Below are positions 1 through 64,000 of a stretch of 64,000 nucleotides of DNA, one piece after another. The stretch lies in the NCBI RefSeq assembly GCF_015775515.1, contig NZ_CP065383.1, positions 310,001-374,000 of the forward strand, given 5' to 3'. How positions within the stretch are numbered: the stretch's first letter is position 1; every line of letters begins with the position of its first letter. The stretch is from Atribacter laminatus (GTDB lineage: Bacteria > Atribacterota > Atribacteria > Atribacterales > Atribacteraceae). A model generated the notes under the pieces. It did no database searches and was not told the origin of the DNA. It saw only the letters and a program-made list of their open reading frames with translations. The position numbers and the translations under genes are program-made.

Positions 1-1312
1 CTCCTCGAGTTGGGCAGTCCAATATTAAAATCTCGCATTCTCGCATCAGCCATTTCACTAAACTGACTTTTTGTCTATTTCCACCACTGAGACCAATGCA
101 AAACTGATTAATATTGGCGGTTTTTATGCTTAACTCTTTAACTCCCTTTTCAGCAAAGGTTACTTCATCTTTGGGACTAATAAATGAACTTTTTCGCTTA
201 ATTCGATCTAAAGAAACCAGAGTAATATTATCTTTCACGCTTGCCAGCAACATAACCCCTTCAGAGTCCCGGTCTCGAGGGAGGTATGCTATTCCCTGAT
301 TTATAGATTCAACTGGCGAGTGATTTTTTAAATACTTATTTTTTTCTGGTAAATAGATTGTTCCAGTATCAGTTTTTAATAATCCAAATATAGCTTTCCC
401 TAACTGGGACATACCACATCCACTTAATCCACCTAAACATAATATTTCACCTTCATGCAATGAAAACGAAATATCATGAAATGCATCTTTCGAACTTAAA
501 TTTTCGACCTTCAACACAACTTTTTCTTTATTAAAGGTTGCTTGATTATCCTCACGATAATAATTAGATTTCAGTTCCCGACCCACCATCATTTTCTTTA
601 AATCATCTTCGGTACGGTTATTCGAATCGATATTATCTATTATTTCTCCATCTCTCATGATGGTAATTGTATCGGTAACTTCTACAACTTCTGAAATGGT
701 ATGAGAGATATATATAATTGAAACACCTTCGTTTTTAACTTTTCTAATTACATCCCATAATAAATTTTTGTTATCCCGAGAAAAAGCATCTGCTGTTTCA
801 TCTAATATTAATATTTCAGGATTTTGATATAAGGCCTTTATTATTTCTATTAATTTTTTATCTTCAAATGAATAGTTTAAAATTTTTTCTTCTACTTTAA
901 ATTTCTTATCTTTTAGTATTTTATAAATCATTTGATTGGCAGCTTCATTTATTTCTTTCACCTTTATAAAACCATTCACAGTAAAATCTTTTTCTCTTCC
1001 GAGCAATAAATTATTTGCTATCGATAAATCTTCAATCAATCCACTTTCTTGAGTCACGATGGCAATTTTATTTTTGAAAGCATCCTGAATTTGTTTTGGG
1101 TTATACTCTTTCCCTTCCTTGAGCATCTTCCCGCCATCTTTTAAAACAATCCCTGCTATTATCATTGCCAAGGTAGATTTTCCGGATCCATTTTCTCCAA
1201 TTAATCCCCTTATTTCTCCCCTTTGCAAACTAAAATCAACATTATTTAACGCCCTCACCGGGCCAAAACTTTTACTCACATTGATTGTTTGAAATAAAAT
1301 ATTTTCATCCAT
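1..1312 (-). CDS. Sugar ABC importer ATPase, two-domain (partial, C-terminus off window)
   Basis: Cytoplasmic ATPase of a ribose/galactose-type importer with two fused nucleotide-binding domains. The reading frame is open from ATG at 1312 to base 2; the C-terminal part lies outside the window. Domain 1 has a Walker A motif (GENGSGKST) and a Walker B (ILILDE), but the place of the LSGGQ signature holds NYSFEDKK. Domain 2 has GLSGCGMSQ instead of a Walker A with GKS/T, a good signature (LSGGNRQK), and LDCPTRG, where Cys replaces the catalytic Glu. From memory this degenerate pattern marks a subfamily of Firmicutes-type sugar ATPases, so it need not mean decay. It starts 24 bases after the permease gene and shares its operon. 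The substrate cannot be read from the sequence. Confidence 0.88.
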   Translation of the reverse strand, partial: MDENILFQTINVSKSFGPVRALNNVDFSLQRGEIRGLIGENGSGKSTLAMIIAGIVLKDGGKMLKEGKEYNPKQIQDAFKNKIAIVTQESGLIEDLSIANNLLLGREKDFTVNGFIKVKEINEAANQMIYKILKDKKFKVEEKILNYSFEDKKLIEIIKALYQNPEILILDETADAFSRDNKNLLWDVIRKVKNEGVSIIYISHTISEVVEVTDTITIMRDGEIIDNIDSNNRTEDDLKKMMVGRELKSNYYREDNQATFNKEKVVLKVENLSSKDAFHDISFSLHEGEILCLGGLSGCGMSQLGKAIFGLLKTDTGTIYLPEKNKYLKNHSPVESINQGIAYLPRDRDSEGVMLLASVKDNITLVSLDRIKRKSSFISPKDEVTFAEKGVKELSIKTANINQFCIGLSGGNRQKVSLVKWLMRECEILILDCPTRG

Positions 1313-1336
1313 AGAATCAATTACTACCTCTTTTAT

Positions 1337-2277
1337 TTATTTAACGATTAAAGTATTTTTACTGCTTCCGCGCGGTCCAAATGCCACCACACAAATTAAT
1401 AAAGCGCCCATAACCATTTGCTGGATTGTCGTTGGCAACTTAATAATAATTAATCCATTCATTAATAAATTTATCGTTAATTGCCCAACCACAACTGCAA
1501 TGATTATATTGACCCTTTTACTTATTGCTAAAGCATAAAAAAACCTGTCAGTGCAGGAAATACTAATAATAAGCTGGTCAGACCAATTTGAGGTTGTACA
1601 AAGCGCCCATAACTTTGGTAAAATACCCCTCCAATTCCTCCAAAAATCGCACAGATTAAAAAACCTATCAACTTCATCCTTTCAACATTGACTCCGGCAT
1701 TTTTGGCGATTTTTTCCGAACTTCCTATGGTTTGAATATGCAAACCAATAATGGTTCGATTATATAGAAAATAGGCAATGACCCCACCAATGATCCAAAT
1801 TATTAAATTATAGGGTGCGTGAGATAAGAGACCTAATCCATCAGGAAGGTATAAACCTCTGCCCTTAGACATAACGCTCGATAAAATTTCATATATCATT
1901 ACTAATCCTATAGTTAGAATAACTGAGGGTACTTTAAACAATAAAAAACTAAATCCGTTTATTGCTCCAACGATGAGCCCAGTTAAAATTCCTCCGAATA
2001 AAAGTCCAATATATCCGAATTTTATCGCCAGTAGAGTGCTAACCATAGAGGCTAAAATTATGGTTACCCCAGGTGTCATATCATAACTTCCCATTATCAT
2101 TACAAAACAAATTCCCCACACAACAAAAGAAGGAGCAACTGATTGTTGAACAATATTAAAAAAATTTATATAAGAAAAAAATCTATTTCCACCAAATATT
2201 GTAAAAAATACAACTAACAAAACTGGTAGGCCAATGATTGAAATAATAAAATTAAAATCAATTTTTTTGTTTAGCAT
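1337..2277 (-). pseudogene. Sugar ABC importer permease, frameshifted
   Basis: Inner-membrane permease of the ribose-type importer (BPD_transp_2 family). It starts at ATG 2277 after GAAGGAA. The first frame gives 249 residues of hydrophobic permease with the conserved GSYDMTPG and AGVNVERMK regions and stops at 1528. The missing C-terminal helices continue in another frame (LAISKRVNIII..., ending at TAA 1337-1339). Adding one base to the seven-A run at 1537-1543 restores one frame of about 313 residues, the usual family length. The break could be a sequencing or assembly indel, a real mutation, or slippage at the homopolymer. All expected parts are present on both sides, so decay is not advanced. 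It lies between the binding-protein and ATPase genes. Confidence 0.8.
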
Positions 2278-2334
2278 ATTATTTCCTTCAGTTAATCAGT
2301 CAGAAATTAATTTTATAAATTGATCTTTTTTTAT

Positions 2335-2372
2335 AATTTAGGTGGAAGGATATCAATCCTTCCACCTAAATT
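2335..2372. promoter_or_regulatory. Perfect 17-bp stem-loop between binding-protein and permease genes
   Basis: Arms 2335-2351 and 2356-2372 are exact inverted complements with the four-base loop ATCA. No clean U-tract follows on either strand, so it is not a classic intrinsic terminator. In binding-protein-dependent importers such hairpins commonly stabilise the upstream mRNA or attenuate read-through, giving more binding protein than membrane subunits. That role is inferred here from position. Confidence 0.75.
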
Positions 2373-2385
2373 TCAACTTTTTCAA

Positions 2386-3537
2386 TTATTGAAAATCAAT
2401 TCCCATGTCTATGTATTTTGGCGGGAATGCTATGCCTTCTTCTTTTTCTTTCATTCTTTGCTGATAAATAGATTCAATACTAATGCTTTTTGCAATTTCT
2501 TTAAACTTGTCCATATTCATTTCCGGATTGAATTTTACTACCAAGCTTTTTATTTCATCTTCGGTCAGAATTGGCCTTTCAATAAACCAATCTCTATATT
2601 TTTGTGCAGCATCCGCTGAATCGATTTGGAACATATCAACTTCAACATCATCAGTGTTAGAACCTAAAGGATTACCAGTTAAAACGTTATAAGCCCTTAT
2701 TAGAGAGAGACCACAGCTAATCCAGTGACCACCAGAAACTGCAGCTGCACTTCCCTCTTTTATGTTGTCAAGAACACTAAGTGAAAAATCCGTACCAGTA
2801 ACAAATATTTTACCAACTTTATTTAATCTCTTAACTGCTTCAATAGCTCCCATAGTATATGGTCCACCAGTTCCGTAAACACAATCAACTTCTGGATGGG
2901 CTGCTATTAATGACTCCAAAGCTTTTGCCGATTCTTCAGCAGTATACAAATCCCATTGAGTTGCCAGTACTGTTCCTCCACCTTTTTCAAATGCTTCTTT
3001 AAATGCTTCTGCCCTTACTTGGTGGACGGTACCATGTTCTGCACTTAGAACAACAGCATTTTTACACCCTTTTTTTAATAATACTTCGGCATTTTGATAT
3101 CCGGGAACCTTATTATCTGCGGCAATATTTCCAATATAATACGGATTTTTATAGAGTTCATTTTTTATCTGCTGAGGTATATCTTGATCGTAGGTTCCAT
3201 AATAGATTTTTGCATTTCCTAAAATTTCTGCACATTTTGGAGTTATAGTACCAGAGGGAGCCCAGGAAATAACAGCATCAGCCTTACTTGAAATATAGTT
3301 TTCCATATTGTTTATTTCATCTTCCGGGCGTACGTTATGATAGGTTACAACTATCTTACAATTCAGTATATTCGCAATATAATTTGCAAAATTACAAGCT
3401 TGGATAGACCATGGATGGCTACCACCCCAAATTGTAATCCCAATGGTATAATCTGGTTCTGCTGCCATACCTACAGAAAAAATACCGAGTGTTAAAGCGA
3501 TAACCAATATTATTCCTATCTTTTTAATATTTTTCAT
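2386..3537 (-). CDS. Sugar-binding protein of ABC importer (Peripla_BP_4 type)
   Basis: Periplasmic or envelope-anchored solute-binding protein, 383 residues. It has an N-terminal signal peptide (KK, then a hydrophobic stretch ending near VGMAAEP at about residue 27). The mature part begins YTIGITIWGGSHPW and has the two-lobe sugar-binding fold features: ADAVISWAP near residue 90, an ENYISSK region and VTGTDFS near 247. An AAGGAGG-like ribosome site precedes ATG 3537. It is first in the operon, followed by a stem-loop, the permease and the ATPase. The divergent aldolase gene at 4422 suggests a sugar or sugar-acid substrate, which is inference only. Confidence 0.9.
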   Translation of the reverse strand: MKNIKKIGIILVIALTLGIFSVGMAAEPDYTIGITIWGGSHPWSIQACNFANYIANILNCKIVVTYHNVRPEDEINNMENYISSKADAVISWAPSGTITPKCAEILGNAKIYYGTYDQDIPQQIKNELYKNPYYIGNIAADNKVPGYQNAEVLLKKGCKNAVVLSAEHGTVHQVRAEAFKEAFEKGGGTVLATQWDLYTAEESAKALESLIAAHPEVDCVYGTGGPYTMGAIEAVKRLNKVGKIFVTGTDFSLSVLDNIKEGSAAAVSGGHWISCGLSLIRAYNVLTGNPLGSNTDDVEVDMFQIDSADAAQKYRDWFIERPILTEDEIKSLVVKFNPEMNMDKFKEIAKSISIESIYQQRMKEKEEGIAFPPKYIDMGIDFQ

Positions 3538-3625
3538 AAAATGAAATCCTCCTTTAAGTTAATAAAATAATTAAATTTTAAAATCTCAATTCCTTACTTA
3601 GAATTCACCACCTTTCGATTGCAAT

Positions 3626-3654
3626 AATGTAAAAAAATATAGGTTATTATTCAA
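3626..3654 (-). promoter_or_regulatory. Candidate sigma70-type promoter for the importer operon
   Basis: Read on the minus strand: TTGAAT (3654-3649), 17-base spacer, TACATT (3631-3626), about 90 bases upstream of the binding-protein start. The -35 and -10 boxes match the consensus only partly, and chance matches are frequent in DNA this AT-rich. Confidence 0.35.
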
Positions 3655-4362
3655 AATAATCATTTTTTGGATAAAACTTTTTTTACTTCTTTCTTCTTTA
3701 TTATTAGGTATTCTCATCTTAAGGTTCGTTGTTTTTTAAGGACTAATTAATTTTCCGAGTAGTACCAATTTTTTAAAAACCTATATCTTCATTATCATAT
3801 ACGTAAACTATTAATATTGTGAAAACTCAAAGCTTGGCTGATTGTCAATCTTCAATTTATTTTGTTTCGTTTTATATATTGCCACCTTAAAAAACCAATG
3901 TTATAAACAAGCTAACGAAAACTCATTATCTTCTTTGTTAATAGCATGACCTCATTACTAGAGCATTCATTTATTTTTTGAGTTTCCATAAAAAAGATTT
4001 AAAAATAATATTCTAGATTTTTATTCATTTTCATATAGAATAAGATTATGTTTTTGAGATATATTCTTTAAAGTCAAAAATAACGAACACCTAAAAATTT
4101 CTTTATCAATTTTATGAATATCTGTTTCATAGCCATGCTTTTAGAAACGTTAATGAGAGTATTAGTTAAAATGAATACTTTTACATATTGGTAATGATGA
4201 CTTTCAATAAGTTGTTATTATATTCTCTAAAAATTATTTGTTTGTCAAGAATCTCTTCAAAAACTTTTATAAATTTTTTTTAATTATATATCCACAATTA
4301 TGTAATATTAGCAAGTATTTTCAGCTAATATTTGAATTTATCAATTTTTTTTAGATTTTTTT

Positions 4363-4392
4363 TTGTCAATATTATTTTTTAAAATTTGTAAT
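4363..4392 (+). promoter_or_regulatory. Candidate promoter for the aldolase gene
   Basis: TTGTCA at 4363-4368, 18-base spacer, TGTAAT at 4387-4392, 30 bases before the ATG at 4422, with the ribosome site GGGAGG in between. The match is fair, but the surrounding DNA is so AT-rich that confidence is low. Confidence 0.35.
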
Positions 4393-4421
4393 TACCTTTT
4401 AACTAAAAGGGAGGTATTATT

Positions 4422-5063
4422 ATGTATTTTAAAGACCGTTTTGAAACCATTCATTTTATTGAAAGGAAAAAAATCGTAGCTATTATTCGAGCCAAAGAAA
4501 GCGGTTCTTTTTTAGATGCAGTTAAAGCCTTGAAAAAAGGGGGAATTGAATGCATAGAGGTTACGATGACTACTCCTGGAGCTCTTAAAACCTTAGAGGA
4601 AGTACGATCAAAAATCGATGACGTTCTCTTTGGAGCTGGTACTGTCCTTGATCCTGAAACTGCACGTCAAGCCATTTTATCCGGTGCCCAGTTTATCGTT
4701 ACTCCATCTTTGAATCTTGAGGCTATTCGTCTTTCTCACCGTTATGATATCCCTATCATACCTGGAGCTTTCACACCAACTGAGATTCTTAGTGCCTGGG
4801 AAAACGGCGCTGAATGTGTAAAAGTGTTCCCAGCTTCCAACGTAGGTCCCGATTATATTAAAGCAATAAAAGGCCCATTCCCTCAAATTAAAATCTGCCC
4901 AACTGGGGGTATTGGCTTAGATAATATGAAGGCTTTTCTAAAAGCTGGTGCATCCTGTTTGGGAGTAGGTGGGAAGCTGGTCGATGCCAGTTTAATTAAA
5001 AATCAAAAATGGGATGACTTGACTTCGATTGCCAAGGAATACGTTGCCCAATTAAACGACTAA
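4422..5063 (+). CDS. eda: KDPG/KHG aldolase (class I)
   Basis: Bifunctional 2-keto-3-deoxy-6-phosphogluconate / 4-hydroxy-2-oxoglutarate aldolase. It cleaves KDPG to pyruvate and glyceraldehyde 3-phosphate in the cytoplasm (Entner-Doudoroff or uronate breakdown). The 213 residues match the family length and form a TIM barrel. The general-acid Glu is E46 (GIECIEVTM), the Schiff-base Lys is K134 (CVKVFPA), and the phosphate-binding PTGGI and GVGGKLV loops are present. The start has GGGAGG eight bases upstream. It stands alone on the plus strand, divergent from the sugar importer, so it may process what that importer brings in (inference). Confidence 0.93.
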   Translation: MYFKDRFETIHFIERKKIVAIIRAKESGSFLDAVKALKKGGIECIEVTMTTPGALKTLEEVRSKIDDVLFGAGTVLDPETARQAILSGAQFIVTPSLNLEAIRLSHRYDIPIIPGAFTPTEILSAWENGAECVKVFPASNVGPDYIKAIKGPFPQIKICPTGGIGLDNMKAFLKAGASCLGVGGKLVDASLIKNQKWDDLTSIAKEYVAQLND

Positions 5064-5126
5064 TTACCCATCCTTATTAAATTTATATCGTTTTAGTGAG
5101 GATCAAATAAAAATTGTCATTCGTTA

Positions 5127-5415
5127 CTGAATTTGCAGGATAGACGGTCATACTGCTTGCGTAGTACCGGTTGGGGATGAAAATCCAGTTACCCCCCCCT
5201 CACTCTGACCCTCCCACCAAGGGGCGAGGGAAAAACAAGCAAGCTTCCCCTTTAGAAAAGGGGGTAAGGGGGATTTGATTTTTTTACTGTTCCATCATTG
5301 CGAGGAGGACAACCGTTCTTTGGTTGAGCGACGTGGCAATCTCATTTATTATTTTTTTAAACAATAAAAGATGAGATCCTCACGCGGAAAAGCACCGCTC
5401 AGGATGACGGATTAA
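5127..5415. repeat. Cluster of GC-rich imperfect palindromes (dispersed-repeat-like)
   Basis: A non-coding patch unlike the AT-rich surroundings, made of several modules: CCCCTT/AAGGGG arms at 5247-5263; a long imperfect hairpin 5297-5340 with ATTGC/GCAAT ends and a CAACC/GGTTG core; and a third, 5376-5405, with ATCCT/AGGAT ends and a GCGG/CCGC core. Similar modules, one starting with CATTGCGAGG and one containing CTCAGGATGAC, occur as interspersed intergenic repeats in many bacterial genomes (recalled, not searched). Only one copy of each is in this window. Confidence 0.6.
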
Positions 5416-5478
5416 AGAATTCATTTTTAGGTATTTTCAGGATAGATTAAAAAAGTGAGTAGGCTTTGAAAGTCGAGC

Positions 5479-5952
5479 CTACTCATCCCAGAGACCAATT
5501 TTTTGTTTTTGAGCTTCTTTCTCCAGATTTTTAAATCGATCAACATACCGAACGTTGGGAGGAAAAACCACGGTTTTTGCATACCCATTAGCAACCAGCC
5601 ATTCATTAACCATGATTCCATCTTCGGTATAAACATAAGCTAATAAACGACCATACTGATCTCTTTGTTCGACATCGAATTCCAATTTTACTTTTCGATT
5701 CTCAACTATTTTTCGATTGGCCTGAAAGGCTTCCTCAGCAAATTTTTCGGCATTTTTTTTAGAGCTTTGAAATTCTGGAGCGTCAATACCAATGTATCTA
5801 ACCTTTTCTCCATCATTGAGTTCTATGGTGTCTCCATCAATCACTGTTTTTACGATATACTGACCCGTTTCCTGCTGGAAGTAGTTGTACATAATAAAAA
5901 TAATTAAAACCGCCAGCAAAGTGGTTAAGGAATTTTTTTGGACTTTCTTCAT
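5479..5952 (-). CDS. Thermonuclease (SNase) family protein, membrane-anchored or secreted
   Basis: Staphylococcal-nuclease-like phosphodiesterase of 157 residues. An N-terminal hydrophobic helix (about 9-24) acts as signal or anchor, placing the nuclease outside the cytoplasm. The OB-fold catalytic set is visible: DGDT at 39-42, R52 and D57/E60 in VRYIGIDAPE, and R102 in QYGRLLAYVY. The Ca-binding and catalytic arginines are therefore intact, and the tail ends in the usual KIGLW. The ATG shares one base with the stop of the upstream dehydrogenase gene (TAATG), so the two are translationally coupled. The function is probably degradation of external DNA or RNA. Confidence 0.9.
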   Translation of the reverse strand: MKKVQKNSLTTLLAVLIIFIMYNYFQQETGQYIVKTVIDGDTIELNDGEKVRYIGIDAPEFQSSKKNAEKFAEEAFQANRKIVENRKVKLEFDVEQRDQYGRLLAYVYTEDGIMVNEWLVANGYAKTVVFPPNVRYVDRFKNLEKEAQKQKIGLWDE

Positions 5953-6896
5953 TACACTACCCGGTATAGAGGCTCTTCCCCATTAAAAACTCGGATAAGG
6001 TTTTCTGCTGCAATGTTCCCCATCTTTAGGTTCGCCTCTCGAGTATGAGAGGAAATATGGGGAGTGGCGATAACATTAGGAAGTGATAAGAGTGGGTTAT
6101 CAAAGGGAGGCTCATGAGTAAAAACGTCCAAAGCCGCTCCGGCAATACGATTTTCCTTTAAGGAAAGATAGAGAGCTTCTTCATTGATAAGCTCACCACG
6201 GGCAGTATTGATTAGAAAAGCTTCTTTTTTCATTAATGAAAGTAGTTTGTCATTTACCATCTCACGAGTTTCATCAGTAAGAGGTGCGTGGAGAGAGATA
6301 AAATCAGCGTCCTTAAACAAGATTTCGAGCTCGACTTTTTTATAAGGGGATATTTCATCGGTAATAAAAGGATCATAATAGAGTACTTTCATCGCAAAAG
6401 CTTGTGCATACTGAGCAACATTTTTCCCAATTCTTCCAAAACCTACTATACCTATGGTTTTCCCTTCGAGCTCTAATCCAAAGCTGGTTGCCCCCCATTC
6501 TTTATTTTTTACTTGCTCAAAAAAATGAGGAATTTTTCGAGCTAAAATAAGGATGAGAGTAAATGCCATTTCAGCAACCGATATAGAATTGGTACCCGGA
6601 GCATTGGCTACTACAACACTATGTTTTTGGGCAGACTGAAGATCGATGTTATCAACACCAACCCCATGCTTTGAAACCACTTTAAGATTCGGACAGTTGG
6701 TAAAGACAACTTCACCTACCCGATCCATTCCTACTAAGACTCCTTCGGCATCACCAATTAATTCCGACACAATTTTTTCATTCTCTGGATCAGGGTCTTT
6801 CTTAATTTCTACTTGGATTCCAGCTGTTTCTAATAGACGCAATGGATCCTTTGCAGAACGAGCAAAGGATCTGGCAAGAATAACCGCTTTTTTCAA
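5952..6896 (-). CDS. D-2-hydroxyacid dehydrogenase (phosphoglycerate dehydrogenase-like)
   Basis: NAD-dependent dehydrogenase of 314 residues in the D-isomer-specific 2-hydroxyacid family. It contains the nucleotide-binding GKTIGIVGFGRIGKN near residue 146, and the catalytic Arg (NTARGELI), Glu (HEPPFDNP) and His (TPHISSHT). It lacks the C-terminal ACT/ASB regulatory domain of long SerA enzymes. It could therefore be a short 3-phosphoglycerate dehydrogenase or act on glyoxylate, hydroxypyruvate or a sugar acid. TTG is the likely start, with GAGGTGATGG just upstream. It overlaps the nuclease gene and follows the small membrane-protein gene. Confidence 0.88.
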   Translation of the reverse strand: MKKAVILARSFARSAKDPLRLLETAGIQVEIKKDPDPENEKIVSELIGDAEGVLVGMDRVGEVVFTNCPNLKVVSKHGVGVDNIDLQSAQKHSVVVANAPGTNSISVAEMAFTLILILARKIPHFFEQVKNKEWGATSFGLELEGKTIGIVGFGRIGKNVAQYAQAFAMKVLYYDPFITDEISPYKKVELEILFKDADFISLHAPLTDETREMVNDKLLSLMKKEAFLINTARGELINEEALYLSLKENRIAGAALDVFTHEPPFDNPLLSLPNVIATPHISSHTREANLKMGNIAAENLIRVFNGEEPLYRVV

Positions 6897-6921
6897 AGAC
6901 CATCACCTCAAGTTGGATTTT

Positions 6922-7167
6922 CTACTTTCTCACCATCTCCTGATAAAGGGCAAAAGCAACAAATAAATATCCAAACACTCTTAATACAACTAAAAAGTTC
7001 ACCAATCGATCAGGAGAAACAAATAGAGTGACCAAATGGGAAAAACCAAAAATAGCAAAAGCGATTCCTATCAAAAGACTAATAATACTTTTCTTTTCTT
7101 TATATCCCCAATAGCCTAAAAATAAAACGAAAATACTCAGTGCACCGTTAACTAAACCTACAGTCAT
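6922..7167 (-). CDS. Small three-helix membrane protein, unknown
   Basis: An 81-residue hydrophobic protein with three predicted membrane helices (about 5-21, 29-50 and 56-76) separated by a basic loop (YKEKKS) and a short DRL loop. A strong ribosome site (TTTTGGAGG) precedes the ATG. I do not recognise the family. It sits in the run of minus-strand genes between LemA and the hydroxyacid dehydrogenase, 25 bases before the latter's start. No catalytic residues are obvious. Confidence 0.7.
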   Translation of the reverse strand: MTVGLVNGALSIFVLFLGYWGYKEKKSIISLLIGIAFAIFGFSHLVTLFVSPDRLVNFLVVLRVFGYLFVAFALYQEMVRK

Positions 7168-7249
7168 TTTAATATACCTCCAAAATTAGCTTAACCTTGT
7201 TCTTTAGGCTTTTTTATAACTAAATGTTACCCAAAATTGAACAAAAAAA

Positions 7250-7804
7250 TTAAAACTGTACTTTAACCGGTTCCCGTTCTTCACCCTGAGTTTCAAAATA
7301 TTCTCTCTTTTTGTATCCAAACATTCCGGCAAAAACATTCGCTGGAAATTTTTCAATAGACGAATTATACATGAACACAGTATCATTATAGAATTGGCGA
7401 GAATAGGCGATTTTATTTTCGGTTTCACTTAATTCATTCTGTAGCTGCATAAAGTTTTCGTTGGCTTTCAATTCTGGATAGGCTTCTGCAACAGCAAATA
7501 ATTGACGAAGCGCTTGTGTCAGCTGGTTTTCTGCCTGGCTTTTCTCAGCAGGACTCTGCGCAGAAATAGCGACTTGTCGAGCTTTGGCAATATTTTCAAA
7601 GACCTCTTTTTCGTGGGTAGCATACCCTTTTACCGATTCTACCAAATTGGGGATAAGATCATACCGTCGCTTTAGCTGAACATCAACTTGAGCCCAGCTA
7701 TTATCAACTTTGTTTTTAAGTACCACTAAGCGGTTATAGAGCGAAATTAAATAAACAACCACGATCAATATAATTATTCCTATAATCCAACCCAATATTG
7801 ACAC
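7250..7804 (-). CDS. lemA: LemA family protein
   Basis: A 184-residue LemA protein. One N-terminal membrane helix (about 3-23) is followed by long coiled-coil helices with the hallmark stretches VDNSWAQVDVQLKRRYDLIPNL (residues about 37-58), AYPELKAN and ENKIAYSRQFYNDTV. The C-terminal region PANVFAGMFGY is also typical. The helical bundle is thought to sit outside the inner membrane. The exact role is unknown in the family; a link to membrane or outer-membrane stress is reported. The DUF2207 gene lies directly upstream, a pairing common across bacteria that implies a shared function. Confidence 0.95.
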   Translation of the reverse strand: MSILGWIIGIIILIVVVYLISLYNRLVVLKNKVDNSWAQVDVQLKRRYDLIPNLVESVKGYATHEKEVFENIAKARQVAISAQSPAEKSQAENQLTQALRQLFAVAEAYPELKANENFMQLQNELSETENKIAYSRQFYNDTVFMYNSSIEKFPANVFAGMFGYKKREYFETQGEEREPVKVQF

Positions 7805-7867
7805 CTCCTCTAACTCTTTCTTTTTTTGCTTCTTGTTCGTTTTTAATCTACAATTTTGTCATACCGA

Positions 7868-9745
7868 TCAACCGGCACTTGAACCTCCGCCGCCACCTCC
7901 TCCTCCACCTCCACTGGAAAATCCACCTCCAACCGAAGTAGAAGATTGGAGGGCTCGGGTAAGATTAGCCATGTTTGCCATATTTCTGGAGATTGATTCT
8001 AAACGGCTAAGTGTATCAAGCGTAGTCATGGTAAAAACAGCACCATGGGGAACCTGATACCAACTAGGATGGGATAATTCCGAACCGGTTTCTTGGATAT
8101 AAATTTTCAAATTCTTTAGTAGCTTTTCCGCAACTCCTAACGCCACGGCATAGATCAAATACCGATCCCAGATTTGCAGTAAAATTGGAGGAGCTTCTTT
8201 CATTAGAGAATAGTTGGTAATAAAACGTTTAAAAGCTGTCCATCTCCGAAATTCAAGCAAGCCCTCTTTGCTCCAACGCCCCAAAGATTTACGAGCAATG
8301 AGAGCAAAAATAATTATTAAAGGGAAAAGGATAATACTCAAAACAACCAGCCCCGAGCTTCCTCCGAATCCCCAATGAATGGCAGAAAAAATGACCAGAA
8401 AAACCCCTCCAATAAAAGATACAACGCTAAAAATTAGATAGTGTTGTTTTTTAATTTCAGCTCTTTCATCATAAGTATAGAAATAGTGGCTTTCCCACCA
8501 ATTTTTTATTGATTTTCCCCAATCTTCAATAAACAGTAAAAAATTACTTTTTTGTTGGGAAATCTTTTTACCCCACTTTTCAATCTCCAGGGTCGATATA
8601 GTACGACCATCGTTGGAAATTTGTTTCAATAGAACCAAAACATCATTTTCAAAGGGAAGTAAATCAGTATCAGAATTAATATTCATCATTTTTTCAGTGA
8701 AGGTAAAAACCAAATACTCTTTTTTTATAAAAAGAATCTTCATTTTTTCTTCCTCAACAGTCATGTAGCCCCGACGTGCCAGATCAAGAAGGGTAGCGGT
8801 AAAAGCTTTTCCCATATCGTTACGATTAAGAGCTTTTTGGTTCATTATGACTCCTAAAAAGGCAGGAGGAATATCCCGGGGAGGTTCTTGTTCAAACTGA
8901 CGTTCATAATCGATTTTTGGTTCACGCCCATATTTTATATAAAATACGAAAAATAAGATGATACATAGGATTCCAATAGCAATAAACAATAAAAACAAAC
9001 CAATTCCTACCCAGCGATTAGCTTGCCAGGAGGATTTATTACCCTGTAACTCTTTAGTGGCAGCTTCTTTTTCTTCATCGAGAATTTCTTCATACCGTGA
9101 GATTTTTTGTAAATGAACTCCTGAAAAAATCTGTGGGCTGGTTAAAAGACGGGCTTCAACAAAAGTATTGGCAGGTACATTCTCAATCCTAAAATCCACT
9201 CTCCGATGATCGGGTGAAAAATTCATTTCTCCTGGTTGAGCCTGAGTGTGAACAAAAAGTTTAAAAAGGTCGGGATTGGATTGAGGAATCTGAAGAATAG
9301 CCTCGAGTTTTTTTATAGATGCATGCTCTTCTTCAATTATCTTCCAATAAAATTCAGCCACATCTTCATAACGGTGGATGGGGTTTTTGAGAAGATATTG
9401 GATTCGAAATCCCAGAGTTTGGTTATCAGCTTGATAATACCACTTAAGTGTTTTTGAATTCGATTGTTCTTCTACCTCATAACGGAGAGGGCTTCCTGTG
9501 TCAGCATCCCAAACTCCTTGAAATTGGATATCCTCAACCCCGCGAAGAAGCAAATTCAATTGAGCCCAACTGAATGAACCAGAAAACGAAAAATATCGAA
9601 TATCAGTAACTTCAACATCACCATTTTCAAGAAGATTAAAGGTTTGAGAAATCGAGGGATGATAATAAGACTTTGCAATGATGGGCATTGATAAAAACAA
9701 AACCAACCAAAGAACTATTATCATCTCAATTCTCAATTTTCTCAT
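7868..9745 (-). CDS. DUF2207 membrane protein with poly-glycine tail
   Basis: A 625-residue membrane protein of the DUF2207 family. It begins with a signal or anchor helix (to about residue 25). An extracytoplasmic beta-rich domain of about 220 residues follows, then a helix near 250-275, a cytoplasmic region (PPAFLGVIMNQKALNRNDMGKAFTATLLDLARRGY, residues about 300-335), two adjacent helices near 425-475, and a C-terminus with ten consecutive glycines. It pairs with lemA downstream. The family's biochemical role is not known. The Gly-rich end is common in DUF2207 proteins and may be a flexible, surface-interacting tail. Confidence 0.9.
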   Translation of the reverse strand: MRKLRIEMIIVLWLVLFLSMPIIAKSYYHPSISQTFNLLENGDVEVTDIRYFSFSGSFSWAQLNLLLRGVEDIQFQGVWDADTGSPLRYEVEEQSNSKTLKWYYQADNQTLGFRIQYLLKNPIHRYEDVAEFYWKIIEEEHASIKKLEAILQIPQSNPDLFKLFVHTQAQPGEMNFSPDHRRVDFRIENVPANTFVEARLLTSPQIFSGVHLQKISRYEEILDEEKEAATKELQGNKSSWQANRWVGIGLFLLFIAIGILCIILFFVFYIKYGREPKIDYERQFEQEPPRDIPPAFLGVIMNQKALNRNDMGKAFTATLLDLARRGYMTVEEEKMKILFIKKEYLVFTFTEKMMNINSDTDLLPFENDVLVLLKQISNDGRTISTLEIEKWGKKISQQKSNFLLFIEDWGKSIKNWWESHYFYTYDERAEIKKQHYLIFSVVSFIGGVFLVIFSAIHWGFGGSSGLVVLSIILFPLIIIFALIARKSLGRWSKEGLLEFRRWTAFKRFITNYSLMKEAPPILLQIWDRYLIYAVALGVAEKLLKNLKIYIQETGSELSHPSWYQVPHGAVFTMTTLDTLSRLESISRNMANMANLTRALQSSTSVGGGFSSGGGGGGGGGGSSAG

Positions 9746-9808
9746 TGGAATCCTCCCTTAAATTTGCTATAGTTAGCATAACACAGGAAGTAAGCTGGTA
9801 AAAGAGAC

Positions 9809-10558
9809 ATGGGATTTTTTCTCCAAAAAGTATTGACTTCTTTTATTGAACCTCCGGGAGTATTTATAACCATTGCTTTGTTTTTTGGTTTATTAGCAAG
9901 AAAAAAGGGGAAAGAATCTTTGAAATGGATTGCTTTGGCAGTCATAATTTATTTTTTTTCCACTGGAATTGGCATACGTTTTCTTTCACCCTCGCAAAAC
10001 ATAACGCCTCGATATCCATCAATAAACCAGCCACAAGTTATTATTGTGCTTGGTGGGGGTACCTACTTAGATACCTATCAGAATCGTTTCCAACCTGGTC
10101 CTTATTCCCTGCTAAGATTGCACCAAGGGTATACCCTTTGGCAAAAAGAAAAAATCCCTCTTCTGGTGAGCGGTGGTCAAGTGTGGGTTAAATCGGGGCC
10201 TTCGGAGGCTGAAATCATGGCTGACATCCTTCTACAGTGGGGAGTTCCCCAAGATGATATCATCACCGAATCTCAATCAAGAAATACCAAGGAAAACGCT
10301 CAGTATTGCTCTCAGATTCTGCTCAACAATCATTGGAATTCTTTTTATTTAGTAACCTCAGAAATTCATTTAAAACGAGCCATGATGAGCTTTCAATCTT
10401 TTCTCCCCAATGCAAACATTATTCCGATCAGTGCCCATCCTCCCTACGATCGAACTCCAATAGTTCTTTCTGATTTCCTCCCATCCTCTCAAGCATTTTC
10501 GGCTTTTGCACAAATTATTCATGAATACCTTGGATTAGCAGTCTTACTCATTAACTAA
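9809..10558 (+). CDS. YdcF/ElyC-like DUF218 envelope protein
   Basis: A 249-residue protein with two N-terminal membrane helices (about 15-30 and 36-55) and a DUF218 domain. The domain carries the conserved VIIVLGGGTY near residue 77, LLVSGGQV near 124, SEAEIMADILLQWGVPQDDIITESQSRNTKENA (about 136-170) and a late HEYLG. ElyC in E. coli affects lipid-linked envelope carbon metabolism, and SanA relatives affect barrier function, so an envelope role fits this diderm context. The precise substrate is unknown. It stands alone on the plus strand, and its end overlaps the end of the convergent EamA gene by 15 bases. Confidence 0.87.
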   Translation: MGFFLQKVLTSFIEPPGVFITIALFFGLLARKKGKESLKWIALAVIIYFFSTGIGIRFLSPSQNITPRYPSINQPQVIIVLGGGTYLDTYQNRFQPGPYSLLRLHQGYTLWQKEKIPLLVSGGQVWVKSGPSEAEIMADILLQWGVPQDDIITESQSRNTKENAQYCSQILLNNHWNSFYLVTSEIHLKRAMMSFQSFLPNANIIPISAHPPYDRTPIVLSDFLPSSQAFSAFAQIIHEYLGLAVLLIN

Positions 10559-11518
10559 AGAGTCATTAACATTCAATAGTGGTCTTGGTTTTTTCTGAGA
10601 GAGCCACACTCCAAGAGTAACTAAAACCATTCCAATTAAAAATCGATAACCAAAAGGCTCTTTAAAAAAAAGCCAAGCTCCTATTACTCCAAATATCTGG
10701 GTAACATATTGAAAGGCTGAAGTTCGTGATGCACCGATTTTCTTAATCCCATTCATCCAGATTATATAAGCCAACAAAGCTGATAAAAAGATAGCATAAC
10801 CCATCGACAAATGAACCGTAAGAGTTAAATCAGAAATATTGAGGTCCTTGATTTCAACATATGAGACAGGGAACATAATCAGAGTTCCAAATATGATGCT
10901 CCAACAGCTCGTTTTCAAGGGTGAATATTTCCGCAGCATATATTTTCCGAAGTAAGAATAAAGACCCCAGCAAATAGCTGCAAATAGGGTAAGAATATCA
11001 CCGAAAAGAATATTGGGAGAAGATGAAGTTTGATTTCCTTGACTGATGAGAAAGGTGACGCCTAAAAATCCAATGCCAATTCCTAAAAAATTATACCATT
11101 CAATAGATTCCTCTTTTTTAAAAAAAGCGATAAGGACAACAACAATTGGAGATATTGAAAGCAGGATAGCTGAATGGGAAGCCAAAGTTAATCGTAGCCC
11201 ATAACTCCAAAGTGGCTGATAGACTCCAAAACCTAATGCACCTAAAAAAACAAAATACCAAAGATCTTTCTTGCTGATAAAAGGATTCCCCTCCATGCGC
11301 CATAATAAGACAATCATTACCAAGCTACTCACAGCAAATCGAATTATCGAAAAAGAAAGAGGACCAATGATCATAATCCCGTGTTTCACAACGCTAAAAT
11401 TTATTCCCCAAATTAAAGAAACCATAAGAAGAGAAAAATATGGATTTTTAATTATGGGTTCAGATTTCTTTTTAGAGTGAGATGGCGATAATGGATTTAA
11501 GTTATCGGAGCTCTTCAT
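10544..11518 (-). CDS. EamA/DMT-family transporter
   Basis: Inner-membrane transporter of the drug/metabolite superfamily, 324 residues. It has ten hydrophobic helices forming two EamA repeats; WGINFSVVKHG in the first repeat and AICWGLYSYFGKYML in the second mark the repeat starts. The N-terminal 25 residues are polar and Ser/Lys-rich, the cytoplasmic end. Members export amino acids, nucleotides or other metabolites; the substrate is unknown here. The gene is separate from the ribosomal operon upstream, which ends with a terminator at 11564-11589. Confidence 0.9.
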   Translation of the reverse strand: MKSSDNLNPLSPSHSKKKSEPIIKNPYFSLLMVSLIWGINFSVVKHGIMIIGPLSFSIIRFAVSSLVMIVLLWRMEGNPFISKKDLWYFVFLGALGFGVYQPLWSYGLRLTLASHSAILLSISPIVVVLIAFFKKEESIEWYNFLGIGIGFLGVTFLISQGNQTSSSPNILFGDILTLFAAICWGLYSYFGKYMLRKYSPLKTSCWSIIFGTLIMFPVSYVEIKDLNISDLTLTVHLSMGYAIFLSALLAYIIWMNGIKKIGASRTSAFQYVTQIFGVIGAWLFFKEPFGYRFLIGMVLVTLGVWLSQKKPRPLLNVNDSLVNE

Positions 11519-11563
11519 TGGTTTGCTCTTTTCTCGTTATTTAATTTTTATTATAAAAAGAAA

Positions 11564-11589
11564 AAGGGACCCTATCTATTGGGTCCCTT
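11564..11589 (-). terminator. Intrinsic terminator of the rplJL operon
   Basis: Nine-bp perfect stem (AAGGGACCC at 11564-11572 with its complement at 11581-11589) and an eight-base loop. On the minus strand a T-rich run follows immediately (TTTTTCTTTTT). It lies about 20 bases after the rplL stop. Confidence 0.93.
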
Positions 11590-11607
11590 AAAATTCAAAA
11601 TAAACAA

Positions 11608-11982
11608 TTAGGTTAATTCAACTTCTGCGCCAACAGCTTCAAGTTTAGCTTTGATTTCCTCGGCATCCTTCTTTGGAATGCTTTCCTTCACTGGCTTTGG
11701 AGCCCCATCAACTAGATCTTTCGCTTCTTTCAAGCCTAAGCTGGTAATGGCTCGAACTTCTTTAATTACTTTTAGTTTTTCGGCTCCAGCACTCTTGAGA
11801 ACGACTGTGAATTCAGTTTTTTCCTCTTCAGCCGGTGCGGCAGCTCCGGCAGCAGGAGCGGCTGCTGCAGCAACTGGCATAGCAGCAGATACTCCAAATT
11901 TTTCTTCTAAGGCTTTCACCAAATCCGCTAATTCCAGAACAGTCATATTCGCAATAACGTCAATAATTTCTTCCTTGGTCAT
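11608..11982 (-). CDS. rplL: Ribosomal protein L7/L12
   Basis: Stalk protein of the large ribosomal subunit, 124 residues, present in multiple copies on L10 and recruiting the translational GTPases. The N-terminal dimerisation domain (to about 35), an Ala/Pro-rich hinge (about 36-54) and the C-terminal domain with EKTEFTVVL and [18 protein letters not shown] are all complete. A good ribosome site (GGGAGG) precedes the ATG. It is the last gene of the secE-nusG-rplKAJL operon, 15 bases after rplJ. Confidence 0.98.
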
Positions 11983-11997
11983 TTATAGGTACCTCCC

Positions 11998-12522
11998 TTA
12001 TTGATTGCTTACCTTTTTTTCTTCTATTGATTTAAGAACCCATACCATATTTCGCATAACTCCGCTTAGAACACCAACTAAACCACTAAGTGGTGCAGCG
12101 ATTCCACCTACTAACTGAGCAACTAAAGCCTCTCGGGTTGGCAGACTTGCCAGGTTTTTCACTTGATCAGGACCATATTGTTGTTGGTTAAGCCATACCC
12201 CTTTGATTTCAAGCTGGGGTACTTTTTTGGCAAAATCTGTTAGTGCTTTTGCCGTTAAAACTATATCTTCATAAGAAAATACCAAAGCATTTTGATCAGT
12301 CAATATATTTTCATCAAAGGGCATGTCGGCCTTTTGAAAAGCAATGTGAGCAAGGGTATTTTTAACAACTTTCATCTCTCCTTGAGTTTCTCTTAGAGCT
12401 TTTCGGATGGCTTCAACATTCATAACATTAATCCCACGATAGTTAAAAGCATAAACTGCTTGACTTTTTTGAAGTTTCTGAAAAACGTCTTCTATGATCT
12501 GGTTCTTTTTTACTTTATCCAA
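11998..12522 (-). CDS. rplJ: Ribosomal protein L10
   Basis: Base of the ribosomal stalk, 174 residues. It binds 23S rRNA with its N-terminal domain (YAFNYRGINVMNVEAIRKALRE) and L7/L12 dimers with its C-terminal helix. The start is TTG at 12522, supported by GGAAAGGAGG just upstream. The 140-base leader before it contains hairpins consistent with autogenous control by L10-L12 (separate entry). Confidence 0.97.
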   Translation of the reverse strand: MDKVKKNQIIEDVFQKLQKSQAVYAFNYRGINVMNVEAIRKALRETQGEMKVVKNTLAHIAFQKADMPFDENILTDQNALVFSYEDIVLTAKALTDFAKKVPQLEIKGVWLNQQQYGPDQVKNLASLPTREALVAQLVGGIAAPLSGLVGVLSGVMRNMVWVLKSIEEKKVSNQ

Positions 12523-12662
12523 AAAAACAACCTCCTTTCCTCCGAAATAATAAAGCTCCCATAAATACCGGGAGCTTTATATCATTAAAGCCTCCCCAGG
12601 TTTTTTAAGCGAAAGCCCCCGGTTCATGGGCAAAATTATATTCAATTTCGGTTAATTATCTC
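12523..12662 (-). promoter_or_regulatory. Probable L10 leader (autoregulatory mRNA element)
   Basis: A 140-base gap between rplA and rplJ, where bacteria usually carry the L10(L12)4-binding leader. A G-rich stretch (GGGGGC, 12620-12610 region) can pair with later purine/pyrimidine-rich segments. Then an 11-bp perfect hairpin (12550-12560 with 12570-12580) sits just before the rplJ ribosome site. The T-run after the hairpin is weak, so it may act on translation or as a modest attenuator. The assignment rests on position and structure, not on a covariance search. Confidence 0.6.
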
Positions 12663-13379
12663 TTAAGCGACTCTTTTCTCCATTCTTGCTAAAGTAGTGT
12701 TCACATCTAGCTTGAGTCCGGGGCTCATGGTTGAAGCAATAGCAATATTCCTTACATAACGACCCTTAGCTACTGAAGGTTTCATTCGAACTATAGTTTC
12801 TAATAAAGCAAAGAAATTATCCTGTAATTTACTTATATCAAAAGAAGCCTTTCCAATTGGAAGATGAATATTTCCATAACGGTCATTTCGTATTTCCAAT
12901 CGACCTGCTTTTATCTCCTTAACCGCTTGAGCTATATCAAAGGTTACTGTTCCCACTTTGGCATTAGGCATTAATCCTTTTGGTCCTAATAACTTCCCCA
13001 AACGACCTACTATTCTCATCATGTCAGGAGTCGCAATTGCTGATTCAAAATCAAACCAACCTGATTGGATTTTCTCAATCAATTCTTCTCCACCAACATA
13101 ATCAGCACCAGCTGCTTGTGCCTCACTGGCCTTTTCACCCTGGGCAAAAACCAAAACCCGAACTTGCTTTCCTATTCCATGGGGTAACGAAACCGTACCA
13201 CGAATTTGCTGGTCTGATTGTTTTGGGTCTATTCCCAGCTTAACGGCAACTTCAATAGTTTCATCAAATTTCGCGTTCGCTAACTCTTTGACCATTTGAA
13301 ATGCTTCGTCAACAGTGTATATTTTTCCTGGTTCCAATTTATTCTTTAATTCTTCAAAACGACGACTTTTGGTTGGCAT
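12663..13379 (-). CDS. rplA: Ribosomal protein L1
   Basis: Large-subunit protein at the L1 stalk, 238 residues from the ATG at 13379, chosen because GAGGTGAG lies just upstream. An in-frame start three codons earlier has no such support. Conserved stretches include [42 protein letters not shown] and [12 protein letters not shown]1 binds 23S rRNA and usually represses its own operon. It follows rplK by 19 bases. Confidence 0.98.
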
Positions 13380-13398
13380 ACTTCTCACCTCACTCTCC

Positions 13399-13827
13399 CT
13401 AACCCTCTACAACTTCGACACCCAAGCTTCTTGCGGTTCCTTCAATTATGTTCATTGCTGCTTCAATCGAATTCGCATTTAAATCAGGCATTTTTTTCTG
13501 GGCTATTTCTCGTACCTTAGAACGACTTAATTTTCCAACCTTGACTTTGTTTGGTTCCCCAGAGCCCTTTTCAATACTCAAAGCTTGAAGAATTAAGAAA
13601 GAAGCTGGGGGTGTTTTCGTTATGAATGTAAATGAACGATCACCATATACGGTTATTTCCACCGGTGTTAAAATCCCTCGGTCTTTTTCTGTCCGAGCAT
13701 TAAAGGCTTTACAAAATTCCATAATATTTACACCATGCTGTCCAAGCGCAGGCCCAACCGGAGGGGCAGGAGTGGCCATGCCTCCAGGAATCTGGAGCTT
13801 TACAACAGCTACCACTTTTTTTGCCAT
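13399..13827 (-). CDS. rplK: Ribosomal protein L11
   Basis: A 142-residue L11 protein that binds the GTPase-associated region of 23S rRNA with L10. The N-terminal [31 protein letters not shown] region and the C-terminal RNA-binding part with [10 protein letters not shown] are intact. A GAGGTGG ribosome site precedes the ATG. It lies between nusG and rplA in the conserved order. Confidence 0.98.
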
Positions 13828-13842
13828 GTCTATTCCACCTCT

Positions 13843-14367
13843 TTATAATTTTTCAATATCAGAAAATTCAAGCTCTACTGGAGTCTCCCGACCAAATATC
13901 GATAAGAGAACGGTTATCTTCCCTTTTTCATGATCGACACTTTCTACAATACCAGTATAATTTAAAAAAGGTCCTGCTATAACTTTTATCGTCTCTCCTT
14001 TTTCAATATCTAGGCGCGGCCTTCCCTTTTCAACTCCAGTTTGTCGAAGGATTACCTTAACTTCTCCTTCGCTCAATGGCTCCGGTCGAAGTCCCGAACC
14101 AACAAAACCCGTAACTCCAGGTGTATTTCGTACCACATACCAAGAACGATCATTCATCATCATTTCTACCATTACATAACCTGGAAATACTTTCTTTTTA
14201 GTAAATCTCTTTTTTCCCCTCTTTACTTCAATGGTCTCCTCCATTGGAACAACCACCCGAAAAATCTGATCTTGCATTCCCATAGAAGCAATTCTTCTTT
14301 CTAGATTCGCTTTAACCTTATGCTCGCTGCCGGCTAAGGTATGAACAACATACCACAGTTTATTCAT
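13843..14367 (-). CDS. nusG: Transcription elongation/antitermination factor NusG
   Basis: A 174-residue NusG. The NGN domain begins WYVVHTLAGSEHKVKANLERR and contains FPGYVMVEM and the RNTPGVTGFVG stretch. The C-terminal KOW domain (about 120-174) includes GPFLNYTGIVESVDHEKGKI. It binds RNA polymerase and couples it to Rho or the ribosome. The only GGAGG upstream is about 15 bases from the ATG, a long spacing, so initiation may rely on coupling to secE. Confidence 0.97.
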   Translation of the reverse strand: MNKLWYVVHTLAGSEHKVKANLERRIASMGMQDQIFRVVVPMEETIEVKRGKKRFTKKKVFPGYVMVEMMMNDRSWYVVRNTPGVTGFVGSGLRPEPLSEGEVKVILRQTGVEKGRPRLDIEKGETIKVIAGPFLNYTGIVESVDHEKGKITVLLSIFGRETPVELEFSDIEKL

Positions 14368-14393
14368 AATGGTGAAATGATAACCTCCGATAA

Positions 14394-14597
14394 TTACTTA
14401 ATGTATAAACCAATTAAAGCAGTCAAAATTAAATCAATCACTCCTAAAAAAACTGCAAATACAACAACTACTACTAAAACCGTAAGAGTACTGGATATTA
14501 ATTCTTTTCGGCTTGGCCAAGTAACCTTTTTTAATTCACTCCAGGCATCTTTAAAGTAGTTCTTTAATTTAGTGAACAGCTTGACGAAAAAATTCAC
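14394..14597 (-). CDS. secE: Preprotein translocase subunit SecE
   Basis: Inner-membrane subunit that clamps SecY. The chosen GTG start at 14597 gives 67 residues, the usual single-helix SecE. KLKNYFKDAWSELKKVTWPSRKELI is the amphipathic surface helix and is followed by one membrane segment (about 40-62). AGGGAAGAG lies just upstream. A TTG at 14660 would add 21 charged residues but has no ribosome site. It is the first gene after the 14726-14754 promoter. Confidence 0.95.
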   Translation of the reverse strand: MNFFVKLFTKLKNYFKDAWSELKKVTWPSRKELISSTLTVLVVVVVFAVFLGVIDLILTALIGLYIK

Positions 14598-14660
14598 AGC
14601 ACACTCTTCCCTTTCTCTTTTGAGTTTTTGGGATGTTTTAATTATCTCTTGCCGTAACAA

Positions 14661-14692
14661 TAAAAAAGAAAATGGTAAATAACTATACCATT
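14661..14692 (-). terminator. Possible attenuator hairpin in the secE leader
   Basis: On the minus strand a seven-bp stem (AATGGTA/TACCATT, 14692-14686 with 14677-14671) is followed by TTCTTTTTTA. It sits between the secE promoter and the secE start, so full termination would silence the operon. Partial attenuation is the likelier role. The stem is short and AT-rich. Confidence 0.4.
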
Positions 14693-14725
14693 CTCCTTAT
14701 AAAAAACGAATTCAAATGCTGCAAC

Positions 14726-14754
14726 ATTTTATCTTTTTTCCTTTTTTGTGTCAA
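14726..14754 (-). promoter_or_regulatory. Strong sigma70-type promoter for secE-nusG-rplKAJL
   Basis: Minus strand: perfect TTGACA (14754-14749), 17-base spacer, TAAAAT (14731-14726). It lies between tRNA-Trp and secE and gives the ribosomal-protein operon its own transcription start near 14719. Confidence 0.85.
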
Positions 14755-14788
14755 CAATCCTGAATCACCGAATGACAAAGAAAAAAAA

Positions 14789-14864
14789 TGGCAGGCCCGG
14801 CAGGATTTGAACCTGCAGCCCCCGGTTTTGGAGACCGGTGCTCTGCCGTTAGAGCTACGGACCT
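14789..14864 (-). tRNA. trpT: tRNA-Trp (CCA)
   Basis: A 76-base cloverleaf. Acceptor AGGTCCG pairs with CGGGCCT, the D-arm has TAGCTC, the anticodon loop CTCCAAA gives CCA, and the T-arm has GGTTCAAATCC. The 3' CCA is encoded. It lies between rpmG and secE, the conserved bacterial position. An eight-T run follows immediately, which could help end the upstream transcript. Confidence 0.97.
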
Positions 14865-14877
14865 GCAATTTTTTTAT

Positions 14878-15030
14878 CTACTTCATTTCTTTATGTATAG
14901 TGTGTTTTCTACAGTGAGGGCAGTATTTTTTAAATTCTAAACGGGCACTCTTGTTTTTTTTGTTCTTCATGCCCTGATAGTTACGCCTTCGACAATCGGT
15001 ACATTCAAAGGTAATAGTTTCCTGTACCAT
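14878..15030 (-). CDS. rpmG: Ribosomal protein L33 (zinc type)
   Basis: A 50-residue L33 that is easy to miss because of its size. It starts [13 protein letters not shown] with GGAGGATAC upstream. Two Cys pairs, C10/C13 and C37/C40 (YCPHC), form the zinc ribbon. The centre carries the expected NYQGMKNK and RLEFKKYC stretches. It follows tuf by 15 bases and precedes tRNA-Trp by 13, the order tuf-rpmG-trpT-secE found in many bacteria. Confidence 0.97.
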
Positions 15031-15045
15031 AGTATCCTCCTGACT

Positions 15046-16248
15046 CTACTCAGTAATATCAGTTACGACTCCGGCTCCGACGGTACGACCACCTTCACGA
15101 ATGGCAAAGCGGAGACCTTTCTCCATTGCAATGGGGTAGATGAGTTTGACATCGAGGTCAGCATTATCTCCTGGCATGATCATCTCGACCCCTTGGGCAA
15201 GCTTGATCTCACCGGTGACATCGGTGGTCCGGAAATAGAACTGAGGACGATAGCCGTTGAAGAACGGAGTATGACGACCCCCTTCTTCTTTGGTGAGAAC
15301 GTAAACTCGTCCTTTGAAGACGGTGTGGGGAGTGATGGAACCGGGAATGGCCAAGACCTGACCCCGTTCCACTTCTTTCTTCTCGGTGCCACGGAGGAGC
15401 ACTCCGATATTGTCACCCGCCTGGGCTTCATCGAGGAGCTTGCGGAACATTTCAATTCCGGTGACGACCGTCTTTTTGATGTCATGGGAGAGACCAACGA
15501 TTTCAATCTGATCTCCGAGATGGAGCACCCCTCGTTCCACTCGTCCGGTGACCACAGTTCCGCGTCCGGTGATGGTGAAGACGTCTTCAACCGACATGAG
15601 GAAGGGTTTATCCAGTTCCCGTTGGGGATCAGGGATATAGCTATCCAGGGCATCCATCAGTTCCCAGACACTCTTGCACCACTCACAGTCCCGTTTGCCA
15701 CAACCACATTCCAAGGCTTTCAAGGCGCTCCCTTTGATGATGGGGATATCGTCTCCAGGGAACTCGTAGCGGTTGAGGAGATCGCGGACTTCCATTTCCA
15801 CCAGTTCCAAGAGTTCCGGGTCATCGACCATGTCGATCTTGTTCAGGTAGACCAGGATGTAGGGGACTCCGACCTGACGGGCGAGCAGGATGTGTTCCCG
15901 AGTCTGGGGCATGGGACCGTCTGCTGCGGAGACGACCAGGATGGCACCATCCATCTGGGCAGCACCGGTGATCATGTTCTTGACATAGTCAGCATGGCCG
16001 GGGCAGTCGATGTGGGCATAGTGCCGTTTCTCGGTCTGGTATTCCACGTGAGCGATGGCGATGGTGATGCCTCGTTCTCGTTCTTCAGGAGCCTTGTCAA
16101 TCTGGTCAAAGGGAACATAGCTTGCCATCCCGAGTTTGGAGAGGGTCTCGGTGATGGCAGCGGTGAGAGTCGTTTTCCCGTGGTCAACGTGACCGATGGT
16201 TCCGACGTTGACGTGGGTTTTGGTTCGTTCAAACTTTTGTTTCGCCAT
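15046..16248 (-). CDS. tuf: Elongation factor Tu
   Basis: GTPase that delivers aminoacyl-tRNA to the ribosome; 400 residues from ATG 16248, chosen because GGAGGATACCT precedes it. G-motifs are G1 GHVDHGKTT (19-27), G2 RGITI (59-63), G3 DCPGH (81-85), G4 NKID (136-139) and G5 GSA (173-175). Oddities: after SALKALE there is a CxCx4CxxC segment (Cys 181, 183, 188 and 191), which could hold a metal. The gene is also visibly richer in G+C than its neighbours, including the equally highly expressed rpl genes. It follows three tRNA genes in one transcription unit. Confidence 0.98.
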
Positions 16249-16447
16249 AGGTATCCTCCTCAAGCTAATACAAGCTCTAACTCATCAGGTGTTTTTTATC
16301 ATCACTTACAACCACAGTGATCTTTGTATTATTATACTTGAAATATCAAAACCCAGAAAGTATTTTTTTTGGTTTCAATCTTTCACAAACTATTACTATT
16401 ACCTATTTCACCAATTCAAACTGGAACAGTTAATAAAAAAATAAAAA

Positions 16448-16522
16448 TGGAGCCTACGGCCGGGATTGAACCGGCGACCTCATCCTTACCAAGGATGCGC
16501 TCCACCACTGAGCTACGCAGGC
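16448..16522 (-). tRNA. thrT: tRNA-Thr (GGT)
   Basis: A 75-base cloverleaf. Acceptor GCCTGCG pairs with CGTAGGC, the anticodon loop TTGGTAA gives GGT, and the T-arm has GGTTCAATCC. CCA is encoded. It is the last tRNA before tuf. Confidence 0.96.
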
Positions 16523-16537
16523 TACATAGGGATTTTC

Positions 16538-16624
16538 TGGTGGGGAGGGAAGGATTTGAACCTTCGAAGGCGTTCAGCCAACGGATCTACAGTCCGCTCC
16601 TTTTGGCCACTTAGGTACCTCCCC
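16538..16624 (-). tRNA. tyrU: tRNA-Tyr (GTA)
   Basis: 87 bases with the long variable arm of class II tRNAs. Acceptor GGGGAGG, anticodon loop CTGTAGA giving GTA, T-arm GGTTCAAATCC and encoded CCA. It lies between the two Thr tRNAs. Confidence 0.97.
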
Positions 16625-16629
16625 ATTTC

Positions 16630-16705
16630 TGGAGCCGGTGATCCGACTCGAACGGACGACCTGCTGATTACAAGTCAGCTGCTCTACCAGCTGAGCTACA
16701 CCGGC
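16630..16705 (-). tRNA. thrU: tRNA-Thr (TGT)
   Basis: A 76-base cloverleaf. Acceptor GCCGGTG pairs with CACCGGC, the anticodon loop CTTGTAA gives TGT, and the T-arm has CGTTCGAGTCG. CCA is encoded. It is the first gene of the tRNA-tuf transcription unit. Confidence 0.97.
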
Positions 16706-16735
16706 AAACCGGTAACCTCCGGTTATGCCTGAATA

Positions 16736-16764
16736 AATATATCCAAAGGTTGAGTTGATGTCAA
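16736..16764 (-). promoter_or_regulatory. Near-consensus promoter for the tRNA-tuf-rpmG-trpT unit
   Basis: Minus strand: perfect TTGACA (16764-16759), 17-base spacer, TATATT (16741-16736), about 30 bases before the first tRNA. The quality fits a very strong stable-RNA promoter. Confidence 0.9.
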
Positions 16765-17005
16765 GGGTAAGAAACGAAAAATTGACTTATTTTTTAAAGA
16801 TTAGCCCTATAACAACTTTGTTACTTGGACAATTGATAAGTGCAACATCGACCAAGGAATCCATTTGCACAATTTGATCGTTTTTCTAAAAAAAAAGAAA
16901 AATTACATAGTGTTAGTATTTCTTTTTTTAATCTTTAGATAATCTTATATCAATATTCATTCAATGATATAATGAATTGAAAATGTTACCGGAAAGGAGA
17001 TTTCT

Positions 17006-17797
17006 ATGAACCAGCTAAAGGTGGCCTGTGTTCAATTTAAACCGGTTATGGGTAACGTAAAAAGGAATTTAGAAACTATTGGTAATTTTATTGAAAAAGG
17101 GAAAGAGCTCAAAATTGATATAATGGTTTTTCCTGAACTTTGTGTTCAGGGTTATGATCCTAAATTAGTAGTGTCCAAAGCAGAAACACAGGGTGACAAC
17201 TCGTTTCAATTCCTTAGCGAAGCCAGTAAATTTTCTGGAATTTATTTGGTTGTCGGCATTGCCGAAAAATCAAAAGATAAACTCTTCAACTCTTCAGTTT
17301 TATTTTATCCCGATGGAAAAATCGGAATTTATCGAAAAGTCCACCTTTGGTCAACTGAAGCCGAAATTTTTACTCATGGAAGTGACTATCCAGTTTTCGA
17401 CACCGAATTTGGCAAAATAGCGATGTGGATCTGTTATGATACTCGATTCCCCGAAGTTGCTCGAATATTTGCTCTTAAAGGAGCTCGCATTGCGTTGGTC
17501 CCTACTGCTTGGTTGGCACGAGATATCGAACACTGGAAATTATCAGTTTGTTCACGGGCTTTAGATAATTTTATGTTTGTTTGTGGGGCTGACCAAATTC
17601 TCCAAGCCGATTACCATCAATCGCACGGAGCGAGCATAATCGCCAATCCTCATGGACAGATTATTAGTCAAGCCAATCTTATGGAAGAAATGCTTATATC
17701 CTCCAACATTGATCTAAGCAGCGTTGATGAATTGCGACAACTTATACCAGTATTAGCTGATCGACAAAGAAGTACCTATAACCGACTTTACACTTAA
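17006..17797 (+). CDS. Carbon-nitrogen hydrolase (nitrilase superfamily)
   Basis: Cytoplasmic amidase-like enzyme of 263 residues with the Glu-Lys-Cys triad: E44 (FPELCVQGY), K111 (YRKVHLW) and C143 (WICYDTRFPE). The hydrolysed amide or nitrile is unknown; omega-amidase or N-carbamoyl hydrolase activities are typical for this size. An AAAGGAG site precedes ATG 17006, and a TATAAT-like box lies at 16968-16973 without a clear -35. It stands alone on the plus strand, convergent with the UroD-like gene. Confidence 0.9.
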   Translation: MNQLKVACVQFKPVMGNVKRNLETIGNFIEKGKELKIDIMVFPELCVQGYDPKLVVSKAETQGDNSFQFLSEASKFSGIYLVVGIAEKSKDKLFNSSVLFYPDGKIGIYRKVHLWSTEAEIFTHGSDYPVFDTEFGKIAMWICYDTRFPEVARIFALKGARIALVPTAWLARDIEHWKLSVCSRALDNFMFVCGADQILQADYHQSHGASIIANPHGQIISQANLMEEMLISSNIDLSSVDELRQLIPVLADRQRSTYNRLYT

Positions 17798-17812
17798 AAA
17801 ACAATTATCAAC

Positions 17813-18919
17813 TCACCCATAAGCGAATCCTTCATCGAGCATGATAAGATAATTGTTGACTGGAACATAATTTGCTATTGAATTTCCCGAACCTAGAGCA
17901 TAACCTCCATTATTTTGGCACTTTTCCAAAATCGATCGAACGTAACTGCGAAGCTCTACTTCATTGCTTCGAATTAATCTATCTAAATCTATACCTCCCA
18001 GAACGCCAATTTTCCATCCATATTCCTGCTTAAAATCAACCACTGACATTATTTCATCTTGAAATGAATGGAAAGCATCGATACCTACCCAGTTGATCAG
18101 GTCATCCATTATAGGTTTTAATTGACCACAAGAATGAAGAAAGTAAACTTTCCCCTTCAAGTGAGCCAAAGTACAAACTTTTTTATGCCAGGGCAGGACA
18201 TATTTCTTTAAAAGAGTAGGAGAAAGAATGGTAGAAGTTTTAAACCCCATATCATCACCTTGAAAAAATCCACCAATTCCTTCCAGGTCAGCTAGTCGAA
18301 GATAAAAACGATACATGATATTGCCAACTTTTTCAAATACAGCTTCCACCAAATCCGGCTCATCGAATAATAAATAACTCATATTCTCGATTCCCAATAA
18401 ATTTTCACTCACTACTTCTAGCAATCCACTACTTCCGGCAACTAAAAGCTTCATCCCTTCAGGCATTTCTTGCTGGGCAAAAAGATAAGGAAACAAATCG
18501 ATATTTTCAGGGTCTGGCCAAGGGTAATTTTCAAAATCGTCCCAATTGGTGATAATCCCTTGCTTCTCTTCTACCCAGTTCCTGGTTCCTCTCGACAAAC
18601 TTGCTGTATCATCGGTTTTTCTGATCTGTGATGGAAACTCCAAACCAATTCCAGGAAGATCGATAATCATGGCGTAATCATATCCCATCCGATACCACCA
18701 ACGAACATATTGTCGGATATACTGTCTTTGAGTTAGAGAAGTGAGTGAGATAATTTCTTCCAAAAAATATTTCTGACTAATTGTTGAGATAATTTCCTGA
18801 TCAATCAACAGTTCAACTTGGTGGACTTTAGTCGGTTTTCTTTTTTGGATGATAACCTCGATAAATTGTTGAAAATCCGGTTGAGCTTTTTTCTTGAGAA
18901 TATTCTCAATTATTTTCAT
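17813..18919 (-). CDS. Uroporphyrinogen decarboxylase-family protein (methyltransferase-like)
   Basis: A 368-residue UroD/MtaA-type TIM-barrel protein. It has YFLHSCGQL near residue 265, with the His and Cys often used to bind zinc in corrinoid methyltransferases, and a C-terminal GSGNSIANYVP stretch. True HemE signatures at the N-terminus (RQAGRYLPEY type) are absent, so haem synthesis is unlikely. A methyl transfer or one-carbon role on an unknown substrate is more probable. No corrinoid protein gene lies nearby. It starts 13 bases after malQ and is likely cotranscribed with it. Confidence 0.85.
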   Translation of the reverse strand: MKIIENILKKKAQPDFQQFIEVIIQKRKPTKVHQVELLIDQEIISTISQKYFLEEIISLTSLTQRQYIRQYVRWWYRMGYDYAMIIDLPGIGLEFPSQIRKTDDTASLSRGTRNWVEEKQGIITNWDDFENYPWPDPENIDLFPYLFAQQEMPEGMKLLVAGSSGLLEVVSENLLGIENMSYLLFDEPDLVEAVFEKVGNIMYRFYLRLADLEGIGGFFQGDDMGFKTSTILSPTLLKKYVLPWHKKVCTLAHLKGKVYFLHSCGQLKPIMDDLINWVGIDAFHSFQDEIMSVVDFKQEYGWKIGVLGGIDLDRLIRSNEVELRSYVRSILEKCQNNGGYALGSGNSIANYVPVNNYLIMLDEGFAYG

Positions 18920-18932
18920 AGGAACTGGTCTC

Positions 18933-20966
18933 CTATAATCTAAAAATCGATGCCATTTTTTGGATTATCTTTTCTAATTCATCTGGGCAAACCACTAATC
19001 GGTGACGCCAATTTGGATATTCGGTAATGGTTCCAGGTAAATTAATTTGAATATCACTTTTCATTAAATCATCCAAATTGACTATTTTCAATATAGAAGA
19101 AGTTTTAGATAGGTAGAAAAGGACGGCTTCAAGAAAGTCATCAAAACTATCAGGTTCTCTTAAATAATCCCATTCAATCAACCGGCTTTTTACCCCTGCA
19201 ATTCTTTGTTGACGAATCTGGTGTTGTACTGTTGCTTCCTCTGAAGTAAATAACCCTAATTTTTCTCGTAAATCGATATCTTTCCCTTCCAAAAATGCTT
19301 TCAAGGGGGGCATATCATGAGTTCCAATGGTCACCATGGTTTCTCTTGGATAATGGTTTGGTGCTGGAATGAAACCATTTTGATCACTCTCGAAATAGAA
19401 AACTCGAGTTGAAAGAATTTTATAAGCTCTCATGGCTTCTCTCACCTGAGGAGGAACCGTGCCCAAGTCTTCACCTATAACAATTACTTTTTGACGATGG
19501 CTCTCGAGAGCAACAATCCCTAATAAATCCTGGAAAAAAGATCGAACATAGGTCCCACATTTTGGATCACATCCTTCGGGAATCCAAAATAATCGATACA
19601 ATCCCATAATATGATCGATACGAAGAAAGGAACAATATTTCATATTGGCTTGAATGAGTGAAATAAAATGAGAATAATGATTTTCTCTATCCTTCCAAGG
19701 GTTCGCCGGTGGAAAACCCCAATTCTGACCAGCCGGTGAAAAATCATCAGGAGGAGCACCAACTCGCTGAGAAAATACAAATAGGTCCTGATTGAGCCAC
19801 GACTCAATACCGGTTGGGGAAGTTCCCACTGGCAGGTCAAAAGCCAGCATATCCGACGACTGAAAATGGGTTTTCAGATAGAGCTCCATGAGCCATTGTA
19901 AAAAAACAAAATAATAGACTTCCTCATGATTTTGATCAATAAATTGGGCGATAGCACCCTTATCACCTCTCTGAAAATCAAGGGGCCAAGATCGGAAATC
20001 CCAACCTTGTCTTAAAGCATAAGCTTGGAAAAAAGCTGAATGGAGAATTCGTATTCCTTCATTGGTTAAAAAGTCAGAAAAACTTTTTTTATTCAAATCA
20101 GCCGAATTAATCTCTCTTTTCCGCCAAATTTGAAAAAAACTGCGAAGAATTTGATCTTTTCTCTTCCATGCGGATTCGTAATTAAGAAGTGAAGGATCTT
20201 GAGGAGATCGATCCATGAATAGGGAGAAAGATTCTGGTGCATTCAGCTCATGGTTCGCTGCTAATATTTGGGCAACCCATTCCAAAGGAAGATAAATGGG
20301 ATTCCACTCTAACCGATCCGCTGGATAATAAGGGCTGATTCCATACGGCATTCGATTTTCTAAGAGATGGATGGGAAGTATCCCTAAAAAATTGCCACCG
20401 TATTTCTTAAGGAGATTACTCATTAATCTCAGGTCTTGCAAGTCTCCTATTTCCTGCTTTTTTCTGGTATTGGTTGAATAAACGGCTAGGTTCAAACCCC
20501 AAAAGTTTTTTCCTTCGGGAAGATAACAATATTTTGGAGTAAATATAAAAAAACTTTTATAATATAAAGTATTCAACGTGGTTCGAATTTCAAAATTGAG
20601 GGGATAATATCCCCACTCTAAATCCGGTGGAAGAGGAAAGCTCCACTTTTGGTTTTCAACTCGAAAGGGAATTTCCAAGATAACATCTTCTCGAGTGAAA
20701 AAGAGTGATCCCACAAGCCAATTCAATTGAGGAATAAAAGTAATCTCGAGATTTGAGGCAACAATAACCGGTGGAATAGGAAAAGCTATTTCTTCTGCTT
20801 TTCGATGGATATTTTCCTTCCAACCTGACCCGTTTTGAGAATATTCACCGAAAGAACCAAGAAGGTTTACTAAAACTTCATCTTCAATTTGAACATGATT
20901 CCCATGAATATCATAATAATCGGTTTCTATTCCGAATAATTGAGCTAATTTTCTCATTTCGCTCAT
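18933..20966 (-). CDS. malQ: 4-alpha-glucanotransferase (GH77)
   Basis: Amylomaltase of 677 residues that transfers alpha-1,4-glucan segments in maltodextrin or glycogen metabolism in the cytoplasm. The GH77 core shows the DLPVGTSPTG region, FLRIDHIMGLYRLFWIPEG with the nucleophile Asp, VIGEDLGTVPPQVR with the acid/base Glu, and TIGTHDMPP. The first about 150 residues form an N-terminal extension, as in the MalQ type of about 690 residues rather than the short plant D-enzyme type. An AAGGTGGAG site precedes the ATG. The only partner gene is the UroD-like one downstream; no other maltose genes are in the window. Confidence 0.95.
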   Translation of the reverse strand: MSEMRKLAQLFGIETDYYDIHGNHVQIEDEVLVNLLGSFGEYSQNGSGWKENIHRKAEEIAFPIPPVIVASNLEITFIPQLNWLVGSLFFTREDVILEIPFRVENQKWSFPLPPDLEWGYYPLNFEIRTTLNTLYYKSFFIFTPKYCYLPEGKNFWGLNLAVYSTNTRKKQEIGDLQDLRLMSNLLKKYGGNFLGILPIHLLENRMPYGISPYYPADRLEWNPIYLPLEWVAQILAANHELNAPESFSLFMDRSPQDPSLLNYESAWKRKDQILRSFFQIWRKREINSADLNKKSFSDFLTNEGIRILHSAFFQAYALRQGWDFRSWPLDFQRGDKGAIAQFIDQNHEEVYYFVFLQWLMELYLKTHFQSSDMLAFDLPVGTSPTGIESWLNQDLFVFSQRVGAPPDDFSPAGQNWGFPPANPWKDRENHYSHFISLIQANMKYCSFLRIDHIMGLYRLFWIPEGCDPKCGTYVRSFFQDLLGIVALESHRQKVIVIGEDLGTVPPQVREAMRAYKILSTRVFYFESDQNGFIPAPNHYPRETMVTIGTHDMPPLKAFLEGKDIDLREKLGLFTSEEATVQHQIRQQRIAGVKSRLIEWDYLREPDSFDDFLEAVLFYLSKTSSILKIVNLDDLMKSDIQINLPGTITEYPNWRHRLVVCPDELEKIIQKMASIFRL

Positions 20967-21160
20967 ATAACTCCACCTTTCCCTCTTTCATCTTTCATGA
21001 TACACTACCTCGAAAATGGAATGAATACCTAGTGTAAGTTTTTCTATTTTTTTAAAGAATAAATAGAAATTTGCTTAACCAAAGGATTAATAAAAAACCT
21101 TCTTTTTAGAAAAAAATCAGTTATTAAACTAGTTATGCCGGTAAGAAAAGAGGATGGATT

Positions 21161-22282
21161 GTGGATCTCGCTATTGCATTATTACATGGAACAGTTGACC
21201 TATTCGTTGAATTCCTTTCACCGATTAGTCCCTATTTGATTAAAACCTATTCAGTAGAACCCCGAACCATTGCTATGCTCATTGCATCAATAATGCTGAT
21301 GACGGCTTTAAGTCAAATTTTCTTTGCTATGGTTCTTCCCAGGGTGAAAAAACAATGGCTTTTGCTCTATGGAATTGTAGCTTTTGTCGTTCTTCCCACT
21401 TCACTGCTTTCATTCAAAATGAACATTATTGGACTATACTTGGTTTTTTTTACGGTTTTTTTAGCCAATGCTGCCTACCATCCTTTTGGTACAGCTTTGG
21501 CCAATCGCAATCAAAGCTCCAAAACGGTTACCTCTTTTGTGTCGGGAGGCATTGTCGGAGGGGCCTTGGGTCCAATTTTTATTACCTGGTGGGTTGGAAG
21601 CCTTGGGCTCAATAAAATTATCTTTTTTAATCTTTTAATTTTTATTATTCTTCAACCGATTCTATGGAAAATAAAAAGAAATTTCACTCCTATCACCAAA
21701 CATCCAAATTTTTCTTGGAAGTCATTTCCAATTCTCATCCCAATTTGGATCATGGTTGGTTTAAGAACTTTCTATATGTCTTCTCTTCACACCTATTCAC
21801 CAATGTATAGCAACTTTCGAGGGTATAGTCTTATTATTGGCGGTTCACTTCTCTCTCTTGGTTTGGTTTCCGGCCTGTTTTTTAATATCCTTGGTTCTCG
21901 ATTTCGGATTCGATTCAACAATTGGCTGGTCAATGTGGTATCTTTTGCTGGAATGGGACTCTTTTTAAACATTTTTGTTCATATCGATTCTCTCGTTTTA
22001 TTTATACTCTTCTATGTTCTTTCTGATTCATTTATGTTTTTCTCCATGAGTTCGAACGTCATAGAAGCCCAAAAAATTCTCCCCGGGCATCCAGCTTTCG
22101 CCGCATCGGTTTCAATGGGTTTAGCCTGGGCAACTGGATATCTACTCCATTTAAGCTATTCGTCTTTTTTTGGAAATCAGGTTGGTTTTGTCCTCAATAG
22201 TATCGGAATCTTCTCTCTTATTACCTCAGGATGTTTACTCATTTTCTCCCGTTTCTTTGGGAAAATACCAAAAGAATCATGA
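21161..22282 (+). CDS. MFS transporter (first of a tandem pair)
   Basis: Inner-membrane permease of 373 residues with about eleven or twelve hydrophobic helices. GTG start with AAGAGGATGG upstream. The first helix carries LLHGTVDLFVEFLSP, reminiscent of the His/Asp pattern in fosmidomycin-resistance-type efflux proteins, though that subfamily call is tentative. The stop overlaps the start of a second MFS gene (ATGA), so the two are translationally coupled and could act together or on related compounds. Confidence 0.82.
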   Translation: MDLAIALLHGTVDLFVEFLSPISPYLIKTYSVEPRTIAMLIASIMLMTALSQIFFAMVLPRVKKQWLLLYGIVAFVVLPTSLLSFKMNIIGLYLVFFTVFLANAAYHPFGTALANRNQSSKTVTSFVSGGIVGGALGPIFITWWVGSLGLNKIIFFNLLIFIILQPILWKIKRNFTPITKHPNFSWKSFPILIPIWIMVGLRTFYMSSLHTYSPMYSNFRGYSLIIGGSLLSLGLVSGLFFNILGSRFRIRFNNWLVNVVSFAGMGLFLNIFVHIDSLVLFILFYVLSDSFMFFSMSSNVIEAQKILPGHPAFAASVSMGLAWATGYLLHLSYSSFFGNQVGFVLNSIGIFSLITSGCLLIFSRFFGKIPKES

Positions 22283-23466
22283 AAAAAAGTTATTCCCTCT
22301 TTCGGTTTTTTTCTCCTCAGTTTTTAATATTAATGTTGGTCGCTTTTGTTGCCAATTTTACCTATATATCAACTTCAATTCTTTTCGCTCTTTTTGCCAA
22401 GAAAATTGGTCTTAATGTTACTGAAACTGGAATTGTCATTGCAGCTTTAACCTTAGGTGCGCTCATTGGTGGACCAATCTGGGGTAAATTTGTTGATCGA
22501 ACCGGAAAAAGGAAATTTACTATTCTCATCAGCATGATTGGTCAGGGTGTTTTTTGTCTTATCACTCCCTTTATATCTGGTTTTTTCCCTTTATTGATGG
22601 TGAGGTTTGGTTTTGGTTGGTTTTGGGTCGCTCAAACACCAATTGTGAATGAAATCATTATTAAAAAGCGGAATATCGAAGCCAGAAACCGTGAACTGAG
22701 TTGGATTAATATCATACGTGGTGTCAGCTATTCCTTTGCTATGCTCATTTCTGGTTATTTCAGTGATTTCGATCCGACCTGGAATTTCTACTTAGCAGGC
22801 TTCGTTTCCTTGGCAATAATTTATCCAATCTTTCTTTTGAAAAAAGTCGATGGATTAAGGAGCCAAAAAGAAGGTTTAAAAATCGATAATCGATGGATAT
22901 TAAGAAGGAAAAATTTTCTTTTTTATCTCCCAATTTTCCTGCGATCAACAGCCGTAAACGGACTTTCTTTTTTCATCCCATTGTTTTGGAAGGAAAAGGG
23001 TCTGTCGGCAGCTTTCATAGGTATGGTTTTAGGAGTATCTAACTTCATTCAACTAATGTTTTTTCCAATCGTAGGAAAAACCTGTTCTCGGAAAACAAAA
23101 AATATCCCTACAATTATACAGTTTGGATATGCCTTAACTATGATTCCATTTATCGTAGCTCCATATCTCTATCGCGGGACATCAGTCTTCATTCCTCAAT
23201 CGGTTCTTAGTATTAGTTGGGTGTTTTTCTATATTGGCTCTACCCTTCTCTTGGGGGAAATAGCTCCCCATTCCCAGAGAACCGAAGCTTTGGGGTGGAT
23301 GGAAACCGCCTTTAATCTAGGAGGAACCATCGGCCCCATTGCTTTCTCATTGGTTCTTGCTGAAAGCAGCAATAACTACCTGCTATCTTTTTTAAGTTTT
23401 TCTTTGCTGGTTTTTTCTGCTTTGATTATTTTTTCCTCCTATGAAAGGAGATATCATAAAAGCTAA
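22279..23466 (+). CDS. MFS transporter (second of a tandem pair)
   Basis: A 395-residue major-facilitator protein with twelve predicted helices. The loop between helices 2 and 3 has the family motif GPIWGKFVDRTGKRK (about residue 70). The ATG at 22279 overlaps the previous gene's stop and is preferred over an in-frame ATG at 22231 that would lie inside that gene. The substrate is unknown; the motif-A pattern fits multidrug or metabolite efflux. It ends close to the convergent ECF-like gene with no clear terminator between them. Confidence 0.88.
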   Translation: MKKSYSLFRFFSPQFLILMLVAFVANFTYISTSILFALFAKKIGLNVTETGIVIAALTLGALIGGPIWGKFVDRTGKRKFTILISMIGQGVFCLITPFISGFFPLLMVRFGFGWFWVAQTPIVNEIIIKKRNIEARNRELSWINIIRGVSYSFAMLISGYFSDFDPTWNFYLAGFVSLAIIYPIFLLKKVDGLRSQKEGLKIDNRWILRRKNFLFYLPIFLRSTAVNGLSFFIPLFWKEKGLSAAFIGMVLGVSNFIQLMFFPIVGKTCSRKTKNIPTIIQFGYALTMIPFIVAPYLYRGTSVFIPQSVLSISWVFFYIGSTLLLGEIAPHSQRTEALGWMETAFNLGGTIGPIAFSLVLAESSNNYLLSFLSFSLLVFSALIIFSSYERRYHKS

Positions 23467-23485
23467 AAGTGCCACTCAGCAAAGT

Positions 23486-24007
23486 CTATGAATGATTCTT
23501 AAAAAAATTGGTTCGAACTAAGGCTTGCTTAATGACAATAGCAATAGCTCCTCCTACTAAAGCAGTTATCAATTGAGGAAATTGCATCATTTTTGCAACT
23601 GGAGGAGGAACGCTTACTAAAAAAGTTACCGATTGAGAAAGCACCAAATATTTAGCAATTGATCCAATAACAATCCCCAATCCCAGGAAACCGATATTAT
23701 TTTCTCTTCTTGTGGTAATCAAAAAAAAGACGATCACTAATGTTACATTCCCTAACATAATGAAAGGGATCATCGGTCCCATCGGAGCCGGTAAAATACC
23801 CCGAGAAAAAGCTACCCAAGGTGTAAACAAGCCAATAACCATCCCACTTGAAACTCCCACCATCATAGTTGCTAGCAGTAAAAAGGCATTGACTAATGGC
23901 CCAGTAATAAATTGCGGCAAGCCAAGCAATTGGATAACCAAGGTAAGAGCAAAAAGGACTGCTGTTCGACTCACCCATCGAATCATTGATTGAGAGGTAC
24001 TTTTCAT
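23486..24007 (-). CDS. ECF transporter S-component-like membrane protein
   Basis: A 173-residue protein with five or six hydrophobic helices. The size and helix pattern resemble the substrate-binding S component of energy-coupling-factor transporters: a short basic N-terminus, WVSRTAVLFALTLVIQ, and a GLFTPWVAFSRGILPAPMGP loop. No ECF ATPase or T component is in the window, so it would have to share a general ECF module. It directly follows the FGGY kinase and could import that kinase's substrate or an unrelated vitamin; neither can be decided here. Confidence 0.6.
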   Translation of the reverse strand: MKSTSQSMIRWVSRTAVLFALTLVIQLLGLPQFITGPLVNAFLLLATMMVGVSSGMVIGLFTPWVAFSRGILPAPMGPMIPFIMLGNVTLVIVFFLITTRRENNIGFLGLGIVIGSIAKYLVLSQSVTFLVSVPPPVAKMMQFPQLITALVGGAIAIVIKQALVRTNFFKNHS

Positions 24008-24012
24008 TTTTT

Positions 24013-25503
24013 TTATTTTCTCCTCTTGGTTTGAATTATTTTCATTTTCTCATTCAAGTGACGAATGTCATCCCGTAACTCCAAATATAATCGATACCAG
24101 GGAAGAAGACTCTCCCTTAATTCAGGACCCGGTTCATAGATTTTTGCCAAATGAAAGGTTTTCCGATAGGCATCTTCCGGATCATTATACAGTCCCACCG
24201 CCATTCCAGCTAGGATTGCTGCTCCTTTACAACTCCCTTCTTTGTCTTGGGGAACTAAAATTTTTTCATTTAATACTGCTGACTTGACCTTCATCCAAAA
24301 ATCGTTCTGAGTACCTCCCCCGACATTGGTTACTCGTTCAACCTGAATATTTAAGTTTTGCGCCATAATATCCCATAAATCCTTATATTCAAAGCCTAAA
24401 CTGATGATCAAGGATTTAGTGAGGTCGGCTTTTTCCATCTGCCCTTCCAAATTTATAAAAGCACCGCGTGCACCGTCATAATCAGCCCCCAGGAGATATG
24501 GGAAAAAAAGACTAACTTCTTTGGGAATCTCTTGGGACATCTTTTTAAGATACTGATAATTTTCGTTAACCAGTTTTAAAAACCATTCCAAAGAATATCC
24601 GCCGCTGTAAATCCCACTCATTCCATAATACCGTTCTGGTATAGCATGATGTCCCCAGCTAAAAGAACGCTTTAGCTGGGAAAGATTGATTTGAGGGATG
24701 CTATCTAAGGCCATAGTCAGATTTTCAGTAGTTCCGGTTGAAATAAGAACCTGACCCTGCTTAAATACCCCCACTGCGACTGCTGCACACAAGTGATCAT
24801 GCCCGCCGGTAACTACTTGAAGGTTCTCTGGTAATCCGGTAAGGCGGGCGATATTTTTTTGGATTGTATCTAAAACTATTCCCGATGGAGTGAGCTTTGG
24901 CATTTTTTCAAGAGGTACTCCAATGTTATCGAGTAACTCTTGAGACCACTGTCTATTTTGTTGGTCAAAAAACATGGTTCGTGAAGCCAAAGAATAGTCA
25001 AAAGAAAGCACTCCAGAAAGAGCAGATAAAACATATCCTGACATCGAAGTCCAATAACAAACTGATTGAAAAATCTCTGGTTCAAATTTTTGATGCCATA
25101 AGAGTTTATATAATGAGTATTTTGATTGAGGCGACAAACCAGTTAATCGATAGATATTATCACTTTTGATGGTATCTTTCGTTTCTTGAAAAATGGTATC
25201 GGTTCGAGTATCAAACCAGGCCGGACTTTTGGTAATCGGTTGAAGGGATTTATCCAAACCAACCATCACTTCAGCAAAGCTTGATATGCTCAAGGCAACG
25301 ACTTCTTTTTTTGCACCAGATGAAAAACTTTTTAAGTTTTCCAACAAAACGTTCAAAACTTCCTGAGGTTGGTAACATCCACCATATTCATCACTTATAA
25401 ACGGGGTGGGAAATGCCCTTTCTTCAACAATATCTCCATTTTCTGTAAAAATAATGATCTTGGTGTTAGTCGTTCCAATATCAATTCCCAACAAACAGGC
25501 CAT
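24013..25503 (-). CDS. FGGY-family carbohydrate kinase
   Basis: ATP-dependent sugar kinase, 496 residues from ATG 25503, which has GGAGGAG just upstream; an in-frame TTG seven codons earlier lacks this. FGGY-N begins CLLGIDIGTTNTKIIIF with the phosphate-binding DIGTTNTK. VVTGGHDHLCAAVAVG and LISTGTTE are in the middle, and FGGY-C has TNVGGGTQNDFW and CKGAAILAGMAVGLY. The substrate (xylulose, erythritol, glycerol-like or another polyol) cannot be assigned. It follows rnfB in the same direction with a 45-base gap and precedes the ECF-like gene. Confidence 0.9.
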   Translation of the reverse strand: MACLLGIDIGTTNTKIIIFTENGDIVEERAFPTPFISDEYGGCYQPQEVLNVLLENLKSFSSGAKKEVVALSISSFAEVMVGLDKSLQPITKSPAWFDTRTDTIFQETKDTIKSDNIYRLTGLSPQSKYSLYKLLWHQKFEPEIFQSVCYWTSMSGYVLSALSGVLSFDYSLASRTMFFDQQNRQWSQELLDNIGVPLEKMPKLTPSGIVLDTIQKNIARLTGLPENLQVVTGGHDHLCAAVAVGVFKQGQVLISTGTTENLTMALDSIPQINLSQLKRSFSWGHHAIPERYYGMSGIYSGGYSLEWFLKLVNENYQYLKKMSQEIPKEVSLFFPYLLGADYDGARGAFINLEGQMEKADLTKSLIISLGFEYKDLWDIMAQNLNIQVERVTNVGGGTQNDFWMKVKSAVLNEKILVPQDKEGSCKGAAILAGMAVGLYNDPEDAYRKTFHLAKIYEPGPELRESLLPWYRLYLELRDDIRHLNEKMKIIQTKRRK

Positions 25504-25548
25504 TTTCTCCTCCAGTTCTCCCAAAATTTCGAAAAAAGAACTTAAATT

Positions 25549-26394
25549 TTATGAATTCAATGCTGAAGAAAGAGCTTCTTCTATATCCTTTTGGTCCTTG
25601 GACATCAGATGAAGAATACAATGGGTGGGACATTTTTCCACACATAAACCACATAACGTACATTTTTCCTGATCGATCTGGATCACTCCATCCTGGAAAT
25701 GAATGGCTTGAACTGGACAGGTTTTCACACATAGTTGACATTTTATGCACCCCTTACTGCAAACCCGCCGTACTTCCTTTCCACTAGCTGGAGAAGAACA
25801 TGCTAATCGAACTTGTTCTCTCCCCGGAACTAAGACTAATACCTTGCGTGGACACTCCTCAACGCATTTTCCACAACCAGTACATTCTTCCCAATCAATT
25901 ACTGGAAGACCGGTTTCAGGATTGATATGAATAGCGTCAAAGGGACAAATTTTCTCGCAGGTGCCCAATCCCAAGCAACCATTAACACAACCGATATGAG
26001 ATACACCTAAAACCGCTGCTGCTCGACAATCATCAATTCCTTGGTAAGCACCTAACTCTTGAACTGTTCCTTTTCCGCCCTGACAGACCAACATTGCCTT
26101 TTTGGTTTCTAAATTTCCAGTGGTTTTTCCAGTAAGCTTAGCGATTTCAGTCCACACTTTCACGCCGCCAACCGGACAGGCATTCACTGGAGCGTCTTCG
26201 TTGACAATTTTTTCTGCTAACCCGGAACAACCAGGATATCCACAGGCACCACAATTGGCACCAGGCAAAATCTCCTCGATCTTTTTTATTAAAGGGTTGG
26301 TATGTACAGCAAATTTCTGGGCGAACCAAGCCAGCATATATCCGAAAGCTACCCCTAAAATTCCAATCAAAACCGTCGGCAAAAGAATCGACAT
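25549..26394 (-). CDS. rnfB: Rnf complex subunit B (iron-sulfur protein)
   Basis: Iron-sulfur subunit of the ferredoxin:NAD+ oxidoreductase Rnf, 281 residues. An N-terminal membrane helix (about 5-22) anchors it. A CGACGYPGC...C four-Cys domain follows. Then come two double-cluster ferredoxin modules: CVNGCLGLGTCEKICP with CTGCGKCVEECP, and CIKCQLCVKTCP with CTLCGLCVEKCP. This gives at least five [4Fe-4S] sites, more than in short proteobacterial RnfB and like clostridial forms. It probably takes electrons from reduced ferredoxin. It is the last rnf gene, 14 bases after rnfA. Confidence 0.96.
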   Translation of the reverse strand: MSILLPTVLIGILGVAFGYMLAWFAQKFAVHTNPLIKKIEEILPGANCGACGYPGCSGLAEKIVNEDAPVNACPVGGVKVWTEIAKLTGKTTGNLETKKAMLVCQGGKGTVQELGAYQGIDDCRAAAVLGVSHIGCVNGCLGLGTCEKICPFDAIHINPETGLPVIDWEECTGCGKCVEECPRKVLVLVPGREQVRLACSSPASGKEVRRVCSKGCIKCQLCVKTCPVQAIHFQDGVIQIDQEKCTLCGLCVEKCPTHCILHLMSKDQKDIEEALSSALNS

Positions 26395-26408
26395 TTCAGC
26401 ATCCTCCT

Positions 26409-26999
26409 CTACTTAATCAAACCCTTAAACCCAATAAAGGCAATGGCAAGGAGAGCGGTAACAATAAACGCCATTGGATACCCCCGATAAAAATTCGGTA
26501 CTTTTGCATACCGCAATTTTTCCCGAATACCGGCTAACAAAACGGTGGCAACAGTAAAACCAAGAGCAACACTGATACTATAGATGACCACTTGAAGAAG
26601 ATTGTAATTATAATCAACACCAAAAAAAGTAACTGCTAATATCGCACAATTGGTGGTTATTAAAGGGAGATAAATCCCCATGGCTCGATAAAGATTAGGT
26701 AGGTTTTTTTTCAGTAATATTTCGACTAGTTGCACCAATACTGCAATAACTAAAATAAAAACCATAATTCGTAAATATTCAAGTCGGAGAGGAATAAAAA
26801 TATAATTCCAAAGACCCCAGGTTACGATGGACGAAAGCACCATAACAAAAGCAACCGCCATCCCCATGCCAAGTGAATTGGAGATATTGGTCGACATACC
26901 AATATAGGGACACAACCCGATGTATCTGGCTAAAAGGATATTTTCGATAAAAGCAGCGCTGATAATAATTTTAAAGAGGTCAACAAAGGTTACGCTCAT
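26409..26999 (-). CDS. rnfA: Rnf complex subunit A
   Basis: Integral membrane subunit with six helices, 196 residues. The family stretch ILLARYIGLCPYIGMS carries the conserved Cys that, with its RnfE partner, holds an iron-sulfur cluster inside the membrane. TTNCAILAVTFF is the second typical Cys segment. The start overlaps the end of rnfE by four bases (ATGA). Confidence 0.96.
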   Translation of the reverse strand: MSVTFVDLFKIIISAAFIENILLARYIGLCPYIGMSTNISNSLGMGMAVAFVMVLSSIVTWGLWNYIFIPLRLEYLRIMVFILVIAVLVQLVEILLKKNLPNLYRAMGIYLPLITTNCAILAVTFFGVDYNYNLLQVVIYSISVALGFTVATVLLAGIREKLRYAKVPNFYRGYPMAFIVTALLAIAFIGFKGLIK

Positions 27000-27595
27000 T
27001 TATTCGTCCTCCTTGATACATGGTTGAGTACCCCGATATAAATACCAATCAGGAGGAAAGCTCCTGGAGGAAGAATCATAAACATCATGTTTTGATAGGT
27101 TTCGGGTAAGATTGGAACGGAGAGGATTGAGCCATATCCAAATAACTCACGAACCACTCCGATTGCAGTAATAACCAGTGTATATCCGATTCCCATTCCC
27201 AAAGCATCGGCTATCGACGGGAGGAGCGGCTTTCTGGAGGCAAAAGCTTCAGCGCGTGCCATAATAATGCAATTGACTACAATTAAGGGAATAAAAACTC
27301 CCATGGCTTTAGATAAAGGTGGTAGATAGGCTTTCATAACCAAATCGACAATGGTGGTAAAAGTTGAAATGACTACAATAAAAATTGGAATTCTAACTTG
27401 ATCAGGGATTCCTTTTCGTAAAAGAGAAATGACTATACTCGAACAGGTCAATACAAAAATGACTGCAGCCCCCATTGCAAGACAGTTTTCGACTTTTACC
27501 GAAACTGCCAAGACCGAACAGAGCCCTATCATGAGACGTAAAACTGGGTTTTCTCCGATTATCCCGTTTTTAAAATAAAACCAAAACTGTTTCAT
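26996..27595 (-). CDS. rnfE: Rnf complex subunit E
   Basis: Six-helix membrane subunit homologous to RnfA and inserted in the opposite sense, 199 residues. ATG 27595 is preferred because GGAGG precedes it and it overlaps the rnfG stop (ATGA). An in-frame start 14 codons earlier would run into rnfG. Family motifs are ENPVLRLMIGLCSVLAVS and IVVNCIIMARAEAFASR, with Cys residues matching those of RnfA. Confidence 0.95.
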   Translation of the reverse strand: MKQFWFYFKNGIIGENPVLRLMIGLCSVLAVSVKVENCLAMGAAVIFVLTCSSIVISLLRKGIPDQVRIPIFIVVISTFTTIVDLVMKAYLPPLSKAMGVFIPLIVVNCIIMARAEAFASRKPLLPSIADALGMGIGYTLVITAIGVVRELFGYGSILSVPILPETYQNMMFMILPPGAFLLIGIYIGVLNHVSRRTNK

Positions 27596-28161
27596 TGACC
27601 GGCCTCCTTTCCCAACTCCGACAAAACACCTTGGCAAGCTCGAATAACCGCTCGGGAAGAAATTGTTGCCCCAGATAAAGCTTGAATATCGCGATTGAGT
27701 TCGAAAGAATCAGTTAATGGTTTGTTTTGAAATTGTTCTTGAAAATTCATACTAGTGATTTCTGAACCCAAACCTGGAGTTTCTTGGTGTTCCAAGACTC
27801 TCATTCCAACCATGGTGCTGGTTTGAGTTGATATTGCGATTAACAATACAATCTGACCACCATATCCCTTGGAACCTACCCGATACACTTTTCCAATTTT
27901 TTGGTCACCTTGATAAGCTTGATATTGAGCGATGATGGTAAAACCCTGGTTTTCTGTCTCAGAACTTACCTCCCGATCAGATGCCCCCTCCAGCTCAAAA
28001 CGATCGGCTATTGGATAAACTATTTTCAAAGAATCCTCGAGTTCTTTTAAGCTATTTATCGCAATTGCTTTTTGTGTTACCTGATTGACAGCTGCCAAGG
28101 ATGCAGCTGCAATAGCGCATACAACTGCCAAAGTAAGAGAAATTTTCAATTGTGGTTTCAT
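27592..28161 (-). CDS. rnfG: Rnf complex subunit G (FMN-binding)
   Basis: A 189-residue subunit with one N-terminal membrane helix and an extracytoplasmic FMN-binding domain. The motif SGATISS near residue 168 supplies the Thr that takes covalent FMN. GLGSEITSMNFQEQF is the conserved segment before it. The gene overlaps rnfD by four bases and rnfE by four. Confidence 0.96.
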   Translation of the reverse strand: MKPQLKISLTLAVVCAIAAASLAAVNQVTQKAIAINSLKELEDSLKIVYPIADRFELEGASDREVSSETENQGFTIIAQYQAYQGDQKIGKVYRVGSKGYGGQIVLLIAISTQTSTMVGMRVLEHQETPGLGSEITSMNFQEQFQNKPLTDSFELNRDIQALSGATISSRAVIRACQGVLSELGKEAGQ

Positions 28162-29153
28162 GATTGCTTCACCCCAAAACGTCTTGGTAATAATTTATCC
28201 AGAAGTGGAACAACTGCGTTCATGACTAAAATCCCGAAAGTTACTCCTTCAGGATAACCACCTAAAATTCGAATAATACAGGTAATTGCACCCGCACCAA
28301 AACCAAATATGATTCTCCCCTTAAATGAGAGAGGCGAGGTGGTATAGTCATTGGCCATAAAGCAGGCTCCGATAATCGCCCCTCCGGCAAAGAGATGATA
28401 GATGGGGTTTTGACCGGTGATGAGGGCAACGCAGGACAAGCCAATAAGAAAAAAGAGTGGAACATCCCATTTTACAATTCCTAATCCCAACAGTAAGAAA
28501 TACCCAATGAGAAGGAGCAAAACTGAAGTTTCTCCGATGCTTCCAGGAACGGTACCAACAAAAAGCCGCCAGAGAAGGCGGGGCTCAAATTGAGAAAGGA
28601 CTTGAAATCCATATTCCTTGGTTAAGGTTAATGCTGTTGGAGTGGTAACTGCATCAATCCCCTGGGGCATGGTGGCTAGCCCTTGATCAATCGTGGGAAA
28701 AGCAAAGGGAGCCTTGGCATACCAGGAAGTCATAACTTTTGGCCACGATATGAGCAGAACTGCGCGACCTACCAAGGCTGGATTGAAAATATTTTGACCT
28801 AATCCCCCAAACATCTGTTTTCCCAAAATTATCGCTATTCCTCCTCCAGCAATAGCTATCCAAAAAGGCGAACCAGGGGGAAGAGATAATCCAAGCAGAA
28901 GACCAGTTACCAGGGCACTGCCATCCTGGATGGTCACTGGTTTTTTAAAAATTTTACAATCAAGCCACTCGAAAAAAAGACAGCTTAAAATACAAATTAT
29001 AAGAGGTGCAAGAGTTAATTTAGGACCAAAAAAATAAATACCCCAAATTGTTGCAGGTATTAAAGCCACAACGACCATGAACATAATTTTCGGAACGGAA
29101 GCTGGACTTTTCAAATGTGGTGCAGGGGTTTGAAAAAAACGCAGTTCTCCCAT
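28158..29153 (-). CDS. rnfD: Rnf complex subunit D
   Basis: A 331-residue NqrB/RnfD-type membrane subunit with about nine helices. GGLGQNIFNPALVGRAVLL (near residue 105) and the TTPTALTL loop (near 168), which should carry the covalent flavin Thr, are present. Together with RnfA and RnfE it forms the ion-translocating core. GGAGGGAAA precedes the ATG, two bases after rnfC. Confidence 0.96.
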   Translation of the reverse strand: MGELRFFQTPAPHLKSPASVPKIMFMVVVALIPATIWGIYFFGPKLTLAPLIICILSCLFFEWLDCKIFKKPVTIQDGSALVTGLLLGLSLPPGSPFWIAIAGGGIAIILGKQMFGGLGQNIFNPALVGRAVLLISWPKVMTSWYAKAPFAFPTIDQGLATMPQGIDAVTTPTALTLTKEYGFQVLSQFEPRLLWRLFVGTVPGSIGETSVLLLLIGYFLLLGLGIVKWDVPLFFLIGLSCVALITGQNPIYHLFAGGAIIGACFMANDYTTSPLSFKGRIIFGFGAGAITCIIRILGGYPEGVTFGILVMNAVVPLLDKLLPRRFGVKQS

Positions 29154-29155
29154 CT

Positions 29156-30487
29156 TTATTTCCCTCCTTTCTTTGCCCGAAGAAGAATCTCTGCTTTTGC
29201 AATTTTAATGTAATGAGTTATCGGTATACCGGCGGGACAGACGTAAGAACAACTCCCACACTCTATGCAATCAAGAGCTCTTTGTTTTTTTGCTTCCTCA
29301 AAATCACCATGTTCAGCATATCGAACTAAATCGGTTGGCAAGAGATACATTGGACAGTGGTCAACACACCGTCCACAGCGTATACAGGAATACTCTTCTT
29401 TTGTAATATTTTTCCTCAAAAAAACAAACCCAGAGGTTCCCTTTACAACTGGTACTTCCAAGGTAACCTGGGCAATGCCAGTCATCGGTCCTCCCATAAT
29501 AGTCTTTTCAGGAGACACCTGAAATCCTCCACAATAATTGACCAAATCCAATAAACGTACTCCAATTGGAACATCAAGATTCTCTGGATTAGTTAAAGAA
29601 TCTCCGGTTAATGTAATGACTCTTTCAATTAATGGAATCCCCTCTTGGGCTTTTCGTCCAATTGCCCAAGCAGTTTGCACATTACTCACCACCACTTGAA
29701 CATCAAGAGGTAATCCCCCCGGTGGTACCTCTTTTCCTAATATGGTTAAGATTAAATGTTTTTCTGAACCTTGAGGATATAAAACCGGAAGAGGGAAAAT
29801 TTGAATGGGCAGTGGAAAATTCTGAAAATTGCGAGTAATTCTTTCAATACAATCTGGTTTATTTTTTTCAATACCAATTATAATTTTTTTAGCACCACAA
29901 GCTCGAGCTAAAAGAAAAACACCGGTTAAAATGAAATCAGTTCGCTCGACCATAACTCGATGATCACAGGTAATAAAAGGTTCGCACTCTGCTCCATTGA
30001 TAAGCAGAGTATCAATTTTCTTTCCTGAAGGAGGGCTCACTTTGACGTGAGTTGGGAAAGCTGCGCCTCCTAAACCAACAAATCCACCTTCTCGTATCCA
30101 ATTTTGGATACTTTTCGGGTCCATTCCTTCCATTTCTTCTTGAGATAAAATCCCATTTATTTCATCCTCTTGAGAACCATTATTTTCGATAACTATCGCT
30201 CCAAACTTTCCTCGAGTTGGATGCGGACATTCTTCAATTCCTAAAACTTTTCCAGCAATAGGAGAATGAAGAGGTGCGGTAACAAAAGCGTCAACATCGG
30301 CTATTTTCTGACCTCTTTTAACCATATCACCTTTTTTTACTAATGGTTGTAGCGGAGTCCCAGTATGTTGAAGAAGGGGAAGATACACTTTATCTGGAGA
30401 GGGAAATTTTTTAATTGGCTTTTGAGCCGTCAAATCTTTAAATGTAGGAGGATGAATACCCCCATGAAACAATTTGCCTATCATCAT
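29156..30487 (-). CDS. rnfC: Rnf complex subunit C (NADH-binding iron-sulfur protein)
   Basis: Cytoplasmic NADH/FMN and iron-sulfur subunit, 443 residues from ATG 30487 (GGAGGAAGAG upstream). It has an N-terminal barrel-sandwich domain (GGIHPPTFKDLT; GTPLQPLVKKGD; SPIAGKV), a Rossmann-like nucleotide domain (GGFVGLGGAAFPTHVK; NGAECEPFITCD), a SLBB region, and two clusters (CIRCGRCVDHCP and CIECGSCSYVCP). It is the first rnf gene, 35 bases after the biotin carboxylase gene. The order C-D-G-E-A-B matches clostridial operons. Confidence 0.97.
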   Translation of the reverse strand: MMIGKLFHGGIHPPTFKDLTAQKPIKKFPSPDKVYLPLLQHTGTPLQPLVKKGDMVKRGQKIADVDAFVTAPLHSPIAGKVLGIEECPHPTRGKFGAIVIENNGSQEDEINGILSQEEMEGMDPKSIQNWIREGGFVGLGGAAFPTHVKVSPPSGKKIDTLLINGAECEPFITCDHRVMVERTDFILTGVFLLARACGAKKIIIGIEKNKPDCIERITRNFQNFPLPIQIFPLPVLYPQGSEKHLILTILGKEVPPGGLPLDVQVVVSNVQTAWAIGRKAQEGIPLIERVITLTGDSLTNPENLDVPIGVRLLDLVNYCGGFQVSPEKTIMGGPMTGIAQVTLEVPVVKGTSGFVFLRKNITKEEYSCIRCGRCVDHCPMYLLPTDLVRYAEHGDFEEAKKQRALDCIECGSCSYVCPAGIPITHYIKIAKAEILLRAKKGGK

Positions 30488-30522
30488 CTCTTCCTCCATA
30501 TTAACAATGAAAAATTTATCGA

Positions 30523-31869
30523 TCAAATATCTTCGATTTCATCTTCAATAAACCGAGTATGAAATACGCCTCTTAAGAAATCATCATTTTGCAATATTTT
30601 TAAATGAAAAGGAATTGTAGTCGGTACCCCTTCGACGACAAATGAATGAAGTGCCTCTCGAGAACGACGTATTGCATGGATTCGATCAGTATCCCAAACA
30701 ACTAACTTAGCAATTAAAGAATCATAGAATGATGGGATCTCATACCCGGAATAACAATGTGAATCAATTCGAATTCCTGGCCCACGAGGTGTTTCATAAT
30801 TTTTGATAAAACCTGGTGCCGGAATAAAATTCCGAAATGGATCCTCAGCATTTATTCTCATTTCGATGGCATGACCTCTTTGATTGAACTGATTGATATT
30901 TAATTGGAGTGGTTCACCTGAAGCTAATTGAATTTGCTCACGAAGGATATCCACACCTGATATCATTTCGGTAATTGGATGTTCTACCTGAATACGAGCA
31001 TTTAACTCCATAAAATAAAATCGCTGATCATCGGTGACTAAAAATTCCATGGTACCACAAGTAGAATATTCTAATGCCTCAGCAGCCTTAACTGCAGCAT
31101 CACAGATTTTTTTTCTTAAGTTATCATTTAAAAATGGAGACGGGGCCTCTTCTAATATTTTTTGCCTACGCCGCTGTAATGAACACTCTCTTTCCCCCAA
31201 ATGAATGGTTTTCCCAAATCGATCAGCTAAAATCTGAACTTCGATATGCCGAGCATTATCAAGTATCTTTTCAATATAGATCTCTTCATTTCCAAATGCC
31301 ATTTTTGCTTCTCGACGAGCACTTTTGAATGCCTCTTCTAAATTCTTATCGTTCTCGACCACTCGGATACCTCTCCCACCTCCTCCCAAACAAGCTTTCA
31401 TCATAAATGGAAAATTTATTTCGCTGGCAATTTTTTTGGCTTCTTGTAAAGTATTCACCACTTCCAGGGAACCAGGGACTACCGGCACCCCTGAATCATG
31501 AATTATTTTTTTGGCCGAGAGTTTATTCTTCATTTTTTGGAGAACATTTACACTTGGTCCAATAAAAGCGATTCCATTTTCCTGTAATTTTTGAACAAAA
31601 AGAACATTCTCGGACAGGAAGCCATAGCCTGGATGGACAGCATCAGCTTTGGTGAGGAAGCAAGCTTTTAAAATTTTATCAATATTAAGATAGGATTCAG
31701 CTGGGGAGTTTCCGCCTAATGCAACTTTTTGATCAACATCGCGAAGATGGATAAGATTTCGATCAATATCAGAAAAGACTCCAACTGTTTTAATATCCAT
31801 TTCACGACAAGCCCGGACAATCCTCAGCGCAATTTCCCCGCGATTCGCAATCAATATTTTTTGAAACAA
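30523..31869 (-). CDS. accC: Biotin carboxylase (acetyl-CoA/pyruvate carboxylase subunit)
   Basis: ATP-grasp enzyme that carboxylates biotin with bicarbonate. The TTG at 31869 is chosen because GAGGTGATT sits just upstream; it gives 448 residues, matching the E. coli length. Motifs are KILIANRGEIALRI (N-domain), GGGGRGIRVV (ATP lid), EMNARIQVEHP (catalytic) and the C-terminal IPFHLKIL region. There is no biotin carrier or carboxyltransferase gene nearby, so its partner, in fatty acid synthesis, pyruvate carboxylation or a decarboxylase, is unknown. The position between a K+ transporter and rnf is unusual. Confidence 0.94.
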   Translation of the reverse strand: MFQKILIANRGEIALRIVRACREMDIKTVGVFSDIDRNLIHLRDVDQKVALGGNSPAESYLNIDKILKACFLTKADAVHPGYGFLSENVLFVQKLQENGIAFIGPSVNVLQKMKNKLSAKKIIHDSGVPVVPGSLEVVNTLQEAKKIASEINFPFMMKACLGGGGRGIRVVENDKNLEEAFKSARREAKMAFGNEEIYIEKILDNARHIEVQILADRFGKTIHLGERECSLQRRRQKILEEAPSPFLNDNLRKKICDAAVKAAEALEYSTCGTMEFLVTDDQRFYFMELNARIQVEHPITEMISGVDILREQIQLASGEPLQLNINQFNQRGHAIEMRINAEDPFRNFIPAPGFIKNYETPRGPGIRIDSHCYSGYEIPSFYDSLIAKLVVWDTDRIHAIRRSREALHSFVVEGVPTTIPFHLKILQNDDFLRGVFHTRFIEDEIEDI

Positions 31870-31936
31870 TAAAATCACCTCGTATTCCACTAAATCAAAT
31901 AAACTATTGAGAGATGACAACTATTTAGAAATCAAC

Positions 31937-33307
31937 TTAAAGCTGAACCCCCTCTTCGGGGTAAAGGATACATTCCTTTTCATCTTTCTTCACTGGATAA
32001 ATTGCCAAACCCAATAAACCCACTTTTCCATAATACATCATAACCATAAGAAGAAACTTACTCAAAGTAAATAATCTTGGCGTTATTCCGGTTGATAAAC
32101 CAACGGTACCAAAAGCTGAAAATACTTCAAAAATTATTTGAGTTGGGTTATTGGGTTGATAACTCATTATAATAATAGATACTACCGAAACTAACAAAAA
32201 GGGCAGAATCGTTTGAGCTATAGCCCGATAAATGGTTTCGTTTGGAATCCGGCGATGAAAATATTCAACACGGTTTTTTTCTTGTGCCACACCCTTGACT
32301 ATCCCCAATAGTAAAGCAAGGGTGGTAGTCTTAATGCCACCCCCGGTCCCACCCGGGGATGCGCCAATAAACATAAGAAAGATCATAATAAATAAAGAAA
32401 TTGAACGCAAAGAACGAATCGGAATCGTATTAAATCCCGCCGTTCGTGGAGTTACCGCCTGGAAAAAACTCGTTAGTACTTTATGGCCAGGACTAAGTAT
32501 TCCAATCGTATTCGGATTATTCCACTCAGTTAACAGAATGAGAAGTGTTCCAGCCAGCAAAAGAAGAATGGTAACCCGAATCACTACTTTACTATGGAGA
32601 CTTAAAATTCGATGTTTGGTGATGACTTCCTTGAGAACCATAAAACCCAATCCACCCGAAATAATCAAAAAACACAAAGTCAAAACAACCAAAGGATTTT
32701 GAACAAAATCTTCAAAACTATTTGAAAATATTGAAAACCCCGCATTACAAAAAGCGGAAACGCTATGAAATATTGAGGCAAATATCGCTTTGGGCAAAGG
32801 ATATCGCCCGATAAAACTGATCAGGAAAAGAAAGGCTCCTAAGGCTTCAAAGGTAAAAGTATACTTTAATACATTGAGTGTAAATCGAACAACTCCACCA
32901 GGAGTTTCTAAACTAAAAGTCTCCTTTAAAGCAAGACGGTCACGATATTCAATTCTTCTTCCCAAACCAATAGCGATCAGGGTGGTTAAAGTCATGTAAC
33001 CCAAACCACCACATTGGATAAGAACCAAGATGACAATCTGACCCCAAAAGGAAAAAAATGTTGCAGTATCAACCACAATTAAACCAGTCACACAGATGGC
33101 CGAAGTTGAGGTAAAAACAGCATCGATAAATTTCAGGTCTTTTCCAGGAGCAGTCATACCAGGAAGCATAAGTATAAAAGAACCAAGAAGGATAACGGCT
33201 ATATATCCCAATAATATAATTTGAGCGGGTTTAAACATTATATGCCGCTCATGATTGACCGAACCAAAGATTGATGTACTTTTTCCAGTATCCCGAATAA
33301 CTAACAT
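31937..33307 (-). CDS. TrkH/KtrB-type potassium transporter
   Basis: Inner-membrane K+ (with Na+ or H+) symporter of 456 residues with four pore-forming repeats. Selectivity-filter glycines lie in SAICVTGLIV, SAFCNAGFSI, RTAGFNTI and GTVGLSTG. The cytoplasmic gating partner (TrkA or KtrA, with RCK domains) is not in the window. An in-frame ATG at residue 24 (MFKPAQIILLGY) is an alternative start, since no ribosome site is seen before 33307. It heads the run accC-rnfCDGEAB and could help balance charge, but that is speculation. Confidence 0.92.
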   Translation of the reverse strand: MLVIRDTGKSTSIFGSVNHERHIMFKPAQIILLGYIAVILLGSFILMLPGMTAPGKDLKFIDAVFTSTSAICVTGLIVVDTATFFSFWGQIVILVLIQCGGLGYMTLTTLIAIGLGRRIEYRDRLALKETFSLETPGGVVRFTLNVLKYTFTFEALGAFLFLISFIGRYPLPKAIFASIFHSVSAFCNAGFSIFSNSFEDFVQNPLVVLTLCFLIISGGLGFMVLKEVITKHRILSLHSKVVIRVTILLLLAGTLLILLTEWNNPNTIGILSPGHKVLTSFFQAVTPRTAGFNTIPIRSLRSISLFIMIFLMFIGASPGGTGGGIKTTTLALLLGIVKGVAQEKNRVEYFHRRIPNETIYRAIAQTILPFLLVSVVSIIIMSYQPNNPTQIIFEVFSAFGTVGLSTGITPRLFTLSKFLLMVMMYYGKVGLLGLAIYPVKKDEKECILYPEEGVQL

Positions 33308-33412
33308 AATTCAAGTATGATTTATCGTTTTTTAAATATTTTTCTTGCTTTTAGGAAGCCAAGCCAAAGATGTATTTATTTCAATTCAATCTCGCTTATT
33401 CTATCACATAAC

Positions 33413-33441
33413 TTGCACAGGATTAAATCGTAGTGTAGTAT
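33413..33441 (+). promoter_or_regulatory. Candidate promoter placing the hflK start at the transcript 5' end
   Basis: TTGCAC (33413-33418), 17-base spacer, TAGTAT (33436-33441). The -10 box ends one base before the first ATG (33443), and transcription would begin near the second in-frame ATG (33449). With no ribosome site visible, a leaderless mRNA is a reasonable reading. Confidence 0.45.
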
Positions 33442-33442
33442 T

Positions 33443-34456
33443 ATGAATATGGATAACAACGAATTTAATGAATTTGATAGAAAGATTATTCACATTTACG
33501 ATTCTAAAATAGTCCGGTTATTAAAAAAGCTCGGTTATTTGGTTATTGTGATATTCCTTGCAATTTACCTGCTTACTGGAATTTACATAGTCGGTCCTGA
33601 TGAAGTTGGAATGATTAAACTTTTCGGTGAATTCGTCCGGCAGGTCCCTCCAGGAATTCATTATCATATCCCTTATCCTTTTGAAACTGTCATTAAACCA
33701 AAGATTACCGAGGTCCGCCGTGTGGAAATTGGGTTTCGAACCCTCAGCACCGATCCAATCCCCCGCTATCAATACTTTCCCGAAGAATCGCTGATGCTTA
33801 CTGGAGATGAAAATATTGTTGATTGCCAATATACAGTGCAATACCGAATTAGTGAACCTTATTTGTTTCTATTCAGAGTGAAAGATGTCGATTCTGCAGT
33901 AAAAAAAGTGGCTGAATCAGCTCTTCGGGAAATAGTCGGGAAAAAGGATATTGATGAAGTTCTCACTTCAGGAAAAACTGAAATTCAGGATGAAACCAGG
34001 GCTCTTATTCAATCAATTTTAGATCGATATGAAGCCGGCGTTCAGATTATTGCTGTTCAGCTTCAGGATGTCCAGCCTCCTGAAGAAGTGGTTTCGGCTT
34101 TTAAAGATGTTGCCAGCGCTCGGGAAGACAAGGTTCGTTTTGTAAATGAAGCTGAAGGGTACCGTAGTGAAGTTATTCCCAATGCTCGTGGGCAAGCCGA
34201 GCAAATCATTAAAGAAGCTGAAGCCTGGCAAGAAAAAGTGGTGAAAGAAGCTGAAGGAGACACTTCCCGTTTTCTTCAAGTTCTCCAAGAATATATCCTG
34301 AACAAAGAAGTTACCCGTACCCGTCTCTATCTGGAAACCATTCAGAAGGCGTTTCCTCTGGTTCAAAAGTATCTCATCGATAGTTCCACGGCTTCCCAAG
34401 ATATTCTAAAGTTACTCCCCTTAACTGGAAAGGATGGTTCAGCCGTTGTCTATTAA
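33443..34456 (+). CDS. hflK: HflK-like SPFH-domain protein
   Basis: Membrane protein of 337 residues with one N-terminal helix (about 30-48), a band-7/SPFH domain (YIVGPDEVGMIKLFGEFVRQVPPGIHYHIPYPFETV) and a C-terminal coiled coil rich in Glu/Ala/Lys (about 235-290). With HflC it forms large membrane vaults that regulate the FtsH protease. The true start may be the ATG at 33449 (separate promoter entry). The hflC gene overlaps its 3' end by 23 bases. Confidence 0.9.
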   Translation: MNMDNNEFNEFDRKIIHIYDSKIVRLLKKLGYLVIVIFLAIYLLTGIYIVGPDEVGMIKLFGEFVRQVPPGIHYHIPYPFETVIKPKITEVRRVEIGFRTLSTDPIPRYQYFPEESLMLTGDENIVDCQYTVQYRISEPYLFLFRVKDVDSAVKKVAESALREIVGKKDIDEVLTSGKTEIQDETRALIQSILDRYEAGVQIIAVQLQDVQPPEEVVSAFKDVASAREDKVRFVNEAEGYRSEVIPNARGQAEQIIKEAEAWQEKVVKEAEGDTSRFLQVLQEYILNKEVTRTRLYLETIQKAFPLVQKYLIDSSTASQDILKLLPLTGKDGSAVVY

Positions 34457-35333
34457 TAAGTCGTTCTGGAAAAAAATGATTTTGATTATCATTATTCTAA
34501 TTCTTATTTCAATTACCAAACCCTGGTTTACCCTTGATGAAACCGAACAAGGAGTCATTCTCCAGTTTGGCAAGCCAATTGCAGTGGTGCAAAAAAGTGG
34601 ACTTCATTTGAAACTTCCTTATCCTTTACAGGTCATTTACGTTTTTGAAAAACGGATTCTTGATTATGATTCACCTCCGGAAGAAGTTATTACCGAAGAC
34701 AAAAAGACTTTGGTGATAGATAATTATGTTCGTTGGCGTATTGTCGATCCACTCCGTTTTTTACAAACCGTGGTAACCGAAGCTAGTGCGATGGTTCGAA
34801 TTGATGATATTATCTATTCTGAGTTGAGAGTTGAAATTGGCCGCATACCACTCTTCGATTTAATATCTATAGAGCGGCGTCAAGTTATGGATACGGTTAC
34901 TGCCAATTCCAACCGGAAGGCAAGTGCTTTCGGAATTGAAATTATTGATGTTGGCATCAAAAGAGCTGACCTTCCCAAGCAAAATGAAGAAGCGGTGTTC
35001 CAAAGAATGAAAACTGAAAGGGAAAGGCAGGCGAAACAATACCGTTCCGAAGGCCAGGAAGAAGCTATCAAGTTGCGAGCGGAAACCGATAAAGAGAAAA
35101 CCCTCATTCTAGCCGAAGCTGAAAAGCAAGCAAAAATTATTCGTGGCCAAGGAGAAGCCGCAGCTTTACGAATTTATGCTGATGCCTTTAAACAGGATCC
35201 AGAATTCTATGCCTTTCAAAAGACCTTGGAAACCTATGAAAAAACTTTTAATAATAAAGATATTTTGATCATGACACCGGATACTGAATTTCTCCATTAC
35301 TTATTTAAAAGCAATCAGGAAATTGAAGAATGA
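34434..35333 (+). CDS. hflC: HflC-like SPFH-domain protein
   Basis: Partner of HflK, 299 residues. It has an N-terminal membrane helix (about 14-27), an SPFH domain beginning FTLDETEQGVILQFGKPIAVV, and the conserved ERRQVMDTVTANSNRKASAFGIEIIDVGIKRADLP segment (about 145-180). A charged coiled coil, RMKTERERQAKQYRSEG onward, follows. The ATG lies inside the hflK frame directly behind GGAAAGG; a TTG at 34446 has better spacing and is an alternative start. A GC-rich hairpin follows the stop. Confidence 0.92.
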   Translation: MVQPLSINKSFWKKMILIIIILILISITKPWFTLDETEQGVILQFGKPIAVVQKSGLHLKLPYPLQVIYVFEKRILDYDSPPEEVITEDKKTLVIDNYVRWRIVDPLRFLQTVVTEASAMVRIDDIIYSELRVEIGRIPLFDLISIERRQVMDTVTANSNRKASAFGIEIIDVGIKRADLPKQNEEAVFQRMKTERERQAKQYRSEGQEEAIKLRAETDKEKTLILAEAEKQAKIIRGQGEAAALRIYADAFKQDPEFYAFQKTLETYEKTFNNKDILIMTPDTEFLHYLFKSNQEIEE

Positions 35334-35343
35334 ACTTTAAAAA

Positions 35344-35370
35344 AGCCGGCGGGAGCAATTCCCGCCGGTT
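35344..35370. terminator. GC-rich intrinsic terminator between convergent genes
   Basis: Nine-bp perfect GC-rich stem (35346-35354 with 35360-35368) and a five-base loop. On the minus strand CTTTTTT follows, making it a good terminator for the AhpD-like gene. On the plus strand the T-run is weak, but it may still end hflC transcripts. Confidence 0.88.
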
Positions 35371-35385
35371 AACTAAAAAGATTTA

Positions 35386-35727
35386 CTATTCGGTCAGTTG
35401 GTCAATGATTTTTTGAACTAAAGGTAAATAAGTAAAAGCCGGACCTCCACCCATAACCACTCCAACTTGAGCCGCTTCTAAGATTTCTTCTGTATTGGCG
35501 CCAGCCTTTACTGCTGCTCGGGTATGTAACCAGATACAATTATCACAATGTACAGCTACTCCAATTCCTAATGCAATCAACTCTTTGGTTTTAATATTGA
35601 GACTTCCATCAGCCATAGCTTGTTGGTAAAAACCATTGAAGCCTTCCAAGGTTTTTGGTGAAACATCTTTTACTCTCTTCAAGCCATTTCGATATTCTTG
35701 AAAAAAATTATTATCTGATGAACTCAT
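35386..35727 (-). CDS. Carboxymuconolactone decarboxylase-family (AhpD-like) protein
   Basis: A 113-residue all-helical CMD-fold protein. HCDNCIWLHTRAAVKAGA (about 60-77) has the CxxC and distal His of AhpD-type thiol peroxidase-reductase proteins, so a redox role is likelier than decarboxylation. ELIALGIGVAV precedes it, as expected. The start lies five bases downstream of ilvE, so the two are cotranscribed. Confidence 0.9.
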   Translation of the reverse strand: MSSSDNNFFQEYRNGLKRVKDVSPKTLEGFNGFYQQAMADGSLNIKTKELIALGIGVAVHCDNCIWLHTRAAVKAGANTEEILEAAQVGVVMGGGPAFTYLPLVQKIIDQLTE

Positions 35728-35732
35728 GCAAT

Positions 35733-36659
35733 CTACTCCTTCCTTTTTTCCACATAATCAAGCCAATCGATATAAGTCTCCTCTTCTCCCCGAATCACTC
35801 TAAAAAATATCTCTTGTAATTGTCGGGTCACTGGACCTGGTTTTCCATCGCCAATTGGCCTCCCATCAATCTCAACAATTGGGGTTATTTCTGCTGCTGT
35901 TCCAGTAAAAAATGCTTCATCAGCCAGATAGAGGTCATCTCGAGTACAATGAGTTTCTCTGACATCGAATTCTAAGTCGAGGGCTAAGCGTATAACTGTA
36001 TCCCGGGTAATCCCCAGTAATATTGAATAAGGATGGGGAGTATACAATACTCCATTTTTAACTATGAAAATATTTTCACCACTTCCTTCTGAAACAAATC
36101 CCTGCATATCCAAAAGGATAGCCTCATCATATCCTAATTCTTTCGCTTCGGTCTTTGCCAATGCTGAATTGAGATAGTTGGCACTGGTTTTTGCACGGGG
36201 AGAACTGGCATTCATTGAATTACGAGTATAGGATGAAATCTTCGCCCGAATTCCATGTTTTAACCCTTTTTCTCCCATATAGGCACCCCATCGCCAAACT
36301 GCTATTGCTGAAATCACCTCGCAACTAGTAGGATCAACACCCATTTCACCATAACCACGAAAGACCAAAGGCCTTATATAACATTCATCAACTTGGTTCT
36401 CACGGATAGTTTGAAGAGTTGCTTGATATAATTCATCATGACTGTAAGGGATGCACATTTTGATAATTCTTGCCGAGTCAAATAACCTTTGAATATGATC
36501 TCCTAGCCGAAACACCGCTGATCCCTGAAGGGTTTTATAACATCGGATTCCTTCAAACACCGACGTTCCGTAATGAAGGGCATGGGTTAATACATGGGTC
36601 GTCGCGTCCTTCCAATCGACAATTTTTCCATTCAACCAAATCGAAGATAATTCCTGCAT
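35733..36659 (-). CDS. ilvE: Branched-chain amino acid aminotransferase
   Basis: PLP-dependent class IV aminotransferase of 308 residues for Leu/Ile/Val. It has the N-terminal SSIWLNGKIVDW, HALHYGTSVFEGIRCY, the PLP Lys in AKTSANYLNSALAK (near 160), EGSGENIFIVKNG, and TGTAAEITPI near the end. It is complete and matches the E. coli length (309). It could also feed branched-chain keto acids to fermentation or act in catabolism. It lies divergent from the phenylacetate-CoA ligase gene. Confidence 0.95.
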   Translation of the reverse strand: MQELSSIWLNGKIVDWKDATTHVLTHALHYGTSVFEGIRCYKTLQGSAVFRLGDHIQRLFDSARIIKMCIPYSHDELYQATLQTIRENQVDECYIRPLVFRGYGEMGVDPTSCEVISAIAVWRWGAYMGEKGLKHGIRAKISSYTRNSMNASSPRAKTSANYLNSALAKTEAKELGYDEAILLDMQGFVSEGSGENIFIVKNGVLYTPHPYSILLGITRDTVIRLALDLEFDVRETHCTRDDLYLADEAFFTGTAAEITPIVEIDGRPIGDGKPGPVTRQLQEIFFRVIRGEEETYIDWLDYVEKRKE

Positions 36660-36777
36660 TCAAACCACCCCGTAATTCTATTTATTATATTTTATTCAGA
36701 GTATAACACTCTTTTCGGTAAAATGAGCTATCCTCATTCGCACCTTTTAAAAAAATAACCAGATTTCATAAAAAATA

Positions 36778-36805
36778 TTGCAAACTCATCAAAAACGAAT
36801 ACAAT
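36778..36805 (+). promoter_or_regulatory. Promoter for the paaK-ACT operon
   Basis: TTGCAA (36778-36783), 16-base spacer, TACAAT (36800-36805), 16 bases before the GTG start. Both boxes are close to consensus. Confidence 0.6.
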
Positions 36806-36821
36806 TAAAGAAGATGCGGGG

Positions 36822-38141
36822 GTGAAAACGACGTATTGGGACGAATATTACGAGTTGATACCACGTCATAAGCTTGAAAAAATTCAATTAAATCGTTTAA
36901 AAAGAGTTTTAATTCGTGCTTATCACAATCTTCCCTATTATCAACAAAAAATTGATCAAGCCGGTATTGATATTAATGATGTTCAATCACTTCATGACCT
37001 TCAACACCTTCCTTTCACGACGAAACAGGACTTAAGGAATGTTTATCCATTTGGCGCCATTGCTGAACCTTTAAAAAATATTGTTCGGATCCATTCATCT
37101 TCTGGTACCACTGGAACAGCAACGGTGGTTGGATACACCCGTAATGATATTGAAATCTGGTCTCAATTATTAGCCCGTACTCTTTGTGGATGCGGTGTTA
37201 CCGAACAAGACACCATTCAAGTGGCTTTTGGATATGGTTTATTTACCGGAGGATTAGGAGTTCACTATGGAGCAGAAAAATTAGGCGCCACTGTTGTACC
37301 CATGTCTAGCGGGAATACTCTTCGTCAAATTCAAATATTAAAAGATTTCCGGATTTCAGTTTTATGTTGTACTCCATCTTATGCTCTTTATCTTTCAGAA
37401 ACAGCCAAAGAAAACCAAATTGAATGGTCGCAAACTTCCTTTCGCTTGGGAATATTCGGTGCCGAACCTTGGTCTGAAGAGATGAGAATCGAAATTGAAA
37501 AAAAACTGCCAATTCGTGCTTTTGACATTTATGGATTAAGTGAAGTCATTGGCCCGGGAGTGGCATTCGAGTGTGAATTTCATCAAGGTCTTCATATTTC
37601 AGAAGATTGTTTTATACCGGAAATTGTTGACATTCACACTGGGAAGTCCTTACCTCCTGGTGAAATTGGTGAATTGGTTTTCACCACCCTAACCAAAGAA
37701 GGAACACCGGTAATCCGATATCGGACTGGTGACATTTCTTCTCTCAAATATGATGAATGCCAATGTGGTCGAACCATGGCGAGAATGGAACGGGTCACAT
37801 CACGAACCGATGACATGCTTATAATCCGTGGAGTAAATGTTTACCCATCACAAATCGAAAGTGTCATCTTGAGTTTTGATGGAATTGAACCCTATTATCA
37901 AATTTTAATAAGCCGAGAAAATTATTTAGACAAAGTTGAAGTTGAGGTTGAAGTCTCATCAGAAATTTTTTCAGATGAAATTAAAGTTCTTGAAAACCTC
38001 AGAAAAAAAATTGAAGAGAAAATTAAATCTGAGCTGAATCTTTCCTGCTCGATAAAACTCATTAAGCCCAAAAGCATCACTCGTTCTGAGGGTAAAGCAA
38101 AGCGGGTTATCGACCTGCGGAAAAAAGAGGGATTCTCATGA
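36822..38141 (+). CDS. paaK: Phenylacetate-CoA ligase family protein
   Basis: AMP-forming acyl-CoA ligase of 439 residues. It has the ATP-binding SSSGTTGTATVVGYT near residue 90, YGLSEVIGPG near 240, YRTGDIS near 300 and the C-terminal hinge RVTSRTDDMLIIRGVNVYPSQIE. In anaerobes such ligases activate aryl acetates made from aromatic amino acids, working with indolepyruvate:ferredoxin oxidoreductase; that enzyme is not in this window. The GTG start follows a good promoter. The stop overlaps the ACT gene by four bases. Confidence 0.93.
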   Translation: MKTTYWDEYYELIPRHKLEKIQLNRLKRVLIRAYHNLPYYQQKIDQAGIDINDVQSLHDLQHLPFTTKQDLRNVYPFGAIAEPLKNIVRIHSSSGTTGTATVVGYTRNDIEIWSQLLARTLCGCGVTEQDTIQVAFGYGLFTGGLGVHYGAEKLGATVVPMSSGNTLRQIQILKDFRISVLCCTPSYALYLSETAKENQIEWSQTSFRLGIFGAEPWSEEMRIEIEKKLPIRAFDIYGLSEVIGPGVAFECEFHQGLHISEDCFIPEIVDIHTGKSLPPGEIGELVFTTLTKEGTPVIRYRTGDISSLKYDECQCGRTMARMERVTSRTDDMLIIRGVNVYPSQIESVILSFDGIEPYYQILISRENYLDKVEVEVEVSSEIFSDEIKVLENLRKKIEEKIKSELNLSCSIKLIKPKSITRSEGKAKRVIDLRKKEGFS

Positions 38142-38554
38142 AACAAATATCGGTTTTTTTAGAAAATAAACCAGGAAGTCTTCATGCGGTTTTAACCAAG
38201 CTGAAAGAATGGAATATCAATCTCCGCGCTTTATCATTAGCTGATACTGCGGATTTTGGAGTACTCCGCTTTATCGTTGAAAAACCAGAGCAACTGGTTG
38301 AGCAACTTCGCAAAGAAAACTTTACTGCCACTCTCACAGAAATATTGGTAGTCGGTGTTGATGATCGACCTGGAGGACTTTCTCAAATCGTTGAAGTGCT
38401 CACTTTAAATTCCATCTCCATTGAGTATCTCTATGCTTTTGTTTCTCCCGAAGGTCAAAAAGCCTATGTGGTGATGAGGGTTGAAGATGTCCAACGTGCT
38501 TCAAACATTTTGCGAGAAGCACAGGCATCCTTACTCGATGATATTAACATTTAA
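38138..38554 (+). CDS. ACT-domain protein (paired with PaaK)
   Basis: A 138-residue protein made of two ACT domains: residues about 1-65 (QISVFLENKPGSLHAVLTKLKEWNINLRALSLAD) and about 70-138 (VVGVDDRPGGLSQIVEVLTLNSISIEYLYAF). These bind small ligands, usually amino acids. The gene overlaps paaK (ATGA). The pair is common in anaerobes, and the ACT protein probably senses an aromatic amino acid to tune the ligase, which is inferred. Confidence 0.92.
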   Translation: MKQISVFLENKPGSLHAVLTKLKEWNINLRALSLADTADFGVLRFIVEKPEQLVEQLRKENFTATLTEILVVGVDDRPGGLSQIVEVLTLNSISIEYLYAFVSPEGQKAYVVMRVEDVQRASNILREAQASLLDDINI

Positions 38555-38608
38555 AAAAGCTTTTCAAGAGTATGGTTTCTGAACAGAAACCATAAGATAA
38601 TATTTAAG

Positions 38609-38654
38609 CTAACCAACCAGTGACAGTGCAATAAGTATGTCACTGGTTGGTTAG
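38609..38654 (-). terminator. 17-bp inverted repeat overlapping the end of the LpxB-related gene
   Basis: Perfect 17-bp arms, 38609-38625 and 38638-38654, with a 12-base loop. The right arm covers the last codons and the stop (38640) of the minus-strand gene. It probably acts as a terminator or RNA-end stabiliser for both converging genes, although neither side has a strong T-run. A second nine-bp hairpin lies at about 38571-38592. Confidence 0.6.
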
Positions 38655-39821
38655 TGACATTATGATGTTTTCAGCAATAGTCATTCCACCATTGGATTTT
38701 CCTTCCCAAACTTTTTGGCTAAAACTCTCGGCTGCTTTTTGATAACTTTGAATATTCAAAAGAGTATTTTCAAGGACCCGGGCCAGTTGCGAAGGTGTAT
38801 CCCCCCCCGGAATCAATGCTTCTCGAAGGAGGAGTTTTTGTCGGTTTTCAATAAAATCCCGATTGGCTTGAATCGCATTTTCCTGCCAAGGTTCAATAGA
38901 GGGAATTCCTAAAAAAGCTGCCTGTTCAATAGCAGTACCGGCAAAACCAACCACTAAAGCTGATTGAGAAAGATGTTGAAAATAATCGCCTTGACTCCAA
39001 GTCATAAAAAAATGATGGTTTTTTAAAAGTGGCATCAAAAAAAACTGTATATCTTGAGTATCAACGCCTGGCGAAAAAACCAAATGGATCTCAAAGTCTT
39101 TAATGTATTGAGTATTCGTCTCTTTAAAAGCCTCGAAAAAAAATCCGAGATTATTTTTCCAATCCTTTCGGCTTCCAGGCAAAAAAACGATTTTCTTTCT
39201 ATTCACTGCCTCTTTTTTAATATCTGGCCCTAAAAATCCTAAATATTCTGCAGTAATCCCCAACTGGAGAAACCATTGCTCAGTCAACCGGTCACGGGTA
39301 TAGACCCTACGGCAACCATATCGGAAGAGATGTCGGGTCAATCGACCTAACCGCTCCAAAGGTTGATTACTTCTTTTTAATAACCAGGTATGGGCACAAG
39401 CCACCATATATAAATCTTTTTGTAAGAATAACTTATTCAATAATGGCGGGATAAAATCACCGATACCAATGACTGCATCAATTTTGTTTTTTATTCTTTT
39501 TAATTCGCGCAAAATAAACCCGCTATTCGGTAAAACCCCGCGAAAGTAATCTTCAATGAATCTTTTCGATTTTTGCCAAGCAGATCCTAAGTATACTCCT
39601 CCATTCGGCAAAGAAAAGGGTGGAACAATAACCGATACTAAATCCGGATATTGCGATCGGCACTGATAAAATTGCGCCCCTTCTCCGACCAGAGGAATAA
39701 CCAAAAAAGTACTCGGTATTTTACACCCTCTAGTTAATTGAACGAGTTTTTCTAACAAAAGAGAGGCAAAAGAATCTTCTCCATATCCATTACTGAGTAG
39801 TAATAATGTTTTTGGCGACAT
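38640..39821 (-). CDS. LpxB-related glycosyltransferase-like protein (TIGR03492 type)
   Basis: A 393-residue GT-B fold protein related to lipid-A-disaccharide synthase. The N-terminus LLLLSNGYGEDSFASLLLEKL replaces the GExSGD motif of LpxB. VVGFAGTAIEQAAFLGIPSIE and FLPGSRKDW are the conserved donor-side segments. This family was first noted in cyanobacteria and has no proven reaction. It stands apart from the lpx operon. It could glycosylate another lipid or envelope component; the substrate is unknown. Confidence 0.8.
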   Translation of the reverse strand: MSPKTLLLLSNGYGEDSFASLLLEKLVQLTRGCKIPSTFLVIPLVGEGAQFYQCRSQYPDLVSVIVPPFSLPNGGVYLGSAWQKSKRFIEDYFRGVLPNSGFILRELKRIKNKIDAVIGIGDFIPPLLNKLFLQKDLYMVACAHTWLLKRSNQPLERLGRLTRHLFRYGCRRVYTRDRLTEQWFLQLGITAEYLGFLGPDIKKEAVNRKKIVFLPGSRKDWKNNLGFFFEAFKETNTQYIKDFEIHLVFSPGVDTQDIQFFLMPLLKNHHFFMTWSQGDYFQHLSQSALVVGFAGTAIEQAAFLGIPSIEPWQENAIQANRDFIENRQKLLLREALIPGGDTPSQLARVLENTLLNIQSYQKAAESFSQKVWEGKSNGGMTIAENIIMSLTNQ

Positions 39822-39893
39822 TGAAAATTTAACCTTAATTAATAGATTTTTATTCTTTTTTAAAAAGATTATCTAAACTTAAAAAAATGCTGT

Positions 39894-40937
39894 TTACATA
39901 TTGACCACAACTTTAATTGATTCAGCTTTATGTTCATGGGCAAAAAGTAATGCTTCCTGAGATTTTTCTAAAGGAAAGCGATGGGTAATCAATGATTTTA
40001 AATCCACTCGTCCTGAATTGAGCAAATCAACACAACCGGGATAGGCATTCGCATAACGGAAAATTCCTATTATATTCAGTTCTTTATCGATGGTTTTAAT
40101 GATGTTAAAATTAAATTCAGATTGGGAAGGAAGACCAATTAAAACAACCCTTCCTCCTCTTTTCGTCACTTCAGCGGTCATTTGAGTCGTCGCAACACTT
40201 CCTGCTGTCTCAAAAACGACATGAACTCCTTTATTGCCGGTGAGATCTTGTACGGTCTTCACGACATCTTCTTTTTGAGAATTAATGGTGTGAAATGCTC
40301 CTAGTTCTTTTGCTTTTTGCAATCTCATATCAACAACATCAACTGCAATTACTTTCGTTATCCCTCTTGCTAAAAGTGATTCAATGGTTACCAAACCGAT
40401 GGTACCACTTCCTAAAACTAACGCGGTTTGCCCCGGTTCAACTCGTGCTCTACGAGTAGCGTACATACCGACCGAAAGAGGTTCAACCAGAGCCGCTTCT
40501 TCAAAAGAAACCTGGTCAGCAATTGGGTAAGTAAAACCAGCAGGATGAGTAACATATTCGCAAAATGCTCCATCAATGGGAGGTGTTGCCCAAAAAATCA
40601 CATCTGGACAAAGATTGTAACGGCCAACACGACAATTTTCACATTTGCCGCAGGGAATACCTGGTTCCATTGTTACTCGATCACCGGGCTTTAAATCTTT
40701 AACTCCAGCACCAATTTCGACAACTTCGCCAGAACACTCGTGACCTAATATAAAGGGAGGCTTAACAATATAGTCCCCAATCCGACCTTCGATAAAATAA
40801 TGGACATCCGAGCCACAGACCCCAACGCTTTTTATTCGAACTAAAACTTCATCCTCTTTTGGTTTTGGAATGGGGATATTTTCAATTTCAACTTTTTTTA
40901 TTCCTTTCATCACTGCAGCTTTCATTTGTTGAGACAT
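39894..40937 (-). CDS. Zinc-dependent alcohol/polyol dehydrogenase (sorbitol dehydrogenase-like)
   Basis: MDR-family dehydrogenase of 347 residues. Catalytic zinc is held by GVCGSDVHYF and GHECSGEVVEIG, and the structural zinc by the four Cys of CGKCENCRVGRYNLC. The Rossmann motif is LVLGSGTIGLV; the Asp in VIAVDVVD points to NAD rather than NADP. Sorbitol, xylitol or threonine are likely substrates. GGAGG precedes the ATG. An IS element sits 35 bases upstream, between it and the DJ-1 fusion gene that probably once led the same operon. Confidence 0.92.
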   Translation of the reverse strand: MSQQMKAAVMKGIKKVEIENIPIPKPKEDEVLVRIKSVGVCGSDVHYFIEGRIGDYIVKPPFILGHECSGEVVEIGAGVKDLKPGDRVTMEPGIPCGKCENCRVGRYNLCPDVIFWATPPIDGAFCEYVTHPAGFTYPIADQVSFEEAALVEPLSVGMYATRRARVEPGQTALVLGSGTIGLVTIESLLARGITKVIAVDVVDMRLQKAKELGAFHTINSQKEDVVKTVQDLTGNKGVHVVFETAGSVATTQMTAEVTKRGGRVVLIGLPSQSEFNFNIIKTIDKELNIIGIFRYANAYPGCVDLLNSGRVDLKSLITHRFPLEKSQEALLFAHEHKAESIKVVVNM

Positions 40938-40963
40938 AATTCATACCTCCTTTTTTGTTTATT

Positions 40964-40972
40964 ATATTGATT
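40964..40972. repeat. Left target-site duplication of the IS element
   Basis: ATATTGATT, repeated exactly at 42361-42369 on the other side of the element. Confidence 0.85.
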
Positions 40973-42360
40973 CACATCTGTCCAAAATAGCTTTTTCATA
41001 TTGAAAGGGGAGTCCCAATCGGGTAGATTGGTAATTGCAAGCTAACAAAAAACCCGAAAGGTGGCTTCCCCTATGAATAAGTGTAGCAGTGTTTTTGGTC
41101 AAATTCTACAAATATTTAACCGGTATGAATTTGAAAGAATGGTCAGGAAAACCCAATCTGAAAAAGGAAGCAAGGGTTTTAGTTCCTGGGATCAATTCGT
41201 TGCCATGTTGTTCTGTCAATTAGGTCAAGCCCATTCCCTCCGAGAGATCTGTGGAGGACTGGCGACGTGCCTGGGAAAAATAAAACACTTAGGAGTGAAA
41301 GGAGCTCCCCACCGGTCAACACTGGCTTATGCCAACGAACATCGACCCTGGGAGCTCTATCAAAACATGTTCTATGCTTTGTTAGAAAAGTGCCAACCCC
41401 TCCAGAAGGGAAAGAAAAAGTTCCGCTTCAAGAATCAGCTCTTGAGCTTGGATGCTTCAACCATTGAGCTGTGTAGCACTCTGTTTGACTGGGCTCGGTT
41501 TCGGCAAACCAAAGGAGCCGTGAAGCTTCATTTGCTTTTAGACCATGAAGGCTATCTTCCGGTCTTTGCCCTCATCACCGAAGGATGCGTTCATGAGGTC
41601 AATGTTGCCCGAGAGCTTACCTTCCCCAAAGGTTCAATCTTAGCCATTGATCGAGGTTATACTGACTATGCCCTCTTTGCCCACTGGACCGACACTGGGG
41701 TTTATTTCGTCACCAGACAGAAAGACAATGCCAGTTACCGGATCATTGAAGAACGAACCGTCCCCCACCACCGTAACATCCTTCACGATGAGATCATTAC
41801 TTTTACTGGCTATTATGCCAAGCAACACTATCCTGGTCCTGTGCGACGAATCGAAGTGGATGACCGCGACAATAACCGAGTGATCGTTCTTCTGACCAAC
41901 CACCTAGAATTTGGAGCCACCACCATTGCCCGTATTTACAAGGACCGCTGGCAGATTGAAACCTTCTTTAAGACCATCAAGCAAAACTTAAAGATCAAGA
42001 CCTTTGTAGGAACCAGCCAGAATGCTCTCTTCATTCAGATTTGGACAGCACTCATCACCATCCTCCTTTTGAAGTATCTCCAGTTCCAATCAACCCGTGC
42101 CTGGTCGCTTTCAACCCTAGTCGCTTTGCTTCGTTACAATCTCTTTACCTATCGGGATTTGTGGACCTGGATCAACCATCCCTTTGAGGTTCCAGTGATT
42201 GTTCCAAATGTAACGGTGATTCCTATCCCCTTTCAATAATTTGGACAGCATCCGAAAAGAAAAAGGAGGAACCTGGTTTTGAAATGACTCATGAACCTGT
42301 CTTAAATGCTTGTGTGATAAGAGGTGATATTATGATTTCAGATTATTTTGGACAGCAGTG
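40973..42360 (+). mobile_element. IS4-family insertion sequence, intact (1388 bp)
   Basis: The ends are imperfect 17-base inverted repeats (CACATCTGTCCAAAATA at left and CACTGCTGTCCAAAATA read from the right, differing at two bases). They are flanked by a 9-bp direct duplication, ATATTGATT. One transposase gene fills the element. A near copy of the right end (TTTGGACAGCAT) lies just behind the transposase stop at about 42239-42249. The body is richer in G+C than the host DNA. Intact ends and duplication suggest a fairly recent insertion. Confidence 0.93.
41073..42239 (+). CDS. IS4-family transposase
   Basis: DDE transposase of 388 residues from ATG 41073; an upstream in-frame GTG at 41061 overlaps the ribosome site AAAGGTGG. 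It has an N-terminal DUF4372-like DNA-binding region (FSSWDQFVAMLFCQLGQAHSLREI). The catalytic Asp residues are in LSLDAST and AIDRGYTDY. The Glu is in the IS4 signature YKDRWQIETFFKTIKQNLKIKTF. All catalytic residues are present, so it may be active. It is the only gene in the element. Confidence 0.95.
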   Translation: MNKCSSVFGQILQIFNRYEFERMVRKTQSEKGSKGFSSWDQFVAMLFCQLGQAHSLREICGGLATCLGKIKHLGVKGAPHRSTLAYANEHRPWELYQNMFYALLEKCQPLQKGKKKFRFKNQLLSLDASTIELCSTLFDWARFRQTKGAVKLHLLLDHEGYLPVFALITEGCVHEVNVARELTFPKGSILAIDRGYTDYALFAHWTDTGVYFVTRQKDNASYRIIEERTVPHHRNILHDEIITFTGYYAKQHYPGPVRRIEVDDRDNNRVIVLLTNHLEFGATTIARIYKDRWQIETFFKTIKQNLKIKTFVGTSQNALFIQIWTALITILLLKYLQFQSTRAWSLSTLVALLRYNLFTYRDLWTWINHPFEVPVIVPNVTVIPIPFQ

Positions 42361-42369
42361 ATATTGATT
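42361..42369. repeat. Right target-site duplication of the IS element
   Basis: ATATTGATT, matching 40964-40972. Its last two bases are part of the stop codon (42368-42370, minus strand) of the DJ-1 fusion gene, which stays intact. Confidence 0.85.
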
Positions 42370-43348
42370 AATAATTAAATAAGTTTTCTAAATGTCTTTT
42401 ATAACCTGGCAAATTCTCGATATCACCACTGGGACAATTTTCAGAATAACGAAGAATTCCATTTTTATCGATCATGAAAATTGCCCATTCTGCCAAGCCA
42501 TTCCTTCCTTTCACTCCAAAAGCACGAATGGTATCACCGCTTACGTCGCTAAATAAAGGGTATATCAGCTCCATTTTAGTGGCATAATCTTTCTGAACAT
42601 AAATACTATCCATACTAACGGCAAGGAATTTTCCACCAAGTTGGTTAATTGATTCCGATAGACGATTGCAATCAACTAAAGCTTTCTGGGCAATGGGGCT
42701 AGCAATTGAATCAAAAAAAAGAAGAACTGTCGGTGTTTCTTTCACTATCATAGAAAAACTCATTTTTTCTAAGTGAGTATCATAAAGAAAACCTTCTGGG
42801 AATGGATTTTTTAAACGAGGTTTGGATTGTGAGAAAAAACTCATAACTTCTTTCATAAAAACTGGCAAATCATTGGGCCCTTGAGCGGTAAGAATGTTCC
42901 CATCAACCACAGTTTGATAATCGACATATTCACCACCAGCATTCACAATATCATCACGAATAGCTCGATTCCCAGTAATTCTTTTCCCCCGAACAACATC
43001 TGCAGAAATTAAAACACTTGGTCCATGGCAAAGTGCCCCAATTAGTTTTCCCTGTTGAAAAGTCTCTTTTACTAAATTTATAATTGCTGGATAACGTCGT
43101 AAATAGTCGGGGGCAAACCCTCCCGGAATAATTATTCCATCAAAATCTCGTGATGTTATCGAAGAAGCGGTTGTCTCGGGTTTTGCTGGAAAACCATTTC
43201 TTCCGGAATATAAATCGGATGATCCTGTACCTACTAACTTGGTCTCTATTCCCTCTTCTTTGAGCCGAAGTAAAGGGTACCAGAGTTCCAATTCTTGATA
43301 TAAATTCTCAATAAAAATCATTATCCTCCGATTATTCAATTGGCTCAA
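42368..43348 (-). CDS. DJ-1/PfpI domain fused to a peroxiredoxin-like domain
   Basis: A 326-residue two-domain protein. Residues about 8-173 are a DJ-1/PfpI domain with the nucleophile C107 in GALCHGP and GIIIPGGFAPDYLRR before it. Residues about 195-326 are an AhpC/TSA fold (TPTVLLFFDS, FLAVSMDS, YPLFSD, WAIFMIDKNGILRY). At the expected peroxidatic site the sequence reads FFDSIASPIA with no Cys; the only Cys residues in this domain are C227 and C306. It may therefore not be a normal peroxidase. TTG 43348 is assumed; a later TTG is possible. It lies 23 bases after the rubrerythrin gene. Confidence 0.88.
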   Translation of the reverse strand: MSQLNNRRIMIFIENLYQELELWYPLLRLKEEGIETKLVGTGSSDLYSGRNGFPAKPETTASSITSRDFDGIIIPGGFAPDYLRRYPAIINLVKETFQQGKLIGALCHGPSVLISADVVRGKRITGNRAIRDDIVNAGGEYVDYQTVVDGNILTAQGPNDLPVFMKEVMSFFSQSKPRLKNPFPEGFLYDTHLEKMSFSMIVKETPTVLLFFDSIASPIAQKALVDCNRLSESINQLGGKFLAVSMDSIYVQKDYATKMELIYPLFSDVSGDTIRAFGVKGRNGLAEWAIFMIDKNGILRYSENCPSGDIENLPGYKRHLENLFNY

Positions 43349-43371
43349 TCTCCTTCATGATTCAATATAAA

Positions 43372-43857
43372 TTATCTACCAAGTTCTTTTTTTATTCCCA
43401 ATAAAATCGCATAATGTTTTTTCTCCTCCTGAACAACCTTCTTCAACCATTCTTTTTTATTTTCTGGAATCATGACTTCCATGCTTTCATAAAAACGTAC
43501 ACTTTCCTTTTCAACCTGCATACCAACTTCTAATGCTTTTTCCACACTGTTATCACCTTGAGTTAGATCGATACCCTGTAATACTTTTCCAAGCACACCA
43601 TTTTCAATCAATGATCCAAGGTAGTTAACTGTTTCATCCATGGTGTCGGGAACAAAATCAATTTGAGTATTTAAGTCATCCTTGGTATTTTGAAAGTATT
43701 CCAAATGCTTTTTTTCTTCTTCACTTAAAAAAATAAATATTTCTCTTGATTTTTGATCAGAAGTTTTCTTGGAAAGGTTTTCATAGAAAGCTATTCCTCT
43801 CCTTTCTAACTCAACAGCCATTTCTAATACCTCATCCGCAGAAAATTGCATGGCCAT
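43372..43857 (-). CDS. Rubrerythrin-type ferritin-like diiron protein
   Basis: A 161-residue four-helix protein from ATG 43857 (AAGGGGTG upstream). Both halves carry a Glu-rich helix (ELERRGIAFYE; QVEKESVRFYE) and an ExxH motif (EEEKKH; QEEKKH), so the diiron ligands appear complete. There is no C-terminal rubredoxin domain, unlike true rubrerythrin. It probably reduces peroxide or stores iron in the cytoplasm of an anaerobe. It heads the operon that includes the DJ-1 fusion. Confidence 0.9.
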   Translation of the reverse strand: MAMQFSADEVLEMAVELERRGIAFYENLSKKTSDQKSREIFIFLSEEEKKHLEYFQNTKDDLNTQIDFVPDTMDETVNYLGSLIENGVLGKVLQGIDLTQGDNSVEKALEVGMQVEKESVRFYESMEVMIPENKKEWLKKVVQEEKKHYAILLGIKKELGR

Positions 43858-44162
43858 AAATATCACCCCTTCATAATCACTCTTTTTAATTGTAACATGA
43901 AAACCTCTTTATACAGCACTTAAAAACTTATATTTCTTTCAAAAAAGCCACAGGTCAAACAACCGCGCCTGGTAGCTATGAAAAAACCGTATTTTTGTCA
44001 TCTTGTTTATTTCCTACTAAGGACAAATGATTGAGAAGGAGCAAGGGGTTTGGCTTTTGTTTCTTTTCCCTTGAGAAGAGAAGGTCTGGATGAAAGTGAA
44101 TCAACAATAAAGTTTTATTTCGGTTTATGTTATGATTAGGCAAAAGCGAAAGGAATCACCAT
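43858..44162. other. Intergenic region between divergent rubrerythrin and DUF4416 genes
   Basis: About 305 bases with no gene recognised. A TACAAT-like box on the minus strand about 20 bases upstream of the ribosome site and a TATGAT on the plus strand near 44132 are possible -10 boxes. No peroxide-responsive operator was recognised. Confidence 0.4.
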
Positions 44163-44729
44163 ATGGGAACTATCAAAAAACCAAATCCAGTCAAATTTTT
44201 TATTGCTGTCCTTTTTGAAAACATTTCAGTTCTTGAGTCAATAATTCCTCAGTTAGAAAAAGAATTTGGTCCAATCCAGTGGAAAAGCCCAATTATCGAT
44301 TTTACCCACACCAATTACTATCAAAAAATTGGTGAGAAACTAAAAAGGATTTTTCTGGTCTTTCAAAAACTTATTGATCCAGAGGATTTAGCCAGTCATA
44401 AAGTATTAACCAATCAGCTTGAGTCCCAAACCGGAGATACCCATGTAGCCAGAAGGATTAATCTCGACCCTGGTTATTTTGACGGGGGTAAAATCATCCT
44501 GGCTACCACCAAAAACTTTTCTCATCGTGTATATATAGGAAAGGGAATCTATGCTGAAGCAACCATCCGATGGGAAAAAGGAGATTTTCGACCTTTCGAA
44601 TACACCTATCCCGATTATGCCAGCAAAGAATACCGACCTTCTCTCATCCAAATTCGGAAACTCTACAGAGAAGATCTATCTCGAGCTTCTATCAATGAGT
44701 CAGTTCAAAGATCCCTCCCAAATATTTGA
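44163..44729 (+). CDS. DUF4416 family protein
   Basis: A 188-residue protein of unknown function. Conserved family stretches are KPVKFF-like PNPVKFFIAVLF at the start, DFTHTNYY near residue 49, RRINLDPGYFDGGKIILATTKN near 97 and GIYAEATIRWEKGDFRPFEYTYPDYAS near 128. An AAAGGAATC site precedes the ATG. The family is scattered in thermophilic and anaerobic bacteria; no reaction is known. Its end overlaps the end of the convergent msbA-like gene by 25 bases. Confidence 0.88.
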   Translation: MGTIKKPNPVKFFIAVLFENISVLESIIPQLEKEFGPIQWKSPIIDFTHTNYYQKIGEKLKRIFLVFQKLIDPEDLASHKVLTNQLESQTGDTHVARRINLDPGYFDGGKIILATTKNFSHRVYIGKGIYAEATIRWEKGDFRPFEYTYPDYASKEYRPSLIQIRKLYREDLSRASINESVQRSLPNI

Positions 44730-46429
44730 TAATAATAAGAACTATTTTTAAGCAGCTCTTGATGGGCTCCTATATCCTGAATCTCTCCGTCTTTGATCAA
44801 AACGATTCGATCTAAATCTTTAACCATTCTTAAAGAATGAGCAATCAGAATAACGATTTTATCCTTTCCGATGTGGTTGTGAATAGTATCCAAAATATAA
44901 TCTTCAGATTCTGGATCAAGGCTGGAAGTCGCTTCATCTAAAACCAGGATAGGTGGATTTTTTAAGAGAGCCCGAGCAATGGCAATTCGTTGTTTTTGTC
45001 CACCCGAAAGTCTCTTCCCCAAATCACCCAGGTCAGTATCGTAGCTGTTTTCCAAACGGACAATAAACTCATGGGCGTGCGCCCGTTGAGCTGCATCAAT
45101 TACTTCATCCATTGAGGCATTCAAGTTTCCATAGAGAATATTTTCTCGAACTGTTCCACCGAGAACCAATGAATCTTGAAGAACCACACCTATTTGTTGA
45201 CGAAGGGACGACATTTTAATTTTTCGAATATCAACACCATCAACTTCAATTCTTCCTTGATCGGGGTCATAAAATCGAAGAAGAAGATTAAGGAGGGTGG
45301 TTTTCCCCGCGCCGCTAGGGCCAACAATTCCAATCTTTTCTCCCTTGGGAATTTGGAGAGAAAAATTTTTTAATATCACTTCTCCTCCATAAGAAAAATA
45401 GATATCTTTTAAATTGATCTCCTGATTAACACTATGAATAGGTACCGATTCGGGAAGGTCCTGAATTCGGGGAGCAGTATCAAGAATTTCAAATATTCTT
45501 TCAGCTGATGCTAAACTTTGCTGCAAGCTTTGAATACCATTGGAAATATGAGAAAGAGGAGCTGCTGCTGTCGCAATATACCCCAAAAAAGCCACCAATC
45601 CTCCCGGGGTAAGTTTTCCAAATACGACTTCTCGTCCTCCAAACCAGATCATTATAGTTAAACCAACCGATGAAACCAATTCAACCAAAGGAGTTAAAAG
45701 GGCTTTAGCCTTGGCTTGTTTCATTGCCAAATAAAAATTCAGTTCATTCTCTTTTTCGAATTTTTCTACCTCATAATGGCCGCTGACATAAGATTGAATT
45801 ATTTTAATACCCGAAACCGTTCTTTCAATGAGTTGGGTTAAGACTGCAGTTTTCGACTGTAAAAGATGTGAGGCACCTCGTATTTTTTTTCCCAAATAAT
45901 CTATGCTCAATCCTACCAAGGGAAAAACCACAATGGAAAGAGTGGTGAGTTTCCAGTTAATGTAAAAACATACTCCAATTGAACCAATCAGAATGAGAAG
46001 GTCCATAAAAATATTCATAAAAGTATGAGAAAATAGGTTTTGTATATTCGTTACATCATTGGTCATACGGGAAATAATGTCCCCGGTTGGGTTTTCTTGA
46101 AAAAACGATGCCGATAGAGAATAAATGTGTTGATATAATTCAGAACGGAGCTTGGTAATAACACGAAAACCAGCTTTGGAAACCCAAAGATTCTGAATAT
46201 AAGAAGTGAGTCCTTTAATAAAAAATATAAAAACAATTCCAAAAGTTATGAATAATAATAATAACAGGTCCTTTTGAATAAGAACTCGATCAATAATAAT
46301 CTTTACCAGCCAGGGAAAAATGAGGCTTATACCTGCTCCTAAGATTCCCATAATGAGCGCTCCAGCCACCAACCCACCGTAAGGTTTGAGGTAGTTGAGT
46401 AGCCTAAAGAGACTTTTCCCTTTTATCAT
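44705..46429 (-). CDS. msbA: ABC exporter, MsbA-like lipid flippase
   Basis: A 574-residue half-transporter: six membrane helices (about 1-310), then an ATPase domain with Walker A GPSGAGKTT, signature RLSGGQKQRIAIARAL, Walker B ILVLDEATSSLD and the switch His in LIAHSLRMV. The position at the end of the lipid A operon, overlapping the LpxB paralogue by 26 bases, supports a role in flipping lipid A or a precursor across the inner membrane. Sequence alone does not exclude a multidrug exporter. Confidence 0.87.
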   Translation of the reverse strand: MIKGKSLFRLLNYLKPYGGLVAGALIMGILGAGISLIFPWLVKIIIDRVLIQKDLLLLLFITFGIVFIFFIKGLTSYIQNLWVSKAGFRVITKLRSELYQHIYSLSASFFQENPTGDIISRMTNDVTNIQNLFSHTFMNIFMDLLILIGSIGVCFYINWKLTTLSIVVFPLVGLSIDYLGKKIRGASHLLQSKTAVLTQLIERTVSGIKIIQSYVSGHYEVEKFEKENELNFYLAMKQAKAKALLTPLVELVSSVGLTIMIWFGGREVVFGKLTPGGLVAFLGYIATAAAPLSHISNGIQSLQQSLASAERIFEILDTAPRIQDLPESVPIHSVNQEINLKDIYFSYGGEVILKNFSLQIPKGEKIGIVGPSGAGKTTLLNLLLRFYDPDQGRIEVDGVDIRKIKMSSLRQQIGVVLQDSLVLGGTVRENILYGNLNASMDEVIDAAQRAHAHEFIVRLENSYDTDLGDLGKRLSGGQKQRIAIARALLKNPPILVLDEATSSLDPESEDYILDTIHNHIGKDKIVILIAHSLRMVKDLDRIVLIKDGEIQDIGAHQELLKNSSYYYQIFGRDL

Positions 46430-47564
46430 AAAAATTCTCCTGGATTAATTGAGTTAAAACTGAATCGGCTGTTGTTGGAAACTCGTCTTCTGGTATTTCA
46501 TAATCGAAATCTGAATCATGAATCATATTTTCTATTTTCCTTACCACATCTTCAGGACAAACCTTCCCCCGCAATTCAGGAAAAATTTCTCTGTTCATTA
46601 AAATGTTTGGCAAGGATACCCACTTTTTTTGACTATTCATTGAATAAATTATCTTTTTTTTAATGATAGGACCTATTCCAGGTATTTTTCCAATAAATTC
46701 TGGGATTCCAGTCAATGGTATGTTTTGACTATTCGCTTCCAAAGGTAAAATGATCAAAGCTTTCTTCTTCCGATAAAATAATTCCAAATTAGAAGACCCA
46801 GGAATGGCAATAGCAACATCAGCTTGGTTCATTAAGTGAGAGGTTACACCAAAATAAAATGGCATTTCCAATTCTCCCCAATCATCGGCTGGCACATCTT
46901 TTGTCGAATAATGTTCAGGAAAACCAACTACTGATGAGGATTTGGGAAAAATTGGAAGTAATAAACGGGCAATTTTTTTATAAAAAGGAATGAGATAATC
47001 GTAAGCAAATAACCGACTCCCTGGAAGAAACAATATTCGAGGCTCACCATGACAAAAAAAACGGTTTTCCTGCTCGGTTGGGTATTTTTTCTGTATAACA
47101 TAAGAATAAAGCAAATCACCAACAAATTTCTTTTGAGGAAATTGATACTGTTCATAATCGCGAAGAAAACGAGCTAAATATAGATCTACATACTTTGGCC
47201 AGCGTAAATGGCTCCCATAAACCCATAGAGGATATCCACTCCTCTTCTTAAGAAGGACAGCGTTATAAATATCTCCGCCCAAAAAAAGGATTAAACCCTG
47301 TCGTGGAAAGGGTAAAGGTTTTTTCCCCCAACAAATCTGTTTGGTCTCTGACGGTAAAAATACTTTGGCAATGGAATGGTTTTCTTGAATGACCTTTTGT
47401 TCATAACCTGTACTAAATTGACAGGGTGTTAAAAATATCCATATTTGGATTGGCAACTTACTGGCAATGATCGAATTCATTAAGGTCAAAGCCCAATAAT
47501 AAAGCTCTCCAGGACCATTTACCGTTATCATGACCACCGGTCGATTATCAAAGATAATTTTCAA
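46404..47564 (-). CDS. LpxB paralogue (lipid-A-disaccharide synthase-related)
   Basis: A 386-residue GT-B-like protein next to true lpxB. It shares LpxB features: a FLPGSRLFAYDYLIPFYKKIA donor region, AIAIPGSSNLELFYRKKKALIIL, and the near-identical WVSLPNILMNREIFPEL. The N-terminal GExSGD acceptor motif is replaced by VNGPGELYYWALTLMNS. It may be an inactive partner or act on a different acyl-sugar. It overlaps lpxB by 17 bases and the msbA-like gene by 26, so all three are tightly coupled. Confidence 0.83.
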   Translation of the reverse strand: MKIIFDNRPVVMITVNGPGELYYWALTLMNSIIASKLPIQIWIFLTPCQFSTGYEQKVIQENHSIAKVFLPSETKQICWGKKPLPFPRQGLILFLGGDIYNAVLLKKRSGYPLWVYGSHLRWPKYVDLYLARFLRDYEQYQFPQKKFVGDLLYSYVIQKKYPTEQENRFFCHGEPRILFLPGSRLFAYDYLIPFYKKIARLLLPIFPKSSSVVGFPEHYSTKDVPADDWGELEMPFYFGVTSHLMNQADVAIAIPGSSNLELFYRKKKALIILPLEANSQNIPLTGIPEFIGKIPGIGPIIKKKIIYSMNSQKKWVSLPNILMNREIFPELRGKVCPEDVVRKIENMIHDSDFDYEIPEDEFPTTADSVLTQLIQENFYDKREKSL

Positions 47565-48657
47565 TCACCTCAACAACTTGAGAGTAGGTATCCCCGTGAG
47601 TTAAAATCTTCCTGATTTCTTGAGCATTTTTTTGCGTAGAACTGTCTCCTGGACTATCATTAATGAGTCTTTCCATAGCTTGAGATAGATTTTCACTATT
47701 AAAATCCTTCTGAATCAACTCGGGACAAACTTCCCTATTCAGGAGGATATTTGGTAAACCAATAAACCTCTTTTTTAAAAATAACCGTGCTAAAAAATAG
47801 GTCAAATTTGACAATCGATAGACAATAATCTGTGGTATTCCCATCATGGCGACTTCCAAGGTTATTGTACCAGAACAACTTACGCTGAGTGAACTTCCTT
47901 GCAAAACCTGGTATAAGTCCTCTCTAGTCTTTAGGTTTATTGGTAATCCCGATAATTGCTTTTCAACCATATTTTTGTAATGTTCACTGGCTAATACCAG
48001 AAAAAAATCGTAATCGGGATGCCGATTGATAAAACCAACCAAGGCTTTTTTTAATATTTTTAGATATTCATTAATTTCCTTTTTCCGACTCCCTGGCAGA
48101 AAAACTATTTTCTTGTTGGTCTTATTTGAATCAATAGAATCAAAAAGAGGAATTTTTAATGCGACTGGATGGCCAACCCATTTTACTTGAGCTTGACCGC
48201 CCTTAAAATAATTATCCTCCCAAGGAAAAATAGTAAAAATCCAATCTGCATATTGAGAAAGTAGAGTTGCTCTCCGTTGATTCCAAACCCATACTTGTGG
48301 AGGTATAAAATAAATGACTGGAATGCCAATTTGGTGACATAAGCGAATAATTCTAAGGTTAAAACCCGGGTTATCTATAAGAATAACCACTGATGGAGAA
48401 ATGCCCTTGAGAATTTTTGCTGTCTTATCCCAGACCGCTTTCCACTGACGTAAGGTTGTAAGTAGCTCTAAAAAACCAAAAGTAGCAATAGCAGTCGTGT
48501 CATAAATTAAGTTGGCACCAGCTTGAACAACACTCTCTCCTCCAAGCGCAAACACCTCCAAATCACATCTTTCCTTGAGGCGTTTAATAATTTCACCAGC
48601 GTAAAAGTCGCCTGATATCTCTCCGGTTGAAATAAAAATAGATTTTTTCGGTTTCAT
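47548..48657 (-). CDS. lpxB: Lipid-A-disaccharide synthase
   Basis: GT19 enzyme of 369 residues. It joins UDP-2,3-diacylglucosamine and lipid X to form the lipid A disaccharide at the inner membrane's cytoplasmic face. It contains STGEISGDFYAGEI at the start, YFIPPQVWVWNQRRA near 118, VFLPGSRKKEINEYL, SCSGTITLEVAMMGIPQI and FIGLPNILLNREVCPELIQ. It overlaps lpxI by four bases and the paralogue by 17. Confidence 0.95.
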   Translation of the reverse strand: MKPKKSIFISTGEISGDFYAGEIIKRLKERCDLEVFALGGESVVQAGANLIYDTTAIATFGFLELLTTLRQWKAVWDKTAKILKGISPSVVILIDNPGFNLRIIRLCHQIGIPVIYFIPPQVWVWNQRRATLLSQYADWIFTIFPWEDNYFKGGQAQVKWVGHPVALKIPLFDSIDSNKTNKKIVFLPGSRKKEINEYLKILKKALVGFINRHPDYDFFLVLASEHYKNMVEKQLSGLPINLKTREDLYQVLQGSSLSVSCSGTITLEVAMMGIPQIIVYRLSNLTYFLARLFLKKRFIGLPNILLNREVCPELIQKDFNSENLSQAMERLINDSPGDSSTQKNAQEIRKILTHGDTYSQVVEVIENYL

Positions 48658-49466
48658 GGGTTTGCTATTGATACGCCTACCACACCAACTTCGAGTTCAT
48701 TAGCTGTTTCCACAACTTCGTCTCGCTGGATAAGAAGAGTCTTTTCGTGTTCGATAGCAATTATTCCTCCACCATGGTAACCCAAAGTCTGAATGGTTTG
48801 AGCTCCTATCGTTGGAACATCGATTAAAAAATTTTGCTGGGTCCTCGCCACCTTAATCACAACAACGTTTCCTTTCCCAATCAAAGCTCCCCTTTTAATG
48901 GCTTCATTCGTCCCTTCAGCAGCCTCAACTGCCAATATTGCCTTTCTTTTTATAACTAAAGTTTGCCCTATTTCATTATCGGCTAAATATTTCGCAATTT
49001 CTAAACCGTAATGGATATCCTCCCATTCATTTTCATTCGGAACTCGACGGGTTAAATTCCCTAACGGGGTTAAATGTCCTCTCAGAAATTCAACGGGGGA
49101 AATGAATTGTATGCCTTGTTGCTTTAACTCTTGAAAAATCGCATTTAAAACTTGATCATCACGAAAACTTGAGAGTTGATTAATGAATTGCTTCAGATCG
49201 TTATGAATCAAATTTTCCTGAAATAAACAAGATCGAGGAATTTTACCCGACAAGCATAAATAGTTGGTTTGATAGGTTCTCATAAATTGGAGGAGAGTAT
49301 TTATGGAAAATTCATCCATGAGATGATGGGGTACTTCCGACTGATTATAGTTGAGAAATCGAAACCCAACCCAATTGACATCGATATTCTTTTCCCGAGC
49401 ATTTTGATAAACTATTGCTGGAATCGATCCCTCCCCGGCTACTAACAAAAGCTTTTTAATAAACAT
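48654..49466 (-). CDS. lpxI: UDP-2,3-diacylglucosamine pyrophosphatase LpxI
   Basis: DUF1009 protein of 270 residues that hydrolyses UDP-2,3-diacylglucosamine to lipid X, replacing LpxH. Conserved stretches are LLLVAGEGSIPAIVYQNA, FLCLSGKIPRS-like LCLSGKIPRS, TPLGNLTRR, AVEAAEGTNEAIKRGA and DVPTIGAQTIQTLGYHGGGIIAIE. No LpxH is in the window. It overlaps lpxA by 11 bases. Confidence 0.95.
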   Translation of the reverse strand: MFIKKLLLVAGEGSIPAIVYQNAREKNIDVNWVGFRFLNYNQSEVPHHLMDEFSINTLLQFMRTYQTNYLCLSGKIPRSCLFQENLIHNDLKQFINQLSSFRDDQVLNAIFQELKQQGIQFISPVEFLRGHLTPLGNLTRRVPNENEWEDIHYGLEIAKYLADNEIGQTLVIKRKAILAVEAAEGTNEAIKRGALIGKGNVVVIKVARTQQNFLIDVPTIGAQTIQTLGYHGGGIIAIEHEKTLLIQRDEVVETANELEVGVVGVSIANP

Positions 49467-50256
49467 CGTTCAGCCGTTTCTCTTGAATAAATCGGGTGAT
49501 TCCTCGTCGACCTTGAGAAAAAAAGTTTATTATTTCTGCAACATATTCGCCGGTAAAATCCCTTTGGATGGCTTCGAGAAGTTCTGGTAGATTTCCATGT
49601 CTTTCAAATATTATTGAATAGATCTTTTTTATCTGATCTCTTTCCGCTTTTGAGTACCCGTGTCTTCTCAATCCAACAACATTAAGGCCAAAAAGACGAG
49701 CTGGGTGTCCGTCAGCAAGAGTAAATGGGGGGACATCCATGACAATTTTCGATAAACCGCCCAACATAGAAAGCTTACCAATTCTTACAAACTGGTGAAC
49801 TCCCACAAATCCGCTTAAAGTCGCCATATCGTTCACTTCTACGTACCCGGCTAACGAAGCGTTGTTTGCCATGGTTACCTCATTTCCTAATCGGCAATTG
49901 TGGGCTATGTGACAATATGACATAATATAGCACTTTCTTCCGATTCGGGTTTCATTCCCCTTTCCCGTCGCTCGATGTATTGTAGAAAATTCACGAATAA
50001 CCGTTTCATCCCCTATCCATACCTCAGTTTCCTCGCTTTGATAGGAGAGGTCTTGGGGAGGTGTGCCGATTACAACATGATGTCCTATAATACACTTCGA
50101 TCCAATATGCACCTTTCCTTCCAAAATAACTCCACTCCCAATCGATGTCCCCTCACCAATGGTTACGTCCTTCCCAATGATTGAATAAGGTCCAACCTTA
50201 ACATCTTCAGCAATAATCGCTCCTTCTTCAATAATCGCTCTTGCATCTCTATTCAT
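49456..50256 (-). CDS. lpxA: UDP-N-acetylglucosamine acyltransferase
   Basis: First enzyme of lipid A synthesis, 266 residues, a left-handed beta-helix of hexapeptide repeats (about 1-185) with a helical C-terminus. The catalytic His is in LSGFVGVHQFVRIG (near residue 124). HIAHNCRLGNEVTMANN and LRRHGYSKAERDQIKKIY are typical. It overlaps lpxC by eight bases. The lpxC-lpxA order lacks the fabZ gene often found between them. Confidence 0.96.
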   Translation of the reverse strand: MNRDARAIIEEGAIIAEDVKVGPYSIIGKDVTIGEGTSIGSGVILEGKVHIGSKCIIGHHVVIGTPPQDLSYQSEETEVWIGDETVIREFSTIHRATGKGNETRIGRKCYIMSYCHIAHNCRLGNEVTMANNASLAGYVEVNDMATLSGFVGVHQFVRIGKLSMLGGLSKIVMDVPPFTLADGHPARLFGLNVVGLRRHGYSKAERDQIKKIYSIIFERHGNLPELLEAIQRDFTGEYVAEIINFFSQGRRGITRFIQEKRLNDVY

Positions 50257-51136
50257 CCAATAACCTCGCCTTCTTTGCTATCAGTTTGACCATTTGATGA
50301 TTCAAGCTGTGTCCAGAACGTATTCCGATAAAATGACCGATAATTCTACGGCCAATCAACATGAGATCGCCAATGAGATCAATAATTTTATGATAGGCCG
50401 GTTCTCCTTCAACGCTAAACTTTTTATCCGATTGTCCCTTTTCATCAAGAATCAAGGCTGATTCTCTGACTCCTTTCCCGAGACCAGTTTGGATTATATG
50501 TTGAACCTCATCTTGGAAAGCAAAGGTTCGCGCTTTAGCAATTTGGCAAAATTTTCCTTCATTTTCAGAAAAAGTCATACATAAAGCAAAGGCTGACCCA
50601 AAAAAATAATCTAATAAATAAGTTATTTTAAAAACATCACTTGGCAAAGCAAACAGATACCGTCCATGATTTCCTACTTCAAGTACCTCTTGTATTTGAT
50701 AGTAAGCTCGATTGTGTTTTTGCTCTTTTATACCCACTCGATTAAAATTCTTTACCCAAAAAGAGCAACTTCCTTCTCCAGCCGGGAGTTCTTCGCCCTC
50801 AACTTTAACCAAAAGATTATCCACATCTGCACCCCATGATGCAGCTAAAAAATGCTCTATCGTTGAAAGAGAAATACCATCTTTAGTTAGTGTTGAATTT
50901 CGATTACCAGAATGAAGCTGATTATAATTGGCAGGGATTATTCCGTCTTTTTGATTCTGAAAAACCTGGAATACAATGCCCTGGTCTACTTCTGCGGGAT
51001 GAACCTCAACTCGGGTATCTCTGCCTGAATGTAAACCTTTCCCAATAATTGAAAAAGAACCAGAGATAGTTTTTTGCTTCTTTGCAGAAATTAAGATTTG
51101 AACACTTTTTTCTCCAAATTCTTGATTCTTTGCCAT
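50249..51136 (-). CDS. lpxC: UDP-3-O-acyl-N-acetylglucosamine deacetylase
   Basis: Zinc deacetylase of 295 residues that commits the cell to lipid A synthesis. The zinc ligands are in STIEHFLAA and [10 protein letters not shown], and the catalytic His is in [25 protein letters not shown] marks the start of the fold. The N-terminal 20 residues overlap lpxD by 46 bases and carry no clear ribosome site, so the true start may lie later, just before GSFSIIGKG. Confidence 0.95.
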
Positions 51137-52098
51137 AAATCCGGTAATTTCCGTAATAGCACCTTCTCTTTCATTTCAGTTTTATGGTCCTGAGCGGGAA
51201 AGCCTGAAACCATTTGATCATCAGGTATCGAATTGACTACTCCAGATCGTGCGGCTAAACGGACACGGTTCCCAATTTTTCCATGATCAACAACACCACA
51301 TTGACCTGCCATGATGACATCATCACCCAGACTACTACTTCCTGCTATCCCAGATTGGGCAACAATTATACAGTTCTTACCGATTTTAACATTGTGGGCA
51401 ATCATAACCAAATTATCAATCTTGGTACCTGTTCCGATCCTGGTTTCTCCCAAGGTCGCCCGGTCAACAGTTGAATTTGCTCCAATTTCGACATCGTCTT
51501 CCAAAATAACTTTACCTACATGGGGAACTTTTAAATAAACATCTCCATATTTTTCATAACCGAAGCCATCTCCACCAATGATGACTCCACTTTGAAGAAT
51601 GACTCGATCACCAAGAATACAATTTTCTCGAACAACTGTCTGCGGATATATTAAACAACTCTTTCCAATCCGTGATCCCTTTCCTATGTAAACCTGAGGA
51701 AAGATAATGGTATCATCAGCAATAACGACATCGGTTTCAATACAAGCTCCTGAACCAATTGACACCCTTTCTCCAATCTTTGCCTGAGGATGTATAAAAG
51801 CTGTTGGGTGGATACCTGGTTCGGGATAATCTTGAGAATAAAATTTTGGAAGTAGTTTAATAAAAGCTAAACGGGGATTTTCAACGAAAATAAGATTTTT
51901 GGCACGAATATCCATTCCTTCTTTACAAACAATAACCTCGGGGATAGAAGAAATCGAGCCGGATATTTTTTGTTGATGAAATAAAAACACCAAATTCCCC
52001 GAAGTTATATTGTCTATAGTACCGATACCAAAAACTTCAAATTCGGGGTCACCAACCAGGTGACCACCGATGTAAGACATAATTTCTTTAATTTTCAA
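51091..52098 (-). CDS. lpxD: UDP-3-O-acylglucosamine N-acyltransferase
   Basis: Third enzyme of lipid A synthesis, 335 residues. It has an N-terminal uridine-binding domain (about 1-100), a hexapeptide beta-helix (about 100-290) and a short C-terminal helix ([16 protein letters not shown]). [24 protein letters not shown]-like [13 protein letters not shown] and the active His segment [10 protein letters not shown] are present. It is the first lpx gene, 22 bases after the OmpH gene. Confidence 0.96.
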
Positions 52099-52120
52099 AG
52101 AATTTCACTTCATTCTCAGG

Positions 52121-52630
52121 TCAATTGTTCAAAGTCTTCAATTTTTCAATAACTTTATCAGTGATATCAGTCCCACCATATAGAACAACCGGCATGTCAA
52201 CCGCTTCATTCTGACTGACTGGAACTCGAATTTGAGTCCGAATAACTAAAGAGAGCTTCATCGATTCGGCAACTGCTTTTATTGAGTCAATCACATCACT
52301 ATATCTCTGATTAATCAGCTCTTGCCTTTGTTTTAGCATTTCTTCTCCAACCGGAGCCCATTCAATATTCATTTGATCTTCTAATTCACGAACCTCTTCC
52401 CTGGTCTTCCCTTTCCCTTTCTCGTTAAGGTCTTGTTGTCTTTTCTGCTTTTCTTCAACAAATTGTCTTTCCAAATCAATAATTTTCTGGGTATTGGGAT
52501 GAGCATTAAATAATTTCTCAACATCAATGAGACCTATATTTTGGGAGGTTGTTGCCGCCCACGAAAAATTTCCCACCACAAGAAGCGACATAACCACCAG
52601 TAATCCAATGCATAGTACCTGCTTTTTCAT
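52121..52630 (-). CDS. OmpH/Skp-like periplasmic chaperone
   Basis: A 169-residue Skp-family protein. It has a signal peptide (about 1-25, ending NFSWAA), then NIGLIDVEKLFNAHPNTQK and a long charged coiled coil (about 45-115) rich in Lys/Glu/Gln. The C-terminal strand is PVVLYGGTDITDKVI. Skp escorts outer membrane proteins to BamA, and the gene lies between bamA and lpxD as in most diderms. Confidence 0.92.
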   Translation of the reverse strand: MKKQVLCIGLLVVMSLLVVGNFSWAATTSQNIGLIDVEKLFNAHPNTQKIIDLERQFVEEKQKRQQDLNEKGKGKTREEVRELEDQMNIEWAPVGEEMLKQRQELINQRYSDVIDSIKAVAESMKLSLVIRTQIRVPVSQNEAVDMPVVLYGGTDITDKVIEKLKTLNN

Positions 52631-52709
52631 AATAAAGACACTTCTCCTTTCTTTCTCTCAAAAGGGCTATAATCCCTTCACGATGCTTTTTTAGCTAATT
52701 GAATTTCTT

Positions 52710-54392
52710 TTAAAAAGTTTGACCAATACTAAAGTAAGTTTGTCCTCCTTCTTCCCCTAAACCATAATCTAAGCGTATTGGTCCAAGGGGTGTATCGAAT
52801 CGCAGACCAACCCCATAACCAAATTTAATGTCATCAAGTCGGATTGGTTCATCCAAAGCCCAGGCATAACCAGCATCACCAAAGACGACCAATTGTGTAT
52901 TGTCAGCGACATCCCAACGGTATTCAGCATTAAAAACCAGCATCTGTTCGCCTTCAAATTCGGCAAGGTCATACCCTCGTAGGGTATTTACTCCACCAAC
53001 CGTGAACTTTTCATATTCAGGTAAGGTCGTATCGGCTATCCCTCCCATCAAACGAAGGGCGAGAACCGTATCCTGGCCAGTATCGATATAATTTCTCAAA
53101 TCCAAAATGTATTTATTATAATTATTATCTCCGCCTAAAAATCGACCGGCAATTTCTGCTTGAGCAATTCCATACCATCCATTATGAGGATTAAAAACAT
53201 CATCTCGAGTATCATAAATGATCATTGGGGTAAGAGAATTGGTAATGCCTCCTCGGTTAGGAACTTCTCCTTCCAAAGCAGTGATCTTTATATTTTCAGT
53301 CTTGTAGCTTAGTCTCCATCTCCAATAATCAGAAAATCTCCTTCCAAAAGAAACTTGGCCACCAACTCTTTCTTCTTCATAACGACCAATAATTTCTCCT
53401 TCTTCCCGATTTTTTCTCTCACGTATTTGATCATAAACTGAGAGAGAAAAGTAAGTTGGCGTATCAAAAAGCCAAGGTTCTTCAAAATAGAGCCGATATA
53501 AAGTCCTTGATCCAAATTCATACCGAAGTTCCAGTTTCTGGGCATTTCCACCAAAATTACTTTCTTGGTAGCGAACAAAACCCAACCAGCCATCTTCGGT
53601 GTTATATCCAACTCCCAAACCCGCTTCACCGGTTAATTTTTCAATCACTTTTATAACAATAATGACTTGGTTCGAATCGCTACCGGGTTCAATTTTCATA
53701 CTAATATCATCAAAAAAACCTAAGTTGTAAACCGCCCTCATGCTTTTTTTGATTTCAGAAAAGTCAAACTTGGTTGGGGTTTCGAAAGATAATTCACGAA
53801 TAATAACATAATCTTTGGTCTTCTCGGTTCCTTCAATTTTAATTTGTTCAATAATCCCTTCATGAAGGGTGAATTTCAAAATGCCATCCGTAGAAAAATC
53901 TGTACCATCTACTGCAGTGATCATATAACCATTATTGCTATACAAGGCTTTTATTCGGTCTAAATCGTTTTGGAATATCTTCCAATTCATGACCTGACCA
54001 GGCACTAAAATCATTGCCGATCGGATTTCCTCAATGGTCATTTGGGTGTTCCCCTGGATCTCAATCTCCCTTAAAATTTGATTTTCTTCAACTTTAAATA
54101 TCAGTTCGATTCCATCTGGATATTGCTTGGTATCAACCCAAACCTTGGTAAAATAACCAAGATCAAATATCGATTTAATATCATTTTTAATTTTTTCTTG
54201 ATTGAATGATTCTTTGAGGGATATTGAAACTGCCGATAAAATAAGCTGGCTATTGATATTAGTATTACCCTCAACACGTATGGCGACTATGGGAGGACCA
54301 TTTTGTGCCCATGACATTTGACTTATTGGAGCTAAAAGAAAAAAGATGAGAATAAAACCGATCAAAAATATCTCTAAATGACGATATCGCAT
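52710..54392 (-). CDS. bamA: Outer membrane assembly protein BamA (short form)
   Basis: Omp85 protein of 560 residues. It has a signal peptide (about 1-29), three POTRA domains (about 34-103, 104-181 and 182-258) and a 16-strand barrel with VGGVNTLRGYD in the L6 loop. It ends in DYGLGEEGGQTYFSIGQTF, with the terminal Phe needed for insertion. E. coli BamA has five POTRA domains, so this form is short, though three or four are common in other phyla. It catalyses insertion of beta-barrel proteins. The 356-base gap upstream may hold its own promoter. Confidence 0.95.
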   Translation of the reverse strand: MRYRHLEIFLIGFILIFFLLAPISQMSWAQNGPPIVAIRVEGNTNINSQLILSAVSISLKESFNQEKIKNDIKSIFDLGYFTKVWVDTKQYPDGIELIFKVEENQILREIEIQGNTQMTIEEIRSAMILVPGQVMNWKIFQNDLDRIKALYSNNGYMITAVDGTDFSTDGILKFTLHEGIIEQIKIEGTEKTKDYVIIRELSFETPTKFDFSEIKKSMRAVYNLGFFDDISMKIEPGSDSNQVIIVIKVIEKLTGEAGLGVGYNTEDGWLGFVRYQESNFGGNAQKLELRYEFGSRTLYRLYFEEPWLFDTPTYFSLSVYDQIRERKNREEGEIIGRYEEERVGGQVSFGRRFSDYWRWRLSYKTENIKITALEGEVPNRGGITNSLTPMIIYDTRDDVFNPHNGWYGIAQAEIAGRFLGGDNNYNKYILDLRNYIDTGQDTVLALRLMGGIADTTLPEYEKFTVGGVNTLRGYDLAEFEGEQMLVFNAEYRWDVADNTQLVVFGDAGYAWALDEPIRLDDIKFGYGVGLRFDTPLGPIRLDYGLGEEGGQTYFSIGQTF

Positions 54393-54748
54393 AGAATCCC
54401 ATTCCCTCCATTTCTATTTTCAATTTGAACCCAGTTGACAAGATGTTTCATGCAATCAACTCTCAGTTTAATATTTAGTTCCTTCATTCCCAATTATTTC
54501 TATTATTAAAAGGACTCTTCGGTTTAATTTAAAAACGGGAGTAGTCCCTTATACTCTAATTTATAATTTATCCCTTGGCAATTCACCTTTTATATTTTTT
54601 CAGAAAAATTTTATTGAACAGGTAGCCTATTAATTTTCCTCCAAAAACTGAAAAAGGGAAATTCTGGTTATCAGCCTCTTAAAACTGAGTCATGATCAAC
54701 TACCAATATTCTACCATTTAAAATCCCTTTTTTTCAGAATTTAGTAGA
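54393..54748. other. Intergenic region between tamB and bamA
   Basis: A 356-base AT-rich gap, the only large one in the envelope cluster. On the minus strand TTGCCA (54581-54576), a 17-base spacer and TAGAGT (54558-54553) could be a weak promoter for bamA. No gene, tRNA or strong hairpin was seen. Confidence 0.45.
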
Positions 54749-57700
54749 TTAAAATCGAGTAGTGAATTCCAATTCCCAACCATAATCGCCATCGGTACCA
54801 AATTCGGATTTGAAAGACCATTCCCGGCTGAGATCGAGTTCAAAATTCCAAGTAGAATTATCTCCCCCACTTAAGTCATGAGTATAACTTATTGAAGCAA
54901 TTTCTCCAAGCTCTTTTGTTAATTCAATACCAAAGAACCCTTCATTCTCTTGATTCGGCGCAACCAACTCAACACTGTCAAAAAAAAGAACATTTTTTAA
55001 ACCTGTCCCTTTCACTCCTAACAAAAAACGCAAAGCGCTTAGCAGGTGAGGCTCTAAGTCCAAAGTATCTAAAGATTGGTAGGCATCTTTATCGCCAACG
55101 AACAAGAGAGAAAGTATTTCTTCCTGAATAAGAGGTGGTTCAGATTGGAATTTCACTTCATAATCATCTAAAGGTCCATCAGCTTTCAGAATAATATCAT
55201 ATCGATTTACCTCGAAACGTCCTTCCAAATGAAGTTGAGGAATAAAGCCAAAATAATCTCCAAATAGGACATATCCTTGAATCGGAATCGTTCTCACAAC
55301 CAAGTCATAACTTCCTTCGGTCACATCTAAACGACCTTTAATTTCCATAGAATCTTGTAAATTTTCAAGAGTTAATCCACCTTTAAGTTTTAAATCTATA
55401 AAACGAGTCTTTACTCGAAAATTATCATCAGTTTTTAAAACAAGTTTCAATTTAATTGGAATATTTAGGAACGAATCGTCTAAATTTTGGAAAATTGTTG
55501 ATGAACTCTGGTTTTTATCTAAATGCGTTGTATCAATAAAACCATCATTCACTTGTATCTCCCCTTCGGCTCGGAGGTCAGAAAATTCACCTTGAAGCGT
55601 AATTTTCCCTTGCCAAGCACCTTGGAAATAATCAAACTGACCTAATAAGCCATTTTCTCCGCTAATGTCAAAATTTAAGTTGACTCCCGCCTCTGCTATC
55701 GTTCCTTCGGTATGAAAATCAAAACCGAACCATTGGCCATGACCTCTGGATATAGTTAATTCTTTACCATTTATCGTAGAAAACACATCTTCTAATTGAA
55801 TTAATTCTTTTTCCTGTTGCACAACCTTTCCTTGGTTTACTTGAATCCAACCATTATATTCCGGCTTATCCGTGGTACCTGATAGGTTCAATTCGGCATT
55901 TCCGGCCAAATACACATCAAGTCCATAATCAGGGAGAGGGAGGTTGGTATCATATTGGCCGGTAAACTGTCCTTGTATGGTTTTGTCCTTGACATTGTAA
56001 GTTCCAGAACCAAGAAGATCAATATTTCGTGCATTCTCTTTCAAATGTAGTTGTTGAATGTCAATTTGATCATTTTTAAAACTTCCCAGAACCGAACCAG
56101 AAAAACTTAAAAAGTCTTCAACCTGAAGATTAAGATTCTGGCTCTCTAAGATCCAAATTTTATTTGAAACATCCAACTGTGCTTCAAGATCTCCTTGACC
56201 TATCACCTTATAAACATCGTCGATATCCTGTTCAAAATGAATACCTTGAATTTGAATATTTCCTTTTTTAAGAATTTCAGGATTTAAATACCTTTCGAAG
56301 CCGATTTTTTCATTTTTCTTAGGAAGTGCACTTTCACCTTCAATTACAATTTGAAAAGTGGTCCCCAATGGCTGTCCTTGATAGGTTAAGCCCTCTCCAC
56401 GAGCAGTGATCCCAAAAAGCACATCATCCCAGGACCCCTGAGCAGCCAGCAGTATTTCTTGAATTTTACCTTGAAAATCATAGTCATTATCGGGAAATTC
56501 GAGATGACGAATTGTCCCATTTAAATTTATTTCTTTATAGGGCATTATTTCGCCCACCAATGACAAATCACCACCCAATAGTTGAGTCTCGCATTTTTCA
56601 ATAAGTATTGTTTCCGGTGATATTTCACCTTGAAATTTAAAATCAGTTCCGGACCACTCATCATAACTCCAGGTTGGTGCAACAAAATCAGCAGCTATTT
56701 CCCAACGTCCTTCAGAATACAGAAATGATCCAACTCCTTTCCCAATCATTTTAAAAGTGCTTTCAGCAATAGGAAACGAAATAGCGTAATCCTTAAAACG
56801 AAGATTACCCTTTATATTCTTAATTTCTTTCTCGGTCTCCCCTTCGATCTCCCCTTCAATCACTCCTTCATGGTTTCGAAGTAACAAATCGGTTATGATC
56901 ATCTTTTCTCCCAAGTAATTCAGGTGAGCCGTTAATTGGTCCCCAATAAAAGTATTATTCCAAAAAAGTGTTCCGTTGGTTACGGTTAAGGAAAAAGCCA
57001 AAGGATCACTGTTTGCCTTTTGAACCTCAAATTTACCAGATATACTACCAGTTAATGGGAGATCGTCTCCACCAATAAATTGGTCTATTTTACTCTTTTC
57101 GAAAGAGCCGGTAGCTTGTAATTGCTTTTTAAAATAGGTACCGTCTAGAGTTACCTTTCCATCGAATAAATATCCAACTGCTTGAAATAGGATTTTCTCT
57201 AAATCATACTGAAATTGCATTTGGATATTTTCAATTCGATATTTCTGATATTGGATCCATTCGCTATTCAATTGCCCTTCTGCCTTGAAAGATCCTGAAG
57301 AAAAAGTTGCATTCCCATTGATTATGCCTTTTCCAGTTATCTCGTCATATTGAATCTCCATTGGTTGGGAAACAAATTTGACATTTATCTGCTGATTGGA
57401 ATATTTCCCTTTAATTTCTCCTTGAATCGGATTTTCATCAATGATTGATCCTGGAAGAAGTTGAAGGGAAAAACTTGAGCTTTCGGGCAAAAAAACTATA
57501 CTTGAAATAATATCAATTTTAGGTTCGCCTGTTTTTAAATTGAGACTCCCAACTATTTCAGAAGCGTCTTCGAGTTGAAGGTCAAGATTTAAATCATAAG
57601 CATTTTCAATTATTCCACTTTTTATTTGTCCGTTTATTTGGATTTTAGGTTGATCTTTTAAGAACAATCGGCTATTCCCAAAAAATTTGATACTATTTTT

Positions 57701-58432
57701 CTCATCAGTAATATTCTGAATACTAAAATCTTGGAGCTCAACTCCATCTTCTTTTTGAATGAATAAAGCAGAAAAAGAGAAATCCATTTCGCTTTCAATG
57801 GTCCCTTTTAAAGTATCATCATTTAAAGAAAAAATCAGTTGACCTTGGAGAGGATAATTCTTATTGAAAACTTTATATTCAGCCTGAATTTCTTTTTCTG
57901 AAATAATATCACCGTTCATAGACAATTCAGGGTGATTGATGCGAAAGGATATTTTTTTATCTTTCTTTTGGAGGAACAAAGGAAAAGCGTCTAAGGTGTA
58001 TGTATCGCTAGGAACACTCAGACTTTTAATATCAATTTCGAAATCCGGCACAACATGAAACTGAAAATCCTTAATACTTTGAATAAAATTGTTTGAATGA
58101 GATGAGATTACAGCTTTAGGAATAGTTGCGGCAATGCTCTTTTCTTTACCAAAAAAAAGACCCCAATTTAAAGAAAGATTAACTTGGGGAGCGTGAAAGG
58201 AAAAATCATTATTTTGTAAAGAGACTTCAAGAATTTTGATATTCAGAGGAAAGGAAAAACTCACCTGTTGGTAACTCAGCTGAATCGGTCCGGTATTGAA
58301 GGAATTTAACAAGCGATCAAGGGTAATGCTTGCTAAACGTTGAAACCCAAAAAAGAAAATTCCAACTAAAAAAAAGACCAATATCGTTATGGCGACTATG
58401 AACCTTTTCAAGATTTTACTCCAAAACCACAA
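54749..58432 (-). CDS. tamB: TamB-like AsmA-family envelope protein
   Basis: A 1227-residue protein anchored by one N-terminal helix (about 12-30). The rest is beta-strand-rich repeats forming the long hydrophobic groove of the TamB/YhdP group. The C-terminal DUF490 domain includes LRAEGEIQVNDGFIDTTHLD, IPIKLKLVLKTDDNFRVKTRFIDLKLKG and EILSLLFVGDKD, and the last residues WELEFTTRF resemble the BamA-engaging end. It is thought to move phospholipids to the outer membrane. It overlaps the S55 gene by 17 bases. Confidence 0.92.
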   Translation of the reverse strand: MWFWSKILKRFIVAITILVFFLVGIFFFGFQRLASITLDRLLNSFNTGPIQLSYQQVSFSFPLNIKILEVSLQNNDFSFHAPQVNLSLNWGLFFGKEKSIAATIPKAVISSHSNNFIQSIKDFQFHVVPDFEIDIKSLSVPSDTYTLDAFPLFLQKKDKKISFRINHPELSMNGDIISEKEIQAEYKVFNKNYPLQGQLIFSLNDDTLKGTIESEMDFSFSALFIQKEDGVELQDFSIQNITDEKNSIKFFGNSRLFLKDQPKIQINGQIKSGIIENAYDLNLDLQLEDASEIVGSLNLKTGEPKIDIISSIVFLPESSSFSLQLLPGSIIDENPIQGEIKGKYSNQQINVKFVSQPMEIQYDEITGKGIINGNATFSSGSFKAEGQLNSEWIQYQKYRIENIQMQFQYDLEKILFQAVGYLFDGKVTLDGTYFKKQLQATGSFEKSKIDQFIGGDDLPLTGSISGKFEVQKANSDPLAFSLTVTNGTLFWNNTFIGDQLTAHLNYLGEKMIITDLLLRNHEGVIEGEIEGETEKEIKNIKGNLRFKDYAISFPIAESTFKMIGKGVGSFLYSEGRWEIAADFVAPTWSYDEWSGTDFKFQGEISPETILIEKCETQLLGGDLSLVGEIMPYKEINLNGTIRHLEFPDNDYDFQGKIQEILLAAQGSWDDVLFGITARGEGLTYQGQPLGTTFQIVIEGESALPKKNEKIGFERYLNPEILKKGNIQIQGIHFEQDIDDVYKVIGQGDLEAQLDVSNKIWILESQNLNLQVEDFLSFSGSVLGSFKNDQIDIQQLHLKENARNIDLLGSGTYNVKDKTIQGQFTGQYDTNLPLPDYGLDVYLAGNAELNLSGTTDKPEYNGWIQVNQGKVVQQEKELIQLEDVFSTINGKELTISRGHGQWFGFDFHTEGTIAEAGVNLNFDISGENGLLGQFDYFQGAWQGKITLQGEFSDLRAEGEIQVNDGFIDTTHLDKNQSSSTIFQNLDDSFLNIPIKLKLVLKTDDNFRVKTRFIDLKLKGGLTLENLQDSMEIKGRLDVTEGSYDLVVRTIPIQGYVLFGDYFGFIPQLHLEGRFEVNRYDIILKADGPLDDYEVKFQSEPPLIQEEILSLLFVGDKDAYQSLDTLDLEPHLLSALRFLLGVKGTGLKNVLFFDSVELVAPNQENEGFFGIELTKELGEIASISYTHDLSGGDNSTWNFELDLSREWSFKSEFGTDGDYGWELEFTTRF

Positions 58433-60029
58433 CGCTGCCCGTAAAAGAACCTTCTAAAACAAAAGGAAGCGAAACGACTTCAGAAAAAAAGTTTTTCTGA
58501 GTATCGCTGGAATAGGTTTCACTTTTGCTTCTCATTTCAATGATGAGACCATTCGATTTCAATTGTTTTACTTTTTCATTAATATAATTATCAAGATCAG
58601 CTTGCGGAGAGGACGATTGAATGTTTTCATCACTCCAACTCATGCCTCGAACCACCACCTCGGCTTCACCTGGAACAAAATCCCTTGGAACAAACAACCC
58701 AAAATCAAGACTTCTGATATCCTGACGATAGAGGTTTAAATCAATTCTTCCTTTTAAATCATTTCCTCTTTTTACATCAACTGGTAAAAAGAGATTTCTA
58801 AAGGTTGCTTCTCTAATGTCTGGAATAAATATTATTTTAATACTTATTTTTTCAGCTTTTATCGGTTGAAAAGGATTTTTAAAAATATCTTCAAGAATTT
58901 TTCCCAGATTATTCGAGGTATAACTGGAAATATCTATTTTACTTACCCAGAAAAATTCATCTTGAAAGTAAAATTCATTTCCATCAATCGATAAATTCAC
59001 TTTAACGCTTCCCGGTCTTTGGCTGTCCAGCGCTTGGTCGATAGAATTTAAAATAATCTCTGGAAAAAACTCTACCACAACATTTTCGTCCTGAATGATC
59101 TCAAAGTTATTTTGAGACAAAATACCTGTTTCGTTGCCGATTTCAATATCGGCTTTTATCGCTTTGGGAATCACTCCTAATCGACCAGCTATCCCCGCAC
59201 TTCGGTCCTCATCAACAATCCCTATTGGTTGAATGGGTGTGCCCACTTTAAAAGGAAAATCTTTGCCTTCTAAGCTAAAATTGACATACATCGAAGACAA
59301 AAAATAATTCACCTTTCCTTGATGGAGGAAGGGATGTCCAAAGGCTAAAATTTTGTTATCATCTCGCCAGGTTACCGTGCCCAAACTGACCACGTCAACA
59401 TCACCATGTATTAATTGAACACCAATAGCGCTTCCTGGTTGAATTTCAACTGATTGTATGTTCGAACGTTGGCTATATAAGGTAGCAGGCAAAGAAACAA
59501 TTTTCCGAGAAAAAAAACTGGTTTTTTCTTCAAGTCTTTTCCCAGCTCTTTCACTCAGTCCAATTGTAAAAATGACCGAACTGGGGGCAACCTGTAAAAC
59601 CGTTGAAGACTCCGGTATATTCTCCCAGAGCTTAAGCATGGCTTCAATTGGAGTTACCACTCCGATCAAGTTATCTTTGGTTTCCCAACTATAAGCTAAG
59701 GCTCCGGCTAATTTTCCGCTAAAAAAAATAGGACTTCCGCTCATTCCAGCCGAAATCCCGCCCATTTTTTTTATTTTTTCATCAGTCACTTTAACCACAA
59801 TATAACTTTGATTGATGTCCTTCCCTATGACAACATCCAATACTTCAACAGAAAAATTCTCAATCCTGGTTCCATAAAAAACACTCTTCCCTATCCCTTC
59901 CATATTACGCCGAATTGATTGAATCGGGAAAAAGGGAACATTCTCAGCATAACTACAATTTGGAAAACCTATTATTAAAAGGGTAAAACAAAATATGAGG
60001 AATATCCATCCTAACTGTTGCGCTTTCAA
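58416..60029 (-). CDS. SpoIVB-type S55 peptidase-domain protein
   Basis: A 537-residue secreted or anchored protein with a signal peptide (about 1-28). Residues about 35-270 form an S55 (SpoIVB-like) serine protease domain, with MEGIGKSVFYGTRIENFSVEVL at the start, the nucleophile in ISAGMSGSPIFFSGKLAGALAYSW (near 112), and DNKILAFGHPFLHQG (near 230). The remaining half is a beta-rich C-terminal region of unknown role. In sporulators SpoIVB cuts SpoIVFA; here the context is outer-membrane biogenesis, between mreB and tamB, so another target is likely. Confidence 0.87.
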   Translation of the reverse strand: MKAQQLGWIFLIFCFTLLIIGFPNCSYAENVPFFPIQSIRRNMEGIGKSVFYGTRIENFSVEVLDVVIGKDINQSYIVVKVTDEKIKKMGGISAGMSGSPIFFSGKLAGALAYSWETKDNLIGVVTPIEAMLKLWENIPESSTVLQVAPSSVIFTIGLSERAGKRLEEKTSFFSRKIVSLPATLYSQRSNIQSVEIQPGSAIGVQLIHGDVDVVSLGTVTWRDDNKILAFGHPFLHQGKVNYFLSSMYVNFSLEGKDFPFKVGTPIQPIGIVDEDRSAGIAGRLGVIPKAIKADIEIGNETGILSQNNFEIIQDENVVVEFFPEIILNSIDQALDSQRPGSVKVNLSIDGNEFYFQDEFFWVSKIDISSYTSNNLGKILEDIFKNPFQPIKAEKISIKIIFIPDIREATFRNLFLPVDVKRGNDLKGRIDLNLYRQDIRSLDFGLFVPRDFVPGEAEVVVRGMSWSDENIQSSSPQADLDNYINEKVKQLKSNGLIIEMRSKSETYSSDTQKNFFSEVVSLPFVLEGSFTGSVVVLE

Positions 60030-60032
60030 GAA

Positions 60033-61049
60033 CTAACTATTCCTCCTTTTTGTATATAAGAACCCCTCGCGAAGTGATTTTAAATTATCAAGCACTTTTC
60101 CTGCTCCTAAAGCCACACAGGAAATCGGTTCTTCAGCTACATAGGTTGGAGTTAAAAGTGCTTTCCCAATCATCTCATCCATTCCATGAAGCAGAGCTCC
60201 TCCACCAGTTAAACATATTCCTTTTTCTCCAATATCAGCTGCTAATTCAGGAGGAGTGTGCTCTAAAATAATACGGGCGGCATCTACAATTGATGAGAGT
60301 GGCTCTGAAAGACATTTATAAACCTCGGAAGCAGTAATGGTGATCATTTTAGGAAGACCTGACACCAAATCTCGTCCTTTTACATCAGCTGCCTTTTCTT
60401 CTCGCGGTGGCACTGCCCATCCAATTTCAATCTTAAGAATCTCGGCAGTACGTTCGCCAATCATAAGGTTAAATTTTTTCCGAAGGTGTCGAATAATTGC
60501 TTCATCTAATTTGTCTCCTCCTACCCGGACTGATTGACTGATAACGACACCACCTAATGAAAGAACCGCAATATCAGTGGTTCCTCCACCAACATCGATA
60601 ACCATATTTCCCGAGGCTTCTGCGATATCTAAGCCAGCACCTAAAGCAGCTGCCATTGGTTCTTCAATGAGAAAGGCTTTTCTTGCACCAGCATGATAAG
60701 CAGCATCTAAAACCGCTCTTTTCTCCACTTCTGTTCCACCCGAAGGGACACATATTACAATATCAGGTTTAAAAATACTCCTCCCGCATGTCGATTGTAT
60801 AAAATGGGTCAACATCTTACGGGTTATCTCATAATTATCGATAACACCACCTTTGAGAGGCCGATGGGCTACAATGTATTCAGGGGTTTTCCCAATCATT
60901 TCCCTGGCTTCTTTACCGATAGCTAAGATCTTATTTGTCCCTTTAGCCAGCGCCACTACCGAGGGCTCATTCATCACGATTCCTTTTCCATTAACATAAA
61001 TAAGAGTGGTTGCCGTCCCTAAATCAACTCCCAATCGCTTATTCCACAT
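60033..61049 (-). CDS. mreB: Rod-shape protein MreB
   Basis: Actin-like filament protein of 338 residues that guides wall synthesis along the cell side. ATP-site motifs are LGTATTLIYV, VIDVGGGTTDIAVLS and LTGGGALLHGMD; VCVPSGGTEVEKRAV and NLMIGERTAEILKIEIGWA are family stretches. The ATG follows GGAGGATTTTC. The usual mreC and mreD partners are not next to it; murA lies 17 bases upstream and the S55 gene three bases downstream. Confidence 0.97.
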   Translation of the reverse strand: MWNKRLGVDLGTATTLIYVNGKGIVMNEPSVVALAKGTNKILAIGKEAREMIGKTPEYIVAHRPLKGGVIDNYEITRKMLTHFIQSTCGRSIFKPDIVICVPSGGTEVEKRAVLDAAYHAGARKAFLIEEPMAAALGAGLDIAEASGNMVIDVGGGTTDIAVLSLGGVVISQSVRVGGDKLDEAIIRHLRKKFNLMIGERTAEILKIEIGWAVPPREEKAADVKGRDLVSGLPKMITITASEVYKCLSEPLSSIVDAARIILEHTPPELAADIGEKGICLTGGGALLHGMDEMIGKALLTPTYVAEEPISCVALGAGKVLDNLKSLREGFLYTKRRNS

Positions 61050-61066
61050 AGAGAAAATCCTCCTGT

Positions 61067-62326
61067 TTATTCGTAAACCCTCTTTATTGAGGCACCAAGT
61101 TTATGAAGTTTCTTTTCTAAATTTGCATAGCCTCGATCAACATGAGAAATACCATAAACATCAGTCGTTCCCTCTGCTGCTAAGCCTGCCAAAACCAACG
61201 CAGCTCCTGCTCGCAAATCCGAAGCAGTAACCTGAGTTCCAGTAAGTTTTTCCACACCAACTACCACTGCACTTCTCCCCTCAACTTTTATATTCACTCC
61301 CATTCTTTCCAGTTCTCCCACATGGGCAAATCGATTCTCAAAAACTGTTTCGGTGATTACACTAACCCCATCAGCCAAACAGAGAAGGGTCATAAATTGA
61401 GCTTGCATATCGGTGGGAAAACCAGGATAAGGCATAGTTTTAATATCGGTTGCACGAGGTCTTTCTTTCATAGATATGAATAGACTATCTTCAGATACCT
61501 TGGAAATTTTGGCACCAATTTCTTCCAATTTGGTAATAATAGAACGCATGGCAATGTGATTAACTCCCTTGATTTCCACATCTCCACCAGTAATTGCAGC
61601 TGCGACACAAAATGTGCCAGCTTCAATTCGGTCGTTGATGATTGAATAATCACAACCATATAATTTAGGAGTTCCGTATATAACAATAGTATCGGTTCCA
61701 ACTCCTTCGATTTTCGCACCCATTGCCATAAGAAAGTTTGCCAGATCAGTCACTTCCGGTTCTCTGGCTGCATTCGCTATCACCGTATCCCCTGGAATAA
61801 CCGAAGCCAACATCATTATATTTTCAGTTGCACCTACACTCGGAAAATCTAAGTAAATTTCACCGGGGTGTAACTGATCCGTCCAAGCTTCAACATATCC
61901 CGAATGCATTGATACTTGAACACCCAAATGAAGAAATCCTTTTATATGAAGATCTATAGGCCTTGAACCAATTGCGCATCCACCGGGAAGCGGGACTTGA
62001 GCTCTTTTTAATCTTGTGATAAGCGGTCCGGTGACCAAAAAAGAAGCTCTCATTTTTCGTATTAATTCGTAAGGAGCATCTGATTTTATGAGAGAGTCAG
62101 GAAAAATTTGAAAGGTCCCTTCAGCCAACTTCTCGATTTTGACTCCTAACCCTTGAAGAACCAAAATCATGGTATTTACATCTAATAAATCAGGAATATT
62201 CCTAATAATGGAGGGTGTCTCACTTAAAAGTGTTGCGGCAAGAATAGGAAGTGCTGCATTTTTAGAACCGCCAATTTCTACTAAACCTGCTAAAGGATTT
62301 CCACCGTTGATTACAAACTTTTCCAC
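61067..62326 (-). CDS. murA: UDP-N-acetylglucosamine 1-carboxyvinyltransferase
   Basis: First committed step of peptidoglycan synthesis, 419 residues from GTG 62326. AAAGGAGAATAGGC lies just upstream; an ATG six codons earlier would overlap that site. The nucleophile Cys is in PLPGGCAIGSRPIDLH, so it should be fosfomycin-sensitive rather than the Cys-to-Asp type. GGSKNAALPILAATLL, DRIEAGTFCVAAAITGG and AGAALVLAGLAAEG are typical. It precedes mreB in the cluster. Confidence 0.97.
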   Translation of the reverse strand: MEKFVINGGNPLAGLVEIGGSKNAALPILAATLLSETPSIIRNIPDLLDVNTMILVLQGLGVKIEKLAEGTFQIFPDSLIKSDAPYELIRKMRASFLVTGPLITRLKRAQVPLPGGCAIGSRPIDLHIKGFLHLGVQVSMHSGYVEAWTDQLHPGEIYLDFPSVGATENIMMLASVIPGDTVIANAAREPEVTDLANFLMAMGAKIEGVGTDTIVIYGTPKLYGCDYSIINDRIEAGTFCVAAAITGGDVEIKGVNHIAMRSIITKLEEIGAKISKVSEDSLFISMKERPRATDIKTMPYPGFPTDMQAQFMTLLCLADGVSVITETVFENRFAHVGELERMGVNIKVEGRSAVVVGVEKLTGTQVTASDLRAGAALVLAGLAAEGTTDVYGISHVDRGYANLEKKLHKLGASIKRVYE

Positions 62327-62479
62327 GCCTATTCTCCTTTTCAATCCAGACGCATTTTCATTTTAGAAAAATGCGCCCCTTGAATGCTCCTTTTTTTAGT
62401 TGTTTATAATCAGATACTTGTAATATTATATCTTATTCTCAATCACATTTTTTATTAATTATAATCTCTTTTTACCTTC

Positions 62480-64000
62480 TCATTTTGAGCTTTTTTCCTC
62501 AAGCGTTGAAACCGAATCATTCTTCTTTTTTTGGGTTGGTGAGTTAAATTCAAATCCAATTTTCCCACCTTCCTGGAGAATCAACCGTGCTTTAAAAAAT
62601 TTCCCCTTCTTGGATTTAAAACCTGAAATAACATCTGTTCTTCCTTGAGTAATGAGTTTTTGAGCCTGGCTACGGGTAATGGTTTTCCCCAAAATTTTTT
62701 TCCATAAAGTAAAAGGACACCCTTCTTTCCATTGAATACAGGCAAAAGCGCTTCGGTTTTCCTGAACTGGCGAACCACATATTGGACAAGAACCAACATT
62801 GCTGTTCATTTTGGCCCTTTCACCATTATCTGGTTTTTCTTTAACCTTGGCTACAATCTCCTCGGTCAATTTTTTGATTTCATTTATAAATTCTTTTCGA
62901 GAAAATTGTCCCTTTTCTATTAAAATGAGTTTCTTTTCCCACTGGCCAGTTAATTGAGGGGAAGCCAACTCAATAACTGGAATACTTTCAACTAAATTAA
63001 TAAGTTCAATCCCCTTTGGAGAAGGAATTAAAGTTTTCCCTTCCCTTTCTAAATATCCAACCTCGATTAATCGCTCTATTATTGCAGCTCGGGTAGCAGG
63101 GGTACCCAACCCCGACTCTTTCATAATATCCTGCAACTCTTCGTCTTCAACAAATTTTCCTGCTCCCTCCATTGCAGAAAGAAGAGATGCTTCGGTATAC
63201 CGTGGTGGTGCTTTGGTTTCTTTTTCTTCAACCCAAACTTTTTCGGTTTTCACCGCTGTTCCAACTTCGGCTTCTGGAAGATATTCCGACTCTTCGGATC
63301 CGGCTTCTTTACCGTAAACTTTTCTCCACCCTGGCTCAACCAACACTTTCGATTTACTAATAAAATTCTCATTTTCCACCTGAGTTTTAATTCGTCTCTG
63401 AGCCCATATTGCTTCGGGATAAAAAACCGAAAGAAATCGCTTGCAAATAAGATCCATAATTTTTTGATCATCTCGTCCCAGAGTATCCCAATCAATTTTT
63501 TCTCCGGTCGGTATGATGGCATGATGATCAGATACCCGGCTATTATCAAAAACTCTTCTATCTTTTAATGCCTTTTTTGAGTCAAAAGGGTCTTGGGTCA
63601 ATTCATCAAAACCGCATTTTCGAAGCATATTCCATCCCGTTGTCACCTGGTCGACCAAATCATTAGAAAGATATCGGGAATCGGTTCGTGGATAAGTAAT
63701 CAGTTTGCGAGCTTCATAGAGTTTTTGGGCTGAATTAAGAGTTCTTTTGGCAGAAAAACCAAATATTTTATTGGCATCACGCTGTAGTTCAGTAAGGTCA
63801 TAAAGAAGGGGATGCTGTTCTTTGGTTTTTTTATCAGAATACTCTATCACTTTACCATTTTTCCCTTGAACTTTTTGCTCAATTTGTAAAGCTTGCTGTT
63901 GATCGTAAACTCGGTCTTCACCATCAATCCATTTTCCTAGATAAGCCCCTTGAGGTGAAGAAAATTCAGCAAAAATTTCCCAATAGGGAGTTGGTTTGAA
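62480..64000 (-). CDS. topB: Topoisomerase III-type DNA topoisomerase (partial, N-terminus off window)
   Basis: The frame is open from base 64000 to the stop at 62480, giving 506 residues of the C-terminal part. LLYDLTELQRDANKIFGFSAKRTLNSAQKLYE and the active-site Tyr in ITYPRTDSRYLS identify a type IA enzyme of the TopB group. GTPATRAAIIERLIEVGYLER follows. The C-terminal end has one four-Cys-like zinc region (CPICGSPV...) and a topo-C repeat (GKTITRSQAQKLITQGRTD). The N-terminal Toprim domain lies beyond the window. It relaxes or decatenates DNA in the cytoplasm and lies about 150 bases upstream of murA. Confidence 0.92.
   Translation of the reverse strand, partial: FKPTPYWEIFAEFSSPQGAYLGKWIDGEDRVYDQQQALQIEQKVQGKNGKVIEYSDKKTKEQHPLLYDLTELQRDANKIFGFSAKRTLNSAQKLYEARKLITYPRTDSRYLSNDLVDQVTTGWNMLRKCGFDELTQDPFDSKKALKDRRVFDNSRVSDHHAIIPTGEKIDWDTLGRDDQKIMDLICKRFLSVFYPEAIWAQRRIKTQVENENFISKSKVLVEPGWRKVYGKEAGSEESEYLPEAEVGTAVKTEKVWVEEKETKAPPRYTEASLLSAMEGAGKFVEDEELQDIMKESGLGTPATRAAIIERLIEVGYLEREGKTLIPSPKGIELINLVESIPVIELASPQLTGQWEKKLILIEKGQFSRKEFINEIKKLTEEIVAKVKEKPDNGERAKMNSNVGSCPICGSPVQENRSAFACIQWKEGCPFTLWKKILGKTITRSQAQKLITQGRTDVISGFKSKKGKFFKARLILQEGGKIGFEFNSPTQKKKNDSVSTLEEKSSK

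Follow-up and report, generated by a model that had tools for sequence, protein, structure and literature searches.

A DJ-1/PfpI domain fused to a peroxiredoxin-like domain without a peroxidatic cysteine in Atribacter laminatus and its order

Is a peroxiredoxin fold that has lost its peroxidatic cysteine the product of a damaged gene or a protein put to another use, and, if the latter, to which? The question is raised by a gene in the window, the stretch of 64,000 nucleotides of Atribacter laminatus DNA (contig NZ_CP065383.1, positions 310,001 to 374,000) analysed here. A first-pass annotation, made from the letters alone, read this gene as a DJ-1/PfpI protein fused to a peroxiredoxin (Prx) fold without the peroxidatic Cys and proposed a sensor, a deglycase scaffold, or a peroxidase with relocated cysteines. 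The features of the locus are collected in Table 1.

Table 1. Features of the fusion locus, in window coordinates
Feature	Position	Strand	Details
DJ-1/PfpI + peroxiredoxin-like fusion gene	42368..43348	minus	326 aa (P0001), TTG start
DJ-1/PfpI domain, residues 7-169	42842..43330	minus	PF01965 E 8e-45; E14, D81, C107, H108
C107 codon	43028-43030	minus	
Peroxiredoxin-like domain without peroxidatic Cys, residues 181-308	42425..42808	minus	PF00578 E 1.7e-17, PF08534 E 3e-12
A220 codon, lost peroxidatic Cys position	42689..42691	minus	Ungapped alignment to Bcp SPVC
W288 codon, lost catalytic Arg position	42485..42487	minus	Aligned to Arg of LAKR/VAKR, 3hjp/2cx3
C305 codon, near-universal Cys of the Prx-like half	42434..42436	minus	21/23 aligned copies; also in L025
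Erythrin, rubrerythrin-type diiron protein without rubredoxin domain	43372..43866	minus	PF02915 E 3e-14; 23 bp upstream of fusion
Insertion sequence, 1,388 bp	40973..42360	plus	Transposase 41061-42239, PF01609 (DDE_Tnp_1) + PF14294 (DUF4372)
Zn-dependent medium-chain dehydrogenase, last operon gene	39894..40937	minus	PF08240/PF00107; downstream of fusion in 21/21 loci

The two domains and the lost peroxidatic site

Both halves of the fusion, as first described, are matched in Pfam, and the gene lies on the minus strand; the plus strand of 42368-43348 carries stops throughout. The DJ-1_PfpI, AhpC-TSA (residues 183-301), and Redoxin matches all lie above the curated cut-offs. The DJ-1 half scores 153 bits against PF01965 (cut-off 26.6) and 152 bits against TIGR01382 (cut-off 139), which places it in the DJ-1/PfpI family, and a protein search of the genome returned the fusion as the sole DJ-1 match. 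The second half carries the thioredoxin-fold AhpC-TSA/Redoxin domain of peroxiredoxins (PF00578, PF08534; 3hjp, Foldseek E 7e-13). In an AlphaFold2 model computed on the family alignment, both domains are well formed (pLDDT 89.5, pTM 0.87). The best PDB matches found by Foldseek are 3fse and PfpI proteases, with 3hjp, an archaeal Bcp4, for the Prx half; the same Bcp4 is its best PDB match by profile (E 1.9e-20). Among solved structures, the DJ-1 half comes closest to 3fse (Ava_4496; 39% identity), an Anabaena protein whose second domain is ferritin-like, whereas that of the fusion is Prx-like.

The Prx half shares the fold of the Bcp/PrxQ peroxiredoxins, including Bcp4 and the archaeal-type Bcp 2cx3, and aligns to their active-site loop without gaps (FFPAAFSPVC in 2cx3, FFDSIASPIA in the fusion). 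The SIASPIA stretch singled out by the first-pass annotation falls on the Bcp motif FxPxxF[ST]PxC, so that A220 occupies the peroxidatic site and D213 that of the motif Pro, while W288 takes the place of the catalytic Arg of Bcp (VAKRAVF). The intact PrxQ of the same genome (ATPGCTKE) has its Cys in the column of A220. Unlike Bcp/PrxQ, therefore, the fusion lacks the peroxidatic Cys of the peroxiredoxin motif P-x-x-x-(T/S)-x-x-C, the motif Pro, and the catalytic Arg, and is joined to a DJ-1 domain. None of the 23 aligned fusions has Cys at the peroxidatic column, which holds A, G, S, I, or F, and the Arg position is Trp in 22 of the 23 and Thr in the remaining one. The new residues around the dead site are themselves kept: P218 in all 23 copies, S214 and W288 in 22, D213 and S217 in 21. 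With all three active-site residues replaced, the alignments show a pseudo-peroxidase at the sequence level, and peroxidase activity is predicted to be absent.

Two further observations concern this site. The Prx half of one copy in family f3 (L021) retains the motif Pro, with a Cys right after it (YPCDFHPF), and has T288; it is possibly an intermediate. Selenocysteine at the active site, a candidate prompted by counts of one TGA in the matches of genomes G023 and G024, was rejected: the match translation (query 4-323) reads without an in-frame TGA, and the TGA is placed by inference at the upstream edge of the match.

The cysteines of the fusion protein are C107, C227, and C305. The first-pass annotation had listed C227 and C306 in the Prx half; C227 is present, and the other residue, misnumbered by one, is C305. 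C305 is missing only from genus g4 (L015, L017) among the 23 aligned fusions. It directly follows the second of two predicted strands (289-293 and 298-304), and residue 288 may pair near 303, which would put C305 near the old Arg position. The two g4 copies carry C107 and an extra C111 (CHGPC), so Cys content moves between the halves.

Distribution, selection, and the DJ-1 nucleophile

The fusion was searched in 50 genomes of the phylum Atribacterota, 25 of which belong to the order (Atribacteria). It is matched in 24 of these 25, at full length in 23, and the exception (G018) is an assembly 75% complete; identity is 84-97% within the genus and 49-58% across the order. The phylum genomes outside the order yielded matches to single-domain DJ-1 proteins only. 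A scan of named genomes found the fusion in Caldatribacterium saccharofermentans and in ‘Candidatus Atribacteria’ records, among the matches listed. No fusion was found in 1,084 sampled genomes (193 + 299 + 297 + 295) of four other phyla. Matches there end by about query residue 217, and most of the longer ones are interrupted by stops. Among 525 plasmid records, no match covered 80% of the query. Judged against this sample of four other phyla, the fusion is likely restricted to the order. None of the papers returned by a literature search describes a DJ-1 plus pseudo-peroxiredoxin architecture.

These homologues also settle whether the missing Cys is a local accident, as fused relatives with the usual residue would have implied. 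A local mutation, frameshift, sequencing error, or decaying pseudogene has practically no chance of being the explanation. The one disrupted copy, at L025 1371-2151 in a lake-sediment MAG (G007), has an internal deletion of ~64 codons and a frame change, and may be an assembly error. The Cys-less state, by contrast, is conserved order-wide, which rules out a local mutation or sequencing error. Within the genus, dN/dS is far below 1, at 0.03-0.13 in the DJ-1 half and 0.08-0.18 in the Prx half; purifying selection thus acts on each of them, and neither is decaying. With the Cys-less fusion recurring in the same small gene cluster throughout the order, and under purifying selection, the protein is real and has been repurposed.

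The nucleophile of the DJ-1 half has a different history. In Pseudomonas aeruginosa PfpI, a proven methylglyoxalase, the catalytic residues are C112, H113, and E22, with D86 contributed by the partner subunit, and the C112A and H113A variants are dead (PMC11987610). From the family alignment, C107, H108, E14, and D81 of the fusion are taken as their equivalents. All four are intact in the window protein and its congeners, in keeping with the intact C107 read earlier in this species. The PfpI/YhbO subfamily (Pyrococcus PH1704, E. coli YhbO, P. aeruginosa PfpI) has the same fold (1g2i, TM 0.89 by target length), and the fusion, in this genus, shares with it the Cys-His-Glu-Asp set and a score above the TIGR01382 cut-off. 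Unlike that subfamily, the fusion has a Prx-like domain and has lost the nucleophile in most of the order. The C-H pair is retained in genera g1 and g4 only; it is replaced by S-R throughout family f2, by G-H in genus g2 and family f3, and by H-H in f4. All twelve single-domain DJ-1 proteins that serve as outgroup in the tree retain C-H, and at least two changes are needed for the loss of the Cys on this tree, the backbone of which is unresolved. Glyoxalase chemistry can be expected, from the active-site residues, in this genus and in g4, and the DJ-1 half here is probably still a glyoxalase acting on methylglyoxal. Since most of the order has lost the nucleophile, however, a deglycase or glyoxalase role cannot be what the family as a whole has in common.

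The erythrin operon and its insertion sequence

The suggestion of a redox or carbonyl-stress neighbourhood holds up: the rubrerythrin-like gene and the Zn dehydrogenase are real, and the operon is conserved across the order. All 21 loci examined place erythrin, fusion, in some cases a protein disulfide oxidoreductase (PDO), and Zn dehydrogenase in this order on one strand, with short gaps or overlaps except at the insertion sequence of the window. The diiron-ligand pattern of erythrin (E..EExxH..E..EExxH) is kept in 21 of 21 homologues. The Zn dehydrogenase retains the Cys/His/Glu pattern characteristic of catalytic and structural zinc. A scan for operon promoters and terminators gave counts near chance. 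Beside the operon, and syntenic in most of the order, lie a DUF4416 gene (from Pfam) and, read by eye, an ABC exporter and lipid-A-synthesis-like glycosyltransferase genes (window 44163-48657).

In families f2 and f4 (L038-L044, L046, L050, L051), the gene that immediately follows the fusion encodes PDO, which scores 256-270 bits against TIGR02187 (cut-off 185) and has both CxxC motifs visible. A phylum-wide search located PDO in the majority of f2 genomes as well as in f4 and a single f5 genome, but in no f1 or f3 genome. It cannot be a universal partner of the fusion because the window's own family has none. In Sulfolobus, PDO is known to reduce Bcp1, Bcp3, and Bcp4 (PMC7465337); a PDO is encoded beside the fusion in two families. 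The operon of the Caldatribacterium relatives likewise pairs a rubredoxin-less erythrin with PDO, as in the sulerythrin/erythrin plus PDO thiol systems of thermophiles; unlike those systems, the window's family has no PDO, and the constant member is the fusion protein. The link between DJ-1 and a ferritin-like protein, made by fusion in 3fse, is made here by the operon.

The insertion sequence lies directly after the stop codon of the fusion and separates it from the Zn dehydrogenase. It has imperfect terminal inverted repeats (CACATCTGTCCAAAATA / CACTGCTGTCCAAAATA) and a 9-bp target duplication (ATATTGATT), and both same-genus loci compared at the junction (L032, L033) have an empty site. This insertion may uncouple the dehydrogenase from the operon.

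What the fusion may do

We infer that the fusion is a non-peroxidatic adaptor of an erythrin-centred peroxide and carbonyl-stress operon, and put the probability of this reading at about one half. The Prx-like half would be a binding module that keeps a docking surface for thiol-disulfide partners, such as PDO in two families, or for the enzymes of the operon, and C305 would be an accessory thiol able to form mixed disulfides. The DJ-1 half, which keeps the full PfpI active site in this genus, would here still convert methylglyoxal as a glyoxalase; most sister families have a dead site in this half too, and the scaffold role alone would remain for them. The adaptor is supported by the spread of the Cys-less fusion through the order, the re-conserved pocket, the selection on both halves, and the constant operon. 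It is also supported by the PDO encoded next door in f2 and f4, since PDO reduces Bcp4, the solved structure to which the Prx half is most closely related. The lack of PDO in the window's family and of C305 in genus g4 counts against it. We are doubtful about a bolder formulation, in which two former cysteine enzymes, DJ-1 and peroxiredoxin, were fused into a lineage-specific redox pseudoenzyme, doubly degenerate in most of the order, that would serve as a docking platform and couple a thiol-disulfide system to the rubredoxin-less diiron erythrin and the dehydrogenase; the thiol donor, acting through C305, would be PDO or, for the family of the window, a different one.

Alternatively, the protein could be a plain PfpI-type glyoxalase or deglycase with the Prx-like half as a passive oligomerisation or stability domain. 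We lean against this account but consider it possible, given that the window's genus and g4 retain all four equivalents of the PfpI catalytic residues (PMC11987610), the TIGR01382 score, and the lack of a second DJ-1 match in the genome. It fits poorly with f2, f3, f4, and g2, where the nucleophile has become Ser, Gly, or His, yet the Prx half and the operon are conserved, and with the loss of activity of PfpI on substitution of its Cys or His. A passive spacer, moreover, would not need the substituted pocket that has been re-conserved. A peroxidase with relocated cysteines was also among the earlier proposals; such a thiol peroxidase, which would use C305 or C227 and be recycled by PDO or thioredoxin, is distinctly unlikely. 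The near-universal C305 and the adjoining PDO of two families speak for it, and C305 follows a strand expected to form a hairpin with the strand after 288, so it may be near the old pocket. Against these stand the changes of catalytic Arg to Trp and active-site Pro to Asp, the g4 copies without C305, and the intact PrxQ proteins encoded elsewhere in the genomes of the order. Relocation to C227 was rejected: this position varies even within the genus (Tyr in two of six congeners), is Tyr, Leu, or Phe elsewhere, and is never Cys outside the genus.

The Cys of DJ-1 proteins is an established site of oxidation. A redox or carbonyl sensor would pass the oxidation or modification of C107 to the Prx-like half as an output module acting on the neighbouring enzymes, and the stress enzymes of the operon are consistent with such a role. 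We nevertheless regard a sensor as very improbable: Pfam found no DNA-binding or signalling domain in the fusion, and most of the order lacks C107, which would leave those proteins with no sensing residue, so that sensing by C107 cannot be the role common to the family.

For peroxiredoxins and DJ-1 proteins, function is usually read off a single cysteine, and the fusion is a warning not to label such genes peroxidase or deglycase. The order keeps a two-domain protein after losing the Prx Cys everywhere and the DJ-1 Cys in most families, in an operon that stays nearly unchanged. Because the protein is kept despite both losses, it offers a natural experiment on the roles that these folds have apart from cysteine chemistry.
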